From positions 1-64,000 of the forward strand of contig NZ_JAQSDO010000020.1 of assembly GCF_029945965.1 (NCBI RefSeq): 64,000 nt of DNA. Reading direction: 5' to 3'. Every line of letters starts with the position of its first letter. Within the stretch, counting starts at the first letter, position 1. Positions 1 to 64,000 of this stretch are shown in pieces. The notes below the pieces were generated by a model that did no database searches, was not told the origin of the DNA, and saw only the letters and a list, made by a program, of their open reading frames with translations. The position numbers and the translations under genes were made by a program. The stretch comes from Thermomonas sp. Its GTDB lineage: Bacteria > Pseudomonadota > Gammaproteobacteria > Xanthomonadales > Xanthomonadaceae.

Positions 1-53
1 GGTGGGTCAATTTTGGTTGGAAACCCCGGGTCAGTTTTGCGTGGAAATCAACA
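1..53. mobile_element. Probable end of an IS21-family insertion sequence
   Basis: Two imperfect direct repeats of 20 bases, at 4-23 (GGGTCAATTTTGGTTGGAAA) and 28-47 (GGGTCAGTTTTGCGTGGAAA), differ at three positions and repeat with a 24-base period. IS21-family elements carry such multiple terminal repeats, and this sequence type is familiar beside istB genes. The transposase genes would lie outside the window to the left, so only the terminus is visible. The family assignment rests on recalled pattern and not on a search. Confidence 0.5.
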
Positions 54-231
54 CCTGTCGCCCGTGCAGAGGCGCGAAAATGTAGGTGGTTAGTCCCTAC
101 AGCCGCTTATTCCAGATCTACCCATCTTTTCGACGACCTCCCCTGCTAGAGAGCCCGAGGTGACATGCCGCCCGAACGGTGCTCCAATCCTGTCTATTGC
201 GTCTAGTCACCAATCCTGAGGAGGAACACCG

Positions 232-603
232 ATGGCAACGAAGAAAGCGGCTCCGGCCAAGAAAATCGCAACCAAGGGAGTTGCTCCCAAGCCCATCAAG
301 GAAGCGCTGACAAAGTCAGGCTTGATCGCCCACATCGCTGAAGTCAGTGAAGTTTCCGCGAAAGAAGTACGTGCCGTGCTCGCCGCCCTGGAAGGCGCTA
401 TGAGTGCTTCCGTCTCGAAGAAGGGTGTTGGCCAATTCACCCTGCCTGGCATGATGAAAATCACCGCCTCAAAAGTCGCCGCCAAGCCGAAGCGCAAGGG
501 CATCAATCCGTTCACCAAGGAAGAAGTGTGGTTCGCGGCCAAGCCGGCTTCGATCAAGCTTAAGGTGCGTCCACTCAAGAAGCTCAAAGACGCTGCTGCC
601 TGA
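232..603 (+). CDS. HU-like DNA-binding protein with Lys/Ala-rich N-terminal tail
   Basis: This 123-residue protein has an HU/IHF-type core (about residues 22-115) containing LIAHIAEVSEVSAKEV and the GQFTLPG beta-arm region, ending in PLKKLKDAAA. HU proteins bind DNA as dimers and bend or compact it. The first 20 residues (MATKKAAPAKKIATK) form a basic Lys/Ala tail typical of histone-like HU variants in Xanthomonadaceae. A strong ribosome binding site (GAGGAGG, 219-225) sits before the ATG. It lies next to an IS terminus and gene debris, but its sequence looks like an ordinary chromosomal gene. The HU fold is confident; the exact role is not. Confidence 0.85.
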   Translation: MATKKAAPAKKIATKGVAPKPIKEALTKSGLIAHIAEVSEVSAKEVRAVLAALEGAMSASVSKKGVGQFTLPGMMKITASKVAAKPKRKGINPFTKEEVWFAAKPASIKLKVRPLKKLKDAAA

Positions 604-1209
604 TCGTTTCGAGTTGGTGAACTTAGGGGTGCTCGTCGCAGTTGCTGGCTAGCACCTCGCACGGTTCGAGGATTCCAAGTCGCTTGCGTCGTAGTGCCGG
701 AGCAATGCTGCACTTGCGGAAATGTCAGCATGGTCATTCGGCGAATTTGGCCCGATTCGCTGGTCCTGTCAGGCAGCTGGAACGAGCGAATCTAAAAGGC
801 TCTTGGCTTGTGAGTCAGATTGAGAGTCAGGCGACATGACCACATTGAGCTAGAGCCTTATGAAACAAGGCTGTGCGCTGGTTATGTGAGTGCTGGTGGG
901 CCCATACCAACATCGTTTCACGCCACCGCATCGGTCACTGGGGCGCGGCGCATCAACGGCTTTACCCAGCTCGAGCTTGAGTTGCTGGCATTCGCCCAAA
1001 TCACCTCGTCGATCATCTGCGTCACGAGCACGCGCTTCTCACCGACGAGATCAATCTGACGTGGGTTCGAAGGCTTGGCTATGTGCCGTGGCAGCAGATC
1101 GGTTTCGACAGTCCGACGTGCGGGCGCTTTGACTGACTTGTCATTTGAAGGTCACGCGACCGAGGCCATACTTGAAATCCACGTAGCCACCGTCACCTGT
1201 TGGAGAGCC
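604..1209. other. 600-base gap with coding-like debris
   Basis: No gene with credible composition or ribosome binding site is seen. The stretch 981-1136 is open in the plus direction and reads like the tail of a protein (NLTWVRRLGYVPWQQIGF near its end), stopping at TGA 1134-1136. It has no start codon and no open upstream part, so it is probably the remnant of a degraded gene. Base composition is more AT-rich than in the flanking genes from 2000 onward. Other short open frames here look random. Confidence 0.4.
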
Positions 1210-1602
1210 ATGAATAAGCAAAACGAGCTACTCGATCCGGAATTCATCCAGCAACAACGCGAGCGGCTGGAAACCCTGCAATCGGAGATCAAATCTTCGC
1301 GCGAGTTTCGTCAGGAGGATGAGTTGCAGCTTCAGGCCGCACGCCGTAACCAGAGCCATGCCAGCGGTGGCGACGCACAGAAGAACGCGTTGCAGGACAA
1401 CGACCGCGCGGTTCGAGCCCACGCTCGCATGCGAATGCAAGCAGTGCGCCGCGCGCTGGAGAAAATCGAGGATGGTAGTTATGGCCGATCTGACCAAAGT
1501 GGTGATCTGATCCCGCGTGATCGTTTGATAGCGCTGCCTGCTTCGCTATTCACAGTAGAGGAAGAGGAAATGCGTGAACGCGACGCGGAGCGTTACGACT
1601 AG
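1210..1602 (+). CDS. DksA/TraR-like protein lacking the zinc-finger cysteines
   Basis: This 130-residue protein has a helical, Glu/Arg/Gln-rich first part (about 1-85, coiled-coil-like) followed by ALEKIEDGSYGRSDQSGDLIPRDRL, which aligns by eye with the DksA/TraR zinc-finger region (YGxCxxxGxxIPxxRLxAxP). DksA-type proteins act in the RNA polymerase secondary channel with ppGpp. None of the four zinc-ligand cysteines is present (YGRS replaces YGxC and the second pair is TVEEEE), so this is a Cys-less member or a diverged paralogue. The ATG at 1210 follows GGAGAG and is preferred over upstream alternatives that lack homology. Catalytic or regulatory competence cannot be judged. Confidence 0.65.
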   Translation: MNKQNELLDPEFIQQQRERLETLQSEIKSSREFRQEDELQLQAARRNQSHASGGDAQKNALQDNDRAVRAHARMRMQAVRRALEKIEDGSYGRSDQSGDLIPRDRLIALPASLFTVEEEEMRERDAERYD

Positions 1603-2027
1603 GGAAGTTTGGGTCTCCCAGACACTTTGTCTCTGTGCAAAGTGCAATGAAAATGCACGCTGTTCGGAGACGGTTGGATGTGGCTTACAGGAGTTCTGGT
1701 GATGTCCTTGCACGCACATCTATTTCCGGCTCGCCGTATTTCCGTCCGACACTGACGGCTGGATTCCTGCACGCTTGGGGATCGACAGCCGGTCTTCACA
1801 GTAAGGCGCTTGCGAGCCCACGCCGTAGCATTTCGGCGACACGCTCAGTCTGCTCGAAATTTGCTGCATTGCCGCAAAAACTCCAACATTGACGGGCACT
1901 TACGCACGCGCTAGCTTTGCGCAGCCAGGGGCGGACTGTACGGGTCCGAATGGCGCAATCCGGGGCCTGATGTTCTTCAGGACTCTTCATCAATCCGAAT
2001 AGCATCTTCTTGCGCAAGGGGCTTTCC
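1603..2027. other. 425-base gap without a convincing gene
   Basis: AGGAG followed by ATG at about 1702 opens only a 17-codon frame (MSLHAHLFPARRISVRH). A coding-like phrase (DGWIPARLGIDSRSSQ) continues in another frame, which suggests a frameshifted remnant. The rest shows no recognisable gene, RNA or repeat. The promoter of the downstream SGNH hydrolase must lie near the right end but no clear hexamers stand out. Confidence 0.35.
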
Positions 2028-3116
2028 ATGAATTCCCGATCCGGCAGGTACGTCCGTGCCTTGTTTCCGCTCCTTGCGTTGGCTGCCGTCGGCACGCCGG
2101 CCATGGCCAATACCCTGAACCAGAACGTCTCCTGGACTATTGATCGCGCCAACACGACTGCCAAATATCGGGTGGTGGCGTATGGCGATTCCATCTATGC
2201 GGGTTACAACGGATCCACCTTGAACGCCGCCAAGTATTCGGCGCCGACGGTGGATGCGGAATACCTGTCCGCGTTGTGGAATGCCGACATCGAAAGCGTG
2301 CGGCGCACGAAGTCGGGTGCGGTGGCGTCGGACGTGTACCAGAACAAGATCGTCGCCGAGAAGTCCTACATGCAGGCCAGCTCGACCCGCGTGGTGACAT
2401 TCGAGATGTGCGGCAACGACGGCTTGCAGGCGCGCAGCAGCTTCAAGGGCCAGAGTGGCACCTGCAACTACAGCGTGCTCACTACGGCCGAAGCCAATTG
2501 CAAGGTCAACGTTGCGGCAGCAATGGACTTCATCAACGCCAATGCCTATGCCGGAACCAAGCAGAAAATTGTCGCCAACCTGTATTACCCGGGCTACAAC
2601 GCCGACAGCGCGAAGAGTTCCTGCAAGGATTCGGCCACCGGCGCTACCGTGGTGATGCGCGACAAGTTCCTGCCGTCGATCGCGCGGATGAATTACTGGA
2701 TGTGTGAATACGCCCGCCAGAAGGGCTTCAAGTGCGTCGACAATTTCGCCGAATACATGGGTGCGGAATACGACAGCAACAATGACGGCGTGGTCGATTC
2801 CGTTGCGTTGCGCTACGTTCCCGGTGAAAGTGAGTCCAGCTACGTGACCCGCATCACCAGCACCCTGCGTTCGACCCTGCGCGATGCCAACACGCACTTC
2901 GTGTCGTCGTCCAGCAGCTACGACTACATCCAGTCCGATGACACCCACCCGACCTACACTGGCGGCACCGTGAAGGCGGGGCTGTTTGGTGGCACCACCA
3001 GCTCGGGCGTGGCGCGCTATACCTCCTACTCCAGTGGCAAGAGTTCGATCTGGAACCTGTACGGCCACGAGCGGATGGGCTGGGCGCTGTCCACCTACAA
3101 CGCCGCGACACCATAA
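2028..3116 (+). CDS. Secreted SGNH/GDSL-family hydrolase
   Basis: This 362-residue protein begins with a signal peptide (MNSRSGRYVRALFPLLALAA, predicted cleavage after AMA). SGNH blocks are visible: YGDSIYAGY (nucleophile Ser), an MCGND block with Gly-Asn-Asp, and SDDTHPTYTG with the Asp-x-x-His pair. Such enzymes are esterases or lipases acting outside the cytoplasm. A DSNNDGVVD stretch in the C-terminal half resembles an EF-hand calcium loop. The ATG at 2028 is chosen because AAGGGG (2016-2021) sits six bases upstream; a TTG at 2010 in frame lacks one. Substrate is unknown. It stands alone, with the next gene 22 bases downstream. Confidence 0.75.
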   Translation: MNSRSGRYVRALFPLLALAAVGTPAMANTLNQNVSWTIDRANTTAKYRVVAYGDSIYAGYNGSTLNAAKYSAPTVDAEYLSALWNADIESVRRTKSGAVASDVYQNKIVAEKSYMQASSTRVVTFEMCGNDGLQARSSFKGQSGTCNYSVLTTAEANCKVNVAAAMDFINANAYAGTKQKIVANLYYPGYNADSAKSSCKDSATGATVVMRDKFLPSIARMNYWMCEYARQKGFKCVDNFAEYMGAEYDSNNDGVVDSVALRYVPGESESSYVTRITSTLRSTLRDANTHFVSSSSSYDYIQSDDTHPTYTGGTVKAGLFGGTTSSGVARYTSYSSGKSSIWNLYGHERMGWALSTYNAATP

Positions 3117-3137
3117 CGGCCAACAGGAACGACGGCC

Positions 3138-3824
3138 ATGGTTGACCACGTGCCGTCCGGTACCCCATCGCCCGATCCACGGGGCGATGGGGTCCGCATC
3201 ATCAAGCGCGGCGGCACGAAGCACAGCGGCCGACTTTTCAAATGGGTGGTAGTGGTTCTCGTCGGCGTGTGCGTGGTGTCCGGCGCGGTGCTGCTTTGGC
3301 CAGCGCCAGCTGCACGCCACGAATCTTCGGATGCCACAGCCAACAATGCCGTTGCCAACAGCGGCAATGATCAGCCTGGCGCCGGCATGACAGCGCGTGG
3401 CGACGGGATGATGCCGGCAAATTCCACCCGGCTTGCCGCAGCCGACGACATCTCCAACTACATTGCACCGGGCGAGGCACCGCCGATGGCTGAAGTGATT
3501 GCGCGCCTCAACAAGGCCGGCGTGCATACCGGGCTGGGTGCGTTCTCGCCACCCGGCACCAGTCCACCGATGGTCGGGTTGGCGGTACCCGAGGATTTCA
3601 AGCTGCCGGAAGGCTACGTGCGTCACTACCAGGCGACCGATGACGGCCAGCGGATCGATCCGATCCTGATGTTCTCGCCGGATTTCGAATTCCTCGACGC
3701 GGCGGGTCGGCCGCTTCCACTGCCGGCAAACATGGTCGTGCCGCCGAACATGGCGCCACCGGGTTTGCCGATCCATCTGATCAAGATTCCGCCACCGTTG
3801 GCAGCACAGGGTTCGCCGGGCTGA
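3138..3824 (+). CDS. Uncharacterised single-pass membrane protein
   Basis: The 228-residue product has a basic cytoplasmic N-terminus, one transmembrane segment at about 35-54 (WVVVVLVGVCVVSGAVLLW) and a Pro/Gly/Ala-rich periplasmic part. No catalytic motif is recognised. The C-terminal part is rich in PP and PPP steps (PPPLAAQGSPG). It ends five bases before the GTG start of the Lnt-like gene, so the two are probably co-transcribed and may work together at the membrane. The function is unknown. Confidence 0.6.
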   Translation: MVDHVPSGTPSPDPRGDGVRIIKRGGTKHSGRLFKWVVVVLVGVCVVSGAVLLWPAPAARHESSDATANNAVANSGNDQPGAGMTARGDGMMPANSTRLAAADDISNYIAPGEAPPMAEVIARLNKAGVHTGLGAFSPPGTSPPMVGLAVPEDFKLPEGYVRHYQATDDGQRIDPILMFSPDFEFLDAAGRPLPLPANMVVPPNMAPPGLPIHLIKIPPPLAAQGSPG

Positions 3825-3829
3825 ACAGC

Positions 3830-6307
3830 GTGCGGCGTTCCGGATTCCGCTGGCATGCATGGGCCGGTCTGGTCGCCAGCGCGGTGCTTGCAGGCGTGTA
3901 TGCGCGTGGCGGACATGCATGGGTGCTGGGCTTCGTTGTGCTGGTGCCATGGCTGCTAGCGCTGGAATCGTGCACCACAGTCGCGGCGACCCTGCGCAGC
4001 AGCTGGGTGATGGTGGTGGCCTTCACCGCGGCGGTATTCGGCTGGTTCGGGGTGGCGATTGGCAACTACACCGGCATGGGCGCCGCCACCGGCGTGACCG
4101 CGTTGCTGGTGCTGGCGCCGCTGTTGCAACCACAAATCATCACGTTCGCACTGGTTCGGCATTGGGTGGGGCGCAGGCATGGTCCGTGGCTGCGCGCAAC
4201 GGCCGCTGCTTCGGCATGGGTGGCCTGTGAATGGCTGGTGCCGCACCTGTTCGGCGACAGCCTTGGGCATGGCCTGTATCCGTCGCCACTGCTGCGCCAG
4301 TTCGCCGATGTCGGTGGCGTGGCCGGCATTACTTTCCTGCTGATCCTCGCCAACGAATGCATTGTGATCGCGATTACCCGTCGTCGCGAAGGCGCACGCA
4401 GGCTTGCGATGCCGCTGCTCGCCGCCATCACCATCCTTGGGCTGATGTCCGGCTATGGCGCGCTACGCCTGTCCAGCCTGCAGGCATCGGCCGGGAGCGA
4501 TGGCACGCCGCTGCGCATCGGCATGGTGCAATCGAACATCTACGACTACGAACGCCTGCGTCGCGAACTGGGTGCGTATGAAGTTGTCCGCCATGTCCTC
4601 GATACCCACTACGCACTGTCGCGCGAAGCGATCAACCAGCACGGCGTGGATGCCTTGCTGTGGTCTGAAACCGTGTACCCAACGACCTTCGGTCATCCCA
4701 AGAGCGAAGACGGTGCGGCGCTGGACCATGAGATCCAGGCCTTCGTCGCATCGACTGGCATTCCATTGGTGTTCGGCACGTATGACCTCGACGATCAGGG
4801 CGAATACAACGCCGCAGCCTTCCTTGATGCGGGTGGCGAGACCCTAGGCTTCTATCGCAAGACCGACTTGTTCCCGCTGACCGAATATGTCCCGCCGTGG
4901 CTGGACGGCGCGGTCCTGCGTCGTGCATTGCCATGGGCAGGCAACTGGCAACCCGGCGATGGTGCGCGCGTGTTCCCGCTACGCATGCGCGATGGGCGCG
5001 AGGTGCCGGTGTTGCCGCTGATCTGCCGTGACGATGTCGATACCGGGCTTGCACGCGATGGCGCGCGGCTGGGCGCGCAGTTGATCCTCGGGATGTCGAA
5101 CGACTCCTGGTTCACCGATCATCCGACCGGTGCGAACCTGCATCTGGCGGTGGCGGCGTTCCGCAGCATCGAGACGCGGATGCCGCAGGTGCGAGTGACC
5201 GCCAACGGTATCAGTGCGGTGATCGACGCCACTGGCGCGGTCACCGCGTCCGCGCCGATGGGTGAAGCCGTGCTGCTGGTCGGTGAGGTCTTGGTGCGCG
5301 AGCCACCGATGACGCTGCTGGTGGCCTGGGGCGATTGGGTAGGTCGCGCCTGCCTGGCATTCCTTGCGTTGCTTGGTTTGATAAGTGGCATTGACACCTG
5401 GCGGTCCCGCAAGCAGTCGTTGCGTGATGCAAACGCAACGTCGCTATCGAACGACACATACCGTGCAGATACCCTTGTGCTGACGCCGTTCTGGCGCATC
5501 GTGATCACGGCACTCAAGTTGTTGGCACGCGTCAGCCTGCTATGGATGGGGCTGGCCTGGTTGTTCGGTGATGCATCAAGGCTGACCTCGATCAGCGGCA
5601 TCCGGATGTTCCTGGCACTGGTCGCAGCGCCGGAATTACTCGCTTGGTGCATCACACGTGCGTTCTCGGCATCGGTTTTCGTCGACAACGATGCACTAGT
5701 GCTGGAGCAGCGCACGCGCCGAATCGAAATCCCGTTGCGCAACATCGCCAGCCTGCGGGCATGGCGTTGTCCGCTGCCGACCGCGGGCGCTTGGATCGAA
5801 CTTGCGAGTGGGCAGCACTGGCCGGGCGGCATCGCACTCGCTGATCTTCCGGCACTGGCGAATGCACTTGTGCATGCGGGCGCGGCGCCCGCGTTGGCAG
5901 GCGCGAAAGATGGACGCATCACGGCGTATGCGCGGATGCGGGCGATGTCGCCGCGGACCTGGCTGGACCATGGCTTCATGAGGTTCGTGCTGTTCCCGCT
6001 GGTGCTGGCGTTACCAGCGTTCCGGCTGCACCAGCACATCGCGTTCGGTGGCACGTTCGGCGAATATCAGAGCTACGGCCTCACTGCGTACCTGCTTGCA
6101 TTGGCGATCTGGTGGGCGTCCTGGGCGATAGGGCTGGTGATGTTTGCAGCCGTGCTGCGGATCGCGACCGAAGCCGGGACAATGCTTGCGATGATGTGGC
6201 GGCCAGCACAGGCAGTTGCGGCCAGGCAATGGCTGGAAACAGGTGCGCGTCTGCTGTTCTACGTGGGTGTGCCTGCCTGGTGGTTGCTGCGTATCTGGAC
6301 CGGGTGA
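3830..6307 (+). CDS. Apolipoprotein N-acyltransferase-like membrane enzyme with extra C-terminal domain
   Basis: This 825-residue protein has Lnt architecture in its first 500 residues. An N-terminal block of membrane helices (about 10-215) is followed by a nitrilase-type carbon-nitrogen hydrolase domain (about 228-480). The Glu-Lys-Cys triad is visible as LLWSETVYP (E280), YRKTDLFP (K344) and PLICRDD (C399), spaced as in E. coli Lnt (E267/K335/C387). Lnt attaches the third acyl chain to lipoproteins. Residues 500-825 add further membrane helices around a soluble segment (FVDNDALVLEQRTRRIEIPL), absent from canonical Lnt of about 510 residues. GTG is used as start, just after the upstream stop. 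It may be a paralogue with its own substrate. Confidence 0.75.
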   Translation: MRRSGFRWHAWAGLVASAVLAGVYARGGHAWVLGFVVLVPWLLALESCTTVAATLRSSWVMVVAFTAAVFGWFGVAIGNYTGMGAATGVTALLVLAPLLQPQIITFALVRHWVGRRHGPWLRATAAASAWVACEWLVPHLFGDSLGHGLYPSPLLRQFADVGGVAGITFLLILANECIVIAITRRREGARRLAMPLLAAITILGLMSGYGALRLSSLQASAGSDGTPLRIGMVQSNIYDYERLRRELGAYEVVRHVLDTHYALSREAINQHGVDALLWSETVYPTTFGHPKSEDGAALDHEIQAFVASTGIPLVFGTYDLDDQGEYNAAAFLDAGGETLGFYRKTDLFPLTEYVPPWLDGAVLRRALPWAGNWQPGDGARVFPLRMRDGREVPVLPLICRDDVDTGLARDGARLGAQLILGMSNDSWFTDHPTGANLHLAVAAFRSIETRMPQVRVTANGISAVIDATGAVTASAPMGEAVLLVGEVLVREPPMTLLVAWGDWVGRACLAFLALLGLISGIDTWRSRKQSLRDANATSLSNDTYRADTLVLTPFWRIVITALKLLARVSLLWMGLAWLFGDASRLTSISGIRMFLALVAAPELLAWCITRAFSASVFVDNDALVLEQRTRRIEIPLRNIASLRAWRCPLPTAGAWIELASGQHWPGGIALADLPALANALVHAGAAPALAGAKDGRITAYARMRAMSPRTWLDHGFMRFVLFPLVLALPAFRLHQHIAFGGTFGEYQSYGLTAYLLALAIWWASWAIGLVMFAAVLRIATEAGTMLAMMWRPAQAVAARQWLETGARLLFYVGVPAWWLLRIWTG

Positions 6308-6376
6308 TGCCGGGAGGCACACGGCATCGGGATAAACTCCAACCCGAATGAATTCGCTCCAATCATAAGGTGTGCA

Positions 6377-7069
6377 ATGGCTCTTCTGCTTGAAACCGTG
6401 GAACACGAAACCGGCCCGCAACCGCAATGGAGCGTGCTTTGGCTGCATGGCCTGGGCGCAGATGGCAACGACTTTGCGCCGATCGTGCCGGAGCTGCTAG
6501 TTCGGGATGGGGTCCGCCGCGACTGGCCGGCGCTGCGCTTCGTGTTTCCACATGCGCCAATGCGCGCGGTCACGATCAATGGCGGCGCGCGGATGCGGGC
6601 CTGGTACGACATCCGCGACATGGACCTCAATAACCGCGCCGATCACGAAGGCGTGGCCGAATCGGTGACCCAGGTCGATGCATTGATCGCGCGTGAAGCC
6701 AAACGCGGCGTGCCTGCCAATCGCGTGTTGTTGATCGGCTTTTCGCAGGGCGGCGCGATTACCTTGGCAGTGGGTCTAGCACGCAGCACTCCGCTGGCCG
6801 GGCTGGTCGGATTGTCCACTTATCTGCCGATGCCGCCTGCCCGCGCGGCGGAAACGCTGCAACCGGGTGCGGCTTCGCAACCGCTGTTCATGGGCCATGG
6901 CCAGTTCGATCCGGTGGTGCCGTATGCCGGTGGCGAGCTGAGTGCGCAGGCGATGCGCGAGTTCGGTTTCGATGTGCAATGGCATCGCTATCCGATGCAG
7001 CATGCAGTTTGCGCGGAAGAAATCCGCGACCTTGGCGACTGGATGAGCGCACGCTTCGGCGCCGGCTGA
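6377..7069 (+). CDS. Carboxylesterase of the phospholipase/carboxylesterase family
   Basis: This 230-residue alpha/beta hydrolase is close to the usual length for the EstB/YpfH-type Abhydrolase_2 family. The oxyanion region LHGLGADGNDF, the nucleophile elbow GFSQGG (S123), the acid GQFDPVVP (D178) and the base YPMQHAVC (H209) are all present, so it should be active. It is predicted cytosolic, as no signal peptide is seen. These enzymes hydrolyse short-chain esters; the natural substrate is uncertain. Upstream is a 69-base gap and downstream a 116-base gap to the response regulator. Confidence 0.85.
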   Translation: MALLLETVEHETGPQPQWSVLWLHGLGADGNDFAPIVPELLVRDGVRRDWPALRFVFPHAPMRAVTINGGARMRAWYDIRDMDLNNRADHEGVAESVTQVDALIAREAKRGVPANRVLLIGFSQGGAITLAVGLARSTPLAGLVGLSTYLPMPPARAAETLQPGAASQPLFMGHGQFDPVVPYAGGELSAQAMREFGFDVQWHRYPMQHAVCAEEIRDLGDWMSARFGAG

Positions 7070-7185
7070 TTGGCGAAGGGCATCACGCATCGCGTGCATG
7101 GCCGACTGCCGACACATGGGCCGCGCGGGCGACTCGGGCTACTATCAGACAAGGCACCACGTGTTGCCGGGCAGGGGACCGCGAG

Positions 7186-7935
7186 ATGGACACAGCACCG
7201 ATGCGGGTGGTGATCGCCGACGACGAACCCTTGGCGCGCGAGCGCCTGCGCGCGCTGTTGGCTGGCCTGGGTGGTGTTGAGGTGGTGGCCGAGGCCGGTG
7301 ATGGCCACGCCGCGCTGCATGCCTGCGCCGAACATCATCCGGACCTGGTGCTACTGGATATTTCGATGCCGGGCATCGATGGCCTGGAAGCCGCGCGCCA
7401 CCTGGCCGCATTCGAACCACGCCCGGCAGTAGTATTCTGCACCGCGTTCGACGCGCATGCGCTGTCTGCGTTTGAGGCGCAGGCGATCGACTACCTGGTC
7501 AAGCCTGTGCGACTGGAACGCCTTGCGGCTGCGCTGGAACGCGTGCGCACGTTCGCGGCCGGCATGGCCCAGGCGGCCAGTGAAGATGGCAGTGACGGGC
7601 AGCGCCGCACCCACCTGTGTGCGCGCCTGCGCGGCAGCCTGCGGCTGATCCCGATCGAGGACATCCACTACCTGCAGGCCGAGGAAAAATACGTGGTCGT
7701 GCATCATGCGCGCGGCGAGGATCTGATCGAGGAATCGCTGAAGTCGCTGGAGTCCGAATTCGGCGAGCGCTTCGTGCGCATCCACCGCAACTGCCTGGTT
7801 GCCCGCCACGAGATCATCGAACTGCGGCGTATCGGCGATGGCCACACCCAAGCCGTGCTGCGCCATGGCGAACATCCACTGGAAGTCAGTCGGCGCTGCG
7901 TGTCGCAGCTGCGGGATACGTTGCGGCATCTATAA
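7186..7935 (+). CDS. algR: LytTR-type response regulator, AlgR family
   Basis: This 249-residue protein has a receiver domain (about 6-120) with acidic pocket DDE at 12-14, phosphoacceptor D58 in VLLDISMPG and K106 in YLVKPVRL. A C-terminal LytTR DNA-binding domain (about 145-245, containing IHYLQAEEKYVVVHH and RFVRIHRNCLV) follows. AlgR-type regulators control surface and virulence functions in pseudomonads. The ATG at 7186 follows GCAGGGGA; a second ATG at 7201 is possible. As in Pseudomonas it is followed by hemC, but the cognate sensor (AlgZ/FimS) is not upstream: an esterase gene is there instead. Confidence 0.85.
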   Translation: MDTAPMRVVIADDEPLARERLRALLAGLGGVEVVAEAGDGHAALHACAEHHPDLVLLDISMPGIDGLEAARHLAAFEPRPAVVFCTAFDAHALSAFEAQAIDYLVKPVRLERLAAALERVRTFAAGMAQAASEDGSDGQRRTHLCARLRGSLRLIPIEDIHYLQAEEKYVVVHHARGEDLIEESLKSLESEFGERFVRIHRNCLVARHEIIELRRIGDGHTQAVLRHGEHPLEVSRRCVSQLRDTLRHL

Positions 7936-8072
7936 CCCTTCTCCCTCCCACCCCGCCGGAAATGGGCGCGGCGGCGAGACTGGCGGGCGGGTCGCGCAGC
8001 GGCATTTCGAGCCGCGTAGCGAACGCGCGCCAGTAGGCGCCGTCGTACAGCCGATGCGGCGATAATGTCGCC

Positions 8073-8990
8073 ATGACCACGCTACGCATCGCCACCCGCA
8101 AGAGCCCGCTCGCCCTGTGGCAGAGCGAACACGTCGCCAGCTGCCTGCGCGCCGCGCATCCCGGGCTGGATGTGGTGCTGGTGCCGATGAGCACGCGTGG
8201 CGATGAAGTGCTGGACCGTTCACTGGCGGCAATCGGCGGCAAGGGCCTGTTCCTCAAGGAACTGGAACTGGCGATGCAACGCGGCGAAGCCGACTGCGCG
8301 GTGCATTCGCTCAAGGACGTGCCAATGGAATTGGAGCCGGGCTTTGCGCTGCCGGCGATCCTGACCCGCGCCGATCATGCCGATGCCTTCGTCAGCAACC
8401 GCTTCGATGGCATCGACGACTTGCCGCAAGGTGCCCGCGTCGGTACCTCATCATTGCGCCGGCAATCGCAACTGCGCGCACGCCGCCCCGAGCTGCAGTT
8501 GCTCGACCTGCGTGGCAACGTCAACACGCGCCTGGCCAAGCTCGACGCCGGCGATTACGACGCCATCGTGCTGGCCTGCGCCGGCCTGCAACGGCTTGGA
8601 TTCGATGCGCGCATTCGTGCGCGACTGGATGCGCCGGACTGGTTGCCGGCACCGGCGCAGGGCGCGATCACGATTGAGTGCCGCAACGATGACGTTTCGA
8701 TCGCGGATTTGTTCGCGGTGCTGGACGATGCGACCACGCGCAGTTGTGTCGAAGCCGAGCGTGCGATGAACCGCGCCCTGCATGGCAGCTGCCATGTGCC
8801 GGTGGCAGCGTTCGCACAGTTGTGTGACGGCATCATTTCGCTTGCGGGTCTGGTGGGCTCGGCATCGACCGGCGCAGTCGTACGCGCAGATGCAAAAGGA
8901 CCAGTCGATGCACCGGATGCGCTGGGCATCCGCGTTGCCGAGATGCTGCTGGCACAGGGTGCGGGTGCATTGATCGACGCCGCATTGTAG
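8073..8990 (+). CDS. hemC: Porphobilinogen deaminase (hydroxymethylbilane synthase)
   Basis: This 305-residue enzyme polymerises four porphobilinogen units into hydroxymethylbilane in haem synthesis, in the cytoplasm. The sequence shows [13 protein letters not shown] at the N-terminus, the catalytic Asp in HSLKDVPM (D82), the arginine-rich substrate segment [11 protein letters not shown], and the dipyrromethane-binding Cys in LHGSCHVP (C240, equal to C242 in E. coli). The length is normal. The TAG stop at 8988-8990 lies inside a REP-like GTAG motif. The gene follows algR after 137 bases and converges on the molybdoenzyme operon. Confidence 0.97.
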
Positions 8991-9032
8991 GAACCCCGTT
9001 TACGGCGCGATTTCAGGGATTCAGGGCGCGAC
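8987..9032. repeat. REP-like element overlapping the hemC stop codon
   Basis: The unit starts GTAGGAACCCCGTTTACGGC and continues GCGA, which resembles the REP arm at 17637. A second partial motif (TTCAGGGCGCGA) follows at 9019-9030. It fills the gap between convergent hemC and the minus-strand membrane subunit gene. The hemC TAG stop is the TAG of the repeat. The relation to the perfect REP at 17637 is by eye and it is diverged. Confidence 0.45.
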
Positions 9033-9977
9033 CTAGTAGTACAGCGTCACCATGTGCCGGGCCTGTGCGAAAAACAGCCAGCGTTCAACGAAGGCACCGG
9101 CAAGCGCACTGATCGCGCCCAGGGAGATACACAGTGTTGAATTGCCGTGCACAAACACCAGCATCGGCAGCAGTGACAGGAACGGCAGCATCACAAACAG
9201 AACCACTGCGAGCAGTCGCAGCTTGCGCACATGCGTGCGGGCGACCACGAAGGCCATCTCGCGGGTGATGTAGTTGGCTTCGGTATGCGGGCGTTCGAAC
9301 ACCGTGGCGGTGCGCTGCGGCAGGCCGATGGCATCGCCGCGATGTTGCGCGAGCGGCGTGCGGTCGATGGACCGCCAATAGGCCACTTTCAAGATGAGCA
9401 GCGTCAGCGCGATGGCGATCAACAACCACGGCAGCGCGCCATCAAGGCCGGATGCATCCGGCACGGTGGACAGCAGCATCGGCAAGCCACCGGTCAGCAG
9501 TGCGAACAACAAGTAGCCGGGCAACACCAGCGAATGACGCCACGCCGGGATGGGCTTGAGGCTGGCATAGATCATCGCCGTGGATGCGACCGTGGCGAGG
9601 CTGAGCAAAGCCAGCAGGCCGCCGACCATGCGAATGACCGGCGCGATCTCGCCTGGCGTGCCTTTGCTCAGCAGCAGGAGCAATACGAATGCCGGCACGA
9701 AACTGGCGACCGCCAGCACGCCCTCGCGCGACAACCACGAGGTGCGCCATTGCGAGAACGCCCGCCATGCCCGCATCGGCTTGCCGAGGTGCCAAAATGA
9801 CGCCAGCAGGCCAACCGCCGCGGCAATGCCGGCAATGATCAACAGCACGATCCAGCCCATTGCCTGGAAACCGATCAGCGCATTATCCAGTGCGATGCGC
9901 AGCCCAAGCCAGGCCCACAGGCCGAAGCCGGCGCCGGACAGTGTGGTGAAAAAAATGACCGAAAAAGCCGGGTTCAT
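9033..9977 (-). CDS. soeC: Membrane anchor subunit of a molybdenum oxidoreductase (DmsC/SoeC-like)
   Basis: This 314-residue integral membrane protein starts MNPAFSVIFFTTLSGAGFG and has about eight hydrophobic segments. HLGKPMRAWRAFSQWRTSWLSREG, typical of DmsC/NrfD-like quinone-binding anchors, is located about residues 62-85. It would pass electrons between the membrane quinone pool and the iron-sulfur subunit. The ATG at 9977 is chosen over an upstream in-frame start because membrane homology begins there. It is the last gene of the operon read from 15987 leftwards. The symbol depends on the SoeABC reading of the operon. Confidence 0.7.
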   Translation of the reverse strand: MNPAFSVIFFTTLSGAGFGLWAWLGLRIALDNALIGFQAMGWIVLLIIAGIAAAVGLLASFWHLGKPMRAWRAFSQWRTSWLSREGVLAVASFVPAFVLLLLLSKGTPGEIAPVIRMVGGLLALLSLATVASTAMIYASLKPIPAWRHSLVLPGYLLFALLTGGLPMLLSTVPDASGLDGALPWLLIAIALTLLILKVAYWRSIDRTPLAQHRGDAIGLPQRTATVFERPHTEANYITREMAFVVARTHVRKLRLLAVVLFVMLPFLSLLPMLVFVHGNSTLCISLGAISALAGAFVERWLFFAQARHMVTLYY

Positions 9978-10053
9978 GCCATCCACGCCTGCGCGGCACT
10001 GCCGCAAATGGAATGCACTCGGCGTACCGGTTTGAAGCAATGCGTACCCACGA

Positions 10054-10395
10054 TTACTCGATTACCACCGCGGTGCCAGTGGCGGACACCATCAGCATCG
10101 AGCCGCCGTCCTGGACCTGGATGGTTTCGTAGTCCAGGTCGACTCCGACCACCGCATTGGCGCCGCGTTCGCGTGCGGATTCCAGCATGTCCTCGATCGC
10201 CTCGGTCTTGGCCGAACGCAGGACTTTTTCGTAGCTGCCGGAGCGGCCGCCAACCATGTCGCGCAGGCTGGCGAACATGTCGCGGAACATGTTGGCGCCG
10301 AGGATCGCATCTCCGCTGACCAGTCCGTGGTACTCGACGATGCGGCGCCCCTCGAACGTGTGGGTGGTGGTGATCAGGATGTCGGGCTTGGCCAT
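10054..10395 (-). CDS. YbjQ-family (UPF0145) protein
   Basis: This 113-residue protein ([19 protein letters not shown]) shows the YbjQ/UPF0145 pattern: [19 protein letters not shown] and a C-terminal ATGTAVVIE. Members form small soluble ring-shaped oligomers of unknown function, sometimes predicted to bind heavy metals. It lies 11 bases after the iron-sulfur subunit gene and 76 bases before the anchor gene, so it is inside the oxidoreductase operon. Whether it helps assembly is unknown. Confidence 0.8.
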
Positions 10396-10406
10396 GGGTC
10401 GTGTCT

Positions 10407-11153
10407 TCAGCGTTTGAGGATGCGGTTCAACCAGCGCTGCGTGAGCGAGCCGGCATTGATCTCTGTGTCCGACGTGGCGTCTTGCGTGCCACTTCCGTTG
10501 CGGCGCGGGCGCGGTGGCAGATAACGGTTGACTGGCGCATAGCCCAGCTCCGGCATCAGCGCCACGCCACCGCGATCGAGCACCAGTTTCGAAATGTCCG
10601 AATCCGGATCGCCGAGATCACCGAAATGCCGGGCCTTGGTCGGGCAGGCCTGCACGCAGGCGGGCTGGCGGTCGACTTCGTCCAGGTTCTCGTTGTAGAT
10701 GCGATCCACGCACAGCGTGCATTTCTTCATCACCCCTTCGACTTCCGAGAACTCGCGCGCGCCATATGGACAGGCCCACGAACACAATTTGCAGCCGATG
10801 CACTTGTCCTCGTCGACCAGCACGATGCCATCTTCGGCGCGCTTGTAGCTGGCGCCGGTCGGACACACAGTGACGCAGGCCGGGGTTTCGCAATGCAGGC
10901 AGCTGCGCGGGAAATGCAGGGTCTGTGCAGGCTGCTGGGTTGCCGCGTCGGCTTCCAGTTCGTAGCTGTGCACGCGGTTGAACCACACGCCCTGCGGATC
11001 CTTGCCGTACGGGCGTTCGTCGGTCAGCGGGCCGGCAATACCGCCGGCATTCCATTCCTTGCAACTGGTCGCGCAGGCATGGCAGCCGACGCAGGTGTCC
11101 AGGTCGATGACCAGGCCGAGTTTCTTTTTCGATGGCGGTGGCAATGCGGTCAT
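10407..11153 (-). CDS. soeB: Iron-sulfur electron-transfer subunit (DmsB/SoeB-like, four 4Fe-4S clusters)
   Basis: This 248-residue ferredoxin-type subunit carries four cysteine groups: [53 protein letters not shown] and [10 protein letters not shown] with [12 protein letters not shown]. These bind four 4Fe-4S clusters that relay electrons between catalytic and membrane subunits. The ATG at 11153 gives an N-terminus like relatives ([17 protein letters not shown]); an ATG at 11213 in frame is possible. Neither has a clear ribosome binding site. The gene begins 88 bases after the SLC13 permease gene. Confidence 0.85.
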
Positions 11154-11241
11154 CGGCGTGCCGTGTGCAGGCGTCGATGCGCCGGGCTGCACCGGAGGGC
11201 GCGCCCTTGGCATGCGCACGGCTGGTGGGCGAGGTGGCGCA

Positions 11242-13002
11242 TCAGAACGGGAAGTAGCGCGGAATGAGAATGATGGCCATGCCCCAGAACAGCAGGTTGA
11301 GTGGAATCCCGATTTTCGGAAAATCGATAAATCGATACCCACCGGCGGTGTAGACCATTGTATTGGTCTGGTAGCCGACTGGGGTGGCAAAGCTCGTCGA
11401 TGCGGCGAATGCCACCGCCACCAGGAAGGGTTTCGGGTCCACGCCAAGGTTGTGCGCCGTGGAAATCGCGATCGGCACCACCAGCACGGCGGCGGCGTTG
11501 TTGCTCATCACTTCGGTCATGACCGCAGTGATCAGGTAGATCGCGGCCAGGGTGACGACCGGGCCATGGTCGGCGATCGAACCCAGCGCATGGCGCGCCA
11601 TCCAGTCGGCGCCACCGGTCTTCTGCAGCGCGATGCCCAGCGGCAAAAGCCCAGCCAGCAATACGATGACCCGCCAGTCCACTGCGGAATAAGCCTCGTC
11701 GCTGCGCAGGCAGCGCAACATCACCAGGGCAATGCTGCCAAGCAGCGCGGTGGCCACGATCGGCAGCCAGCCCAGCGCGGCCATTCCCACTGCCGCGGCG
11801 ATCACCAGCACCGAGGCGATCGCGTGCCACCAATCGATCTGGCGCTTGCGTTGCTCACCCAGCAGGACCAGCCCGGGATCCGCGCGCATGATGTCCAGCG
11901 ACGACTTCGGGGCGTCCAGCATCAGGATATCGCCCACCGCCAGTACCACGTGGTGCGGCGGCAAGCGCATGCTGCCACTGGCGCGTTGCAGGCCATGCAC
12001 CAGCGCCCGATGCGAATGTCCGAACCGCAGTTCGGCCAAGGTGTGGCCGGCCAGGTGAGAGCCGGGCGCGACCATGACCCGCGCATGTACGCGTTCCTCG
12101 TCGGGGTTGCCGGACAGGTCGGACGCCACCGGGTCGAAGCTCAGGTTCAACTTGGCCCGCAGCGCATCGAGTACCGGCCAGCTGCCGCGCAGCAACAGCC
12201 GGTCGCCCCGCTGGATCGGTTCGCTGCGCGGCCTGTCCAGCAGCACGCCGTCACGGCGGATTTCCAGCAGGTAGGCGTCGCCGGTTTCCAGCGGCAGCGC
12301 GACCCCACCGGTCTTGCCGATCACGGATGAGGAACGTCCCACGATCAGCTCGGTCAGGAAGCGTCCGCGGCGTTCGTCGAGCGGCGCGGCTGGCACCCCG
12401 AGGTCCGGCAGCAGCGTGCGAGCCAGCATCAGATAGATCATGCCCACGCCGACGAACCAGATGCCCAGCGGGGCGAACTCCAGGACGCTGAACCCGCTCA
12501 GCCCGGATTGGCGCGCCAGTGAATCCACCAGCAGGTTGGTGGAGGTGCCGACCAAGGTGCACACGCCACCAAATTGTGCCGCGAAGGATAGCGGGATGAG
12601 GAATTTCGATGGCGCCAGCCGGTTGGCGCTGACGGTCGCGATCACCATCGGCAGGAACACCGCGACCACGGCGGTGTTGTTGACGAAGGCCGACAGGCCC
12701 GCGGCCAGGATCATCATGACCAGCGCGAACAACCAGCCCCGGCGGATTCGCGCCAACTGATCGCCCAGGGCCCCGATCACGCCACTGTGCTGCAGGCCCG
12801 AGCTGAGCACGAACATCGCAGCCACGGTAATCGTCGCAGGGTTGCTGAAACCCGACAGCGCTTCCGCCGGGGTAAGCACGCCGGTCACCAGCAGCGCAGA
12901 CAGCACCAGCAAGGCGATCACGTCTATGGCGAGCTTTTCGGTCACGAACAGGAACACTGCTCCCGCCAGCACCGCCAGCGTGACCGCCAGCTGCAGGGTC
13001 AT
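11242..13002 (-). CDS. SLC13-family anion permease with TrkA-C domains
   Basis: This 586-residue membrane protein has two halves of hydrophobic helices flanking a cytoplasmic part (about 205-385) with two TrkA-C (RCK_C)-like repeats. Sodium-site hairpin motifs typical of SLC13/DASS carriers are visible: FVNNTAVVAVFLP (about 106-118), GTSTN (152-156) and MSNNAAAVLVV in the second half. Members with TrkA-C domains include SAC1-like sulfate transporters. Position between the catalytic and iron-sulfur genes suggests it moves a substrate or product of the enzyme, such as sulfite, sulfate or an organosulfur anion. That is inference from context. Confidence 0.85.
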   Translation of the reverse strand: MTLQLAVTLAVLAGAVFLFVTEKLAIDVIALLVLSALLVTGVLTPAEALSGFSNPATITVAAMFVLSSGLQHSGVIGALGDQLARIRRGWLFALVMMILAAGLSAFVNNTAVVAVFLPMVIATVSANRLAPSKFLIPLSFAAQFGGVCTLVGTSTNLLVDSLARQSGLSGFSVLEFAPLGIWFVGVGMIYLMLARTLLPDLGVPAAPLDERRGRFLTELIVGRSSSVIGKTGGVALPLETGDAYLLEIRRDGVLLDRPRSEPIQRGDRLLLRGSWPVLDALRAKLNLSFDPVASDLSGNPDEERVHARVMVAPGSHLAGHTLAELRFGHSHRALVHGLQRASGSMRLPPHHVVLAVGDILMLDAPKSSLDIMRADPGLVLLGEQRKRQIDWWHAIASVLVIAAAVGMAALGWLPIVATALLGSIALVMLRCLRSDEAYSAVDWRVIVLLAGLLPLGIALQKTGGADWMARHALGSIADHGPVVTLAAIYLITAVMTEVMSNNAAAVLVVPIAISTAHNLGVDPKPFLVAVAFAASTSFATPVGYQTNTMVYTAGGYRFIDFPKIGIPLNLLFWGMAIILIPRYFPF

Positions 13003-13018
13003 CTTGCCGGTCCGATGG

Positions 13019-13090
13019 TCATCTGCGCATGACCTTGCGCTCGACAGCCGCGGGAATGCTGTCGACGCGATCCAATGTTGCGTCGCTCAT
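13019..13090 (-). CDS. Possible 23-residue ORF between the catalytic subunit and permease genes
   Basis: Starting with an ATGA overlap on the stop of the upstream molybdoenzyme gene, this frame encodes MSDATLDRVDSIPAAVERK and a short basic end, then stops 16 bases before the permease ATG. The overlap arrangement is the one real genes in this window use. It has no known homologue I can name and might be only a coupling leader that lets ribosomes reach the permease start. Confidence 0.25.
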   Translation of the reverse strand: MSDATLDRVDSIPAAVERKVMRR

Positions 13091-15987
13091 CGTGCGGCTT
13101 CCTTGTTGCGACGACGTAATCCCGCCCCGTAGCGCAGTGGCGCTTCGCTGGCCTCGGCCTGGCCTACCGCGGGGAGTTGCGGCTCGCTTTCGGCATCGTC
13201 CGATTGCTGTGCGGCCTTACGGATCGACACCCGAAGATCGAACCACGCCGCCTGCCCGGTGACCGGATCGGCATTGGCGTAATCGCCCTTCGGGGTGATG
13301 TCGGAAATCAAATGGTTGAGCAGAAATCCCTTGCGCGATTCCGGCGCGTCCCTGGCCAGTTTCCACGCACCCTTGCGCTTGCCGATCGCATTCCAGGTCC
13401 ACACGGTGTTTAGTTGCACGTTGGATGCGAATTTCGCCTGCACAGTAATCGTGCCGTGGTGCGATGACATATCAATCCAGTCTTCGTCGGCGATGCCGTG
13501 CGCGGTGCCGGTGTCTGGATGCAGATAGAGGTAATTGCGCGCGGTGATCTGTCGCAGCCACGCGTTCTGGCTGCCCCAGGCGTGGTACATGAACATGGGT
13601 CGCTGCGTTACCGCATTGAGTGGGAATCTTGATTTCCCGTTCTGATGTGCGTCATCAAGCTGCGCACCCTCGAACGGCTCATACCAGATCGGCAGCGGAT
13701 CAAAGTAAGTCGCGACGCGCTCGCGATGTTCCGGCGGCGGCTGCACCGCGCCATGGCCCTGCGCGGCGAGGCGGAATTTCTGCAGGGTTTCGGAATACAG
13801 CTGCAGCACGATCGGTGCGTCGTTGGGCACGAAGCCGAAGCCTTGTGCCCAGCGCAGGTAGTCGCGGTTGGCCATCTTGAAATAGCGCGCAGACTCCGGA
13901 ATTTCCTCGCGCCAGAAGCTGCCGTTGTCGATATAGCGTTGCAACTGATCGGGATTCGGCGCGCCCTTGCCGTGCTGGTCGCCATTCGCGCCGCGCCAGC
14001 CCGCCAGCAGGCCCACGCCGGGTGCACGCTCATGGCGGACGATGTAATCGGCGTAGTCGCGATATTTCGCCGAGCCATCCTCGTTGATCAAGCCGGGTAA
14101 ACCCAACCGAACGCCGAGATCGATCAGTACCGACTGGAACCCGCGCACGTCGCGCGGCTTGCCTTCGACATCCTGCGTTTCCGGCGCCAGCACCGGGTGC
14201 CGGATCCCATCGGCCACGCCATCGGCATCGGAGATGGGCCGGTCGAGCAGGCTGATGGCATCGAAACGTTCGAGGTACGTCGTGTCCGGCAGCACCAGGT
14301 CGGCGTAAGCGACCATCTCGCTGGCATAGGCATCGGAATAGATGATGCGCGGGATTTTGTATTCGCCGGCTTCGTCCTTGTCGGTCAGCCAGCCGATGGT
14401 CTCGCCGGTGTTCATCGCCGAGTTCCAGCTCATGTTCGCCATGAACATCAGCAAGGTGTCGATCTTGTAGGGGTCACCGGCATGCGCATTGCGGATCACG
14501 GTGTGCAGCATGCCGTGCGCAGCCAGCGGATACGCCCATGAAAACGCATGGTCGATGCGACGCGGCTGGCCATTTTCATCGACCACAAGATCCTCGGGCC
14601 CATGCACGAAGCCCAGCGGCGGCGCGTCCAGCAGGCCATCCGGCTGGCGCGTCTTGCCTGGACGATTCGCAGGGGGGACGGGCTTCGGGAATGGTGGCTG
14701 GTAGCGGAACGAGCCCGGCGCATCGACCGCGCCGAGCAGCAACTGCAGCAGGTGCAGCGCGCGACAGGTATGGAAGCCATTGCTGTGCGCACTGATCCCG
14801 CGCATCGCATGCATCGACACCGGCCGACCGACCATTTCTTTGTGCTCACGGCCCCAGCTGTCGGTCCATGCGATGGGCAGCGTGAGGCCACTGTTGAATG
14901 CGGCTTCGGCCAGTTCGCGCGCGATGCGGCGGATGCTGTCGGCGGGAATGCCGCAACGTTCGCTGACCGCTTCGGGTGCGTATTGCGGATCAAGGTAGCG
15001 ATCAGCGATCAACTGGAAAACCGGCACCGTGATGCGGCCATCGGGCAATGTGTATTCGCCGACGACGACGGGTGAGGTGTCGATGGCGTTTGCATCGACG
15101 GCAACATTTTTTTCAGCGTCCCAGCACAGTGCTTCGCCATCCGCATCGCGGGCGAACAGCCCGTCGTCGGCGCCGCCGGGATTGCGAATCACCAGCCAGT
15201 GCGCATTCGCATAACGCACCAGGTAGTCCAGGTCGATGCGATCCATCCGCAGCAATTCGTGCACCAGCGCGAAAGCGAACAGGCCATCGGTGCCCGGGCG
15301 TATCCCGATCCATTCGTCGGCAATCGCGCCATAGCCACTGCGCACCGGATTGACCGCCACGATCTTGGCGCCGCTGGCCTTGAGTTTGGCCAGGCCCAGC
15401 TTGATCGGGTTGGAGTCGTGGTCTTCGGCCACGCCCCACAGCATCAGGAAGCGGGTGTGTTCCCAGTCGGGTTCGCCGAATTCCCAAAAGCTGCCACCGA
15501 CCGAATACAGTCCGCCTGCGGCCATGTTGACCGAACAGAATCCGCCATGCGCGGCGTAGTTGATCGTACCGAATTGCTGCGCCCACCAGCCGGTCAGCGC
15601 TTGTGATTGGTCGCGGCCAGTGAAGAACGCAAGTTCATCCGGATTGCGCGCGCGGATCGGGGCCAGCCACGAAGTCGCGATGTCGAGCGCCTCGTCCCAT
15701 TCGATCTCGCGGAACTCGCCGCTGCCGCGCTCGCCCACGCGCAACAATGGTTTCGACAGGCGTGCCGGCGAATAGTGCTGCATGATCCCTGCCGCGCCCT
15801 TGGCACACAGTACGCCCTGATTCACAGGATGGTCGTGGTTGCCCTGGATGTAACGGATCGTTTTTCCGTTGGTCCCACCATCTGCCAGCCACACCTTGAT
15901 GCCGCAGCGGCAGGCGCACATGTAGCAGGTCGTACTTTTGACCTCATCGCCCGGGGAGGGTGACAGGTTGAGCTGGGGTTCTGTCAT
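13087..15987 (-). CDS. soeA: Molybdopterin catalytic subunit, SoeA-like (DMSO reductase superfamily)
   Basis: This 966-residue enzyme has an N-terminal 4Fe-4S motif, CYMCACRCGI (C21, C24, C28) with C61 in GVLCAKGAAG, and then the molybdopterin oxidoreductase domains. C151 in HGGFCSVNM is a candidate molybdenum ligand. A molybdopterin dinucleotide-binding domain (GSQNAWLRQITARNYLYLHP) lies near the C-terminus. There is no Tat signal, so it should stay in the cytoplasm. That, the CYMCAC motif and the length agree with sulfite:quinone dehydrogenase SoeA, while DmsA-type DMSO reductases are exported. The specificity is inferred. Genes for permease, Fe-S and anchor subunits follow. Confidence 0.75.
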   Translation of the reverse strand: MTEPQLNLSPSPGDEVKSTTCYMCACRCGIKVWLADGGTNGKTIRYIQGNHDHPVNQGVLCAKGAAGIMQHYSPARLSKPLLRVGERGSGEFREIEWDEALDIATSWLAPIRARNPDELAFFTGRDQSQALTGWWAQQFGTINYAAHGGFCSVNMAAGGLYSVGGSFWEFGEPDWEHTRFLMLWGVAEDHDSNPIKLGLAKLKASGAKIVAVNPVRSGYGAIADEWIGIRPGTDGLFAFALVHELLRMDRIDLDYLVRYANAHWLVIRNPGGADDGLFARDADGEALCWDAEKNVAVDANAIDTSPVVVGEYTLPDGRITVPVFQLIADRYLDPQYAPEAVSERCGIPADSIRRIARELAEAAFNSGLTLPIAWTDSWGREHKEMVGRPVSMHAMRGISAHSNGFHTCRALHLLQLLLGAVDAPGSFRYQPPFPKPVPPANRPGKTRQPDGLLDAPPLGFVHGPEDLVVDENGQPRRIDHAFSWAYPLAAHGMLHTVIRNAHAGDPYKIDTLLMFMANMSWNSAMNTGETIGWLTDKDEAGEYKIPRIIYSDAYASEMVAYADLVLPDTTYLERFDAISLLDRPISDADGVADGIRHPVLAPETQDVEGKPRDVRGFQSVLIDLGVRLGLPGLINEDGSAKYRDYADYIVRHERAPGVGLLAGWRGANGDQHGKGAPNPDQLQRYIDNGSFWREEIPESARYFKMANRDYLRWAQGFGFVPNDAPIVLQLYSETLQKFRLAAQGHGAVQPPPEHRERVATYFDPLPIWYEPFEGAQLDDAHQNGKSRFPLNAVTQRPMFMYHAWGSQNAWLRQITARNYLYLHPDTGTAHGIADEDWIDMSSHHGTITVQAKFASNVQLNTVWTWNAIGKRKGAWKLARDAPESRKGFLLNHLISDITPKGDYANADPVTGQAAWFDLRVSIRKAAQQSDDAESEPQLPAVGQAEASEAPLRYGAGLRRRNKEAAR

Positions 15988-16019
15988 GCCCCATTGTGCC
16001 GCGCCTTCGGGCCGATGCG

Positions 16020-16742
16020 CTATTTGGGCGCGTCGATGCTCAGGGTCGGATCGTTGATGCGCGAGTACCGCATCGTCATGGTCATCGGAGTGCCCTTGCT
16101 GTCCATGTTCATGCGCATCTGCAATGGCATGCCATCAGGTGCGATCCACAGTGTGTAATCGCTCGCCTTGGGTACGGACTGGCGCACGTTGTACTTCTGG
16201 GTACTGATGCCCTCGACCGATTCGCTGCCCATGCCTTCGGCGGTCATGCTGGCTTCGGCCTCCTTGAAGTTGCCCGGATCGCGCCACTTGCTCGTGGTGT
16301 TCTTCGGCATCGGCACTTTCATGCTGCGACCTTGCGTCGACATGTACATGGTGTCGCCGACGATGATCTGGGTGCCGACGCCGGCCATCTCCATGCGAAA
16401 GCGGTCCGGTGCCACGAAGTCGACTTCATTGCCCATCATGGCTTTCGGCCCGCCGCTCATTTTCATGCTGACGTGGTAGCTGGTGGCATCCATCATTTTG
16501 TGCATCGAGGCGATCACGGCCTCGCGCGGGCTGGTCATCGGGTTTATCGCATCCGCCGCAGCTGCAAAGTGCTCGCTGGCACTGGCTTTGGTGTCCTCCC
16601 GGGGTGCATCCATCGATGGGGGCGCTGCGAGATCGGCGTCGGTGGCTGCGGGCGCAGACGGCTTGCAGGCGGCCAAGCCCAATAGCAGGGCAAGGCCCAG
16701 CAGTGACAGCGAAGGCAGTGTGCGCGGCAGGATCATGGTCAT
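16020..16742 (-). CDS. Lipoprotein with LolA/LppX-like features
   Basis: The 240-residue product begins with a lipoprotein signal ending in LLLGLAAC (modified Cys about residue 26). It is followed by an Ala/Asp-rich linker and a domain with repeated pattern DRFRMEMAGVGTQIIVGDTMYMST and YTLWIAPDGMPLQMRMN, as in LolA/LolB/LppX-type lipid-binding folds. Methionine is unusually frequent. The start codon is the ATG at 16742; an upstream TTG and a second ATG at 16736 are also in frame. It ends 32 bases before the SoeA-like gene on the same strand, so it could share the transcript. Function unknown. Confidence 0.6.
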   Translation of the reverse strand: MTMILPRTLPSLSLLGLALLLGLAACKPSAPAATDADLAAPPSMDAPREDTKASASEHFAAAADAINPMTSPREAVIASMHKMMDATSYHVSMKMSGGPKAMMGNEVDFVAPDRFRMEMAGVGTQIIVGDTMYMSTQGRSMKVPMPKNTTSKWRDPGNFKEAEASMTAEGMGSESVEGISTQKYNVRQSVPKASDYTLWIAPDGMPLQMRMNMDSKGTPMTMTMRYSRINDPTLSIDAPK

Positions 16743-16830
16743 GGTGGCCAATTGGTCATGGGTGTTGGTTGTTCAAACGCGTTCCCTGCGGAATCGAGGC
16801 CAGAAAGCCGTATGCCGGCATAATCGACGC

Positions 16831-17625
16831 ATGGTCGATCTTCCGGGCGACATCGCACTGCGTGGCGGCATCTTCCTTGGCGTGCTGGGCACGCTAATGG
16901 TGCTGGAGGTGTTCCTGCGTGGCCCCAATCCGCCACCCATGCGTGGTCGGCGCTGGCCAGCCAATGCCGGCCTGGTCCTGCTCGACACCGTACTTGCGCG
17001 GCTGTTGCTGCCTGCCGGCGTGGTCGGTGCTGCCGCGTGGGCACAGGCGCAGGGGTTCGGACTGCTGAATCAGCTCGCGTGGCCTGCATGGCTGGAGTTC
17101 GGCATCGCGCTGGTGCTGCTGGATCTGGCGATCTATTGGCAACACCGGCTGTTGCATGCATGGCCCTTGCTGTGGCGGTTGCACCGGGTCCATCACACCG
17201 ACCGCACCCTGGACGCGACATCGGCCCTGCGCTTCCACCCGTTGGAAATGCTGCTGTCGCTGGCGATCAAGATCGCGCTTGCGGTTCTTCTAGGCATCCC
17301 GCCAGTGGCGGCAATGGTGTTCGAAGTGCTGCTCTCGAGCTTCGCCCTGGTCACCCACGCGAATCTCGCGTTGCCGCACTGGCTGGATCGCCCTGTACGC
17401 GCGCTATTGGTGACACCCAACATGCATCGCATCCACCATTCCACCGATGTCGATGAGCAGCATCGCAACTTCGGCTTCAACTTGAGTCTGTGGGACCACG
17501 TGTTCGGCAGCTTCGTCGCGCACGCGCGCAGCCAGCCGCAGGATTTCGGCGTTGACGGCGTCGATATGGACGAGGCGACGGGTTTCGTCGCGCTGCTGCG
17601 CGAGCCGTTCGTGACCCGCGATTAG
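16831..17625 (+). CDS. Sterol desaturase / fatty acid hydroxylase family membrane protein
   Basis: This 264-residue membrane enzyme carries the di-iron histidine motifs of the FA-hydroxylase superfamily: HRLLH (HxxxH), HRVHH (HxxHH) and, after two further membrane spans, HRIHH. These proteins hydroxylate or desaturate lipids or carotenoids using oxygen. The ATG at 16831 starts MVDLPGDIALRGG, which fits the membrane topology. It is divergent from the lipoprotein gene and converges on the radical SAM operon, separated from it by a REP palindrome. The substrate is unknown. Confidence 0.85.
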   Translation: MVDLPGDIALRGGIFLGVLGTLMVLEVFLRGPNPPPMRGRRWPANAGLVLLDTVLARLLLPAGVVGAAAWAQAQGFGLLNQLAWPAWLEFGIALVLLDLAIYWQHRLLHAWPLLWRLHRVHHTDRTLDATSALRFHPLEMLLSLAIKIALAVLLGIPPVAAMVFEVLLSSFALVTHANLALPHWLDRPVRALLVTPNMHRIHHSTDVDEQHRNFGFNLSLWDHVFGSFVAHARSQPQDFGVDGVDMDEATGFVALLREPFVTRD

Positions 17626-17636
17626 CAGGATCTCTA

Positions 17637-17704
17637 GTAGGAGCGCCCTTCAGGGCGCGATGAAGATTCGTCGCACTCTATCGCGCCCTGAAGGGCGCTC
17701 CTAC
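17637..17704. repeat. REP doublet: perfect inverted repeat between convergent genes
   Basis: Arms at 17637-17661 and 17680-17704 are perfect reverse complements of 25 bases. The left arm starts GTAGGAGCGCCCTTCAGGGC. Each arm itself contains the palindrome GCGCCCTtcaGGGCGC. This is the REPIN-like layout common in Xanthomonadaceae and Pseudomonas, mobilised by RAYT transposases. The last four bases supply the TAG stop of the minus-strand gene. As RNA it would fold strongly and may end or protect transcripts from both sides. Confidence 0.9.
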
Positions 17705-18384
17705 ATGCTCAGGCTGCGCAGCCAGTTGGCGAGGCGAGTTTGTTCCGGCAGTGGATCACGCAAGGCATCCAGTGCCGACCACAACGGCGAGAGGTCATCG
17801 ATGGCATCGACATCGCGCAAGCTGCGCAGGCGCGTGATTGACACGTCGCCCAAGCCATCGCAGAAGCGCGTGGCGGTATCGGCCCGCGACCACGGCGTTG
17901 TTGACCATGCCATTGCCGGCACGCCGCCACTGGTGGCGAACAACCAGAAGCCGCCGTCGATACTCGGGCCGAGCACATGCTGGCTCGTTTGCAGGCCATG
18001 CGTGGCAGCGACGATGTCGGCGACGGTGATCTGCGGGGTGTCCGCGCCCAGCAACAGGGCTGCATCGAAGCGAGTGAACATGGACTCGGTGACGTGGCAC
18101 ATGCGCGCGCCGAGATCGCCTTCGCCCTGATCGATACGGGGTAACGAGGCCCACAACAGCTCGTCGAGTGCAGCGGTTTCGGCGACGGCCCAATGCGTCG
18201 TCAGCAGCGGCATGTCTCGTTGTGCCTGGCGCGCCACCGCAGCCACCGCGTCCGCAGCGAGCAGGTGGAACTGCTGCGCGGCGTCGACACCGATGCCGGC
18301 GGCCAGCCGCGTCTTCAATGGCGAATGCCGCGGCGTCTTGACGAAGATCGCGATGCCAACGCGCCCATGCTTCGGCAGCGTCAT
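17701..18384 (-). CDS. TIGR04282-type transferase (rSAM/selenodomain-associated transferase 1)
   Basis: This 227-residue protein has a nucleotidyl/glycosyl-transferase fold of the CofC/DUF2064 type: VGIAIFVKTPRHSPLKTRLAAGIG at the N-terminus, FDAALLLGADTPQIT (acidic metal site) in the middle, and VLGPSIDGGFWLFA. Family members accompany ArsS-type radical SAM enzymes and a second transferase, as here, and are annotated as arsenosugar-pathway glycosyltransferases. It overlaps the upstream gene by ATGA. Its stop codon comes from the adjoining REP element, so the original C-terminus may have been altered by a few residues. Confidence 0.85.
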   Translation of the reverse strand: MTLPKHGRVGIAIFVKTPRHSPLKTRLAAGIGVDAAQQFHLLAADAVAAVARQAQRDMPLLTTHWAVAETAALDELLWASLPRIDQGEGDLGARMCHVTESMFTRFDAALLLGADTPQITVADIVAATHGLQTSQHVLGPSIDGGFWLFATSGGVPAMAWSTTPWSRADTATRFCDGLGDVSITRLRSLRDVDAIDDLSPLWSALDALRDPLPEQTRLANWLRSLSM

Positions 18385-19055
18385 GTTCGCCGGGATTCCT
18401 GTTTTGCCTGGGCCGCTGTCAGCCGCAGGTGTCGCGCGGTGGTGCGCAGCCAACCCTGTTCGGCATATTTGCGCGCACTGGTCGATAGCGTTCCGCCGAC
18501 ACAGCGCAATGGCAGGCCGATACGACGCGCGCGCCATACCATCGCGTGGTCCTCGCCGTATGCCAGCGCGGGATCGAATGGGCCAAGTCGCGCCGCATCG
18601 TCGCGGTGCAGGACGAAACCCTGGTCGCCGAATGGCAGGCTCAGCCAGCGTGCGCGCAGGTTGGCGCCGAGTGCATTGAACGCCATCGGCCAAGGGCCAT
18701 CGTCGGCGAACGCGAGCCGGAACCAACCTAGCGCACGCGGCATGCTGGCGAGGTACTCGCGCAATGCCGGCCAGGTATCCGGTTGCAGGCGCGAATCGGC
18801 ATGCAACAGCCACAGCCACTGGCCATCCGCGGCGGTGATCCCTGCATTGAGCTGGTGGGCGCGTCCAGCTGGTGCCGACAGTGCCACGCAATGGTCCGGC
18901 ACATCGTTCGATTGCGCATCGCCATCGGCGAATACCAGCAGCAGCTGCGGGCGCGATGCGAGTTGCGACAGTTGTTCGACCAAGCCGCGCCAGGCAACAT
19001 CGCCCGGGCCTACTGGAATGATTATCGACAAGGACGGAATGTTCGGGTCATGCAT
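18381..19055 (-). CDS. TIGR04283-type family 2 glycosyltransferase (rSAM/selenodomain-associated transferase 2)
   Basis: This 224-residue protein is a short GT2 enzyme: SLSIIIPVGPGD at the start, GRAHQLNAGITAADGQWLWL, the acidic LHADSRL, and GFRLAF-like GWFRLAFADDG before FGDQGFVLHR. It belongs to the family that is regularly adjacent to TIGR04282 and an ArsS-like radical SAM protein. It should transfer a sugar or nucleotide-sugar part to the product of the radical SAM step. Spacing to the radical SAM gene is six bases, and it overlaps the next gene by four. The acceptor is unknown. Confidence 0.85.
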   Translation of the reverse strand: MHDPNIPSLSIIIPVGPGDVAWRGLVEQLSQLASRPQLLLVFADGDAQSNDVPDHCVALSAPAGRAHQLNAGITAADGQWLWLLHADSRLQPDTWPALREYLASMPRALGWFRLAFADDGPWPMAFNALGANLRARWLSLPFGDQGFVLHRDDAARLGPFDPALAYGEDHAMVWRARRIGLPLRCVGGTLSTSARKYAEQGWLRTTARHLRLTAAQAKQESRRT

Positions 19056-19061
19056 TCCGGA

Positions 19062-20042
19062 TCAGGCCAGGCTGCCGCCGCAACTGCTGCCAGCACCTGC
19101 GGTGCAGCCGTAGCAATGCTGGGCGAAGGCGATTGGCCGCGTTTCGATTTCGTCCAGTCGCGCGATATCCCACAACGTGGTGCGCGCGTGGCCGAGTTCG
19201 ATTCCCAGCATCTGGTTGAAATCGCAGTCGTAAAGGCCGCCATCCCAGCCGACCGAGACCAGGTTGCGGCACATCACGCCGAGTGCGGCGCGTGGATTGA
19301 AATTGTCGATCAGCAGTTGCATGTAGGCATCGAGTTCACCGTCGCGCTCGAGCTCATGCAGGAAGCGCTTTATCGGCATGTTGGTGATCGTGAACAACTG
19401 ATTGAACGTGATGTCGAAGTCGTCGTGCAGGCGCTGGCGATAGTCGTTTTCTAGCAACGCCTGCGATGGCGGCAACTTCGCGCCGATCGGGTTGTAGACC
19501 AGGTCCAGTTCCAGCCCGCTGCCAGATGTGCCGTAGCCAAGAGCGTTTAATCGCAGGAGCGCATCGATACTCCCGCCGAACACGCCCTTGCCGCGCTGCT
19601 TGTTGACGTTTTCGGGCGTGTAACAGGGCAGCGAGGCCACCACTGCCACGCCTTGCGCGGCGAGGAATTCGGCAGTGTCTTCCTGGCCTGGCTCGAACAG
19701 CACCGTGAGGTTGCAACGATCAATTACCTTCAGCCCGCGTGCACGGCCTGCGCGCACCAGTTCGCGGAATTGCGGATGCAGTTCGGGCGCACCACCGGTC
19801 AGGTCCAGCGTATGCAGTGCCGGCGCCGTATCCATCAATTCGATCAGCCGCGTGATGCCGCGGGCATCCACTGCTTCGTGGCGTTTCGGCCCGGATTCGA
19901 CATGGCAATGGGTGCAGGCCAGGTTGCAGCGCGCGGTCAGGTTGACCTGCAGGATCTCCAGTGGCGTGCGTGCAAGTGCGATGCCGTGGCGCTGCAGCGT
20001 GCGTGTGAAAGATCGCGTGGGTGCAGCGAGGACGGCATTCAT
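19062..20042 (-). CDS. arsS: ArsS-type radical SAM protein with DUF3641 C-terminus
   Basis: This 326-residue protein has the radical SAM cluster motif CNLACTHC (C39, C43, C46) and the SAM-binding LTGGAPELHP, then the DUF3641 domain. The Cys-rich tail (HCYGCTAGAGSSCGG, last 20 residues) is the selenodomain in which some relatives use selenocysteine; here all positions are Cys. ArsS transfers a 5'-deoxyadenosyl group to dimethylarsenite in arsenosugar synthesis in some bacteria. No arsM methyltransferase is seen in this window, so the substrate here may differ. ATGA overlap with the DUF3047 gene shows coupling. Confidence 0.85.
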   Translation of the reverse strand: MNAVLAAPTRSFTRTLQRHGIALARTPLEILQVNLTARCNLACTHCHVESGPKRHEAVDARGITRLIELMDTAPALHTLDLTGGAPELHPQFRELVRAGRARGLKVIDRCNLTVLFEPGQEDTAEFLAAQGVAVVASLPCYTPENVNKQRGKGVFGGSIDALLRLNALGYGTSGSGLELDLVYNPIGAKLPPSQALLENDYRQRLHDDFDITFNQLFTITNMPIKRFLHELERDGELDAYMQLLIDNFNPRAALGVMCRNLVSVGWDGGLYDCDFNQMLGIELGHARTTLWDIARLDEIETRPIAFAQHCYGCTAGAGSSCGGSLA

Positions 20043-20767
20043 GGTGTCGCTCCCGTGACCGCGAAGCGGATGTCGCCAAAAAAGCTCACCGTTGATTCCC
20101 CCGTGTTGTCGGTGTCCACTGCGACCGCGATCCCGGTGATGCGCGGGTCTGCGCTGCCGAATGCTCGTTTGTAGTCAGCGGCAACGTCGCGCTGCAGTGA
20201 CACCCACTGTCCTTGCCGAGCTGTGCCGCTGGTCGCCACGATCATCTTGACGAAGCCGGTGTAGGCGTTGTCGCGGATCGTGCCCACCGGTTGTTTGTTG
20301 TCCCAGACATAGCAGAGCGCTGCCGGCGGCAACTGGTCGCCATAGCGGGCGCGGCCGAGTTTGTAGGCGATGCGTTCGCCGAACGACATCTGCGCCGGCT
20401 TGCGATCGAAGAAGACATACAGGCGCGCCGAATAATCGTCGCCGGACTTCGATGTCAGGTCGGCCTTGTCGAGGACCCTTTCAGTCTTCCAGCGCCAGTG
20501 CAGCTGTCCTTCGACAAGTGGATCGATGCTCAACGCGTAGCGCAGCGAGGCCGCGGCGTTGTCGGCGCGGGCGCGCAGCACCGTGATGCCGCTGTCATCG
20601 ACGAGGTCGAAACGGGTTTGGCGTTCCACCTTGGGGATCGGCTGCACGCTCCAGCCGGCTGGCACTGCGGTGCCCGGCGCTACGCTGGAAAAGCGAACGG
20701 GTTGCGCGGCCAGCGCCAGCACCGGCAGCAGCGTGAGCAGCCACAGCCAATGCATGTTTCGGCTCAT
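20039..20767 (-). CDS. Exported DUF3047 protein
   Basis: This 242-residue protein has a signal peptide (MSRNMHWLWLLTLLPVLALA) and a mature domain with DYSARLYVFFDRKPAQMSF, CYVWDNKQPVGTI and the final FFGDIRFA pattern of DUF3047. These are probably beta-sandwich periplasmic proteins of unknown role. ATG at 20767 overlaps the upstream stop as ATGA, and its own stop overlaps the radical SAM start in the same way, so the three genes are tightly coupled. Confidence 0.8.
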   Translation of the reverse strand: MSRNMHWLWLLTLLPVLALAAQPVRFSSVAPGTAVPAGWSVQPIPKVERQTRFDLVDDSGITVLRARADNAAASLRYALSIDPLVEGQLHWRWKTERVLDKADLTSKSGDDYSARLYVFFDRKPAQMSFGERIAYKLGRARYGDQLPPAALCYVWDNKQPVGTIRDNAYTGFVKMIVATSGTARQGQWVSLQRDVAADYKRAFGSADPRITGIAVAVDTDNTGESTVSFFGDIRFAVTGATP

Positions 20768-22905
20768 GCGCCGCGACCCCGTTTCCAACGGTGGTAGCGC
20801 TCGGCAAGCTGCAACAGTTTTTCAGGCTGATGGCGCTTGCGGCGTTCACCGGCCACCGACTTGATCGCTTCGGCGAAGGTTGGATAGGCGAATACCGTGC
20901 CCAGGATCTTGTCCAATCCAATACCCTGCTTCATCGCCAGCGCGAATACCGCGATCAACTCGCCAGCGCGCTCGCCGACCACGCTGGCACCCAGGATTTT
21001 GTCCTTGCCCGGCGTGACCAGCACCTTGACGAAACCGGCGGTGGCGCCTTCGGCGACCGCCCGATCCAGCCCGGACATTTCGTACTTCACCACCTCGACC
21101 TCAATGCCTTGCTCCTTCGCCTCCGCCTCACTCAGGCCCACGCGCGCGGCCTCGGGTTCGGTGAAGGTGCAAGCCGGCAGCACCCGATAGTCGGCGCGGA
21201 ACGACTTGAACCCACCGAACAGCGCATTGGCCGCGGCATACCAGGCCTGGTGCGCGCCGGCATGGGTCAGCTGGTATGGGCCGGTGACATCGCCGACGCA
21301 ATAGATATTGGGGAATCGCGTGCGCAGGAATTCGTCGGTTTCGATGGTCTGGTTCTTGCGCAGGCCGAGGTCGAGCGTGTCCACGCCATAGCCATCGACA
21401 TTGGCGCTGCGGCCGATTGCGACCAGCAGCACATCGAAGTTGATCTTGTCTTTTTCCTTGCCGTGCTCGACCACCAATGCCGGTGAATCGCCGCCTTTGA
21501 TCTCGACCGCCTTGTGCCCCAGGCGGACATCGACGCCATCGTGCTCCAGCGCGGCCTGCACCACGGTCGCAACATCGCGGTCTTCGCGACCCAGCAATTG
21601 CTTGCCCATTTCAACAAGACTGACCTTGCTGCCAAGGCGCGCGAAGGCCTGCGCCAGTTCGCAGCCGATCGGCCCGCCCCCCAGGATTACCAGCCGCTTC
21701 GGCAACGTCTGCAGATCCCAGATCGAGTCCGAGGTCAGGTATGCGACCTGGTCCAATCCGGGGATCTTCGGTACCAGCGGGCGACCACCCGCGGCGATCA
21801 CGATATTGCGACTCGTCAGGGTCTTGCCGTTTACCTCTACTTCCCATGGCGAGATGATCTTGGCCTCGCCCTGGACCACGTCGACACCGAGCTTGCGGTA
21901 ACGCTGCGGCGAGTCGTGCGGGGCGATGTCGCGGATCGAGTCGCGTACGTGCGAAATGACTTTGGCAAAATCGACCTCGAGTTTGCCCGTGGTCACGCCG
22001 AAACGCACACCATCACGTGCTTCGCTGGCAGCGCGCGCGGCGCGGATCAGCGCCTTGGATGGCACGCAACCGCGGTTGAGGCAGTCGCCGCCCATCTCGG
22101 CCTTTTCGACCAGGGTGACCTTGGCGCGCACGGTCGCCGCGATATAGCTGGTGACCAGGCCGGCCGCGCCAGCACCGATCACGATCAGATTGCGGTCAAA
22201 TTTCCTGGGCTTGTTCCAGCCTTTGTAGACACGGCGCGCGCGCAAGCTATCGAGCACTTTGCGTGCGATCAGCGGCAGCAGGCCCAGCGCGACGAAGGCC
22301 AGCAGCATGCGCCAGCTGAGAATCCCGGACAGCGATTGAAGCTGGCCCAGCTCGCGACCGGCATTCACGTAAACCACGGTGCCAGCGAGCATGCCAATCT
22401 GGCTGACCCAATAGAACGTCCACGCACGAATCCCGGTCAGGCCCATGGCCAGGTTGATCACGAAGAACGGCAATAGCGGCACCAGCCGCAGGGCGAACAG
22501 GTAGAAGCCGCCTTCGCGTTCGATGCCGGCATCGATGCGCTTGAGCCGGTCGCCGAAGCGCTTGCGCACGCTGTCGCGCAGCAGGTAGCGCGAGGCCAGC
22601 ATCGCCAAAGTCGCGCCGATGCTGGCCGAGAAGGAGGCGATCAGCACACCGCGCCACATCCCGAACACCGCACCGGCGAACAGGGTCAGCAGGGTCGCAC
22701 CGGGTAGCGACAGTGCGGTGACCACGATGTACAAGCCGGCGAAGGCGAGCGCGGCGCCGAGCGGATGCGCATCGACCTGGCCACGCGCCTGTCCCAGCAA
22801 CGATTGCAGCTTGGCCAGGGTCAGGTACTCGGCGCCGCCACCGAAATACAGCGCCAGCGCGGCAACGATGACGGTGAGCAGGAAGAGAGTTTTGGTACGA
22901 GACAT
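20764..22905 (-). CDS. VTT (TVP38/DedA-like) membrane domain fused to a flavin disulfide oxidoreductase
   Basis: The 713-residue protein joins two modules. Residues 1-230 are membrane helices with the VTT/SNARE-associated signature (GAVFGMWRGVLIASFSASIG, RLVPLLPFFVINLAMGLTGI). Residues 238-713 are a pyridine-nucleotide-disulfide oxidoreductase: IVIGAGAAGL (FAD, 242-250), redox-active CLNRGC (C275, C280), an NAD(P)-binding GGGPIGCELAQAF, and the dimerisation domain. The usual active-site His-Pro of lipoamide dehydrogenases is replaced by AYPTFAE, as in mercuric reductases, but the MerA C-terminal Cys pair is missing. Such fusions occur in other bacteria. The electron acceptor is unknown. It starts 10 bases after the small ORF. 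Confidence 0.85.
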   Translation of the reverse strand: MSRTKTLFLLTVIVAALALYFGGGAEYLTLAKLQSLLGQARGQVDAHPLGAALAFAGLYIVVTALSLPGATLLTLFAGAVFGMWRGVLIASFSASIGATLAMLASRYLLRDSVRKRFGDRLKRIDAGIEREGGFYLFALRLVPLLPFFVINLAMGLTGIRAWTFYWVSQIGMLAGTVVYVNAGRELGQLQSLSGILSWRMLLAFVALGLLPLIARKVLDSLRARRVYKGWNKPRKFDRNLIVIGAGAAGLVTSYIAATVRAKVTLVEKAEMGGDCLNRGCVPSKALIRAARAASEARDGVRFGVTTGKLEVDFAKVISHVRDSIRDIAPHDSPQRYRKLGVDVVQGEAKIISPWEVEVNGKTLTSRNIVIAAGGRPLVPKIPGLDQVAYLTSDSIWDLQTLPKRLVILGGGPIGCELAQAFARLGSKVSLVEMGKQLLGREDRDVATVVQAALEHDGVDVRLGHKAVEIKGGDSPALVVEHGKEKDKINFDVLLVAIGRSANVDGYGVDTLDLGLRKNQTIETDEFLRTRFPNIYCVGDVTGPYQLTHAGAHQAWYAAANALFGGFKSFRADYRVLPACTFTEPEAARVGLSEAEAKEQGIEVEVVKYEMSGLDRAVAEGATAGFVKVLVTPGKDKILGASVVGERAGELIAVFALAMKQGIGLDKILGTVFAYPTFAEAIKSVAGERRKRHQPEKLLQLAERYHRWKRGRGA

Positions 22906-22914
22906 CGGCTGGCC

Positions 22915-22995
22915 TTAGCAGTAGGTGTCGAGCAAGAGGTCGCCGCTGCCATCCAGGGCTTCAGCATAGACATCCGGGAGCAGGTCGTGGTCCAT
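22915..22995 (-). CDS. 26-residue acidic ORF ending in Cys, first in the radical SAM operon
   Basis: An 81-base frame starts ATG at 22995 with AGGA a few bases upstream, and stops 10 bases before the VTT-flavoprotein start. It reads MDHDLLPDVY... and ends LLLDTYC. It holds seven acidic residues, one Lys/Arg-free stretch throughout, and a single Cys as the last residue. Small acidic ORFs with a fixed C-terminal residue beside a radical SAM gene are what RiPP precursors look like, but it could equally be a leader peptide. It would be missed by automatic gene calling. Confidence 0.4.
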   Translation of the reverse strand: MDHDLLPDVYAEALDGSGDLLLDTYC

Positions 22996-23177
22996 GCAGG
23001 ATCCTGTTGAAGTGGGTCATGACGGTGGATGCCGGCACCAGGCCAGCATGCCTTCATTCGCGCGAAGGCCATGGAAAGTTACGTGCGGGCCGCATATGCG
23101 GATGCGCGCCGGAGCAATATCGGCGCGTGGATGCAGGCCGCTCGCCGTAGCGCCGGGCATCCGGCACACTTGGCGGC

Positions 23178-24146
23178 ATGGACCGTTACGAACGCATCAT
23201 CGCCATGCACCGCGTGCTGCAGGCCGCCCGCCGCGCGGTGACCGTGGCCCGCTTGCAGGACGAACTGGGCTGCTCGCGCGCCACCGTCTATCGGGACCTC
23301 GCCTTCCTGCGCGATGGCCTGATGGCGCCGCTGATAGGCGATGGCGAAGCCGGCTTCAGCTACGACAAGGAGTCGGTCGAGCGCTTCGAACTGCCCGGAC
23401 TGTGGCTCAATTCGGAAGAACTGCACGCCCTGCTGGCCGCGCAGCAACTGCTCTCGCGCAGCAGTGGCGGGATGTTGTCGGCCGCGCTGGCGCCCCTGCA
23501 GCAGCGGGTCGAAAAACTGCTGGATGCGCATTCCGGCGGCAAGCGTTGGCCGGTGGAGCGGGTGCGGGTATTGCCGCATCGGCTGCGACGGATGGACGAG
23601 CACGCGTTCCGGATCGTGGCCTCGGCGGTGCTCGAACGCCGCCGCATCGCCTTCGACTACCGCGCGCGTTCGACCGACGAAAAGACCCGGCGGAACGTGT
23701 CGCCACAACGGCTGACCCATTACCGCGACAACTGGTACCTGGACGCCTGGGACGAGGATCGCAACGGCCTGCGCAGTTTCTCGATCGATCGCATCACCGG
23801 CGCGCGGCTGCTCGACGGCATCGCCACCGATGTTGCCGAGGACGAACTCAACAGCCACCTGGCCGGCAGTTATGGGATCTTTTCCGGCGCCCCGAAGGGC
23901 TGGGCCACGATCGTGTTCAGCGCCAAAGCCGCGCGTTGGGTTGCCGACGAGCACTGGCATTCCCAGCAGCAGGGCCGCTTCCTGTCAGATGGCCGTTACG
24001 AATTGAAGGTGCCGTATTCGGTACCGCGTGAATTGCTGATGGACGTGCTGCATTACGGCAGCGATGCGGAGATCGTGGAGCCGCACGCGCTGCGCGAACA
24101 GGCGCGCACCCTGCTGCAGTTGGCGCTCGGCAACTACCAGGACTGA
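23178..24146 (+). CDS. WYL-domain transcriptional regulator (YafY/DeoR-like)
   Basis: This 322-residue regulator has an N-terminal winged HTH (residues 1-60; RAVTVARLQDELGCSRATVYRDL), a WYL sensory domain (about 135-225; RRIAFDYRARSTDEKTRRN, LTHYRDNWYLDAWDE, LRSFSIDRI) and a C-terminal WCX extension. WYL domains sense ligands such as nucleic-acid ends or nucleotides. It is divergent from the radical SAM operon (182 bases between the starts), so control of that operon is likely but unproven. It is followed after four bases by the patatin gene. Confidence 0.9.
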   Translation: MDRYERIIAMHRVLQAARRAVTVARLQDELGCSRATVYRDLAFLRDGLMAPLIGDGEAGFSYDKESVERFELPGLWLNSEELHALLAAQQLLSRSSGGMLSAALAPLQQRVEKLLDAHSGGKRWPVERVRVLPHRLRRMDEHAFRIVASAVLERRRIAFDYRARSTDEKTRRNVSPQRLTHYRDNWYLDAWDEDRNGLRSFSIDRITGARLLDGIATDVAEDELNSHLAGSYGIFSGAPKGWATIVFSAKAARWVADEHWHSQQQGRFLSDGRYELKVPYSVPRELLMDVLHYGSDAEIVEPHALREQARTLLQLALGNYQD

Positions 24147-24150
24147 GTCG

Positions 24151-25056
24151 ATGGCTGCGAGCGATGCACCGAAGATTGCCGCTGGCGAACCGGTTGCGCT
24201 GGCGCTTGGCGCCGGTGGCGCGCGCGGGCTTGCGCAGATCGGGGTGATCGAGGCGCTGCAGGCGCGAGGCATCAGGATCGTGGCGGTCGCGGGCGCATCC
24301 AGCGGTGCATTGGTCGGTGGCGCGTTCGCGGCAGGAAAGCTCGAGGCCTTGCGCGAATGGATGTTGGGCACCAGTCGCACCGGCATGCTGCGCCTGCTCG
24401 ATCCAGGCTTCGGCAGATCGGCGCTGTTCACCGGTAATCGGCTGGTGCGGCGCTTGCGCGAGGTGGTTGGCGAACCAAAGATCGAGGACCTGCCGGTGGA
24501 TTTCACCGCGGTGGCGGTCGACCTGATGCGCCAGCGCGAAGTCTGGTTGCGCCGCGGCGACATGTGGAATGCGGTGCGCGCCTCGTTCGCGATCCCCGGC
24601 GTGTTTACTCCGTTCGAAGTGCATGGCCGCGAACTGGTCGATGGTGGCCTGCTGTCGCCGCTGCCAATTGCCGCGACCCGACTGTCGGATGCGCATCGCC
24701 TGATCGCGGTGGACATGCATGGTTGGCCGCTGCGTCCGCCCGGAGCGCTTGCAGTTGATCCCGACAAGGATGAAGCGCCGCAAGGCCGCATCGCCCGTTG
24801 GATCGATGAGCATTTCGACGACGGCGAGAAGACCGGTCCGCCCGAGCGCGAGCTGGGTTTCGCCGAATTGATGGCGCGTTCGCTGGATACCATGCAGGCG
24901 CAGATCTCGCGCGTGCAGATCGCGCTGGATCCACCGGAAATCGTCATCCGCATTCCGCGCGATGCCTGCCAGTTCTACGAATTCTGGCGTGGCCGCGAGC
25001 TGATCGAGATCGGTCGTCGCGAAGCGGACAAGGTGCTGGATGCAGCGGGGTATTGA
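24151..25056 (+). CDS. Patatin-like phospholipase (RssA-like)
   Basis: This 301-residue protein has the patatin fold: oxyanion loop ALGAGGARGLAQIGV, nucleophile elbow GASSG in VAGASSGALVGGAF, and the catalytic Asp in LVDGGLLSPLP. It should be a cytosolic or membrane-associated lipid acyl hydrolase, like E. coli RssA. The ATG at 24151 directly follows the regulator stop (GACTGAGTCGATG), so the two are co-transcribed. The physiological substrate is unknown. Confidence 0.88.
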   Translation: MAASDAPKIAAGEPVALALGAGGARGLAQIGVIEALQARGIRIVAVAGASSGALVGGAFAAGKLEALREWMLGTSRTGMLRLLDPGFGRSALFTGNRLVRRLREVVGEPKIEDLPVDFTAVAVDLMRQREVWLRRGDMWNAVRASFAIPGVFTPFEVHGRELVDGGLLSPLPIAATRLSDAHRLIAVDMHGWPLRPPGALAVDPDKDEAPQGRIARWIDEHFDDGEKTGPPERELGFAELMARSLDTMQAQISRVQIALDPPEIVIRIPRDACQFYEFWRGRELIEIGRREADKVLDAAGY

Positions 25057-25228
25057 GGGTTTATGTTCAATAACTCGTAAGTGCTGTATATCCGGCATGT
25101 ATCGCATGATTCAGGGATGCAAGTTTTGGTTAGGCAGGGCCAGAATTATAGGCTTGCTTAATTATATTGGATAATGACTGACGGTGAAATTCACGGCGCA
25201 GTAAATTTATTTATAATTTCCAACGGAG

Positions 25229-25249
25229 CTCCGACCGAGAGGCTCGGAG
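25229..25249 (+). promoter_or_regulatory. Hairpin covering the ribosome binding site of the CPBP gene
   Basis: CTCCGA at 25229-25234 pairs with TCGGAG at 25244-25249 around a nine-base loop. The right arm contains GGAG, the only Shine-Dalgarno-like sequence before the TTG start at 25260 (10 bases on). The stem could modulate translation. The upstream 200 bases (25057-25228) are strikingly AT-rich and probably hold the promoter. Confidence 0.35.
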
Positions 25250-25259
25250 TTGCATTTAT

Positions 25260-26108
25260 TTGAGTCAAAAAATGATAAATGGAAAAGCTCTTCGATCTCG
25301 CGACATAGTAGCTGTTTTCGTTGTTTCTATTCTGATTTTTATTCCATTTGCCACACTCGTATTAAAAATGTTTCCATTAAGCGAGGCGGTGGTGTCGAAT
25401 GGGGGGATGATTATTGGATATGGCTTGATGTTTGTTGTCATCCGGCATACTGCTAGTACATTTTCAATATCGTTTAGCGATGTGACCAAACGGCCGTTTG
25501 CCCGAATATTTTTCCCGCTGGCTATTGCTTATGCGGCATTGCTATTGGCATTCACGTCCGGCCAAAATTTTATTGTGGTTTATCTTGTTGCGCAGTACGA
25601 CCCCGGTTTTGCTTACGCGCATTGGAATTTTCATGATGTTCCTTATGTCCTTCAAATAACCGGGTGGGGATACGTAGCGCTAATAGTTGCCCAATTTGTG
25701 ATCGCTCCATTCGTGGAAGAATTCGTGTTCAGGGGGCTGCTTCTGAAGGTATGGAGTGATCGCTGGGGAGTATCGACGGCAGTTCTTCTTAATGCTGCAT
25801 TGTTTGCAGCTCTGCATCTTAATAGGCATTACTTTCTAAGTACTTTTGTTTTTGGAATAGTCATGTGTTTGCTGTACATTCGATACCAGTCGTTATGGGT
25901 TAACGTGCTGACTCATGCTGTGTTCAATTTGATGGCATTTTGCTATCAGTTCTTATTCAATTTCCACTGGCTGAAGTCATTGAATGAGCTCGATAGGATG
26001 TCAAACTGGGTGCCCGAGATAGGGATGCTGCTCGTGTCCGTGCCTGCTTTGTCGGTTCTCATTATCAAGAGTTGGCCACTAAGCGGGTTATTGAAAGGCA
26101 GGAAGTAG
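25260..26108 (+). CDS. CPBP-family intramembrane metalloprotease (Abi/CAAX protease-like)
   Basis: This 282-residue membrane protein has about eight hydrophobic segments. The CPBP active-site motifs are visible: EEFVFRG (E153, E154, R158), H186 in FAALHLNRH, and a second histidine in LTHAVFNLMAF. Family members process prenylated proteins or peptide products, and some serve in bacteriocin immunity. TTG at 25260 is the likeliest start because of GGAG at 25246; ATG at 25272 lacks a ribosome binding site. Base composition is far more AT-rich than in all neighbours, which indicates recent acquisition. Confidence 0.8.
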   Translation: MSQKMINGKALRSRDIVAVFVVSILIFIPFATLVLKMFPLSEAVVSNGGMIIGYGLMFVVIRHTASTFSISFSDVTKRPFARIFFPLAIAYAALLLAFTSGQNFIVVYLVAQYDPGFAYAHWNFHDVPYVLQITGWGYVALIVAQFVIAPFVEEFVFRGLLLKVWSDRWGVSTAVLLNAALFAALHLNRHYFLSTFVFGIVMCLLYIRYQSLWVNVLTHAVFNLMAFCYQFLFNFHWLKSLNELDRMSNWVPEIGMLLVSVPALSVLIIKSWPLSGLLKGRK

Positions 26109-26187
26109 GCCAAGCACCGCCTTACTGTATGAAACCTGTCCTCCAATCCGAAGTCTCCGAATACGGCCTCGCCCCATTGGCAAAGTT

Positions 26188-26322
26188 AGTAAGAAGCAAC
26201 TCGACATCACCAACGTGATCTTCGCGAATCGGCCTGAAACCATTGCGGGTGTCGATCGGGTATTGGTTGGCGGGAAGATCGTGCAGGCGTTTACGCCGCA
26301 GAAGGCGCAGGTCGCGGCATAG
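26188..26322 (+). pseudogene. Tail of an unidentified protein, without a start
   Basis: A frame ending at TAG 26320-26322 reads convincingly like protein (KKQLDITNVIFANRPETI, then VDRVLVGGKIVQAF), but no start codon precedes it in frame. In another frame ATG at 26129 opens MKPVLQSEVSEYGLAPLAKL and stops at 26218, so the two may be halves of one frameshifted gene. I cannot name the family. The segment fills the 307-base gap between the CPBP gene and the next ORF. Confidence 0.35.
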
Positions 26323-26415
26323 TGTGCGCAATGCCTCACCGGCAGCATCCTGCAGCGTCGCAGCCCGTGAGAACCCCGCAGCGCAATCTGGCGTCATCCA
26401 ATACGGAGCGCCGCC

Positions 26416-26703
26416 ATGAACCAGCAAGCACATACCGATTCGCATGAAGCACTGGATCGCCTGCTGCGGCAGGTAGTGATCGTTGGGACTCTTGCGGTGC
26501 TGCTGATTCCGGCCGCGCGCGGCAGCACGCAATTGCTTGGCTGGTTACCGCTGTGGCTGGTCGGGATGCCGCTGGCGGCGTGGTGGAGCCTGCGCCGTTT
26601 CCCGTTGCCGCGGGTGGCGTTGCGGATGCCGCGTCGGCGCCAGGCACAAGCGTTGCGCCGGACGCGCATTCGCCGGCCTGTGAGGTTGCCGCGCGCGGCC
26701 TGA
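26416..26703 (+). CDS. Small uncharacterised membrane protein
   Basis: This 95-residue protein has two hydrophobic stretches (about 20-35 and 40-58: VVIVGTLAVLLIPAA, LLGWLPLWLVGMPLAAWW) and a strongly basic Arg-rich C-terminus. GGAG precedes the ATG at a proper distance. The pattern fits a two-helix membrane hairpin with cytoplasmic ends. No family is recognised. Confidence 0.55.
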   Translation: MNQQAHTDSHEALDRLLRQVVIVGTLAVLLIPAARGSTQLLGWLPLWLVGMPLAAWWSLRRFPLPRVALRMPRRRQAQALRRTRIRRPVRLPRAA

Positions 26704-26787
26704 TCGCGCCCACACCCCACGCGACCGCCGGCGTGCGGGTGCTGTGCTAGCGTTCCGGGTTTGCTGATCCATTCCCGGAGTGCCGCC

Positions 26788-28878
26788 ATGTCCCATCTTT
26801 CCAATGCCTGCCTGATGGCCGGTCTCGCCATGGCCGGCGGCGCGTCCGCGCAGTCCGCATCCAGCGACGATCCGTATGCCTGGCTGGAGGACGTGACTGC
26901 CGAGCGCTCGATGGATTGGGTCAAGGCGCATAACGCCAAAACCGAAGCGGAGCTGGCCGGCAGCCCGGAATTCAAGCAGATGGAAACTGCGATCCGCGGA
27001 ATCATGGATTCCGACGCCAAGATCCCCGGCGTGCAGAAGATCGGCGATTACTACTACAACTTCTGGAAGGACAAGCAGCACGAACGCGGACTGTGGCGGC
27101 GCACCACGCTGGCGGAATACCGCAAGGCCGATCCGACCTGGGAAACCATCATCGACCTCGATGCACTGAACAAATCAGAGAACGAGAACTGGGTCTGGCA
27201 CGGCGCTGATTGCCTGAAGCCTGCCTACGCGCGCTGCCTGATCGCGCTGTCGCGCGGCGGTTCGGATGCTGACGTCACCCGCGAGTTCGACCTGGCCAGC
27301 AAGGCCTGGGTTGCGGACGGCTTCTTCCGTCCGGAAGCCAAGGGTGCGCTGGGCTGGATCGATGCCGACCATGTGTACGTCTACACCGATTTCGGCCCCG
27401 GCAGCATGACCAGCTCTGGCTATCCGAATATCGTCAAGCAATGGACGCGCGGCACGCCGATAGCCAGCGCGACCACCGTCTATACCGGCCAGCCGGGTGA
27501 CATGTATATCGCCGCTCAGCATGACGACAGCAAGGGCTTCGAGCGCGATTTCGTCAGCCGCACCATTGCCTTCTGGAATGACGAACTGTTCCTGAGGGGC
27601 AAGGGCGGCAAGCTCGCCAAGATCAATGCGCCGAACTCGTCGGCCAAGTCGGTACACCACGAGTGGCTCACGCTGCAATTGCGTGAGCCGTATCAAGCCG
27701 GCGGCAAGACCTATCCCGCTGGTGCATTGATCGCGACAAAGTTCGATGATTTCATGGCGGGCAAGCGTGACTTCGATGTGCTGTTCGCACCGAGCGACAC
27801 TAGCTCGCTGGACGACTTCACCTGGACCAAATCGCACCTGGTGCTGAACGTGCTGGATGACGTCAAAAGTCGCCTGAGTGTATTGACGCCGGGTGCCGAT
27901 GGCTGGACCACATCCGCCTTCGTTGGTGCACCGAAGATTGGTACCGTCGGCGTTGGCGCGGTGGATGCCGATGACTCAGACGCGGTATGGATGACGGTCA
28001 CCGACTACTTGACCCCGACTACGCTGGCGCTGGCCGAGATCGGACAGAAGCCAGAGGTGCTGAAGTCGAACCCCGCGTATTTCGATGCGTCGAAGAGTGT
28101 CGTCGAGCAGCATTTCGCGACATCCAGGGACGGCACCAAGATTCCCTACTTCCTGGTGCGGCCAACGGACCTGACCTTTGATGGCAAGGCACCAACCCTG
28201 CTGTACGGCTATGGCGGCTTCACCGTGTCGCTGAAGCCGGGTTATTCCGGAGTTACCGGCAAGGGTTGGATCGAAAAGGGCGGCGTCTACGCAGTCGCCA
28301 ATATCCGCGGCGGGGGCGAGTACGGCCCGCGCTGGCACCAGGCCGCGCTCAAGGCCAACCGGTATAAGGCGTATGAAGACTTCGCGGCGGTGGCGCAGGA
28401 TCTGGTGACGCGCAAGATCACCTCGCCAGCCCACCTTGGTATCGAAGGCGGCAGTAATGGCGGTTTGCTGACCGGCAACATGCTGACCCAATACCCGCAG
28501 CTATTCGGCGCGGTGGTGATCGAAGTGCCGTTGCTCGACATGAAGCGCTACAGCCACCTGCTGGCGGGCGCTTCGTGGATGGCCGAATACGGCGATCCGG
28601 ACACGGCCGATTGGAATTACATCAAGACGTTCTCGCCGTATCACCTGTTCGATGCCAAGCGCGACTATCCACCAACCTTCATCTGGACCACCACCCGCGA
28701 CGACCGCGTGCATCCCGCGCATGCGCGCAAGATGATGGCCAAGATGGAAGCAGCCGGTAAGGACGTACGTTACTTCGAGAACGTCGAAGGCGGCCATGGG
28801 GCAGGTGCCACCAATGCACAGGCCGCTCGCGTCGAGGCGTTGACCTTCGCGTTCCTGTGGAAGGAATTGAGCAAGTAG
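26788..28878 (+). CDS. Exported prolyl oligopeptidase family protein (S9A)
   Basis: This 696-residue enzyme has a signal peptide (MSHLSNACLMAGLAMAGGASA), the N-terminal propeller domain (DDPYAWLEDVTAERSMDWV) and a C-terminal alpha/beta hydrolase. Catalytic residues: Ser in EGGSNGG (S556), Asp in TTRDDRVHP and His in VEGGHGAG (H670). S9A enzymes cleave short peptides after proline. GGAG precedes the ATG at 26788. It is one of two exported S9 peptidases in tandem, probably both for periplasmic peptide use. Confidence 0.9.
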   Translation: MSHLSNACLMAGLAMAGGASAQSASSDDPYAWLEDVTAERSMDWVKAHNAKTEAELAGSPEFKQMETAIRGIMDSDAKIPGVQKIGDYYYNFWKDKQHERGLWRRTTLAEYRKADPTWETIIDLDALNKSENENWVWHGADCLKPAYARCLIALSRGGSDADVTREFDLASKAWVADGFFRPEAKGALGWIDADHVYVYTDFGPGSMTSSGYPNIVKQWTRGTPIASATTVYTGQPGDMYIAAQHDDSKGFERDFVSRTIAFWNDELFLRGKGGKLAKINAPNSSAKSVHHEWLTLQLREPYQAGGKTYPAGALIATKFDDFMAGKRDFDVLFAPSDTSSLDDFTWTKSHLVLNVLDDVKSRLSVLTPGADGWTTSAFVGAPKIGTVGVGAVDADDSDAVWMTVTDYLTPTTLALAEIGQKPEVLKSNPAYFDASKSVVEQHFATSRDGTKIPYFLVRPTDLTFDGKAPTLLYGYGGFTVSLKPGYSGVTGKGWIEKGGVYAVANIRGGGEYGPRWHQAALKANRYKAYEDFAAVAQDLVTRKITSPAHLGIEGGSNGGLLTGNMLTQYPQLFGAVVIEVPLLDMKRYSHLLAGASWMAEYGDPDTADWNYIKTFSPYHLFDAKRDYPPTFIWTTTRDDRVHPAHARKMMAKMEAAGKDVRYFENVEGGHGAGATNAQAARVEALTFAFLWKELSK

Positions 28879-28905
28879 TGTTGCGCCGTACCGGCGTCGC
28901 TACTG

Positions 28906-28921
28906 ACAGCCGAATGGCTGT
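28906..28921 (+). terminator. Weak hairpin after the first S9 peptidase gene
   Basis: ACAGCC at 28906-28911 pairs with GGCTGT at 28916-28921 around a four-base loop. No proper T run follows, so intrinsic termination is doubtful. Confidence 0.25.
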
Positions 28922-29015
28922 TCAAAGCCCTGTTCTTCCTTGGTGATGGCCGGCTTGCGCCGGGACGACGAGATCAAGAACATCATCATTGTGATCCGTG
29001 TCCAAGGCCCCATCC

Positions 29016-31133
29016 ATGAAACCCACCGCCCTTCTCCTTGCACTCGCCTTCGCCATGACCGCACACGCCGCTGACCTGCCCACTCCGCCCGACGTCGCCA
29101 AGAAACCGCACGTGGTGAAAGCCCCGTTTGGCGCCGAGCGAGTCGATGAGTACTACTGGCTGCGCGACGACACCCGCAAGGATCCGGTGATGCTGGCGTA
29201 CCTCAATGCCGAGAACGCCTATGCCAACGCCCAGCTGGCACCGCTCAAGCCGCTGCAGGACAAGCTCTATGACGAGGTGGTGGCGCGCATCAAGCAGGAC
29301 GACAGCAGCGTGCCCTACATGGAGCGCGGCTACTGGTACTACACGCGTTACGAGACCGGCCAGGACTATCCGATCCATGCGCGCCGCAAGGGCAGCATGG
29401 ATGCCGCCGAGGACGTGCTGCTGGACGTCAACGCGATGGCTGTGGGCAAGGACTACTACGCGGTCGGCGCGCGCGACATCAGCCAGGACAATCGCCTGCT
29501 GGCCTATGCCGACGACAGTAATGGTCGCCGTCAGTACACGATTCGCTTCAAGGACCTTGCGGCCGGCAAGACATTGCCGGATGTGATTTCCGGAAGTTCC
29601 GGCAGCATGGCCTGGGCGGACGACAACAAGACCTTGTTCTACGTCGAGAACGATCCGGAAACCCTGCTGACCACGCGGGTGAAGAAGCACGTGCTGGGCA
29701 CCGACCCGAAGCACGACGCACTGGTCTATGAAGAGGGCGACGACACCTATTACATGGGCATCGGTCGGTCGCGCGACGACAAGTACATCCTGATCGTGCT
29801 GGACAGCACCGTGTCCAACGAAGTGCGTTACGCACCTGCTGCAGATCCACAAACCTTCGCCGTGTTGGCGCCACGCGAACGTGATGTCGAATACGACGCC
29901 GATCATTTCGATGGGCATTGGGTGATCCGCACGAATGCCGACGGTGCCAAGAACTTCAAGCTCGCCACCGCCGCCGACGGTTCTACATCGCGCGAATCTT
30001 GGAAAGACTGGATCGCGCACGATCCGAAGGTCTATATCGAGGGCTTCGAACTATTCGATGGCTTCACCGCGATTGCAGAACGCTCCGAGGGCCTGGAGCG
30101 CGTGCGCGTGTTGAAGACCGATGGCCGGGGCGAGTACGTCACGGCCGACGAACCCGCGTATTCGATGGGCCTGGACGTCAATACCGAATCCGGCACGCCA
30201 TGGCTGCGCTACAGCTACAGTTCGATGACCACGCCGGGCACTACCTTTGAGCTCAACATCGCCACCGGCGAGCGCCGCATGCTCAAGCAACAGCCGGTGC
30301 TGGGCGGTTTCGAAAGCAAGAATTACGTGACCGAGCGGGTCTGGGTACCGGCACGCGATGGCACCAAGGTGCCGGTGTCACTGGTGTATCGCAAGGGCTT
30401 CAAGCGCGATGGCAGCGCGGCGATGCTGCAGTACGGTTACGGCAGCTATGGTGCGTCGATGGATCCGGGCTTCAACCTCGGCATCATCAGCCTGCTGGAT
30501 CGCGGCATGGTGTATGCGCTTGCGCATATCCGCGGTGGCCAGGAAATGGGCCGCGGCTGGTATGAAGACGGCAAGCTGTTCAACAAGCTGCACAGCTTCA
30601 CCGACTTCATCGATGTGACCCGCTGGCTGGTCGTCAACAAGTACGCCGACTGCAACCGGGTCGCGGCGATGGGTGGCAGCGCCGGCGGCCTGCTGATGGG
30701 CGCGATCACCAACATGGCGCCGGACGACTATCGGGTGATCGTCTCGCAGGTCCCCTTCGTCGACGTGGTCACCACCATGCTGGATCCCAGCATCCCGCTG
30801 ACCACCAATGAATATGACGAATGGGGCAATCCGGAAAACAAGGCCAGCTACGACTACATGCTGGCCTATTCGCCGTACGACAACCTCAAGAAGCGCGACT
30901 ATCCGGCGATCTTCGTCGGCACCGGTCTGTGGGATTCGCAGGTGCAGTACTGGGAACCGGCCAAATACGTGGCACGCCTGCGCGATCTCGATACCGGCAG
31001 CCGGCCGGTGGTGTTCCGCATCAACATGGAAGCCGGCCATGGTGGCAAGTCCGGGCGCTTCCGCCGCTACCGTGAAATGGCCGAGCAGCAGGCCTTCATG
31101 CTGGACCAGCTGGGTGTCGCGGAGACGAAGTAA
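29016..31133 (+). CDS. ptrB: Oligopeptidase B-like S9 serine peptidase with signal peptide
   Basis: The 705-residue protein matches oligopeptidase B: RVDEYYWLRDDTRKDPVML near the start, DPGFNLGIISLLDRGMVYAL, GGSAGGLLMGAI (S555), the Asp in GLWDSQVQYWEP, and the His in EAGHGGKSGR. OptB cleaves after Arg/Lys in short peptides. E. coli OptB is cytosolic, but this one starts with MKPTALLLALAFAMTAHAA, a clear signal peptide. ATG at 29016 is used; an earlier GTG at 28998 would only extend the signal region. Confidence 0.88.
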   Translation: MKPTALLLALAFAMTAHAADLPTPPDVAKKPHVVKAPFGAERVDEYYWLRDDTRKDPVMLAYLNAENAYANAQLAPLKPLQDKLYDEVVARIKQDDSSVPYMERGYWYYTRYETGQDYPIHARRKGSMDAAEDVLLDVNAMAVGKDYYAVGARDISQDNRLLAYADDSNGRRQYTIRFKDLAAGKTLPDVISGSSGSMAWADDNKTLFYVENDPETLLTTRVKKHVLGTDPKHDALVYEEGDDTYYMGIGRSRDDKYILIVLDSTVSNEVRYAPAADPQTFAVLAPRERDVEYDADHFDGHWVIRTNADGAKNFKLATAADGSTSRESWKDWIAHDPKVYIEGFELFDGFTAIAERSEGLERVRVLKTDGRGEYVTADEPAYSMGLDVNTESGTPWLRYSYSSMTTPGTTFELNIATGERRMLKQQPVLGGFESKNYVTERVWVPARDGTKVPVSLVYRKGFKRDGSAAMLQYGYGSYGASMDPGFNLGIISLLDRGMVYALAHIRGGQEMGRGWYEDGKLFNKLHSFTDFIDVTRWLVVNKYADCNRVAAMGGSAGGLLMGAITNMAPDDYRVIVSQVPFVDVVTTMLDPSIPLTTNEYDEWGNPENKASYDYMLAYSPYDNLKKRDYPAIFVGTGLWDSQVQYWEPAKYVARLRDLDTGSRPVVFRINMEAGHGGKSGRFRRYREMAEQQAFMLDQLGVAETK

Positions 31134-31181
31134 GCCGGAGGCCAGAACCGCATTGAGCGCCTGCCGCGCTACACTTCGCCC

Positions 31182-31409
31182 ATGAACGTGCCCATTAAAA
31201 ATATCGCTCTGTTGATCGCACTATCGATTGCCTGCGTGGCCCTGACGGGCTGCGGAAACAAAGGCCCGTTGGTGAAGCCGTCGAACATTCCAGCGACGAT
31301 GCCAGCGGCCAAACCGGCCGTTGCGCCGGCTGCGGCCGTACCCGCCTCAGATTCGGTTGTTACTCCTGTTCCAGAACCCGCTTCCGGCACGCCTGCCGCG
31401 CGTCGCTGA
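31182..31409 (+). CDS. lptM: LPS translocon maturation lipoprotein LptM (YifL)
   Basis: This 75-residue lipoprotein has the lipobox LTGC (C24) followed at once by GNKGPLVKP, the hallmark of LptM/YifL, then a Pro/Ala-rich tail. LptM promotes correct disulfide formation in LptD at the outer membrane. The position ahead of dapF is the same as in E. coli (yifL-dapF-yigA-xerC). Confidence 0.85.
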
Positions 31410-31419
31410 GGCGCCGGTA

Positions 31420-32256
31420 ATGCGGTTCAGCAAGATGCATGGTGCGGGCAACGACTTCGTCGTGCTCGACCTGCGAGATGGCAGGCCAGCACCCAAACCT
31501 GATGCATGCGCGCGCATCGCCGACCGTCACCGCGGCATCGGCTGCGACCAATTGCTGACGGTGGAGAAGCCGCGCAGTGCAGGGTCGACGGCGTCCTACC
31601 GGATCTGGAACGCGGATGGCTCGCTTGCGCAGCAGTGCGGCAACGGCGCGCGATGCATCGCGGCCTGGCTGGTGCGCGACGGCGCGGCGCCGATGCTGGG
31701 CGACTTCAGCATCGACAGTCCGGCCGGTACGCACCCGGTCCAGCGCGATGGACAGGGTGGGATCGTGATCGACATGGGCGCGCCGCGCTTCGCACCCGGC
31801 GAGGTTCCTTTGTTCGGCTGGCACGAGGCGCGCGACGAATACATGGTCTACGCCGAGGGCGGCGCGACCCGGTTCGGCGCGGTATCGATGGGCAATCCGC
31901 ATGCGGTGATCGAAGTCGCAGCCCTCGGGCGCGCCACGGTCGAGGCGATCGGCGGTGCACTGCAGCGCAACGCGGCATTCCCGGAATCGGTGAATGTCGG
32001 CTTCGCAGAGGTCGTCGCACGCGACCATATCCGCCTGCGCGTGTTCGAACGCGGCGTCGGTGAGACCCTGGCTTGCGGCAGCGGTGCCTGCGCGGCAGTG
32101 GCGGTGCTGACCAAGCGCGGCCAGCTGGATGCCGATTGCGAGATCGCAGTCGATCTTCCGGGCGGCACCTTGCGCATCCGCTACGATCAGGACAGCGACC
32201 GCATCGTGATGGGCGGGCCGACCGCATTCGTATTCGAAGGAGAGTGGCAGCAGTGA
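31420..32256 (+). CDS. dapF: Diaminopimelate epimerase
   Basis: This 278-residue enzyme interconverts LL- and meso-diaminopimelate for lysine and peptidoglycan synthesis. It begins [15 protein letters not shown], and both catalytic cysteines are present (QCGNGARC and ACGSGACAA). Length is normal. The ATG at 31420 is fixed by the conserved N-terminus. It overlaps the DUF484 gene as GTGA. Confidence 0.97.
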
Positions 32257-32948
32257 CGATCGACCCGTTCAACCCGGGCCTGCAGGAAAAGCTCGGCGCG
32301 CATGAAGTGGCGGCTTGGCTGCGCCGGCATGCGACCTTCCTGCAGCAGTTCCCCGACCTCGCCCTGACACTGATCGTGCCGCGCGAAGACGGACCAGCGG
32401 CATCGCTGGCCAGCTATCAGCTGGAAGTACTGCGCGACAAGAACCGCGAACTCGCCAAGCGCCTGCACGAGCTGTCCGGCAATGCGCAGGAAAACGAACG
32501 GCTGGCGGTGCGCACCCATCAGCTGACCCTGGCCCTGATGAAGCAGGCCACTGCCGCCGGCACCATGCGCGCGATGGCGGCGTCGCTGGCCGAGGACTTC
32601 CATGGCGACCTGGTGCGGATGGTGCTGTTCCATCCGGTCGATGGGCTGGAAGATGACGACTGGCTGCAGGTGATTGCAGAGAGCGACAAGCGGCTGGACG
32701 GCTTCCGTGACCTGCTCGGCAACCCCGAACCGCTATGCGGGCGCCTGCATCCGGACAAGAACGCGCTGCTGTATGCCGCACGTGTCGAAGAAGTCCAGAG
32801 CTCCGCGTTGCTGGTCCTGCCGGGTATTGGTCTGGTGGCGGTCGGAAGCCGCGACGGCAACCGCTTCTTCCCTGGCATGGGGACCTTGTTCCTGCGGATG
32901 ATGGGCGAAGCATTGGCGACTGCGTTGCAGCGGTTCCCGCGCGAGTGA
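32253..32948 (+). CDS. DUF484 (YigA-like, GAF-fold) protein
   Basis: This 231-residue protein has the DUF484 pattern: [17 protein letters not shown] at about 18-34, a short coiled coil ([20 protein letters not shown]) and a GAF-like C-terminal domain. Its biochemical role is unknown. The GTG start overlaps the dapF stop, with AAGGAGAG upstream. The conserved position between dapF and xerC supports the call. Confidence 0.88.
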
Positions 32949-32949
32949 G

Positions 32950-33837
32950 ATGAATATCGCGACCAGCCCGGTCGACGACTACCTCGCGCACCTGGCGGTC
33001 GAGCGCCGCAGCTCGCCGCATACGCTGGATGCCTATCGGCGCGACTTGCTCGCATTGGTGCACTGGAGCGACGGGCAATCGCGCGAGCTGTTGCAGCTGA
33101 GCGCCGACGAGTTGCGCCTGTTCGTGACCAGCGAATATCGCCGCGGGCTGTCGGCCAAGAGCCTTCAGCGACGGTTGTCGGCTTGCCGCAGTTTCTACGG
33201 CTGGTTGCTCAAGCAGGGACGGATCACGGCCAATCCGGCCGCCGCCGTGCGCGCGCCGAAAGCAGTGCGCAAGCTGCCGCAGGTGCTCGATGTGGACGAG
33301 GCAGTGCAACTGGTCGAGCTGCCTACCGACGTTCCACTCGGTCTGCGCGATCGTGCATTGCTGGAACTGTTCTATTCATCGGGGCTGCGACTGGCTGAGG
33401 TCTGCGCGCTGCGCTGGATAGACCTGGATTTCGCGCAAGGCCTTGTCACCGTACTCGGCAAGGGCAGCAAGCAGCGGGTGGTGCCGGTGGGCTCGCATGC
33501 GCTGAAGGCGTTGGACGCATGGCGCGCGAGCTGCCACGAAGGGCTGACCATCTTCGTGTTCCCGGGCCGAAACGACAAACCGATCAGCTCACGCGCGATC
33601 CAGCTGCGGCTTCGCCAATTGGCCCAGCGCCAGGGCGTGTTCAAGCGCGTGCATCCGCATCTGCTGCGGCATAGCTTCGCCAGCCACATGCTGGAATCCT
33701 CTGGTGACCTGCGTGCGGTGCAGGAGCTGCTGGGCCATGCCGACATCGCCACCACCCAGATCTACACGCATCTGGATTTCCAGCACCTTGCAAAGGTCTA
33801 CGACGCGGCGCATCCGCGCGCCAAGCGCAAGTCCTGA
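32950..33837 (+). CDS. xerC: Tyrosine recombinase XerC
   Basis: This 295-residue recombinase resolves chromosome dimers at dif with XerD. The N-terminal SAM-like domain contains YLAHLAVERRSSPHTLDAY. Catalytic residues are visible in SGLRLAEVCALRW (Arg), GKGSKQRVVPVG (Lys), HPHLLRHSFA (His-x-x-Arg), LGHADIATTQIYTH (His and the nucleophile Tyr). It starts one base after the DUF484 stop. Confidence 0.95.
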   Translation: MNIATSPVDDYLAHLAVERRSSPHTLDAYRRDLLALVHWSDGQSRELLQLSADELRLFVTSEYRRGLSAKSLQRRLSACRSFYGWLLKQGRITANPAAAVRAPKAVRKLPQVLDVDEAVQLVELPTDVPLGLRDRALLELFYSSGLRLAEVCALRWIDLDFAQGLVTVLGKGSKQRVVPVGSHALKALDAWRASCHEGLTIFVFPGRNDKPISSRAIQLRLRQLAQRQGVFKRVHPHLLRHSFASHMLESSGDLRAVQELLGHADIATTQIYTHLDFQHLAKVYDAAHPRAKRKS

Positions 33838-33846
33838 GTCATTCGC

Positions 33847-34632
33847 TCAGCGCCAGTTGCCGACACCACCAAAAGGTCGCAGTGGTTGCAGGATGTGCCA
33901 GCTGTCGATGTGTAGCGCATGGTCGTGGGTCGCATCGATTCCACGTCGCTTCACCGCATCCACGAATGCGTTGTAACGCGCTTCGATGCCCTCGGCCCAG
34001 CGCGCCACTTCCGGTGCTTGCGGGTGGATGCGCCGGCGATACAGCGCCAGCGGGACATGAACAATACCGGTGGTTTCCGACAGCCGCAGGCACAGGTCGT
34101 ATTCGATCGCATCCGGATGCGCGTCCCGATGGCCGCCAGCTTCGCGATAGGCTGCCATGCGCATCAATCGCAGCGGTCCGGTCATGAAATCCAGCAGCAG
34201 GGCCTGTGGCGAATACGCCAGTTCGCATAGCGGGCCCGGCCCAAGTGGGTGGTCATTCGCATCGACCAGCACATGCCGGCTGTAGGACATGCCGGCGGCG
34301 GAATCGGCGTGCAACGCCTCCAGCAGCATGGCAAGTGCGGTCGGCTCCAGCAGATCGTCGCCGTCGAGTACGCACAGAAATTCGCTGTCGACGGTTGTAG
34401 CCGCCTGCACGAGCGCTTCGCATTCGACGGTTGCTGATGTTTTTTCGACGTGTATGCGTGGATCGATGGCGGCTTGCGTGCTGGCGGCATCCCGTGCGGC
34501 TTCGCCAATCGGGCACAGCAGTGCGCTCCAGTCATCCATGGATTGCGCGCGCAGGCTGTCCAGTGCGGCTGGCAGGAATGCGGCATCACTGCGGACAAGC
34601 ACCAGCACCGTGATCGCGGGCAGGGTGCTCAT
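33847..34632 (-). CDS. Family 2 glycosyltransferase
   Basis: This 261-residue GT-A enzyme begins [20 protein letters not shown] and carries the acidic metal motif CVLDGDDLLEPTA. It overlaps the upstream paralogue by ATGA and resembles it along its length (PQALLLDFMTGPLRLMRMAAYREAGG), so the pair arose by duplication. The first-domain acidic residues are weaker than in the upstream copy (LRAQSMDDWSALL lacks DDGSTD), so activity is less sure. Acceptor unknown, perhaps surface polysaccharide or protein. Confidence 0.8.
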   Translation of the reverse strand: MSTLPAITVLVLVRSDAAFLPAALDSLRAQSMDDWSALLCPIGEAARDAASTQAAIDPRIHVEKTSATVECEALVQAATTVDSEFLCVLDGDDLLEPTALAMLLEALHADSAAGMSYSRHVLVDANDHPLGPGPLCELAYSPQALLLDFMTGPLRLMRMAAYREAGGHRDAHPDAIEYDLCLRLSETTGIVHVPLALYRRRIHPQAPEVARWAEGIEARYNAFVDAVKRRGIDATHDHALHIDSWHILQPLRPFGGVGNWR

Positions 34633-35405
34633 GGGTCCGTGTCCTGTTGCTTGGGGCGCAGCACATGGCGTGCACGCACGCCCAGCGACAGTGCGTATTG
34701 GCTTTGCAGGCCGCGGCGTTGCAAGGCGCGTTGCGCGATGTCGAACGTTACCCGTACTTGGCGCAGGCGACTTCCGTGCGAGATCGAATCAGCGCGGATG
34801 CGGTAGCGATACAGGGGCTGCGGCAGATGTCCTATGTCGAAGCGTTCGGACAGCCGCAGGCACAGGTCGTAATCGGCCGACTCGTCGACGCTCGGGTCGT
34901 AGCCGCCGACGGCCTGATAGGCGTTGGTGCGAATCAACCTAAAGTGATAAGTCATGAAGTCGACCAGCAACTTTTGCGACGAGTACGGCATCTGGCAACG
35001 CGTGCCGAGCCGGAGGAAGTCGCCAGCTTCGTCGATCTCGACATGCTGTGAATACGCCATCCCCAGCCCGGGATTTTCCTGCATGAAGTGCAGCATCGCC
35101 GAGAGTGCGTTTGGTTCCAGCACGTCATCGCTGTCCAGCACGCCGACGAAATCACCCCGCGCCAGGGCAAGCGTGTTGGCGAGCGCGTATGGATTACCGT
35201 TCTGGCAACCGCCGCCGAGCACGTGAAAGCGTGGGTCGCGCCGCGCATAATCCGCGGCGATTTCAGCCGAACCATCGGTGGAGCCGTCGTCCCAGAGCAG
35301 GCCTTCCCAATCCGGATGATCCTGCGCAAGCAGGCTGTCGAGCGCCGCCGCCAGGAACCGGGCGGTGTTGTAGATGGGGATCGCAATACTGATCAGGGCA
35401 GGCAT
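34629..35405 (-). CDS. Family 2 glycosyltransferase
   Basis: This 258-residue enzyme has a complete GT2 signature: [36 protein letters not shown], and [18 protein letters not shown] at 35405 fits the conserved N-terminus. It is divergent from hslV and is translationally coupled to the following paralogue. No polysaccharide cluster lies nearby, so its product is unknown. Confidence 0.87.
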
Positions 35406-35445
35406 GCGCGCAGTGTGCCCCAAGCCAAACGCCAAAGCCGCATGG

Positions 35446-35473
35446 CTTGAACCCATCGCTGGTGACCCCACAT
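35446..35473 (+). promoter_or_regulatory. Sigma-32-type heat-shock promoter of hslVU
   Basis: CTTGAA at 35446-35451 is followed after 14 bases by CCCCACAT at 35466-35473. The sigma-32 consensus is CTTGAA, 13-17 bases, CCCCATnT. The match and the place just upstream of the hslV ribosome binding site (AAAGGAGG) support heat-shock control, as known for hslVU in E. coli. Confidence 0.75.
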
Positions 35474-35495
35474 ATTGGTTTCCAAAGGAGGCCGC

Positions 35496-36047
35496 ATGGA
35501 TCCCAGCCAGAACCCCAACGTATTCCACGCCACGACGGTCGTCTCGGTGCGCCGTGGCGGCCAGGTGGTGATTGCCGGCGACGGCCAGGTCACGCTTGGC
35601 CACACGGTAATGAAGTCCAACGCACGCAAGGTGCGCCGGCTAGGCAAGGATGGCCACGTACTGGCCGGATTTGCAGGTGCAGCGGCGGATGCATTCACCC
35701 TGTTCGAATTGTTCGAGGCCAAGCTGGAGAAGCACGGCCAGCTGCAGCGCGCCGCGGTCGAGATGGCCAAGGACTGGCGCACCGAGCGCCGCTTCGGAAA
35801 GCTCGAGGCCTTGCTCGCGGTGGCCGATGCCGATACCTCGCTGATCATCAGCGGCACTGGCGATGTGATCGAACCCGAGGACGGCCTGATCGCGATTGGC
35901 TCCGGCGGCATGTACGCGCTGTCCGCCGCGCGCGCGCTGCTGGCGCATACCGAACTGGATGCCAAAACCGTCGCTGTCGAAGCGCTCTACATCGCCGGCG
36001 ATATCTGCATCTACACCAACCGCAACATCGTGGTGGAGACGCTCTGA
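35496..36047 (+). CDS. hslV: ATP-dependent protease catalytic subunit HslV
   Basis: This 183-residue threonine protease forms a double hexamer capped by HslU. The N-terminus [20 protein letters not shown] shows the catalytic Thr after a 12-residue leader that must be removed; this longer leader is usual in Xanthomonadaceae. [20 protein letters not shown] is conserved. AAGGAGG is at a good distance from the ATG at 35496. Its stop overlaps the hslU start (TGATG). Confidence 0.96.
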
Positions 36048-37432
36048 TGCACAAGATCGAAAATTCATCCGCCAGCATGACCCCGCGCGAGATCGTGCAG
36101 GAACTCGACAAGCACATCATCGGCCAGCACGCAGCCAAGCGTGCGGTCGCCATCGCATTGCGCAACCGCTGGCGGCGCGCGCAGCTGCCGCCCGAGCTGC
36201 GCAATGAAGTGATGCCGAAGAACATCCTGATGATCGGCCCGACCGGCGTCGGCAAGACCGAAATCGCACGCCGACTGGCGACGCTCGCCAACGCACCGTT
36301 CGTGAAGGTCGAAGCCACCCGCTTTACCGAGGTCGGCTACGTCGGCAAGGATGTCGAGCAGATCATCCGCGACCTTGCCGATACCGCGGTCAAGCTCTAT
36401 CGCGAACAGGCCAAGAAGCGCGTGCGTACCAAGGCCGAGGAACGTGCCGAAGACCGCATCCTGGATGCCTTGTTGCCGAAGCGCGATGCGACACCTGGCT
36501 TCGGCTTCAACCCGGCGGCGACGACCACCGTGGATATTGGCGCGGAACCTTCCTCCCAGGAAAGCGAGACCCGCCGCAAATTGCGCAAGCAACTGCGCGC
36601 CGGCGAACTGGACGAGCGCGGGATAGAACTCGACCTGGCGATGAATGTCGGCGTCGACATCATGACGCCGCCGGGCATGGAGGAAATGGGCCAGCAGCTG
36701 CGGCAGATGTTCTCGCAGGTTTCAGGCAACAAGAGCCACAAGAAATCGATGACGATCAAGGCCGCGCGTCCGCTGTTGATCGAGGAAGAAGCCGGCAAGC
36801 TCGTCAACGAAGACGAAGTCCGCGAGGCCGCGATCGAAGCCTGCGAACAACACGGCATTGTCTTCATCGACGAGATCGACAAGGTCGCCAAGCGCAGCGA
36901 GGGCATGGGTGCCGACGTCAGCCGCGAAGGCGTACAGCGCGACCTGCTGCCGCTGGTCGAAGGCAGCACGGTAAGCACCAAACACGGCGCGGTGCGCACT
37001 GACCACATCCTGTTCATTGCGTCCGGCGCGTTCCACATGGCGAAACCGTCCGACCTGATCCCGGAAATGCAGGGCCGCTTCCCGATCCGGGTCGAACTGT
37101 CCGCGCTCGGCAAGGACGAATTCGTGCGCATCCTGACCGAACCCAAGGCCGCGTTGACCACGCAATACGTGGAGCTGATGCAGACCGAGGGCGTCACGCT
37201 TTCATTCGGGTCTGATGCGGTCGAGCGACTTGCCGAGATCGCCGCACACGTCAACGAACGCCAGGAAAACATCGGCGCGCGTCGCTTGCACACGGTGCTG
37301 GAGCGCCTGCTGGAAACCCTGAGTTTCGATGCGCCAGACAAGGGTGGCACGGTGGCCATCGATCGCGCCTATGTCGATGCGCAGCTTGGTGAGCTCGCGC
37401 AGGATCCGGACCTGAGTCGTTACATTCTTTAG
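36047..37432 (+). CDS. hslU: ATP-dependent protease ATPase subunit HslU
   Basis: This 461-residue AAA+ unfoldase feeds substrates to HslV. It shows [17 protein letters not shown], Walker [10 protein letters not shown], the pore motif GYVGKDVE, Walker [10 protein letters not shown], an inserted I domain (about 120-250) and the C-terminal tail DLSRYIL that docks into HslV. ATG overlaps the hslV stop, which fixes the start even though the frame is open further upstream. Confidence 0.97.
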
Positions 37433-37440
37433 GTCTCGCC

Positions 37441-38208
37441 TCAGGTCCCGGCGGCGGGATCGCTGTTCGTCAGCGCCTGCAACCACTGGCGAAGTAGTGG
37501 TTCTGCATCGAACTGGCGGGACAGTGCATCGCGATGGCGGCGTACGTATTCGAGCGCCAGGATCAACGGCACGGTGTGCTGCTGGCCACCTAGCGCGGAT
37601 TCACTGACCGTCAGCATCGCGCTGGCCGCGCGCAGCGGCATCGGGATCACGGCGACCGGATTGGCGAACGGGTCCGCGCACAGCGCTGGATCTGAAGTCA
37701 CCAGGTATTGCCGGCACACGAAGGGCCGTTGTGGATGGATGCTGCAAACGTCGCCTTCGAGGAACGGACAGACAAGCCCCAACTGGAAATAGGCCGTCGC
37801 CAGTCCGCGAGCAGTGTGCGACGTCAGTTCGGGATCACGCTCAAGGAAGGCCTCCGCCAAGCCCGCATCCTTAAGGCGGCGGGTGCGCTCGGCGAAACGC
37901 GCTTCCACGTCGGCACGTCGCGCGGGCGGCATCGCTACCACCAGGGTCAGCAATGCGAATGCCTCCGGTGGCGTTACCGGCACCGGCTGTGCGCGGCAGC
38001 AGGCCGAACACCCTTTCGCGCAGGAGATCGCGGCCCCGCTGGCTTCCACCTTGTGCACGGCATGGCCGATCGCGGCATTGTCGATGGCATGCAGCGCCGG
38101 CAGCAGTTCATCCAGGCGCCCATGCTGCGGCGGCTGCGGCACGGTAATTGCCAACGCAGCGCCATCGATGCGCAGGGTGAGCTGGATCTGGCGGTCATTC
38201 GTTCGCAT
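37441..38208 (-). CDS. YkgJ-family cysteine cluster protein
   Basis: This 255-residue protein has the CxxxCxxCC group ([18 protein letters not shown]) and a second group ([22 protein letters not shown]), the pattern of the YkgJ/Fe-S (zinc or iron-sulfur) cysteine cluster family. The role is unknown, possibly metal binding. Its stop is eight bases from the hslU stop (convergent), and it is divergent from ubiE. Confidence 0.8.
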
Positions 38209-38276
38209 CGTGGCATTCAACGCGGCATGGTCTCGGAGGCGGACAGCATCCGGCTGCCCGGTGCGATAATCCCGGC

Positions 38277-39053
38277 ATGAGCACAACCGACAAGACACCC
38301 GACCAGGGCAGCGCCGGCACCACCCATTTCGGTTACCGCGAAGTGCCGACTGCAGAGAAACAGAAACTCGTCGGCGAGGTGTTTTCCTCGGTGGCGGCAA
38401 AGTACGACCTGATGAACGATGCCATGAGCCTCGGCATCCATCGGGTGTGGAAGCGCTATTTCGTTGCCACCGCGCAGGTGCGCAAGGGCGACCGCGTGCT
38501 CGACCTGGCCGGCGGCACCGGCGACATCGCCGCGCTGTTGCGCGAGCGCGTCGGCGATGCAGGGGAACTGGTGTTGGGCGACATCAACGGCGAGATGTTG
38601 CGCGTCGGCCGTGACCGCATGACTGATCGCGGCAACGTGCGCGGTTTCGAGTATGTGCAGTGCAATGCCGAGGCCCTGCCGTTCCCCGATGCCAGCTTTG
38701 ACCTGGTCACGATTGCCTTCGGCCTGCGCAATGTCACCGACAAGGACGCGGGACTGCGCGAGATGCATCGGGTGCTGAAAGTCGGCGGACAGGCACGCGT
38801 GCTGGAGTTTTCCGAAGTAAAGGCCGACTGGTTCAAGCCGATCTACGATTTCCATTCGTTCAAGGTATTGCCTGCGCTGGGCAAACTCTTTGCCGGCGAC
38901 AGTGGCAGCTACCAGTACCTGGCCGAATCGATCCGCCAGCATCCGCCGCAGGACACACTGAAGGCCATGATGGAAACTGCCGGCTTCGCACGCTGCGACT
39001 ACAGGAACCTCAGCGGCGGCATCGTCGCCATCCACACCGGCTACAAGGTCTGA
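38277..39053 (+). CDS. ubiE: Ubiquinone/menaquinone C-methyltransferase
   Basis: This 258-residue SAM-dependent methyltransferase acts in quinone synthesis. It shows [41 protein letters not shown], the SAM loop [12 protein letters not shown], and the closing [12 protein letters not shown]. Length and motifs are typical. It is followed after two bases by a small membrane protein gene. Confidence 0.96.
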
Positions 39054-39055
39054 CG

Positions 39056-39250
39056 ATGGCGAACGAAGGCAAGCCGCTACGCAGTTTTCGCGAAAGCCCG
39101 TGGCGCTACTCGCAGTTCGTGGTGCTGGGACTGATCGTGGCCGGGTTGGTGAAGTGGCTCAGTCCGTTCAGCTGGTTGCCGGCGCTGGTGGTTGGCGCGG
39201 TGGCGGCGGTCGCCTATTACATATTCGAGAAAAGGCGCGGCGTGATCTGA
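39056..39250 (+). CDS. Small two-helix membrane protein
   Basis: This 64-residue protein has two hydrophobic segments (FVVLGLIVAGLVKWL and WLPALVVGAVAAVAYYIF) and charged ends. It starts two bases after the ubiE stop, so it is expressed with ubiE. No family is recognised; similar small proteins follow ubiE in relatives, as far as I recall. Confidence 0.6.
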   Translation: MANEGKPLRSFRESPWRYSQFVVLGLIVAGLVKWLSPFSWLPALVVGAVAAVAYYIFEKRRGVI

Positions 39251-39257
39251 GATTCCG

Positions 39258-41525
39258 TTACGGCTGCCAGCCATAACTGAGCTTCACGAAGACGTTGCGT
39301 GTGTTGCCGAACAGGTCGCGGTTGTCGTCGTCCATGAACGCGCCGTAGGACGCGCCAGCATAGACCGCGGTGCGCGGATTGACCTTGTAGGAATAGACCG
39401 CCTGCGCCGCCCAGTCGCGCGAGATTTTGTTGACCGGGCTGGTGTAAAGGGACGGGTCGCGTTTGACCTCGCTGCCCTGCAGGGTCAGGCGCAAGCGCTG
39501 GCGGGCGTCAAGCTGCCAGCTGGTGCGTACATCCGCGATGCTGGCCTCGAACGCGGTTCCACCGTCGCGCGTGAGCCGCTGTTTGCTGAGTTCCCATTCG
39601 AAGGCGACGCCGCGGCCGATATCAATACTGCCGAACTGACCGATCATCGCGCGGTGGCCAGTGCGTGATGCACGCAAATCGAGTTGCTGGCCAAAGTTCA
39701 CGTAGGTACCGACGTGCAGCGTTGCGACGGGGCTGAAATTTCCGTCGAAATGCAGGTTGTGCTCATTGAACATCGCGCCATTCCAGAAGCGCACGCGGGC
39801 CAGCGGCGCAAAACTGAAATTGCTGGATTTGGGCCCCTGCACGTTCACGCGTGCTTCCAGCTCGCGCTCAAGCAGCTGACCATCGAAGCGGTGGGTGATG
39901 TCCCAGTCGCTGTAGAAATTGATCTTGTTCCAGGACTTGCCGTCGCGGTACCAGGTGTAGCCGCCGCCGAGCACCGATTTGTCGTAGCCGACCTGGCCAA
40001 TGAATCCCAAATCGGCGCGAAACCCGGGATCGATGTCGATATGCTGCAGGTTGAGGTTCCAGTTGCGGTTGCTGAAGCCGTAAGCCGCGCGCCAGGCATT
40101 GCCGGTCGGGGTGGCGTCGGTGCCCAGTTCGCCGCTGTAGGCATTGACGACTTGGCTGGGGTATTGGGATTCACTTCGCAGGAATTGCGCGGTGGCGGTG
40201 TGCGCGCCCTTTTGCCAGCGACCATCGACGCCGGCGACGTTGTTCGCGTAGTCGTTACCATTGCGGAAGGTGCCAATCACGCCAACGCTGGCGTGTTCAT
40301 TGAGGTCATATCGATACCGGCCAACGGCGACATTCGCCTTCTGGTCCAGTTGGCTGAAACCCGAGCCAAGCACGCCCGGCACCAGCACCAAGGTGGTGGC
40401 ATCGCGCGCGACGAACGCGCCATAAGCGCCTTTGCCGGAGCGTCCGGTCACCCGCAAGCCGAAGTCGGGGTCGGCAATCTGGCGGGTGTAGAGCACGTCG
40501 AACGGGGTGCTGAAGTAGTCCGCGCCTTCCAGGAAAAAGGGTCGCTTTTCCTGATAGAACAGCGCAAAGCTGTCGTTGAAGTTCAGTTGCAGCTGGTCGG
40601 TTTCGACCTGCGAAAAATCCGGATTCAACGTGGCATTGATGGTGACGGCAGGCGACGGCGTCCAGCTCACGTCAACGCCCGGCGCGATGCTGGTATTGGT
40701 GCCCTGCCACTTGGTGCCGGCGGCGGGGCGGGACTGCGACGCACCCATGGTCAAGGTGGGTACGACCTCCAAGTTGCTGCCCTGCTTGACCCCGGCCATG
40801 CCGTCGTACTTGGCCCAGTCGCACAGGAAGCAATTCGATTCGCGCGGGGACTTGTGGCTGGTCAGCTGGTGGCGCTTGTCGCGCGGGTAATTGCGGAACA
40901 ACGAGATGCCCCAGCGTTGGTCCTGCGCACCGCCACGGAAACGCAGGGTGGAAAACGGGATGCGCATCTCGACATCGTAGCCATCTGCCGTCAGCTGGCC
41001 GGCGCTGCTCCACAGGCCATCCCAGCTGGCGTCTTCATTGCCTGTGGTCGCATCGTTGATCAGGTCGGACTGCACGCCCAGCGGGTTGGCCAACAGTTCA
41101 TAGCCGCGACGCTGGTCGTTGAAGGTGTCCATGAAGATGCCGACCCAGTCGTCATTGAAGGCGGAGTCGCGGTCGCGCAGGTGGGCCAGGATCGCCGCAG
41201 GATCCGGATCGAGCGCATGGAACGACACATATAGTGCGTCGGTGGTGTAGCCGACGCGAACCGTGGTCTTGACCGGTGCCGGGATGTTGTCGCCCGGCTG
41301 CACCTCGTAGGCGATCTCCTGCACCAGCGCGCCTTGCCAGGCGGCTTCATCGAGCTTGCCGTCGATCGTGATCTCGCCTTGCAGTCGCGGGATGCGTCCG
41401 CCGGGGATGTAGTCGGCCGCTGGAGCGGCAGCGGGCTGGGCAGCAGTCTGCGGGAAGGCGGGAAGGCTGCAGGCAAGCGCAAGTGCGCAGGCGGCGGACA
41501 GGGACGTGCGTCGGATTGAATGCAT
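39258..41525 (-). CDS. DUF5916 protein with family-9 carbohydrate-binding-like domain, outer-membrane candidate
   Basis: The 755-residue protein has a signal peptide (MHSIRRTSLSAACALALACS), a CBM9-like domain (about 45-230: RLQGEITIDGKLDEAAWQGA, VRVGYTTDALYVSFHALDP) and a long C-terminal part of alternating amphipathic strands ending in KLSYGWQP, typical of an outer-membrane beta barrel. LFYQEKRPFFLEGADYF is characteristic of DUF5916. Function unknown; such proteins are frequent in gliding and predatory bacteria. The last residue is not Phe but Pro. It is divergent from the M1 peptidase gene across 174 bases. Confidence 0.82.
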   Translation of the reverse strand: MHSIRRTSLSAACALALACSLPAFPQTAAQPAAAPAADYIPGGRIPRLQGEITIDGKLDEAAWQGALVQEIAYEVQPGDNIPAPVKTTVRVGYTTDALYVSFHALDPDPAAILAHLRDRDSAFNDDWVGIFMDTFNDQRRGYELLANPLGVQSDLINDATTGNEDASWDGLWSSAGQLTADGYDVEMRIPFSTLRFRGGAQDQRWGISLFRNYPRDKRHQLTSHKSPRESNCFLCDWAKYDGMAGVKQGSNLEVVPTLTMGASQSRPAAGTKWQGTNTSIAPGVDVSWTPSPAVTINATLNPDFSQVETDQLQLNFNDSFALFYQEKRPFFLEGADYFSTPFDVLYTRQIADPDFGLRVTGRSGKGAYGAFVARDATTLVLVPGVLGSGFSQLDQKANVAVGRYRYDLNEHASVGVIGTFRNGNDYANNVAGVDGRWQKGAHTATAQFLRSESQYPSQVVNAYSGELGTDATPTGNAWRAAYGFSNRNWNLNLQHIDIDPGFRADLGFIGQVGYDKSVLGGGYTWYRDGKSWNKINFYSDWDITHRFDGQLLERELEARVNVQGPKSSNFSFAPLARVRFWNGAMFNEHNLHFDGNFSPVATLHVGTYVNFGQQLDLRASRTGHRAMIGQFGSIDIGRGVAFEWELSKQRLTRDGGTAFEASIADVRTSWQLDARQRLRLTLQGSEVKRDPSLYTSPVNKISRDWAAQAVYSYKVNPRTAVYAGASYGAFMDDDNRDLFGNTRNVFVKLSYGWQP

Positions 41526-41699
41526 GCGTGGGGGACTTGTTCGTGATGGTTTCGTTAAAGATGCGCAAAGTCGCCGAAAGGTTGAAGTGCCGCAAGTCGT
41601 GATGACCAAGGTCATCCAGCGTCCGACGAAAGCGGAAATAAAGCGATGAAAGAGTCGGGGCGTTAAACTCTGTGCTTTCCACCCGAAGGCTCATTCCCC

Positions 41700-43739
41700 A
41701 TGCGTCAGTTGATCTTGTGCGTATCCATTGCCGCTGCCCTTGGCGTGATCGCCGTCGGCTGCACTCGCAGTCCGTCGCCCGCGGCTGAAAGCACGGCTAA
41801 AACACCGGCAGCCACGCCTGCAGCGGCTGCGAAAGTCATCGACCAGCATTCCTACGCGGAACCGGCCAAGGTGCGCACCACCGACCTGGCCCTGGACCTG
41901 GCGATCGACTTCGACAAGAAGCAGCTCAGTGGCACCGCTACCTATGCGCTGGAATGGCTGGACAAGGGTGCGACGCAACTGGTGCTGGATACGCGCGATA
42001 TCAGCGTGCAGAAAGCCGAAGGCCTGCAGGCGGATGGCACCTGGGCACCATTGGAATTCGCGCTGGCCGGCAAGGATCCGATCCTGGGCAGCAAGCTGTC
42101 GATCAATACGTCCATGCGCCCGGCCAAGATCCGCGTGACCTATGCGACCTCGCCCGAAGCCTCCGGCCTGCAGTGGCTGGAGCCATCCATGACCGAGAGC
42201 AAGAGCGGTCCCTTCATGTTCAGCCAGTCTCAGCAGATCCATGCGCGTTCCTGGGTGCCGCTGCAGGACACCCCGCAAATTCGTTTTACCTACAGCGCGC
42301 ATGTCACCGCGCCGACGAATGCGATGGTGCTGATGAGTGCGAACAACGATCCGGCTGCCGTGCGCGATGGCGACTATACGTTCAAGATGCCGCAGAAAAT
42401 TCCGTCCTACCTGCTGGCGATTGCCGCAGGCGACCTGGTGTTCAAGCCGCTTGGCAAGCGCAGTGGCGTGTGGGCGGAGCCGACCATGGTCGACAAGGCC
42501 GCGGCCGAATTCTCCGATACCGAGAAGATGATCGATGCTGCCGAAGCGCTGTACGGGCCGTATCGCTGGGGCCGCTACGACCTGCTGGTGCTGCCGCCGT
42601 CGTTCCCGTATGGCGGCATGGAAAACCCGCGCCTGACCTTCGCCACCCCGACCGTGATCGTCGGCGACAAGTCGTTGGTGTCGCTGGTCGCGCATGAACT
42701 GGCGCACAGCTGGTCGGGCAACCTGGTGACGTTTGCCACCGATAGCGATTCCTGGCTCAACGAAGGCACTACCACCTACGTGCAGAGCCGCATCACCGAG
42801 GCCTTGTATGGCCTGCCGCTGGCGGAGATGGAAGAGGTGATCGACCGCAATGAATTGAAGGCGGAATACAAGACGCTGGATCCGAAGTTGCAGATCCTGG
42901 CGTTGAAGCCGGGCGACCTGGCCGATCCCGACAACTCCTCCAGTGCCACGGTCTATACCAAGGGTGCCTGGTTCCTGCAGTTCCTCGAAAGGCGCTTCGG
43001 CCGCGAGGTGTTCGATCCGTACCTGCGTGGCTATTTCGACCACTTCGCGTTCCAGAGCATCACCACCCAGCAGTTCGCCGATTATCTGAAGGCAAACCTG
43101 CTGGACAAGCATCCTGGCATCGTGAGCGATGCCGAGGTCGAAGCCTGGTTGCACGAGCCGGGCATCCCGAACGGTGCGCCGCAGGTGGAATCGGCCAAGT
43201 TCAGCACGGTCAGCGCCGCCCGCATCGCCTGGCTGGGCAGCGGCAACCTGCCGAACCAGGCGATCACCGAAGCCTGGACCACGCAGGAGTGGGTGCACTT
43301 CCTGGAAGGCATGCCGGAGACGCTCAAGCCGGAACAACTTGCCCAACTCGATGCCGCTTATGGCTTCACCGGTTCGCCAAATGGCGAGATCGCGATGCGT
43401 TGGTATCCACTGGCCGAGCGCAGCGGTTATGCCGCGGCGCGCCCGGACATGGGCAAGTTCCTGGAGCACGTGGGCCGTCGCAAGCTGATCATGCCGACCT
43501 ACAAGGCATTGGTTGCTTCCACCGACGGACTGGCATTCGCCAAGGACGTGTTCGCGCGGGCCAAGCCGGGCTACCACCCGATCACCACCGGCTCGGTGCA
43601 GGCCACGATCGACGGGGCCACCCCGGTCGAGCGCGCACCCGCGCCTGCAGCCAAGGCGGAGAAACCGGCGGAGCCAATGCCGGCACCGTCGAAGACGCGC
43701 GATCCTGCCGATCCAACCGCACCTGCGCCGAAGCATTGA
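41700..43739 (+). CDS. M1-family aminopeptidase, lipoprotein
   Basis: This 679-residue protein has a lipobox (IAVGC) after MRQLILCVSIAAALGV, so it is membrane-anchored. M1 motifs are complete: GGMENPRL exopeptidase motif, zinc site HELAH (H332, E333, H336) with E355 in SWLNEGTTTY, and a C-terminal helical domain as in leukotriene A4 hydrolase. It should release N-terminal residues from peptides in the periplasm. A 35-residue Pro/Ala-rich tail ends it. The next gene starts 13 bases on. Confidence 0.93.
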   Translation: MRQLILCVSIAAALGVIAVGCTRSPSPAAESTAKTPAATPAAAAKVIDQHSYAEPAKVRTTDLALDLAIDFDKKQLSGTATYALEWLDKGATQLVLDTRDISVQKAEGLQADGTWAPLEFALAGKDPILGSKLSINTSMRPAKIRVTYATSPEASGLQWLEPSMTESKSGPFMFSQSQQIHARSWVPLQDTPQIRFTYSAHVTAPTNAMVLMSANNDPAAVRDGDYTFKMPQKIPSYLLAIAAGDLVFKPLGKRSGVWAEPTMVDKAAAEFSDTEKMIDAAEALYGPYRWGRYDLLVLPPSFPYGGMENPRLTFATPTVIVGDKSLVSLVAHELAHSWSGNLVTFATDSDSWLNEGTTTYVQSRITEALYGLPLAEMEEVIDRNELKAEYKTLDPKLQILALKPGDLADPDNSSSATVYTKGAWFLQFLERRFGREVFDPYLRGYFDHFAFQSITTQQFADYLKANLLDKHPGIVSDAEVEAWLHEPGIPNGAPQVESAKFSTVSAARIAWLGSGNLPNQAITEAWTTQEWVHFLEGMPETLKPEQLAQLDAAYGFTGSPNGEIAMRWYPLAERSGYAAARPDMGKFLEHVGRRKLIMPTYKALVASTDGLAFAKDVFARAKPGYHPITTGSVQATIDGATPVERAPAPAAKAEKPAEPMPAPSKTRDPADPTAPAPKH

Positions 43740-43752
43740 TCGCGGCGAGCCG

Positions 43753-44739
43753 GTGAACAGCCGCCGGGTGAAGCGCGGAACACGCATCGCGGCGGTCGGC
43801 ATGGCCGCCGTGCTTGCCGTCGGCGGCGTGGTGATCGCCAACGATCCGTATCTGTTGGTGCGCGCGCAGTTCCAGCGCGAGCGCGTGCAGGCCGGGTTGG
43901 ATGTCGCCGAGGTCAGCGCTGCCGGCTATCGTTGGGTGTATGCGTATGCCAACGTCGTGCCTGTCCATGGGCCCGCCAATGCGCCGCCGACTGTCGTGAT
44001 GCTCCATGGCTTCACCGGCAGCAAGGAGAACTGGTATCCGCTGGCAGCGCGCCTGCGTGGCAAATACCGCTTGCTGGTGCCGGACCTGCCCGGTTGGGGC
44101 GAAAGCGAACGCAAGCCGGGCATGGACTATGGCTTCGGCGCGCAGGCGCAGCGCGTGGCGGATTTCATCCAGGTGCTGTCGCCCGGCAAGCCGGTCGTGT
44201 TGCTTGGTCATTCGATGGGCGGTGGCATCGCAGCGCTGGTCGCGGCGCGCTACCCACGATTGGTGGCGAAAGTCGGCCTGCTGGATGCCGCTGGCGTGCG
44301 TTTCGACGACAACCAGTTCGGGCTGGACGTGCTGGCCGGCAAGAACCCGTTCGCGGTGTCCGATGCTGCATCGCTGCAGCGCTTCATCGACACCGTCTTT
44401 TATCGGCAGCAGGCCAAGCCGTGGATCCCTTGGCCCGCATCGAGTGGGTTGATCGCGATGCGCACGCGTGATGCCGCGTTCGAGCAGTCCGTGCTCGACA
44501 AGATCGGGCGCGGGCCGGAGCAGTTCGCGCCGGGCGAGGAAGCCGCCAACATCCACCAGCCTGCCTTGCTGCTATGGGGCCGGCAGGATGCGGTGATCGA
44601 TCCCAGTGCAATGGCCCTGTTCGCGGCGAAGATGCCGCAGGCGCGCCAGGTGCTGGTGAATGATGCTGGCCACATGTCACTGATGGAACAGCCCGCGGCG
44701 GTCGCCGACGCCGTGGTTCAATTGATCGATTCGGATTGA
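43753..44739 (+). CDS. Alpha/beta hydrolase with N-terminal membrane anchor
   Basis: This 328-residue protein starts at GTG (NSRRVKRGTRIAAVG) with one membrane segment at about 12-28, then an alpha/beta-hydrolase core: VVMLHGFTGSKENW, nucleophile elbow GHSMGG (S154), Asp in WGRQDAVIDP and His in NDAGHMSLMEQP. The catalytic part should be periplasmic. The close relation to lipases and meta-cleavage hydrolases does not show a substrate. It lies between the M1 peptidase and a lipoprotein gene, likely one operon. Confidence 0.82.
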   Translation: MNSRRVKRGTRIAAVGMAAVLAVGGVVIANDPYLLVRAQFQRERVQAGLDVAEVSAAGYRWVYAYANVVPVHGPANAPPTVVMLHGFTGSKENWYPLAARLRGKYRLLVPDLPGWGESERKPGMDYGFGAQAQRVADFIQVLSPGKPVVLLGHSMGGGIAALVAARYPRLVAKVGLLDAAGVRFDDNQFGLDVLAGKNPFAVSDAASLQRFIDTVFYRQQAKPWIPWPASSGLIAMRTRDAAFEQSVLDKIGRGPEQFAPGEEAANIHQPALLLWGRQDAVIDPSAMALFAAKMPQARQVLVNDAGHMSLMEQPAAVADAVVQLIDSD

Positions 44740-44749
44740 TCGGAATGGG

Positions 44750-45499
44750 ATGGGCATGATGAAAAGCAATCTTGCGTGCATTGCATGTGTGGCATGCGTT
44801 GCAGCTGTGTTGTTGCTGCCCGCATGCAAGCGCGACGATCCGCAGGCAGCGGCCCAGGCCGCTGCCGCGCAGCATGCCGAGAAAGAGCAGGCGGCCGACG
44901 CGGCCGTAAAACAGTTCGATGATGCGGTGGCCGCGCAGGATTGGCGGATGGCGCGCAACTACGGTGAGATCCTGCAGGTCGAGCATCCGACCTCAGCCGC
45001 CGCCGCGCGGATCAAGCTGAAGCTCGAAGAGATCAAGACCAAGGCCGAAGCCGAACAGCAGCAGCAGCGGCTGACGGCGTTGTGGTCGTATGGCGACGAG
45101 CCGGTGAAAAAAGGCGGCCATCAGCTGTCGGCAGCGATCTATTCGCAGGAACCGGTCGCTACCGATGGCGGAGGCGCGCATCCGGTTCGGTTGATCTTCC
45201 GTGACCACCCGGACTGGGGCCGCAGCGCTTACCTGGTTCTGCAGGCCGGCGATTTCGATTGCTACAAGGGCTGCAAGCTCAAGGTCACCGTGGATGGCAA
45301 GACGCAGACATTGCCCGGCTCACGGCCGAAGACCGACGAGGCCATCGCCATGTTCATCGACGACCACAAGACCTTGTGGAAACTCGTGAAGAGTTCCCAG
45401 CACCTGTCGATCGAGTTCCCGACCAAGACCGTCGGCAAGCGCACGGCCGAGTTCGAAGTTGGCGGGCTGGAACCCTCGAAATTGCCGAAGTGGAACTGA
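44750..45499 (+). CDS. Uncharacterised lipoprotein
   Basis: This protein of about 249 residues has a lipoprotein signal ending in LLLPAC, an Ala/Gln/Glu-rich helical segment (about 33-115, coiled-coil-like, KAEAEQQQQRLTALW) and a C-terminal domain with two close Cys (DFDCYKGCKL) that may form a disulfide. Starts at 44750, 44756 and 44759 are all in frame. It follows the hydrolase after ten bases. No family name is known to me. Confidence 0.65.
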   Translation: MGMMKSNLACIACVACVAAVLLLPACKRDDPQAAAQAAAAQHAEKEQAADAAVKQFDDAVAAQDWRMARNYGEILQVEHPTSAAAARIKLKLEEIKTKAEAEQQQQRLTALWSYGDEPVKKGGHQLSAAIYSQEPVATDGGGAHPVRLIFRDHPDWGRSAYLVLQAGDFDCYKGCKLKVTVDGKTQTLPGSRPKTDEAIAMFIDDHKTLWKLVKSSQHLSIEFPTKTVGKRTAEFEVGGLEPSKLPKWN

Positions 45500-45520
45500 G
45501 CGATTGAAACAGGGGCCACC

Positions 45521-46456
45521 TCAGCCCATCGCATACCCGAACTGCTGGCGGAACTGCAGAGAGAATTCGGCGTAGTCGAAGCGCTGGTTCTGGGTGCCGG
45601 GATGTTCGACCTTGAGCGCGCCCATCAGGTTGCCCATGCGGCCGATGGTCATCCAGTCGTAGCCTTTCTCGATGCCGAAGATCAGCCCGGCGCGGAACGC
45701 GTCGCCGCAGCCGGTGGGATCGGTAATCCGGCGCTCATGCGCGGGCGGCACGTCGTGGATCGTGCCCTCGGCGTGGATGATCGCGCCCTTGGGGCCGCGG
45801 GTGGCGATGTAGGCCTTGACCTTGCCGGCGATTTCCGCCTCGCTCCAGCCGGTGCGCTCGACCAGCAGGTTGGACTCGTAGTCGTTGACGGTGACGTAGT
45901 CGGCTTGGTCGATGAATGCGCGCAACTCTTCGCCATTGAATAGCGGCATCGCCTGGCCGGGATCGAAGATGAACGGGATGCCGGCCTCGGCGAATTCCTT
46001 CGCGTTCTGGATCATGCCGTCGCGCCCGTCCGGGCTGACGATGCCGATGGTCACGCCGGGCACGTCGCGCACGTGGTTCTCGTAACTGCGCATCATCGCG
46101 CCAGGGTGGAAGGCGGTGATCTGGTTGTTGTCGAGGTCGGTGGTGATGAAGGCCTGCGGGGTAAATAATTCCTCGATTACCTTGACCTGCGACAGGTTGA
46201 TTTCCTGTTCCTCGAACCACGCCCGGTACGGGGCAAAATCCTCGCCGACGGTGGCCATCGGGATCGGATCGCCGCCCAGCAGCTTGAGGTTATAGGCGAT
46301 ATTGCCGGCACAGCCGCCGAATTCGCGGCGCATCCGTGGGACCAGGAACGACACATTCAGGATGTGCACCTTGTCAGGCAGGATATGGTTCTTGAACTGG
46401 TCGGGGAACACCATGATGGTGTCGTAGGCCAAAGAACCGCAGATAAGGGCAGACAT
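45521..46456 (-). CDS. PfkB-family sugar/nucleoside kinase (adenosine kinase-like)
   Basis: This 311-residue ribokinase-fold kinase has the substrate motif FGGCAGNIAYNLKLLGGDP and the ATP/catalytic motif ITDPTGCGDAFRAGLIFG with the catalytic Asp. The start SALICGSLAYDTIMVFPDQF resembles adenosine kinase-like members of gammaproteobacteria. It is cytosolic. ATG at 46456 is preferred over the longer frame because homology starts there. Substrate is not certain. It converges on the lipoprotein gene and is divergent from mreB. Confidence 0.85.
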   Translation of the reverse strand: MSALICGSLAYDTIMVFPDQFKNHILPDKVHILNVSFLVPRMRREFGGCAGNIAYNLKLLGGDPIPMATVGEDFAPYRAWFEEQEINLSQVKVIEELFTPQAFITTDLDNNQITAFHPGAMMRSYENHVRDVPGVTIGIVSPDGRDGMIQNAKEFAEAGIPFIFDPGQAMPLFNGEELRAFIDQADYVTVNDYESNLLVERTGWSEAEIAGKVKAYIATRGPKGAIIHAEGTIHDVPPAHERRITDPTGCGDAFRAGLIFGIEKGYDWMTIGRMGNLMGALKVEHPGTQNQRFDYAEFSLQFRQQFGYAMG

Positions 46457-46536
46457 CGTGGCCTCGGGTGGTGGGCAGGCGTGGTCGCACAGGTTAACGG
46501 CAGACCCTACGCGCGACCAGCATGGCCGGATTTTCC

Positions 46537-46565
46537 TTGCCCGCACCCGGGTGCGTTGCTAGGCT
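46537..46565 (+). promoter_or_regulatory. Candidate mreB promoter with a palindrome in the spacer
   Basis: TTGCCC (46537-46542) and TAGGCT (46560-46565) are separated by 17 bases. The spacer holds a perfect 12-base palindrome, GCACCCGGGTGC (46543-46554). The -35 matches well and the -10 moderately. The palindrome could be an operator or chance in GC-rich DNA. Confidence 0.35.
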
Positions 46566-46661
46566 AGCGAGTCCCGGCTTAGGCTGCGGTCTGTCCCGCG
46601 TGCTCTGTCGCGAGATCCCCCCGCGCGCCCGCGCGTCCATTCACTTTCCGGCAGCCCATAG

Positions 46662-47708
<1,047 letters not shown>

Positions 47709-47748
47709 TCTGTTCAGAGACGGACCATTCATGGCCCGCTTCGAAGCC

Positions 47749-47803
47749 GCGCAACGAAAAGTGTGATTTTCGTTGCGCTCCGCAAACGGTGGAGCCGTTT
47801 GCG
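47749..47803 (+). promoter_or_regulatory. Two perfect hairpins in the mreB-mreC spacer
   Basis: Stem 1 pairs 47749-47760 (GCGCAACGAAAA) with 47767-47778 (TTTTCGTTGCGC), 12 base pairs with a six-base loop. Stem 2 pairs 47781-47789 (CGCAAACGG) with 47795-47803 (CCGTTTGCG), nine base pairs with a five-base loop. They may attenuate transcription or protect mreB mRNA 3' ends, giving more MreB than MreC. No T run follows stem 2, so complete termination is unlikely. Confidence 0.7.
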
Positions 47804-47869
47804 TTGGCCTCTCCATGGCCCAAACTGTCGCTCAGATCATTCCCACACTCAACGCAACGGTTCCCTGAC

Positions 47870-48748
47870 GTGCCGACCTACGCCGGTTCCTCCGCAACCC
47901 GCCCCGGCGAAGTCGCCGGCGTGCTGCGGCTGCTGGCGTTCCTGGTGCTCTCGGTGGTGTTGATGGTGCTGGATCACCGCGGCAGCTGGCTGCAGGCGGC
48001 ACGCGCGCAGGCCGAAGTCGCGGTGCAGCCGCTGTGGTGGCTGGCCAGCCTGCCCTCGCGGGTGGGCACTGGTCTGCGCGAGGACGCGGTCACCCGCAAC
48101 CAGCTGTCGCGCGATAACCGGGTCTTGCGCAATGCATTGCTGGTAAGCGGTGCGCGCAATGCGCGGTTGCAGGCATCGGCTGCGGAGAACGCGCGCCTGC
48201 GCGGACTGCTGGCCAGCGCCGAGCGCGGCCGGCTGGACGTGCAACTGGCGTCGATCCTGGACATCGACCTGGATCCGACCCGCCAGCGGCTGGTACTGGA
48301 TGCCGGCAGCGCTTCCGGGGTCAGCGTCGGCCAGGTGGTGATCGATGCCGGCGGACTGATGGGCCAGGTCATCGCGGTCACTCCGACCACTGCCAACGTC
48401 TTGTTGATCACCGACCCCGACCACGTGGTGCCGGCGGTGGTGGCGCGCAGCGGCGTTCGCCTGATGGTGTATGGCAGCGGGCGTAGCGACGTCCTGCTTG
48501 CCACCGATATCCCGCTATCGGCCGACGTGCGTGCCGGTGATGTGTTGCTGACTTCGGGCCTGGGCGCGCGCTTCCCGGCGGGTTTCGCGATCGGCACGCT
48601 GGGTGCATTGCAGCCGGACGACAGCCGCGCATTCCTGCAAGGTGACGTGAAGCCGGCCGCGCAACTCGATCGTGGGCGCGACGTGCTGCTGCTGCGCGGT
48701 TACAAGCCGACGCCGGCGAACAACCCGATCTTGGAGCCCCGGCCATGA
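47870..48748 (+). CDS. mreC: Rod-shape-determining protein MreC
   Basis: The 292-residue product has a membrane anchor (about 15-38, GVLRLLAFLVLSVVLMVLDH), a coiled coil (about 75-115, NQLSRDNRVLRNALL...NARLQASAAENARLRGLL) and the MreC beta domains (ILDIDLDPTRQRLVLDAGSA, GLMGQVIAVTPTTANVLLIT). MreC links MreB to PBP2 in the periplasm. GTG at 47870 (PTYAGSSATRPGEVAG) is the likely start. It overlaps mreD by ATGA. Confidence 0.94.
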   Translation: MPTYAGSSATRPGEVAGVLRLLAFLVLSVVLMVLDHRGSWLQAARAQAEVAVQPLWWLASLPSRVGTGLREDAVTRNQLSRDNRVLRNALLVSGARNARLQASAAENARLRGLLASAERGRLDVQLASILDIDLDPTRQRLVLDAGSASGVSVGQVVIDAGGLMGQVIAVTPTTANVLLITDPDHVVPAVVARSGVRLMVYGSGRSDVLLATDIPLSADVRAGDVLLTSGLGARFPAGFAIGTLGALQPDDSRAFLQGDVKPAAQLDRGRDVLLLRGYKPTPANNPILEPRP

Positions 48749-49227
48749 GCCGCGCCCGCCGCAATGGCTGGGTGCTGCCGGTCAGCCTGCTGTTGGCCCT
48801 GCTGCTGGGGTTGGTGCCGTTGCCGGCCAGCATGCAGCCGATGCGTCCGTATTGGCTGGCCTTGGTATTGGCCTATTGGGTGCTGGAGGAGCCGGAGCGG
48901 ATTGGTCTTGGCGTGGCCTTCGTGCTGGGCCTGGCCGCGGACCTGGCGTTCGGTGGGTTGATTGGCGAACAGGCCATGCGCCTGGTGATCCTTACCTTCA
49001 TCCTCGACCGTTTCCGTCCGCGGATGCGGTTTTTTCCGCTTTCGCAACAGGCATTGGCGATCGGGGGGCTGCTGCTGAACGATCGTGTGGTCGGCCTGGT
49101 GATCCACCTGGTGCTGGGTGCGGTGCAGCTGCCATGGACATACTGGGTCGCGCCGTTGATGGGCATGCTGCTATGGGCGCCGCTGTACCTGGTGCTCGAT
49201 GCGCTGCGCCTGAACCGTCGTGCTTGA
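48745..49227 (+). CDS. mreD: Rod-shape-determining protein MreD
   Basis: This 160-residue membrane protein has about five hydrophobic segments and the MreD pattern YWLALVLAYWVLEEPERIGLG with FVLGLAADLAFGGLIGEQA. It works with MreB, MreC, PBP2 and RodA in the elongasome. The ATG overlaps the mreC stop and mrdA follows after three bases. Confidence 0.92.
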   Translation: MSRARRNGWVLPVSLLLALLLGLVPLPASMQPMRPYWLALVLAYWVLEEPERIGLGVAFVLGLAADLAFGGLIGEQAMRLVILTFILDRFRPRMRFFPLSQQALAIGGLLLNDRVVGLVIHLVLGAVQLPWTYWVAPLMGMLLWAPLYLVLDALRLNRRA

Positions 49228-49230
49228 GCG

Positions 49231-51285
49231 ATGCTGCGTCGCGACCGCCAACTGAAGAACCATGCGGCCGAAGCGAATCTGTTCCGGCGCCGCGCGCTGG
49301 TGGGGTTCGTGGTGGTAGTGCTGGCGCTTGGCGGGCTTGGCGCTTGGTATTTCCGCCTGCAGGTGCTGCAGCATGCCGAATACGCGATGCGCTCCGAGGC
49401 CAACCGCCTGCGTCTGGTGCCGGTGGTGCCGGCACGTGGACTGATCCTGGATCGCAAGGGCCGCATCCTGGCCGACAACGTGGCCGAATGGCGGCTTGAT
49501 GCGGTGCCCGAGCGGGCAGGAAATGGCGAGGCCCTGCTGGCGAAACTGCAGCCCTTGCTTGGCCTGGACGAGGAACAGCGCACGCGTTTCCTGCGCGAGT
49601 ACAAGGAGAGCCGGCCGTTCAAGGCGGTGGCGATCAAGCTGCATCTCAGCGACGAGGAGGCCGCGCGCTTCGCGGTTGATCGCTGGCGTTACCCCGGGGT
49701 GGAACTGGTTCCGTATTCGGGTCGGGTTTATCCGTACGGGGCCTTGTTCGCGCACATAGTCGGCTATGTCGGCCGTATCGATGAAAATGACCTGGCCGAG
49801 TTGGGGACTGCCGGTAGCGCCTATACGCATACCGGTAAAACCGGGCTGGAGCGCTATTACGACGAGCAATTGCGCGGCAAGCCCGGCTATCGCCGGCTGG
49901 AAACCAATGTGAACGGCCGCACCGTGCGCACCCTGGATACCGTGCCGGCCACACCCGGCACCGATCTGCGGTTGTCGATCAACGTCGACCTGCAGCAGGC
50001 GATGGTCGATGCGTTCGGCGAACTGGAAGGCGCCGGGGTCGCGGAGGATCCACGCACTGGCGAGATCCTGGCGATGGTCAGCTTGCCCAGCTTCGATACC
50101 AACCTGTTCGTCAACGGCATCAGCCATGCCGACTACAAGGCGCTCAACGACAACCCCTCGCGTCCGCAATTCAACCGGGTGGTGCTGGGCGGGGTGGCAC
50201 CGGGCTCCACGATCAAGCCGCTCATTGCGCTTGCAGGGCTCGACAGCGGTGTACGCAGGGCCGAGGACAAGATCCTGTCCACCGGCATGTTCTACGTCGG
50301 TGGGCAAAGCCGCGGTTATGGCGATTCGCATCGTGGCGGCCACGGCTGGACCGACCTGCGCAAGTCGATCACACAGTCGGTCAACACCTACTACTACAAG
50401 CTTGCGCTGGACATGGGGATCAAGCGCTTCGACGAGTACATGGCGCGCTATGGCTTCGGCAAGCCAACCGGCGTGGACCTGTCGGGTGAGATCGGCGGAA
50501 TCCTGCCTTCGCCGGAATGGAAGGCGAAGAACGCGCCCAAGCAGGGCCGCTGGTATCCCGGCGACACCGTGATTTCCGCCATCGGCCAGGGCTTCTGGAA
50601 GGTGACGCCACTGCAGCTCACCCAGGCCACCGCCGCGTTGAGCGATGGCTGGTTGCGGCGGCCGCACGTGGTCAAGGACATGCGTGCCGGGTTCGATGCC
50701 GGCTGGACCCCGATGCCGCTGGCCCCGCCGACCCGGATCAGCGACAGCCCCGAGCACCTGCAGGCCGTGCGCGAAGGCATGATCGGCACCGTGCATGGCG
50801 CCGGCACCGCCACCAATATCCGCCCCGGCCTGACCTACCTGATCGCCGGCAAGACCGGCACTGCGCAGGTGGTCAGCCGACGTGGCAATGCCGCGATCAA
50901 TCCGCGCAGCCTGCCGATGAACCTGCGCCATCGCGGCCTGTTCATGGCCTATGCGCCGGCCAACGCCCCGACCATTGCGATGTCGGTAGCGATCGAAGGG
51001 GGCGGCTACGGCGCATCCAGCGCCGCGCCGGTGGTGCGCAAGGTGTTCGATGCCTGGCTGATCGGCAAGATGCCGGAACGCATTTTGCCCGCCACGCCCG
51101 CGACATCTACAACCGCGACATCAACAGATGCGGCATCGACCACGGCATCGGCAAGCGAGCCTTCGACTGCGGGACAGCCGCCCACGCGCCCGGATTTCAG
51201 CAATGTGCGTGGCAACCCTGACGCCGTGCCCGCTCCTGCCATGCCCGTGAAGGGCACGTCCACAACGCCCGGACCCGCGCGTTGA
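49231..51285 (+). CDS. mrdA: Penicillin-binding protein 2 (peptidoglycan transpeptidase)
   Basis: This 684-residue class B PBP has a membrane anchor (about 22-42), a dimerisation domain (LVPVVPARGLILDRKGRILADN) and a transpeptidase domain with GVAPGSTIKP (active Ser in SxxK), SVNTYYYKLA (second motif) and IAGKTGTAQ (KTG). It crosslinks lateral wall with RodA. The last 60 residues form a Thr/Ser/Ala/Pro-rich tail beyond the conserved domain. It overlaps rodA. Confidence 0.96.
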   Translation: MLRRDRQLKNHAAEANLFRRRALVGFVVVVLALGGLGAWYFRLQVLQHAEYAMRSEANRLRLVPVVPARGLILDRKGRILADNVAEWRLDAVPERAGNGEALLAKLQPLLGLDEEQRTRFLREYKESRPFKAVAIKLHLSDEEAARFAVDRWRYPGVELVPYSGRVYPYGALFAHIVGYVGRIDENDLAELGTAGSAYTHTGKTGLERYYDEQLRGKPGYRRLETNVNGRTVRTLDTVPATPGTDLRLSINVDLQQAMVDAFGELEGAGVAEDPRTGEILAMVSLPSFDTNLFVNGISHADYKALNDNPSRPQFNRVVLGGVAPGSTIKPLIALAGLDSGVRRAEDKILSTGMFYVGGQSRGYGDSHRGGHGWTDLRKSITQSVNTYYYKLALDMGIKRFDEYMARYGFGKPTGVDLSGEIGGILPSPEWKAKNAPKQGRWYPGDTVISAIGQGFWKVTPLQLTQATAALSDGWLRRPHVVKDMRAGFDAGWTPMPLAPPTRISDSPEHLQAVREGMIGTVHGAGTATNIRPGLTYLIAGKTGTAQVVSRRGNAAINPRSLPMNLRHRGLFMAYAPANAPTIAMSVAIEGGGYGASSAAPVVRKVFDAWLIGKMPERILPATPATSTTATSTDAASTTASASEPSTAGQPPTRPDFSNVRGNPDAVPAPAMPVKGTSTTPGPAR

Positions 51286-52391
51286 ACATCATCCTGCGCT
51301 GGCTGCTCGACCTGCTGCTGCGTTTCGTGCGCAGCCTGGATCCATGGTTGCTGCTGGCATTGCTGGCGCTGATGGCGGTCGGCCTGGCGACGCAGTACAG
51401 CGCGAGCAACGAATCGGTGCGGATGGTGACCACCCAGGGGGTGTATTTCTGCGTCGGCCTGAGTGCGCTGTGGCTGGCATCGCGGCTGCCGGCGCATATC
51501 CTCAAGCAATTCACGCCCATCGCCTACGTGGCGTCCTTGCTGCCGCTGGTGCTGGTGCTGTTCATCGGCAAGGGCAAGTACGGCAATCACTGGATCAACC
51601 TGGGCTTCTTCAATTTCCAGCCTTCCGAGCTGGCCAAGCTGACCCTGCCGATGATGCTGGCGTGGCGCCTGGACCGGCAGCGCCTGCCGCTGCGCCTGCG
51701 TGGATTGCCGGCCGCGCTGCTGATCATTGCCTTGCCGGTGGGCCTGATCCTGCTCCAGCGCGACTTCGGCACCGCCATGCTGGTGCTGGCCAGCGGCGTG
51801 TTCGTGCTGTTCCTGGCTGGGTTGTCGTGGCGTTGGTTCATCGCCGCCGCAGGTGCAGTCGCGGCGGTCGCGCCGGTGGCCTGGTTCTGGTTGCTGCGGC
51901 AATACCAGAAGGACCGCATCCTGACCTTCCTCAACCCCGAGAACGACCCGATGGGCGCCGGCTGGAACATCATCCAGAGCAAGATCGCGATCGGCGGCGG
52001 CGGCCTGACCGGCAAGGGCTGGGGGCAGGGCACACAATCACACCTGGACTACCTGCCCGAGCACACCACTGACTTCATCTTCTCGGTGTTGTCGGAGGAT
52101 TTCGGCTGGATCGGGGTGATCGTGGTGCTTGCGCTGTACCTGTTCGTGGTTGGCCGCTGCCTGTGGATCGCGGCGGGATCGCGCGATGGCTATGCGCGCC
52201 TGTTGGTCGGCAGCCTGGGGCTGTCGCTGTTCGTCTACGTGCTGGTCAATGGCGGCATGGTCTCCGGCCTGCTGCCGGTAGTGGGTGTGCCGATGCCGCT
52301 GCTGAGCTATGGCGGCACCGCGCCGGTGACCCTGCTGCTGGGCTTTGGCGTGGTGATGGCGTTGAAGGGGCGCCGGCAGTTGCACCGCTGA
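51282..52391 (+). CDS. rodA: Peptidoglycan glycosyltransferase RodA (SEDS family)
   Basis: This 369-residue polytopic membrane protein polymerises lipid II in the elongasome. SEDS motifs: KYGNHWINLGFFNFQPSELAK, LQRDFGTAMLV, ENDPMGAGWNIIQSKIAIG, HTTDFIFSVLSEDFGWIG and GVPMPLLSYGGTAPV. It starts at TTG overlapping the mrdA stop (TTGA), so it is coupled to its partner PBP2. Confidence 0.96.
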   Translation: MNIILRWLLDLLLRFVRSLDPWLLLALLALMAVGLATQYSASNESVRMVTTQGVYFCVGLSALWLASRLPAHILKQFTPIAYVASLLPLVLVLFIGKGKYGNHWINLGFFNFQPSELAKLTLPMMLAWRLDRQRLPLRLRGLPAALLIIALPVGLILLQRDFGTAMLVLASGVFVLFLAGLSWRWFIAAAGAVAAVAPVAWFWLLRQYQKDRILTFLNPENDPMGAGWNIIQSKIAIGGGGLTGKGWGQGTQSHLDYLPEHTTDFIFSVLSEDFGWIGVIVVLALYLFVVGRCLWIAAGSRDGYARLLVGSLGLSLFVYVLVNGGMVSGLLPVVGVPMPLLSYGGTAPVTLLLGFGVVMALKGRRQLHR

Positions 52392-52454
52392 GCGGCGCGG
52401 CAACCTGAATCGCCGGTTGCGATCGGCATTCGGCTGCGTGATAACCTCGCGCCG

Positions 52455-53558
52455 ATGATCCGACGTGCCCTGCCTTGCCTCGCCGCGCTCGCGCTTGCCG
52501 CTTGCGCCGTGCCGCCACCCCCGACGATGCCTTCGCCGCCGCCGGCACCAACTCCAGTCCCTGCACCGCCGCCGCCTGCGCCTGCGCTGCATATCCGCGA
52601 CTTCAGCCTGGCGCGTGCCGAGTTCATCCGCAGCACCGCGAAACGTTACGGCATCCCGGAAGCCAGCATCGAGGCCACCCTGGCCAAGGCCAGCATCCGC
52701 GACAGCATCATCAACGCGATGTCGCGGCCTGCCGAAGCCAAGCCGTGGGCGGACTACCGGCCGATCTTCATCCAGCCAAAGCGGATCGACGGTGGCCGGG
52801 TGTTCCTGGCCGAACATCGCGACGAGCTCAAGCGCGCCGAGGCAAAGTACGGCGTGCCGGCGGAAATCATCACCGCGATCATTGGCGTGGAAACCAGCTA
52901 CGGCGGCAACAAGGGCAGCTATCCGGTCATCGATGCGCTGTACACGCTGGCGTTCGCCTATCCGCGCACCGACGACCCGGCCAAGCTGGCCCGCGAGAAC
53001 CAGCGCGAAGCGTTCTTCCGCGATGAGCTGGCGCAGTTGTTCGCGCTGGGCAAGACCGAAGGTTTCGACATCAGCACGCTCAAGGGCAGCTATGCCGGGG
53101 CGATGGGCTGGGGCCAGTTCATGCCATCGAGTTATCGCGGCTACGCGCTCGACGGCGACGGCGACGGCAAGCGCGACCTGTTCAACGACCTCGACGATGT
53201 ATTCGCCTCGGTCGCCAACTACTTCGTCAAGAAAGGTGGCTGGCAGCCTGGCGGCCCGGTGATGCAGCGTGCCGTGCGCGATGCCAGTGCGGCCGATTTC
53301 AACGCCGACAAGATCGAGCTCGACCAGACCCTGGCCTCGTTGGCAAAGCTGGGCTACAGCCCGGCAAATCCTGCGCTGTCGCCGAAAGATTCCGCCGCCG
53401 CGACCTTGATCACTCTGGACGGCGCCAGCGGCCCGGAATACTGGATCATCTACAACAACTTCAAGGCGATCACCAAGTACAACTCGTCGCGCCTGTACGC
53501 GACGGCGGTGTATCAGCTCGCCCAAGCCATCGCCGGGCGCGACCCGGATCCGACCTGA
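52455..53558 (+). CDS. mltB: Lytic murein transglycosylase B, lipoprotein
   Basis: This 367-residue lipoprotein has the lipobox LAAC (C17), a Pro-rich linker of repeated PPP/PAP (about 18-44) and a MltB-type SLT domain. The catalytic Glu is in IIGVETSYGG (E146); KGSYAGAMGWGQFMPSSYRG is the family signature. It cleaves glycan strands with 1,6-anhydro product formation. It lies 63 bases after rodA. Confidence 0.95.
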   Translation: MIRRALPCLAALALAACAVPPPPTMPSPPPAPTPVPAPPPPAPALHIRDFSLARAEFIRSTAKRYGIPEASIEATLAKASIRDSIINAMSRPAEAKPWADYRPIFIQPKRIDGGRVFLAEHRDELKRAEAKYGVPAEIITAIIGVETSYGGNKGSYPVIDALYTLAFAYPRTDDPAKLARENQREAFFRDELAQLFALGKTEGFDISTLKGSYAGAMGWGQFMPSSYRGYALDGDGDGKRDLFNDLDDVFASVANYFVKKGGWQPGGPVMQRAVRDASAADFNADKIELDQTLASLAKLGYSPANPALSPKDSAAATLITLDGASGPEYWIIYNNFKAITKYNSSRLYATAVYQLAQAIAGRDPDPT

Positions 53559-54865
53559 TGGCAGACCGGCGCCTGCTTGTCGCATTGTTGCCGCTTGCGC
53601 TGGTGGCCTGCGCCACCACCGGCACCGCATCGAAGGACAAGTCGCCCCCGTCTGCGAAGCATGTCGTCGTGCAACCTGCGCCATCGCAAAAATCTGGGAC
53701 AAAGCCGAAGGCATCGCCCTACGCACCGGCCACCGAAGACCTGTCCAAGCGCGGCAATTACGTCGCTGGTGGCCTGTACCTGCCGGGCGTATCCGATACC
53801 GTGCCCGACGAAATCCCCGACGTCGATGCAATCCCCGAGCCCGAAGTGCGTGACGAGCCGCGTTCGCGCGCCGGCAACCGCGACTACAGCGTGCTCGGCA
53901 AGCGCTACAGAGTGCTGGATGATCCCGAGGGCTATGTCGAAACTGGCCTGGCGTCGTATTACGGCAAGAAGTTCCATGGTCGCCGCACCTCAAGCCAGGA
54001 GGTGTACGACATGTACGCCTTCACTGCCGCGCACAAGACCCTGCCGCTGCCCAGCTTTGCGCGGGTCACCAACCTCGACAACGGCAAATCGATTGTGGTG
54101 CGCATCAACGACCGCGGCCCGTTTCATCCCGGCCGGGTGATCGACCTGAGCTACGCCGCTGCGGTCAAGCTGGGCTATCGCGACAACGGCACTGCGCGGG
54201 TCGAAGTGCGTGCACTGACCCAGGCTGATGTCGACACGAGCTTGGCGAGCCAGCAATCGCCGGCCGAGGCCAGTGCGATGGACCACTTGGTGGACCGCCT
54301 GCCAGAAGTATTGGCCGATGCAGGCCCGGCCGCGACAGCACCGATCAAGCCGGCCGAGGCTGAAGGTAACAACAAGCAATACCGCTTCGACATGCGCCAG
54401 GACGGGCGGGTGATGCAGGCGGAGGAATTCGATGCATGGATGAAGTCGCGGCGGGTTCGGGTCGCCACCGGCAAGCCCGGCATCCCCGATCCGGTCTCGG
54501 CGCCAGTGCAGGTTGCTGAGGCCACGCCCTTGCAGGTGGAGCCGGCCAGGCAGCTTGCCGCGCCCACACCGCCGTCTCCGATCACCGCTGCTGCGCTGGT
54601 GGCGGCCACTGCGCCAGCCAACGCAAGCCTTGGTGACAGCGTGGTGCTGCAGGTCGCCAGTTTTTCCAACGCCCAGAACGCCCAGCACGCGCTTGCGCTG
54701 TTGCAGGGCGCGGCCATAGGCAACGCGCAACTGCTGGATGCCGACGTGAACGGAAAGACGATCTGGCGCCTGCGGGTTGGCCCGGTCGCCGCGGCTACGG
54801 CGCCGGAACTTGCGGCGCGGGTTGTAGGTCTAGGTTTTGGGCAGCCGCAGCGTGTCCGCGATTGA
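53558..54865 (+). CDS. rlpA: Septal-ring lytic transglycosylase RlpA-like lipoprotein
   Basis: This 435-residue protein has a lipobox (LVAC), a linker, a double-psi beta-barrel domain (about 128-222: GLASYYGKKFHGRRTSSQE, VRINDRGPFHPGRVIDLS with the Asp) and a C-terminal SPOR domain (about 360-435: VVLQVASFSNAQNAQHALAL). The SPOR domain binds denuded glycan at division sites. The TGATG overlap with mltB shows coupling of two wall hydrolases. Confidence 0.94.
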   Translation: MADRRLLVALLPLALVACATTGTASKDKSPPSAKHVVVQPAPSQKSGTKPKASPYAPATEDLSKRGNYVAGGLYLPGVSDTVPDEIPDVDAIPEPEVRDEPRSRAGNRDYSVLGKRYRVLDDPEGYVETGLASYYGKKFHGRRTSSQEVYDMYAFTAAHKTLPLPSFARVTNLDNGKSIVVRINDRGPFHPGRVIDLSYAAAVKLGYRDNGTARVEVRALTQADVDTSLASQQSPAEASAMDHLVDRLPEVLADAGPAATAPIKPAEAEGNNKQYRFDMRQDGRVMQAEEFDAWMKSRRVRVATGKPGIPDPVSAPVQVAEATPLQVEPARQLAAPTPPSPITAAALVAATAPANASLGDSVVLQVASFSNAQNAQHALALLQGAAIGNAQLLDADVNGKTIWRLRVGPVAAATAPELAARVVGLGFGQPQRVRD

Positions 54866-55170
54866 CGCTCTATTCAAACGATGTGCTGCGCTTGCCGGGC
54901 TCGGGCGCGTGCGGTGCTCCCCTGCCCGCGCGTGGCGCGGGCGCTTGCTCGCGCGGCTCGCATGCGAGCCAAGCAGCGCTCGACTCGCCCTCATTGACCA
55001 CTGTGTCAACTCCGGTTCCTGTGCGCCGACCGCACCCGATCCAGCTTCGCTCGCGACGGTTCAATCGTCGATTTCATTGAGTTTTAATGGGTTTCAACTG
55101 GCGGCCCGAATAGAATGATTCGCCATGTTTCTTGCGTCGCGCCATTGCGCGACGCTCAGGAGTTCTGTTG
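54866..55170. other. 305-base gap before the D-Ala-D-Ala carboxypeptidase gene
   Basis: The left half is very GC-rich with runs such as GCGCGTGGCGCGGGCGC and no credible gene. The right half (from about 55060) is more AT-rich and should contain the promoter of the carboxypeptidase gene, though no hexamer pair is clear. A perfect hairpin lies at 55134-55155. Confidence 0.5.
55134..55155 (+). promoter_or_regulatory. 5' leader hairpin just before the dacC ribosome binding site
   Basis: GCGTCGCGC (55134-55142) pairs perfectly with GCGCGACGC (55147-55155) around CATT. AGGAG of the ribosome binding site (55158-55162) follows after two bases. Such a stem may influence initiation or mRNA stability; no known riboswitch class is recognised. 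Confidence 0.5.
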
Positions 55171-56373
55171 ATGCGTTCGCGTTTGCTGCTTGTTGTTGCC
55201 CTGGCCACCGCCGGCCTTGCCTTCGCCCAGACCCCCGCGCCTGGCTCGGTCCCGAAGCCCGACGCGCTCAGCGACAACCTGCCGATTCCGGACGCGCCTG
55301 CACCGGCTTCGTCGAAGGCGTGGATCCTGATGGATTACGCCACCGGCCAGGTCCTGGCGGGCGAGAACTACGATACCCAGCTTGAGCCAGCCAGCATCAC
55401 CAAGGTCATGACCAGTTATGTCATTGCCGCGGAAATGGCCTCGGGCAAGATCAAGCGCACCGACCAGGTGATGATGAGCGAGCACGCTTGGCGCGAAGGC
55501 GGTGCCGGCACCGAGGGCAGCTACAGCGGCTTCCCGGTGAACAAGACCGCACCCCTGATCGAGATGGAAAAAGGCATGGTGGTGCAGTCCGGCAACGATG
55601 CCGCGATTGCGTTGGCCGAACACGTGGCGGGCAGCGAAGCCGCGTTCGGCCAGCTGATGAACGCCTATGCCAAGCGCATCGGCATGAAGCAGTCGCACTT
55701 CGTCAATCCGCACGGCCTGCCGGCCGAGGGTCACCTGACCACCGCCCACGACCTGGCGCGGCTGGGCCAGGCGTTGATACGCGATTATCCGGAAGCCTAT
55801 AGCTACAACAAGATCAAGGAACTGACGGTCGGTCCGATCACCCAGCCCAACCGCAATCTGCTGCTGTGGCGCGATCCGTCGGTGGACGGGATCAAGACCG
55901 GGCATACCTCCAGCGCCGGCTACTGTTTGATGGCCTCGGCCAAGCGCGGCGACCAGCGCCTGATCAGCGTGGTGATGGGCGACACCAGCGAGAACCAGCG
56001 TGCGGTGGATTCGCAGGCATTGCTCAACTGGGGTTTCCGATTCTACGAGACCCATGCGCTGTACACCGCCAACAAGTCGTTGGCGACGCCGAAGGTGTGG
56101 AAAGGTGCCGACAACAGCGTCGCGGTCGGGGTCGCACAACCGCTGCTGGTCAGCACCCCGCGCGGCAAGTACGACCACCTGAAGGCGACCATGGACCTGC
56201 CAAAATCGCTGGTGGCGCCGATTGCAAAGGGCCAGAAGCTGGGCATGGTGAAGGTCACCCTGGATGGCAAGTTGATCGCGCAATCGCCGCTGGTGGCGCT
56301 CAAAGCGGTGGAGGAAGGCGGCTTCTTCAAGCGCCTGTGGCATGAACTGCTGATGTGGTGGCAATCGGTCTGA
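55171..56373 (+). CDS. dacC: D-alanyl-D-alanine carboxypeptidase (PBP5/6 family)
   Basis: This 400-residue serine peptidase has a signal peptide (MRSRLLLVVALATAGLAFA), motifs ASITKVM (S75, K78), SGN (140-142) and GIKTGHTSSAGYC (KTG). The PBP5-type C-terminal beta domain ends in an amphipathic anchor (FFKRLWHELLMWWQSV) that holds it to the inner membrane. It trims pentapeptides. ATG at 55171 has AGGAG eight bases upstream. dacA would be an equally good symbol. Confidence 0.94.
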   Translation: MRSRLLLVVALATAGLAFAQTPAPGSVPKPDALSDNLPIPDAPAPASSKAWILMDYATGQVLAGENYDTQLEPASITKVMTSYVIAAEMASGKIKRTDQVMMSEHAWREGGAGTEGSYSGFPVNKTAPLIEMEKGMVVQSGNDAAIALAEHVAGSEAAFGQLMNAYAKRIGMKQSHFVNPHGLPAEGHLTTAHDLARLGQALIRDYPEAYSYNKIKELTVGPITQPNRNLLLWRDPSVDGIKTGHTSSAGYCLMASAKRGDQRLISVVMGDTSENQRAVDSQALLNWGFRFYETHALYTANKSLATPKVWKGADNSVAVGVAQPLLVSTPRGKYDHLKATMDLPKSLVAPIAKGQKLGMVKVTLDGKLIAQSPLVALKAVEEGGFFKRLWHELLMWWQSV

Positions 56374-56423
56374 GGGTTCCTGCCGCGAATTGAGTTTGCG
56401 GCGCCCGACCCCATAACGGCGTC

Positions 56424-56702
56424 ATGGACATGACATCAGACAATCCAGCGCACGGGTTCCAGTTCCCCGGCATTTTTGAGCTCTCCGCAATGGGCGAAGC
56501 CGAGCGTCATTTGGAGCAAGCGTTGCCACAGGCATTGATGGATGCCGGCATCGACGTCGTCAGTGAACAGATCAACTGGAAACATTCCTCGACCGGCAAG
56601 TACGTTTCGGTGCGGATCGGGTTCCGTGCCGAAAGCCGCGAGGACTATGACCGCGCCCATGTGGCCCTGCGTGCACACCCCGACGTGAAGTGGACGATCT
56701 GA
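56424..56702 (+). CDS. ybeD: YbeD-family (DUF493) protein
   Basis: This 92-residue protein has a ferredoxin-like ACT-type fold signature: [20 protein letters not shown] and [25 protein letters not shown]. YbeD stands between dacA and lipB in many proteobacteria, as here. The function is unknown. It overlaps the lipB start by 13 bases. Confidence 0.92.
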
Positions 56703-57355
56703 GCCGCGCCATCGTCCGCGACCTCGGCCGCCAGCCGTATGAACCGGTGTGGCGGGCGATGCAGCGTTTCACCGACACGCGCGACGCCGACACACCGGAT
56801 GAGCTCTGGCTGGTGGAACACGAACCCGTGTTCACCCTCGGCCAGGCCGGCAAGCCCGAACATGTACTGATGCCGGGGGACATTCCCGTCATCCATGTCG
56901 ACCGCGGTGGCCAGGTGACCTACCACGGGCCTGGCCAGATCGTGGCCTATCCATTGCTGGACCTGCGCCGGTTGAAGATCGGCGTGCGCGATTACGTCTG
57001 CAAGATCGAACAGGCGATCATCGATACCCTGGCCGACTGGAACATCGAGGCCGTGCGTCGTGATGGTGCGCCGGGCGTGTACGTCAGTGGTGCCAAGATC
57101 GCCGCGCTCGGCATCCGCGTGCGCCGCGGCTGCACGTTCCACGGTTTGGCCTTCAACATCGCAATGAGCACGGAACCATTCCTGCGCATCAATCCCTGTG
57201 GCTATGAAGGACTGCAGGTGGTGGCGATGGCGGATCTTGGTGGGCCATCCGCGCTGGACGATGTCAAACCGGTGCTGGTCCAGCACCTGGGGGCGCAGTT
57301 TGGGATCGGCTTACATGTTGATGCCGCCCTGCCGGCGCAGCTGGCGGACGATTAG
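56690..57355 (+). CDS. lipB: Octanoyl-[acyl carrier protein]:protein N-octanoyltransferase
   Basis: This 221-residue enzyme moves octanoate from ACP to lipoyl domains. Conserved parts: [32 protein letters not shown], the Lys in [12 protein letters not shown] and the Cys in [10 protein letters not shown] that form the active site. GTG at 56690 is the likely start, inside ybeD. The stop shares four bases with the convergent island gene, so the island begins exactly here. Confidence 0.93.
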
Positions 57356-58248
57356 AACATCTCGAATTTCTGCCGCTTCATCAGGGTGGAAGTGTTCGCT
57401 AGCTTGGGGTTTTTGCTTGCGATGCTGAGAATTATCTTGTAGCTCGCTAACGCTTCTACTGGATTCATCCCTGGGTGAGTCTTCGAAAAGTGCCCAGCAA
57501 GTAAATCCGCCCGAGTGTCGCCGAGCGTTGCGGCAAACGCATACCCTGCAAGCACGCCCGCCCTGCCATCGGAGACCGGTTTATTCATGTGCTCTGCGGC
57601 CCAAACGTAGCCAGCAAATGGCGAGCCATCGGAGAGCACATCTTCACGAAATGCAGCTAGTTCCTTATATTTTGCATACTCATCTTGTGCGGAAGCAGCC
57701 ATTTTGCTCCCGCTGTTAGCTGGGGCTTGATACTCGCGGGCAAGCAGCATGGCTTTTGCTTTGAAGCCTCCTTGTTTTGCCAGCATGTGCAGCTCAGCGG
57801 TTGGCATGCGGGCTGCCATCAGGATATCGTCTGGCAACGGGTATCCGTTTTTAGCTAACCAAGTAAGTTGTTCTTGATTCTTGAAGGAGAATGCATTGTC
57901 GAACACGTGCATGCCTTTCAATCCCGTGCTCCCAAACCCAGCGTAAAAAGTCCGGATGATCGTTTGCTCCTCTTGTGAATAGTTGGACAGGAGTAACTGA
58001 TCGTTTTCGGATTTTGGGATACGGGTATTGCTACCAAATCGATACTTCGATGGTAAATCTGTGGGGTTCGCAGGGACTTCCTGCATATCGCTAAGCCTAT
58101 ATTCTTTTGGGATCGATTTATCGCCAAGGGCGTCCGTTTCAGCATACTTCGTATCTTGTGTGGGCAGTTCACTCCACTGTCTTGCCAAAAGCATGGCCCC
58201 AGCGGTTACAAATATCATGAGCGTGATTATCGCGATTCTCTGGTTCAT
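57352..58248 (-). CDS. Uncharacterised membrane-anchored protein paired with a PLA2-like gene
   Basis: This 298-residue protein starts with a membrane anchor ([20 protein letters not shown]) followed by a helical soluble part with many short Ala-rich repeats ([30 protein letters not shown]), loosely like Sel1/TPR repeats. No family is recognised. Its ATG overlaps the stop of the phospholipase-like gene (TAATG), so the two were made together. Composition is AT-richer than in neighbours. It could be an immunity or secretion partner; this is inference. Confidence 0.6.
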
Positions 58249-58946
58249 TATGATCGGCATCCACTATCGTCCATCTCGGCCGACCATACTGCGCACTTAT
58301 AGTCTTGAGATGAGTTATTATAAGCATCTCCGCCGCGGGAGTCGACAGCGTAGTGATAAAGCTCTGCTATTGAGGTGCATGAAGAGTTACTACTTAGGGC
58401 GCAAGTACTCATCATATTGTTGAGAAATTGAGCGTCACATGTTCCTTTGCCCAAGAGTGATCAATAACACAAGTCATGTGTGTTGCATGCCGATTGGAAG
58501 TTTACTCCATTCGCTGGCTGGTCTAAACCTGTTCCGCCAGTCACTGGATAGCCTTGCGATACGATAAAATTCATAGCATTCGATCCGAGGCTGCCATCAC
58601 CGCAACCGTTTGGTTGCCAGCTCGGATCACTAAGCGGAGTCGAAGGGATATTGTTCGAACTGCAGACTGAAGGCTTCTGCGCATAAAGATTTGTACAGAA
58701 CTGGTTATGATCGACAGTAGACGGCACATCTGGAAGGTAGTCGACTTCGAGAGGAAACAATGGGGGCATGAGCTGAAAAAGCATATCTGCGCATTGATAT
58801 CCGTAGCAGATAACATCTCTGCCAATGTTGCTCGCCACCGCAACCACTCGAGGCAGGTTGGTGGGTTCTTTCGCGTTCGCTGCAGCGATTAGACCCGTCA
58901 ATGCAGCGACGATTGTGATTCTTCCAAACAGCTTAGAACGATTCAT
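58248..58946 (-). pseudogene. Phospholipase A2-like exported protein interrupted by one in-frame TGA
   Basis: Starting at ATG 58946 with GGGGAGGG upstream, the frame encodes a signal peptide ([20 protein letters not shown], cleavage near ANA), a Cys-rich part, NGCGDGS and the PLA2 active-site pattern FQSACNTHDLCY (H157, D158). A TGA at 58461-58463 (codon 162) then stops it, yet the same frame continues with GKGTCDAQFLNNMMSTC, just what follows in PLA2 relatives, to TAA at 58248. Relatives have Gly after CY, so GGA to TGA by one change is likely. As written the protein ends directly after the catalytic helix and lacks partner cysteines. Confidence 0.7.
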
Positions 58947-58976
58947 GAGCCCTCCCCGGCTCCAGGTGGGATCCCG

Positions 58977-59008
58977 ACCATAGCCCCCCCCCCCCAGGGA
59001 CTTGTCAA
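58977..59008 (-). promoter_or_regulatory. Candidate promoter of the PLA2-like gene with a 12-G tract in its spacer
   Basis: On the minus strand TTGACA (59008-59003) is followed by a 20-base spacer containing 12 consecutive G (plus-strand C at 58984-58995), then TATGGT (58982-58977). The expected transcript start falls about 25 bases before the ATG at 58946. A homopolymer between -35 and -10 is the known device for phase variation by slipped-strand length change. At 12 G the spacing is 20, longer than the optimal 17; nine or ten G would give 17-18. Confidence 0.45.
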
Positions 59009-59051
59009 CTATCATTTAATAGCGCCCGTCAATGCGTGGGATAATCCCTAC

Positions 59052-60044
59052 ATGAACAGTACCCCACGCAGCATTCCCCTGGCTGTCGTCGCTGACACGC
59101 CCACCTCGCTCGAACCCGGCGCGCGTCAGGTTGCCGGCGACAAGATCGCGCGCTCGCCGGTGGCCTTCGTGGACGCGCCGGTACTGCGCAAGCCGTCTTG
59201 GATCCGGGTGCGGATTCCGTCCGGCAACGCCGTCGCCAAGTTGAAGGCCAAGCTCCGCGAGAACCGCCTGGTGACCGTGTGCGAGGACGCCAGCTGTCCC
59301 AACATCCATGAGTGTTTCAGCCACGGCACCGCGACCTTCATGATCCTCGGTGATGTCTGCACGCGGCGCTGTTCTTTTTGCGATGTTGCCCACGGCCGGC
59401 CGAAGCCCGCCGATGCCGACGAGCCATTGCGGTTGGCGCACACCGTCGCCGACATGGGCCTGAAGTATGTTGTGATCACCAGCGTGGATCGTGACGACCT
59501 GCGCGACGGCGGCGCCCAGCATTTCGTCGATTGCATCCGCGAAACCCGCGCGGCCGCGCCCGGCATTCGCATCGAGATCCTGACCCCCGACTTCCGCGGC
59601 AAGGGCCGCATGGAACGCGCGCTGGAGATCCTCAGCGCATCGCCGCCGGACGTGTTCAACCACAACATCGAAACCGTGCCCGACCTGTACCGCAACGTGC
59701 GTCCTGGCGCGGACTACCAGTGGTCGCTGACCCTGCTTCAGAAGTTCAAGGCGCAGCATCCAGGGATCCTGACCAAGTCCGGAATCATGCTGGGACTGGG
59801 CGAAACCATGGAACAGGTGCAGGCCACCCTGCGCGACCTGCGTGCGCACGATGTGGAAATGATCACCATCGGCCAATACCTGCAGCCGAGCGCCCACCAC
59901 CACCCGGTATTGCGCTACTGGACCCCTGAGGAATTCAAGGCGTTGGAGGACTACGGCATGGCGCTGGGCTTCTCACACGTAGCCTCGGGCCCGATGGTGC
60001 GCAGCTCCTACCACGCAGACCAGCAGGCGGCCGGCGTCGTCTGA
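59052..60044 (+). CDS. lipA: Lipoyl synthase
   Basis: This 330-residue radical SAM enzyme inserts two sulfurs into octanoyl groups. The auxiliary cluster motif [12 protein letters not shown], the radical SAM motif CTRRCSFC, and the C-terminal [12 protein letters not shown] are all present. Normally lipA follows lipB directly; here a 1.6 kb minus-strand island separates them. It presumably has its own promoter in the 106 bases between its ATG and the PLA2-like gene. Confidence 0.97.
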
Positions 60045-60082
60045 AAGTTCTACCCGCTTGCCCAACGATCTGGCTACCCGAT

Positions 60083-60101
60083 GCTAGGCGCACAGCCTAG
60101 C
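60083..60101 (+). terminator. Hairpin after lipA
   Basis: GCTAGGC (60083-60089) pairs with GCCTAGC (60095-60101) around five bases. No T run follows, so it may be a weak terminator or a 3'-end protector. The rest of the 213-base gap up to 60258 should hold the protease promoter. Confidence 0.35.
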
Positions 60102-60257
60102 CAGCTGCACGGTATCCGTTCACATCCCTGCACACGGTGGCGCTAGAGTGGTCGCAAGCGTGACGTGTCGTACCGAATACCGAACTTCCGGCACTGTCGC
60201 GCAGTCACAACCTTGACCCATCCTGAGCATACGGCTCTCCCACGCCGCGGATACCAC

Positions 60258-62438
60258 ATGAAGCCTATTCGTACCCTGCTTGCCTTCTCCCTCGGCCTGG
60301 CCCTGGTTGCGCCGCTTGCCTTGCTTGCGCGCAACGACAATGGCCCGATGCTGGCCGTGCCGACTACCGACCAGGCCACCACCTCGCGCCTGGTCTACGG
60401 CCTGCTGTCGGACAGCCGCTACGCCTACCGACCGCGCGCGCTGGACGATGCGCTGTCGCAGGACATCCTCAAGCGCTACCTTGAAGCCCTCGACCCCGGC
60501 AAGGTGTTCTTCACCGCGCAGGATGTCGCCGGTTTCGACCAGTACAAGACCCGCCTGGACGATGCGATCAAGAGCGGCGACGTGGCGCCGGCATGGGCGA
60601 TGTTCGCGGTGTACCGGCAACGGATGAATGAGCGCCTGACCCAGGCCCGTACCTTGCTCAAGGGCAATTTCGACTTCACCACCGACGAGCAATATCAATA
60701 CGATCGCGAAGACGCGCCGTGGGCTGCCAGCAAGGATGTGCTGGATACGCTGTGGCGGCAGTCGGTCAAGAACGACTGGCTGCGCTTGAAGCTGGCTGGC
60801 AAGAAGCCCGACGAGATCCGCAAGACGCTCGACAAGCGTTACGCCAACGTGCTCGACAGCGTGTCGGAGCTGAAGGGCGACGACGTGTTCCAGAGCTTCA
60901 TGAATGCCTACGCCAGCGCGATCGATCCGCATACCGATTACATGAATCCGCGCAGCGCGGAAAACTTCAACCTGACCATGTCCAACTCGCTGGAAGGCAT
61001 CGGCGCGGTGCTGCAGAAACAGGACGACGTGGTGCTGATCCGCGAGATCGTCCCCGGCGGGCCGGCTTCGCGCAGCAGCCTCAAGCCGGGCGACCGGATC
61101 ACAGCGGTCGGCCAGGGTGCGTCGGGCGAGATGAAGGATATCGTCGGCGTGCGTATCGATGATGCGGTGCAGTTGATCCGAGGTGCCGCTGATAGCCAGG
61201 TGCGGCTGGATGTAATTTCTGCCGAGGCCCCGCTGGACGCAAAGCCGGAACGGCTGGTGCTGACCCGTGCCAAGGTGCGCCTGGAAGACCAGGCGGCCAA
61301 GGCCGAGACCATTACCGTTCCCGCAAGCCAGGGTGAGCCGGCGCGCAAGATCGGCGTGATCAAGTTGCCGGGCTTCTACCAGGACTTCGATGCGCGCCGC
61401 CGCGGCGACGAGAACTACGCATCGGCGACCCGCGACGTCGCCCGCCTGCTGGCCCAGTTCCGCGCGCAAAAAATGGATGGCGTGGTGCTGGACCTGCGCA
61501 ACAACGGTGGCGGCTCGCTGAGCGAAGCAGTTGAACTGACCGGCCTGTTCATCGATCAGGGCCCGGTGGTGCAGGTGCGTGAATCCAGCGGCCGGGTCAG
61601 CGTCGAGGACGACCGCAAGCCGGGCGTGGCCTGGACCGGTCCGCTGGCGGTATTGGTCAACCGCGGTTCGGCATCGGCATCGGAAATCGTGGCCGGTGCG
61701 ATCCAGGATTACGGTCGCGGCCTGATCATCGGCGAGACCACCTTCGGCAAGGGCACGGTGCAGAACATGGTCGATCTGGACCGCTGGCCGGCTAACGAGA
61801 AGCCGCGCTTCGGCCAGGTCAAACTGACGATTGCGCAATTCTTCCGCCCGGGCGGCAGCAGCACGCAGAACAAGGGCGTGGTGCCCGATGTCGGCTTCCC
61901 GATCAGCGTCGACGCCAGCGAATACGGCGAGAGCAAGTTCGACAATGCCTTGCCATGGACGCGGATCGCGGTGGCGCCGCATGTGCAGTACGGCAATTTC
62001 GTCTCGCTGTTGGGCAAGCTTGACGCACGCCATGATGCTCGTGTGGCCAAGGACATCGAGTTCCAGTGGTTTGCCGAAGATGTGGCGAGCTTCCGCGAGC
62101 AGCAGGCCAAGAAGTCGGTCTCGCTCAACGAGATAGCGCGCCGCACCGAGCGTGACAAGTTTGATGCCCTGCGCAAGCGTCGGGCGGAGCAGCGGGTGTT
62201 TTTAGGCATAGAGTTGGATCCGTTGTTGCAGCCGCTTTCCGACGACGGCCTGCAGGACAGCGAGCGCAACGTCGTGCAGGATGCCGCGCGCGACAAGGCG
62301 GCCAAGAAACGCACTGATCCGTTGTTGCGAGAATCCGCGGCGATCCTGGGCGATGCAATTGGCCTGCTTGGTGCCGATGCCAAGTTGTCCGCACAGGTGT
62401 TGCCGGAATCGCATAGTGCCGGCCACTGGGTGGATTGA
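60258..62438 (+). CDS. prc: Tail-specific protease Prc (S41 family)
   Basis: This 726-residue periplasmic protease has a signal peptide (MKPIRTLLAFSLGLALVAPL), an N-terminal helical domain, a PDZ domain (about 235-330: IVPGGPASRSSLKPGDRITAVG) and an S41 peptidase domain. NRGSASASEIVAGAIQDYGRG holds the Ser and GETTFGKGTVQ the Lys of the dyad. Prc degrades proteins with nonpolar C-termini and tunes wall hydrolases. The ATG at 60258 gives the signal peptide; the frame is open further upstream. A strong terminator follows. Confidence 0.95.
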   Translation: MKPIRTLLAFSLGLALVAPLALLARNDNGPMLAVPTTDQATTSRLVYGLLSDSRYAYRPRALDDALSQDILKRYLEALDPGKVFFTAQDVAGFDQYKTRLDDAIKSGDVAPAWAMFAVYRQRMNERLTQARTLLKGNFDFTTDEQYQYDREDAPWAASKDVLDTLWRQSVKNDWLRLKLAGKKPDEIRKTLDKRYANVLDSVSELKGDDVFQSFMNAYASAIDPHTDYMNPRSAENFNLTMSNSLEGIGAVLQKQDDVVLIREIVPGGPASRSSLKPGDRITAVGQGASGEMKDIVGVRIDDAVQLIRGAADSQVRLDVISAEAPLDAKPERLVLTRAKVRLEDQAAKAETITVPASQGEPARKIGVIKLPGFYQDFDARRRGDENYASATRDVARLLAQFRAQKMDGVVLDLRNNGGGSLSEAVELTGLFIDQGPVVQVRESSGRVSVEDDRKPGVAWTGPLAVLVNRGSASASEIVAGAIQDYGRGLIIGETTFGKGTVQNMVDLDRWPANEKPRFGQVKLTIAQFFRPGGSSTQNKGVVPDVGFPISVDASEYGESKFDNALPWTRIAVAPHVQYGNFVSLLGKLDARHDARVAKDIEFQWFAEDVASFREQQAKKSVSLNEIARRTERDKFDALRKRRAEQRVFLGIELDPLLQPLSDDGLQDSERNVVQDAARDKAAKKRTDPLLRESAAILGDAIGLLGADAKLSAQVLPESHSAGHWVD

Positions 62439-62461
62439 GCCTCTCGACATGCATTGAACGG

Positions 62462-62492
62462 CGGGCGCCATTGCGGCGCCCGCTGTGTTTTC
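62462..62492 (+). terminator. Rho-independent terminator after prc
   Basis: GCGGGCGCC (62462-62470) pairs perfectly with GGCGCCCGC (62476-62484) around ATTGC, followed by TGTGTTTT (62485-62492). This is a good intrinsic terminator for the protease transcript. Confidence 0.8.
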
Positions 62493-62565
62493 GGGGCATC
62501 CTATTTCCGGGCATCAAGTGCTGGCTTGAATCAACAATGGAATGCAACGCACGGGGACATGCGCG

Positions 62566-63507
62566 ATGCAGGGCACGGACAATACGGCAGGCAGCGCCGG
62601 CTCGCGGGTGGCAGTCGCGCTGGCCTTGGTCTATCTGATCTGGGGATCGACTTACCTGGGGATCCGCTTCGCATTGGAGGGCGGGTTTCCGCCGTTCCTG
62701 CTCGGCGGGATGCGCTTCACCATTGCCGGCACGCTGATGTTCGCGGTGCTGCGCTGGCGCGGCATGCCGGTGCCGACCCGCGCGCAGTGGGGCAATGCGG
62801 CGGTGATGGGCGTGCTGTTGTTGCAGCTCGGCAACGGCATGGTGAATCTCGCGGAAAAGACCGTGCCCTCGGGCATGGCCGCAGTCGCGGTGGCATCGGC
62901 GCCGCTGTGGATGGGCGTGTTCGCGGCGATGCGTGGCGAACGGCCAAACAAGCTTGAATGGATCGGTTTAGGTATCGGCTTCCTCGGTGTGGTCTGGCTC
63001 AATTCCGGTACCAGCCTGGGCACGGCCCCGCGCGGCTTGCTCGCCTTGCTGGTGGCATCACTGGCATGGTCGTTCGGCTCGATCTGGAGCCGTGGCCGCG
63101 ACCTGCCATCACCGTTCATGGCTGCGGCGGCGCAGATGATCTGCGGCGGACTGGTGATGTGCGTGGTCGGACTGGCGCTCGGCGAGCGCATGCATGCGCT
63201 GCCGACGCACGCGGGGATCGCGGCATTTGTGTACCTGCTGGTATTCGGTTCGATCGTCGGTTTTTCCGCCTACATCTGGTTGCTGCATCACGTGCGCCCG
63301 GCGCTGGCCAGCAGCTATGCCTACGTCAACCCGGCGATTGCGGTCGCGCTTGGCGCGTGGCTCGCGGGCGAGCGCTTCGGCATGCATGAACTGGTCGCGA
63401 TGGGAGTGATCCTGTTCGGTGTGGTGGTGATTACGCTGGCCAAGGCGCGACGGTCAAAAACGCGTCCTTCGAAAGCGCATCGGTCGAAAGCGAAGGCGCC
63501 AACATGA
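62566..63507 (+). CDS. EamA/DMT-family transporter (YedA-like)
   Basis: This protein of about 313 residues has ten predicted membrane helices in two EamA repeats, with the first repeat starting VALALVYLIWGSTYLGIRFALEG. Such carriers export metabolites or amino acids. ATG at 62566 is chosen; ATG at 62542 in frame adds eight residues. A Lys/Arg/Ser-rich repeat (RRSKTRPSKAHRSKAKAPT) ends the protein. It overlaps the next transporter gene as ATGA. Confidence 0.88.
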   Translation: MQGTDNTAGSAGSRVAVALALVYLIWGSTYLGIRFALEGGFPPFLLGGMRFTIAGTLMFAVLRWRGMPVPTRAQWGNAAVMGVLLLQLGNGMVNLAEKTVPSGMAAVAVASAPLWMGVFAAMRGERPNKLEWIGLGIGFLGVVWLNSGTSLGTAPRGLLALLVASLAWSFGSIWSRGRDLPSPFMAAAAQMICGGLVMCVVGLALGERMHALPTHAGIAAFVYLLVFGSIVGFSAYIWLLHHVRPALASSYAYVNPAIAVALGAWLAGERFGMHELVAMGVILFGVVVITLAKARRSKTRPSKAHRSKAKAPT

Positions 63508-64000
63508 CCTCGTCACGCCTGGACCGGCGCGGGCTGTGGGTCGCCATCGGTGCGTTCCTGATATGGGGCGTGATGCCGCTGTACTGGCACCTGCTCAAGT
63601 CGGTGCCGTCGATGCAGATCATCGCCCACCGGATCATCTGGAGCACGCTGCTGGTAGCCGGCTGGTTGACCTGGAAATACGGTCGCGGCTGGCTGCGCGA
63701 AACGCTGTCACATCCACGCGCGTCCTGGATGCTCGCACTCAGTGGCGGGCTGATCGCGTTCAACTGGGGCATGTACATCTGGGCGGTGAATGCCGGCCAT
63801 GTGGTCGAGACCAGCCTGGGGTATTTCATCAACCCGCTGCTCAATGTGGTACTGGGCGTGGCGCTGCTGCATGAGCGCCTGAACCGCGTGCAATGGCTGT
63901 CGGTTGCGATTGCGACAGGTGGCGTGCTGTGGCTGACATTCAACTACGGCAGCTTCCCGTGGATTGCACTCAGTCTGGCGGTGTCGTTCGGCACCTATGG
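63504..64000 (+). CDS. rarD: RarD-type EamA transporter, cut by the window edge
   Basis: Only the first 165 residues are present. They show the RarD pattern: RGLWVAIGAFLIWGVMPLYW, QIIAHRIIWSTLL and NWGMYIWAVNAGHVVETSLG with FINPLLNVVLG. RarD relatives are DMT-superfamily membrane carriers. The start overlaps the upstream gene. The rest lies beyond 64000. Confidence 0.88.
   Translation, partial: MTSSRLDRRGLWVAIGAFLIWGVMPLYWHLLKSVPSMQIIAHRIIWSTLLVAGWLTWKYGRGWLRETLSHPRASWMLALSGGLIAFNWGMYIWAVNAGHVVETSLGYFINPLLNVVLGVALLHERLNRVQWLSVAIATGGVLWLTFNYGSFPWIALSLAVSFGTY

Follow-up and report, generated by a model that had tools for sequence, protein, structure and literature searches.

An ArsS operon of Thermomonas sp. 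in which a 26-codon ORF seems to be what is left of arsM

The window, i.e., the whole 64,000-nucleotide stretch of Thermomonas sp. DNA analysed here, contains an operon built around the radical SAM enzyme ArsS, and a 26-codon ORF at the head of this operon seems, from its sequence, to be a remnant of the arsenic methyltransferase gene arsM. The best explanation, with a probability of about one half, is that of an inherited arsenosugar or arsenosugar-lipid operon that has lost its methylase and works on the dimethylarsenic of other organisms. The gene history in this explanation (descent and the loss of arsM) is well supported by the sequence comparisons and the substrate is what we infer: with arsM lost and the other genes intact, the substrate would come from elsewhere, the product would be a different one, or the operon would be in early decay.

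Organisation of the operon

Re-reading of the window sequence placed six ORFs on the minus strand (17701..22995), all free of internal stops, with the positions, strand, overlaps and gaps that the initial annotation had ascribed to a coupled operon. ATGA overlaps couple the gene of the VTT-flavoprotein to that of the DUF3047 protein, the latter to the ArsS gene, and the genes of two transferases, T2 and T1, to each other; the small ORF is separated from the VTT-flavoprotein gene by 9 nt and the ArsS gene from the T2 gene by 6 nt. The starts of the DUF3047 gene (20767) and of the T1 gene (18384) lie slightly upstream of those in the ORF list, both within ATGA overlaps. The five genes downstream of the small ORF are intact and total more than 1700 codons without stops. 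A promoter scan upstream of the operon found none, with 0.8 matches expected by chance.

Family searches upheld the proposed core of ArsS with TIGR04283- and TIGR04282-type transferases, ArsS scoring over its cut-off and both T1 and T2 below their curated cut-offs. ArsS (19062..20042, minus strand), of the Cys form, matches TIGR04167 with 430 bits (cut-off 300) over model positions 2–303 of 303, and DUF3641 with 186 bits, over the Pfam cut-off; it has the radical SAM motif CNLACTHC at residue 39 and a C-terminal Cys-rich motif, CYGCTAGAGSSCGG, at residue 310, and a search for PDB relatives gave none at E <= 1e-5. T2 (18381..19055, minus strand) is a GT2-type glycosyltransferase similar to TIGR04283 (163.8 bits over positions 1–212 of 221) and, since it falls below the cut-off of 182, is considered a divergent relative and is not counted as a member of the arsenosugar glycosyltransferases. 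T1 (17701..18384, minus strand), the ATG of which at 18384 overlaps the T2 stop, is a CofC-like nucleotidyltransferase with a DUF2064 match over the Pfam cut-off and a TIGR04282 match of 123.7 bits over positions 1–189 of 189 (cut-off 134).

The VTT-flavoprotein (20764..22905, minus strand, 713 aa) is a fusion of a VTT domain and a pyridine nucleotide-disulfide oxidoreductase, and its matches to VTT_dom, Pyr_redox_2 and Pyr_redox_dim all exceed the Pfam cut-offs. Disulfide reductases related to its oxidoreductase half carry a His-Pro-Thr-x-x-Glu motif; in the VTT-flavoprotein YPTFAE at residue 674 replaces this motif, and the redox CxxxxC is retained as CLNRGC at residue 275. The DUF3047 protein (20039..20767, minus strand) matches its family with 227 bits, exceeding the Pfam cut-off, and its hydrophobic N-terminus suggests export. 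Its structure is predicted with good confidence to be a β-sandwich resembling many carbohydrate-binding modules (CBMs); no one family was prominent in the fold comparison, where an epimerase domain and ciliary proteins head the aligner list with many CBMs beside them. Such a predicted fold suits an exported sugar binder and is no proof of one.

Two further genes accompany the operon. The fatty-acid-hydroxylase-superfamily gene (16831..17625, plus strand; Pfam FA_hydroxylase 103 bits, cut-off 31) is convergent with the operon and lies outside its transcript, yet belongs to the gene set; the NCBIfam model nearest to it is that of the ornithine lipid hydroxylase OlsE (97.6 bits, below the cut-off of 475). 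A DUF2092-like lipoprotein gene (16020..16751, minus strand), whose weak DUF2092 match is below the Pfam cut-off, closes the block that relatives lack at their empty site; copies 40–42% identical to it are found in the two nearest-operon loci of the sister genus that extend this far. Between the convergent T1 and hydroxylase genes, and overlapping the T1 stop, lies a long, nearly perfect inverted repeat, GTAGGAGCGCCCTTCAGGGCGCGA...TCGCGCCCTGAAGGGCGCTCCTAC (17637..17704), possibly a bidirectional terminator or a REP-like element; it was not among the matches of a terminator scan.

The small ORF and its relation to arsM

The small ORF (22915..22995, minus strand) consists of 26 codons and a TAA stop, and matches ArsM residues 1–26, the last of which is the second residue of the N-terminal Cys-Cys pair. 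Its alignment with the start of ArsM from the relative G037 is gap-free, with agreement at Met, Tyr, Glu, Leu, Asp-Leu and the second Cys, so that the N-terminal ArsM register Met - Tyr - Leu - AspLeu - Cys is present over 26 residues. A gap-free, anchored position-specific score was made from 23 ArsM starts, namely a 32-protein cluster minus ten proteins without the YYG-type motif, plus that of G037. The small ORF scored 7.4; the 200,000 shuffles averaged -37.6 (sd 8.4) and none scored as high. It ranked first among the 4182 open starts in the window, where the runner-up scored -9.8. This score superseded a weak test with a local HMM of ArsM N-termini, which gave the small ORF only 4.6 bits, matched or beaten by 17 of 5000 shuffles and by 3 of the window's 599 small ORFs, probably including the ORF itself. 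When the core was left unanchored, without the Met, chance windows in other loci outscored the small ORF, chance values reaching 15.6, and identity to the ArsM proteins of relatives is 27–31% over 26 residues only. The putative identification thus draws on register, length and place.

As to place, all four nearest operons, which belong to another genus of the family (G037, G132, G268 and G290), have a full arsM of 338–339 codons before the VTT-flavoprotein gene, where the window has the small ORF. It starts 184, 207, 274 and 288 nt from the WYL gene in these operons and the small ORF lies 182 nt from that gene, a similar spacing that supports the match. By sequence the gene encodes a true ArsM (E 8.5e-103 to arsenite methyltransferase, PDB code 5evj, over residues 5–336 of 338), although its 183 bits with NF008823 fall short of the cut-off of 263. 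The order WYL - [arsM] - VTT-flavoprotein - DUF3047 - ArsS is common to them and the window, and, where the contig reaches, continues as in the window with T2 - T1 - hydroxylase - DUF2092-like - oxidoreductase; two of them differ further by an extra 142-codon ORF after arsM.

Since the small ORF ends after the second N-terminal Cys, and the SAM-binding core and the catalytic cysteines are missing from it, it would be a stub and not a methyltransferase. The initial annotation lists it as a small ORF beside five genes; a separate gene does not agree with its match to ArsM residues 1–26 and with the full arsM found there in the nearest operons; the same two observations indicate that the operon descends from one that contained arsM.

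The sequence at the end of the ORF hints at the way in which arsM was lost. A Cys-Cys C-terminus is found in 31 of 32 ArsM proteins, and arsM of G037 has TGC TGC at residues 25–26 and again right before the stop; the small ORF ends in TAC TGC TAA, one base off TGC TGC and a stop. Recombination or slippage between the 5' Cys-Cys codons and the terminal Cys-Cys-stop would have removed about 310 codons and left 26, and a deletion between these two sites would yield a stub of just this kind, Met...Cys-Cys-stop. Counting first and second codon positions, 28 of the 52 sites of the stub are identical in G037. Fourfold sites would give a similar share (0.59, p 0.27), whereas more identity would be expected from the conservation of the VTT-flavoprotein (p 0.0003) and of ArsS (p 2e-7). 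The ArsS branch of the window measures 0.24 on the ArsS tree, compared with 0.23–0.33 in arsM-bearing sisters. With the stub decayed to the level of fourfold sites and the ArsS branch of ordinary length, the deletion seems to be old and the evolution of ArsS not to have been sped up, bearing in mind that 26 codons are few and are no proof of selection. As no close relative has the same deletion, selection on the window operon after the deletion is not demonstrable.

Search for arsM and other arsenic genes in the genome

The genome (3.24 Mb in 20 contigs, listed as 100% complete) was searched for an intact arsM. The best match to NF008823 reached 57 bits (cut-off 263); a profile of seven ArsM proteins, which gave 187–561 bits with the ArsM genes of three control genomes, reached at best 48 bits, and only over positions 59–180, the general SAM-binding core. 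The earlier observation that no arsM is seen was thereby confirmed for an intact gene, in the operon and elsewhere in the genome. The best match to the ArsM models (48–57 bits) is a methyltransferase gene of 290 codons (38466-38828, plus strand); matches as weak as this occur in genomes without ArsS too. A search of the genome for the arsenite exporter Acr3 did not find it, which leaves little other sign of arsenic exposure. In another genome of the genus, one that lacks ArsS, there is an ArsM (G018:C1:752753-753568) that passes the NF008823 cut-off with 363 bits and is of a different type from the operon's.

History of the block in the genus and the family

The operon is missing from 24 of 25 genomes of the genus. 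ArsS at E <= 1e-60 is missing from 23 of the 24 others, and the remaining one (G008) has a different ArsS, 58% identical; the WYL gene is present in 25 of 25, and the hydroxylase gene at E <= 1e-40 in one of 25, this being the operon's own. The WYL regions of seven relatives were read: in three (G022, G009, G001) the oxidoreductase gene lies 44–768 nt from WYL with no genes of the block between, and in the other four it was not found beside WYL. In the sister genus, the two loci where the contig reaches contain the whole block between the same two flanking genes, WYL and the oxidoreductase. Identity to that genus is 75–78% for WYL, 75–79% for ArsS and 78–80% for the oxidoreductase, with the same gene order, and in the two full loci the flanks and ArsS have diverged alike (WYL 75–76%, oxidoreductase 78–80%, ArsS 79%); the DUF3047 protein, T1 and T2 are only 51–61% identical. 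Judging from the like divergence and the common order, the best fit is a block that descended vertically and was lost from most of the genus; its acquisition by recombination through the flanking genes would be a less good fit.

In the family, ArsS was found in 30 of the 395 genomes examined. ArsM at 170 bits or more is present in 17 of these 30 and in one of 29 genomes without ArsS. The remaining 13 ArsS genomes, our genome included, lack ArsM, giving no more than 51 bits to the ArsM profile and in the general core only; two of them (G038 and G258) are only 81–82% complete. On the ArsS tree, a quick tree with several weak forks, the presence of ArsM switches at least eight times. No convincing arsM stub was found with the unanchored core in 19 arsM-less loci of relatives.

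Other arsM-less ArsS operons of the family are, e.g., those of G201, G235, G250 and G265. Like our genome these genomes have no ArsM, and in the two of the four operons that were mapped (L198 and L199) the VTT-flavoprotein, T2, T1, hydroxylase and ArsS genes are together as in the window; they differ from it in the ArsS clade, in gene order, in having no DUF3047 gene and in that no arsM stub was found. Four arsM-less species of one genus have the operon in common, and the dN/dS values in these species are 0.08–0.16 for ArsS, 0.12–0.13 for the VTT-flavoprotein and 0.2–0.4 for T1 and T2 (five pairs). On these values the operon is under selection without ArsM in the four species, unless the loss of ArsM was very recent in each.

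Neighbourhood of ArsS genes

A total of 120 ArsS loci was surveyed, comprising 80 from named genomes (the best 80 by similarity of at least 591), 39 from relatives and the window. Profiles made from the loci's own gene clusters were run on 8 kb either side of ArsS, and on 40 control stretches of 20 kb from seven genomes. The VTT-flavoprotein was found near ArsS in 52 of 120 loci, DUF3047 in 12, T1 in 70, T2 in 67, ArsM in 35, the fatty-acid hydroxylase in 33, DUF547 in 18, a phosphate transporter in 12 and MTAP-like genes in 11, each compared with 0/40 controls. The control stretches belong to the wider group of the window, whereas 80 of the loci span many phyla, the thresholds were set by us and the relatives are not independent; the contrast between ArsS loci and controls is large despite these limits of sampling. 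Adjacency by chance of the VTT-flavoprotein and DUF3047 genes, against which the initial annotation had asked for such a survey, is not supported by the empty controls, and both can be retained as real members of the neighbourhood. ArsM lies within 8 kb in 24 of the 52 VTT-flavoprotein loci and is missing there from 28; for the DUF3047 loci the numbers are four and eight. The hydroxylase co-occurs with ArsS and is found in the genus only with the operon, which suggests a lipid product.

Discussion

A pathway to arsenosugars through ArsM and ArsS is known from Synechocystis (Xue et al. 2019 and Cheng et al. 2021, as cited in passages of PMC8552651 and PMC12159101). As far as those passages describe it, the window resembles this pathway in an ArsS over the curated cut-off, in the TIGR04283- and TIGR04282-like transferases beside it and in the close relative operon with a full ArsM; it differs in that its arsM is a putative stub, that VTT-flavoprotein, DUF3047 and lipid-hydroxylase-type genes are in the set, and that it is known from genes alone. 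Among the best-ranked matches in the openly licensed literature, no paper was found to be dedicated to ArsS operons that lack arsM, to an arsM truncated at this locus, or to VTT-flavoprotein, DUF3047 or hydroxylase genes beside ArsS.

In the explanation preferred here, the operon would persist through the uptake of dimethylated arsenic made by other organisms; a passage of PMC11031232 describes dimethylarsenate as abundant where others methylate, e.g., in paddy soil, and this abundance prompts the scavenger reading. Possible roles of the VTT-flavoprotein are the reduction, at the membrane, of arsenic or of a disulfide, and the movement of lipid. ArsS would adenosylate the dimethylarsenic species and a phosphorylase would remove the adenine; MTAP-like genes adjoin ArsS in 11 of 120 loci. 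T1, by its CofC-like family, would activate the arsenoribose with a nucleotide and T2 would pass it to a lipid or glycerol acceptor; a lipid is suggested by the presence in the set of the VTT protein and of a hydroxylase nearest to the OlsE model, though below its cut-off. The hydroxylase would trim the lipid part, and the DUF3047 protein would bind the sugar outside the cytoplasm.

Several other explanations have to be weighed against this one. The genes left after the loss of arsM may be functionless and may simply not have acquired stops yet, on the way to the state of those sister species from which all of the block has gone; its absence from most of the genus, with WYL and the oxidoreductase 44–768 nt apart in three species, and the 51–61% identity of the DUF3047 protein, T1 and T2 to the other genus would accord with such early decay. 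It is nevertheless judged unlikely, as five ORFs have stayed stop-free over more than 1700 codons, ArsS has evolved no faster than in arsM-bearing sisters, the stub has fallen to the level of fourfold sites and the other genes have not, and dN/dS is low in the four arsM-less species of another genus. The initial annotation had suggested a product that is possibly not arsenical, in which case ArsS would adenosylate another soft nucleophile and the transferases would make a different glycolipid. The 13 of 30 ArsS genomes of the family in which ArsM is undetected and the lack of Acr3 speak for this, but the ancestor of the operon contained arsM, ArsM tracks ArsS (17/30 versus 1/29) and the window ArsS is unremarkable in sequence, so that such a substrate appears rather unlikely. 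The absence of arsM, which had been taken by itself to point to a non-arsenical product, does not carry that conclusion as it was put, given that arsM-less ArsS genomes recur and the ancestry is arsenical.

Dimethylarsenic might also be provided by a non-homologous or strongly diverged methyltransferase encoded elsewhere in the genome. There are 29 Methyltransf_25 matches in it, 27 of them over the cut-off, from which such an enzyme could come, but the best match to the ArsM profile (48 bits) covers the general SAM-binding core only and has its equals in ArsS-less genomes, which makes this source quite improbable. Finally, the small ORF could be a functional peptide, e.g., one with a C-terminal Cys that serves as the substrate of a radical SAM enzyme, or a leader through which translation is coupled to that of the VTT-flavoprotein gene; it retains its start, an AGGA upstream of it and a stop, 9 nt from where the next gene starts. 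Against this, when 80 ArsS loci were scanned for short ORFs with a final Tyr/Phe/Trp/His/Thr-Cys, there was nothing recurrent that could be a conserved precursor peptide, and homology and position fit ArsM; a coupling role is compatible with a stub, and a functional peptide as the origin of the ORF is regarded as highly improbable.

Makers of dimethylarsenic and makers of arsenosugars or arsenolipids are usually inferred from arsM and arsS jointly. If close to half of the genomes with ArsS in a single family retain the pathway in the absence of arsM, either its two steps can be carried out by different organisms or there is some other role for ArsS. The window offers a dated example, a decayed stub next to conserved genes, as well as candidate new members of the pathway (the VTT-flavoprotein, the DUF3047 protein and the lipid-hydroxylase-type gene), and the arsM-less species are testable cases for a pathway without arsM. 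It is possible, if doubtful, that arsenosugar operons have lost arsM repeatedly and that the arsM-less state is selected. Such bacteria would have given up making dimethylarsenic and would, as scavengers, convert that of neighbouring organisms into arsenosugar lipids, or their ArsS would act on a new substrate; the stub would then catch one switch of this kind, and the presence of Cys-Cys codons near the start and at the end of arsM would ease the loss.

The phosphate-transporter-like gene of the survey, named from a reading of its sequence, lies near ArsS in 12 of 120 loci and mostly next to ArsM (L079, L130, L143, L196, L202-L204 and others); it may possibly serve for the entry of arsenate or phosphate.
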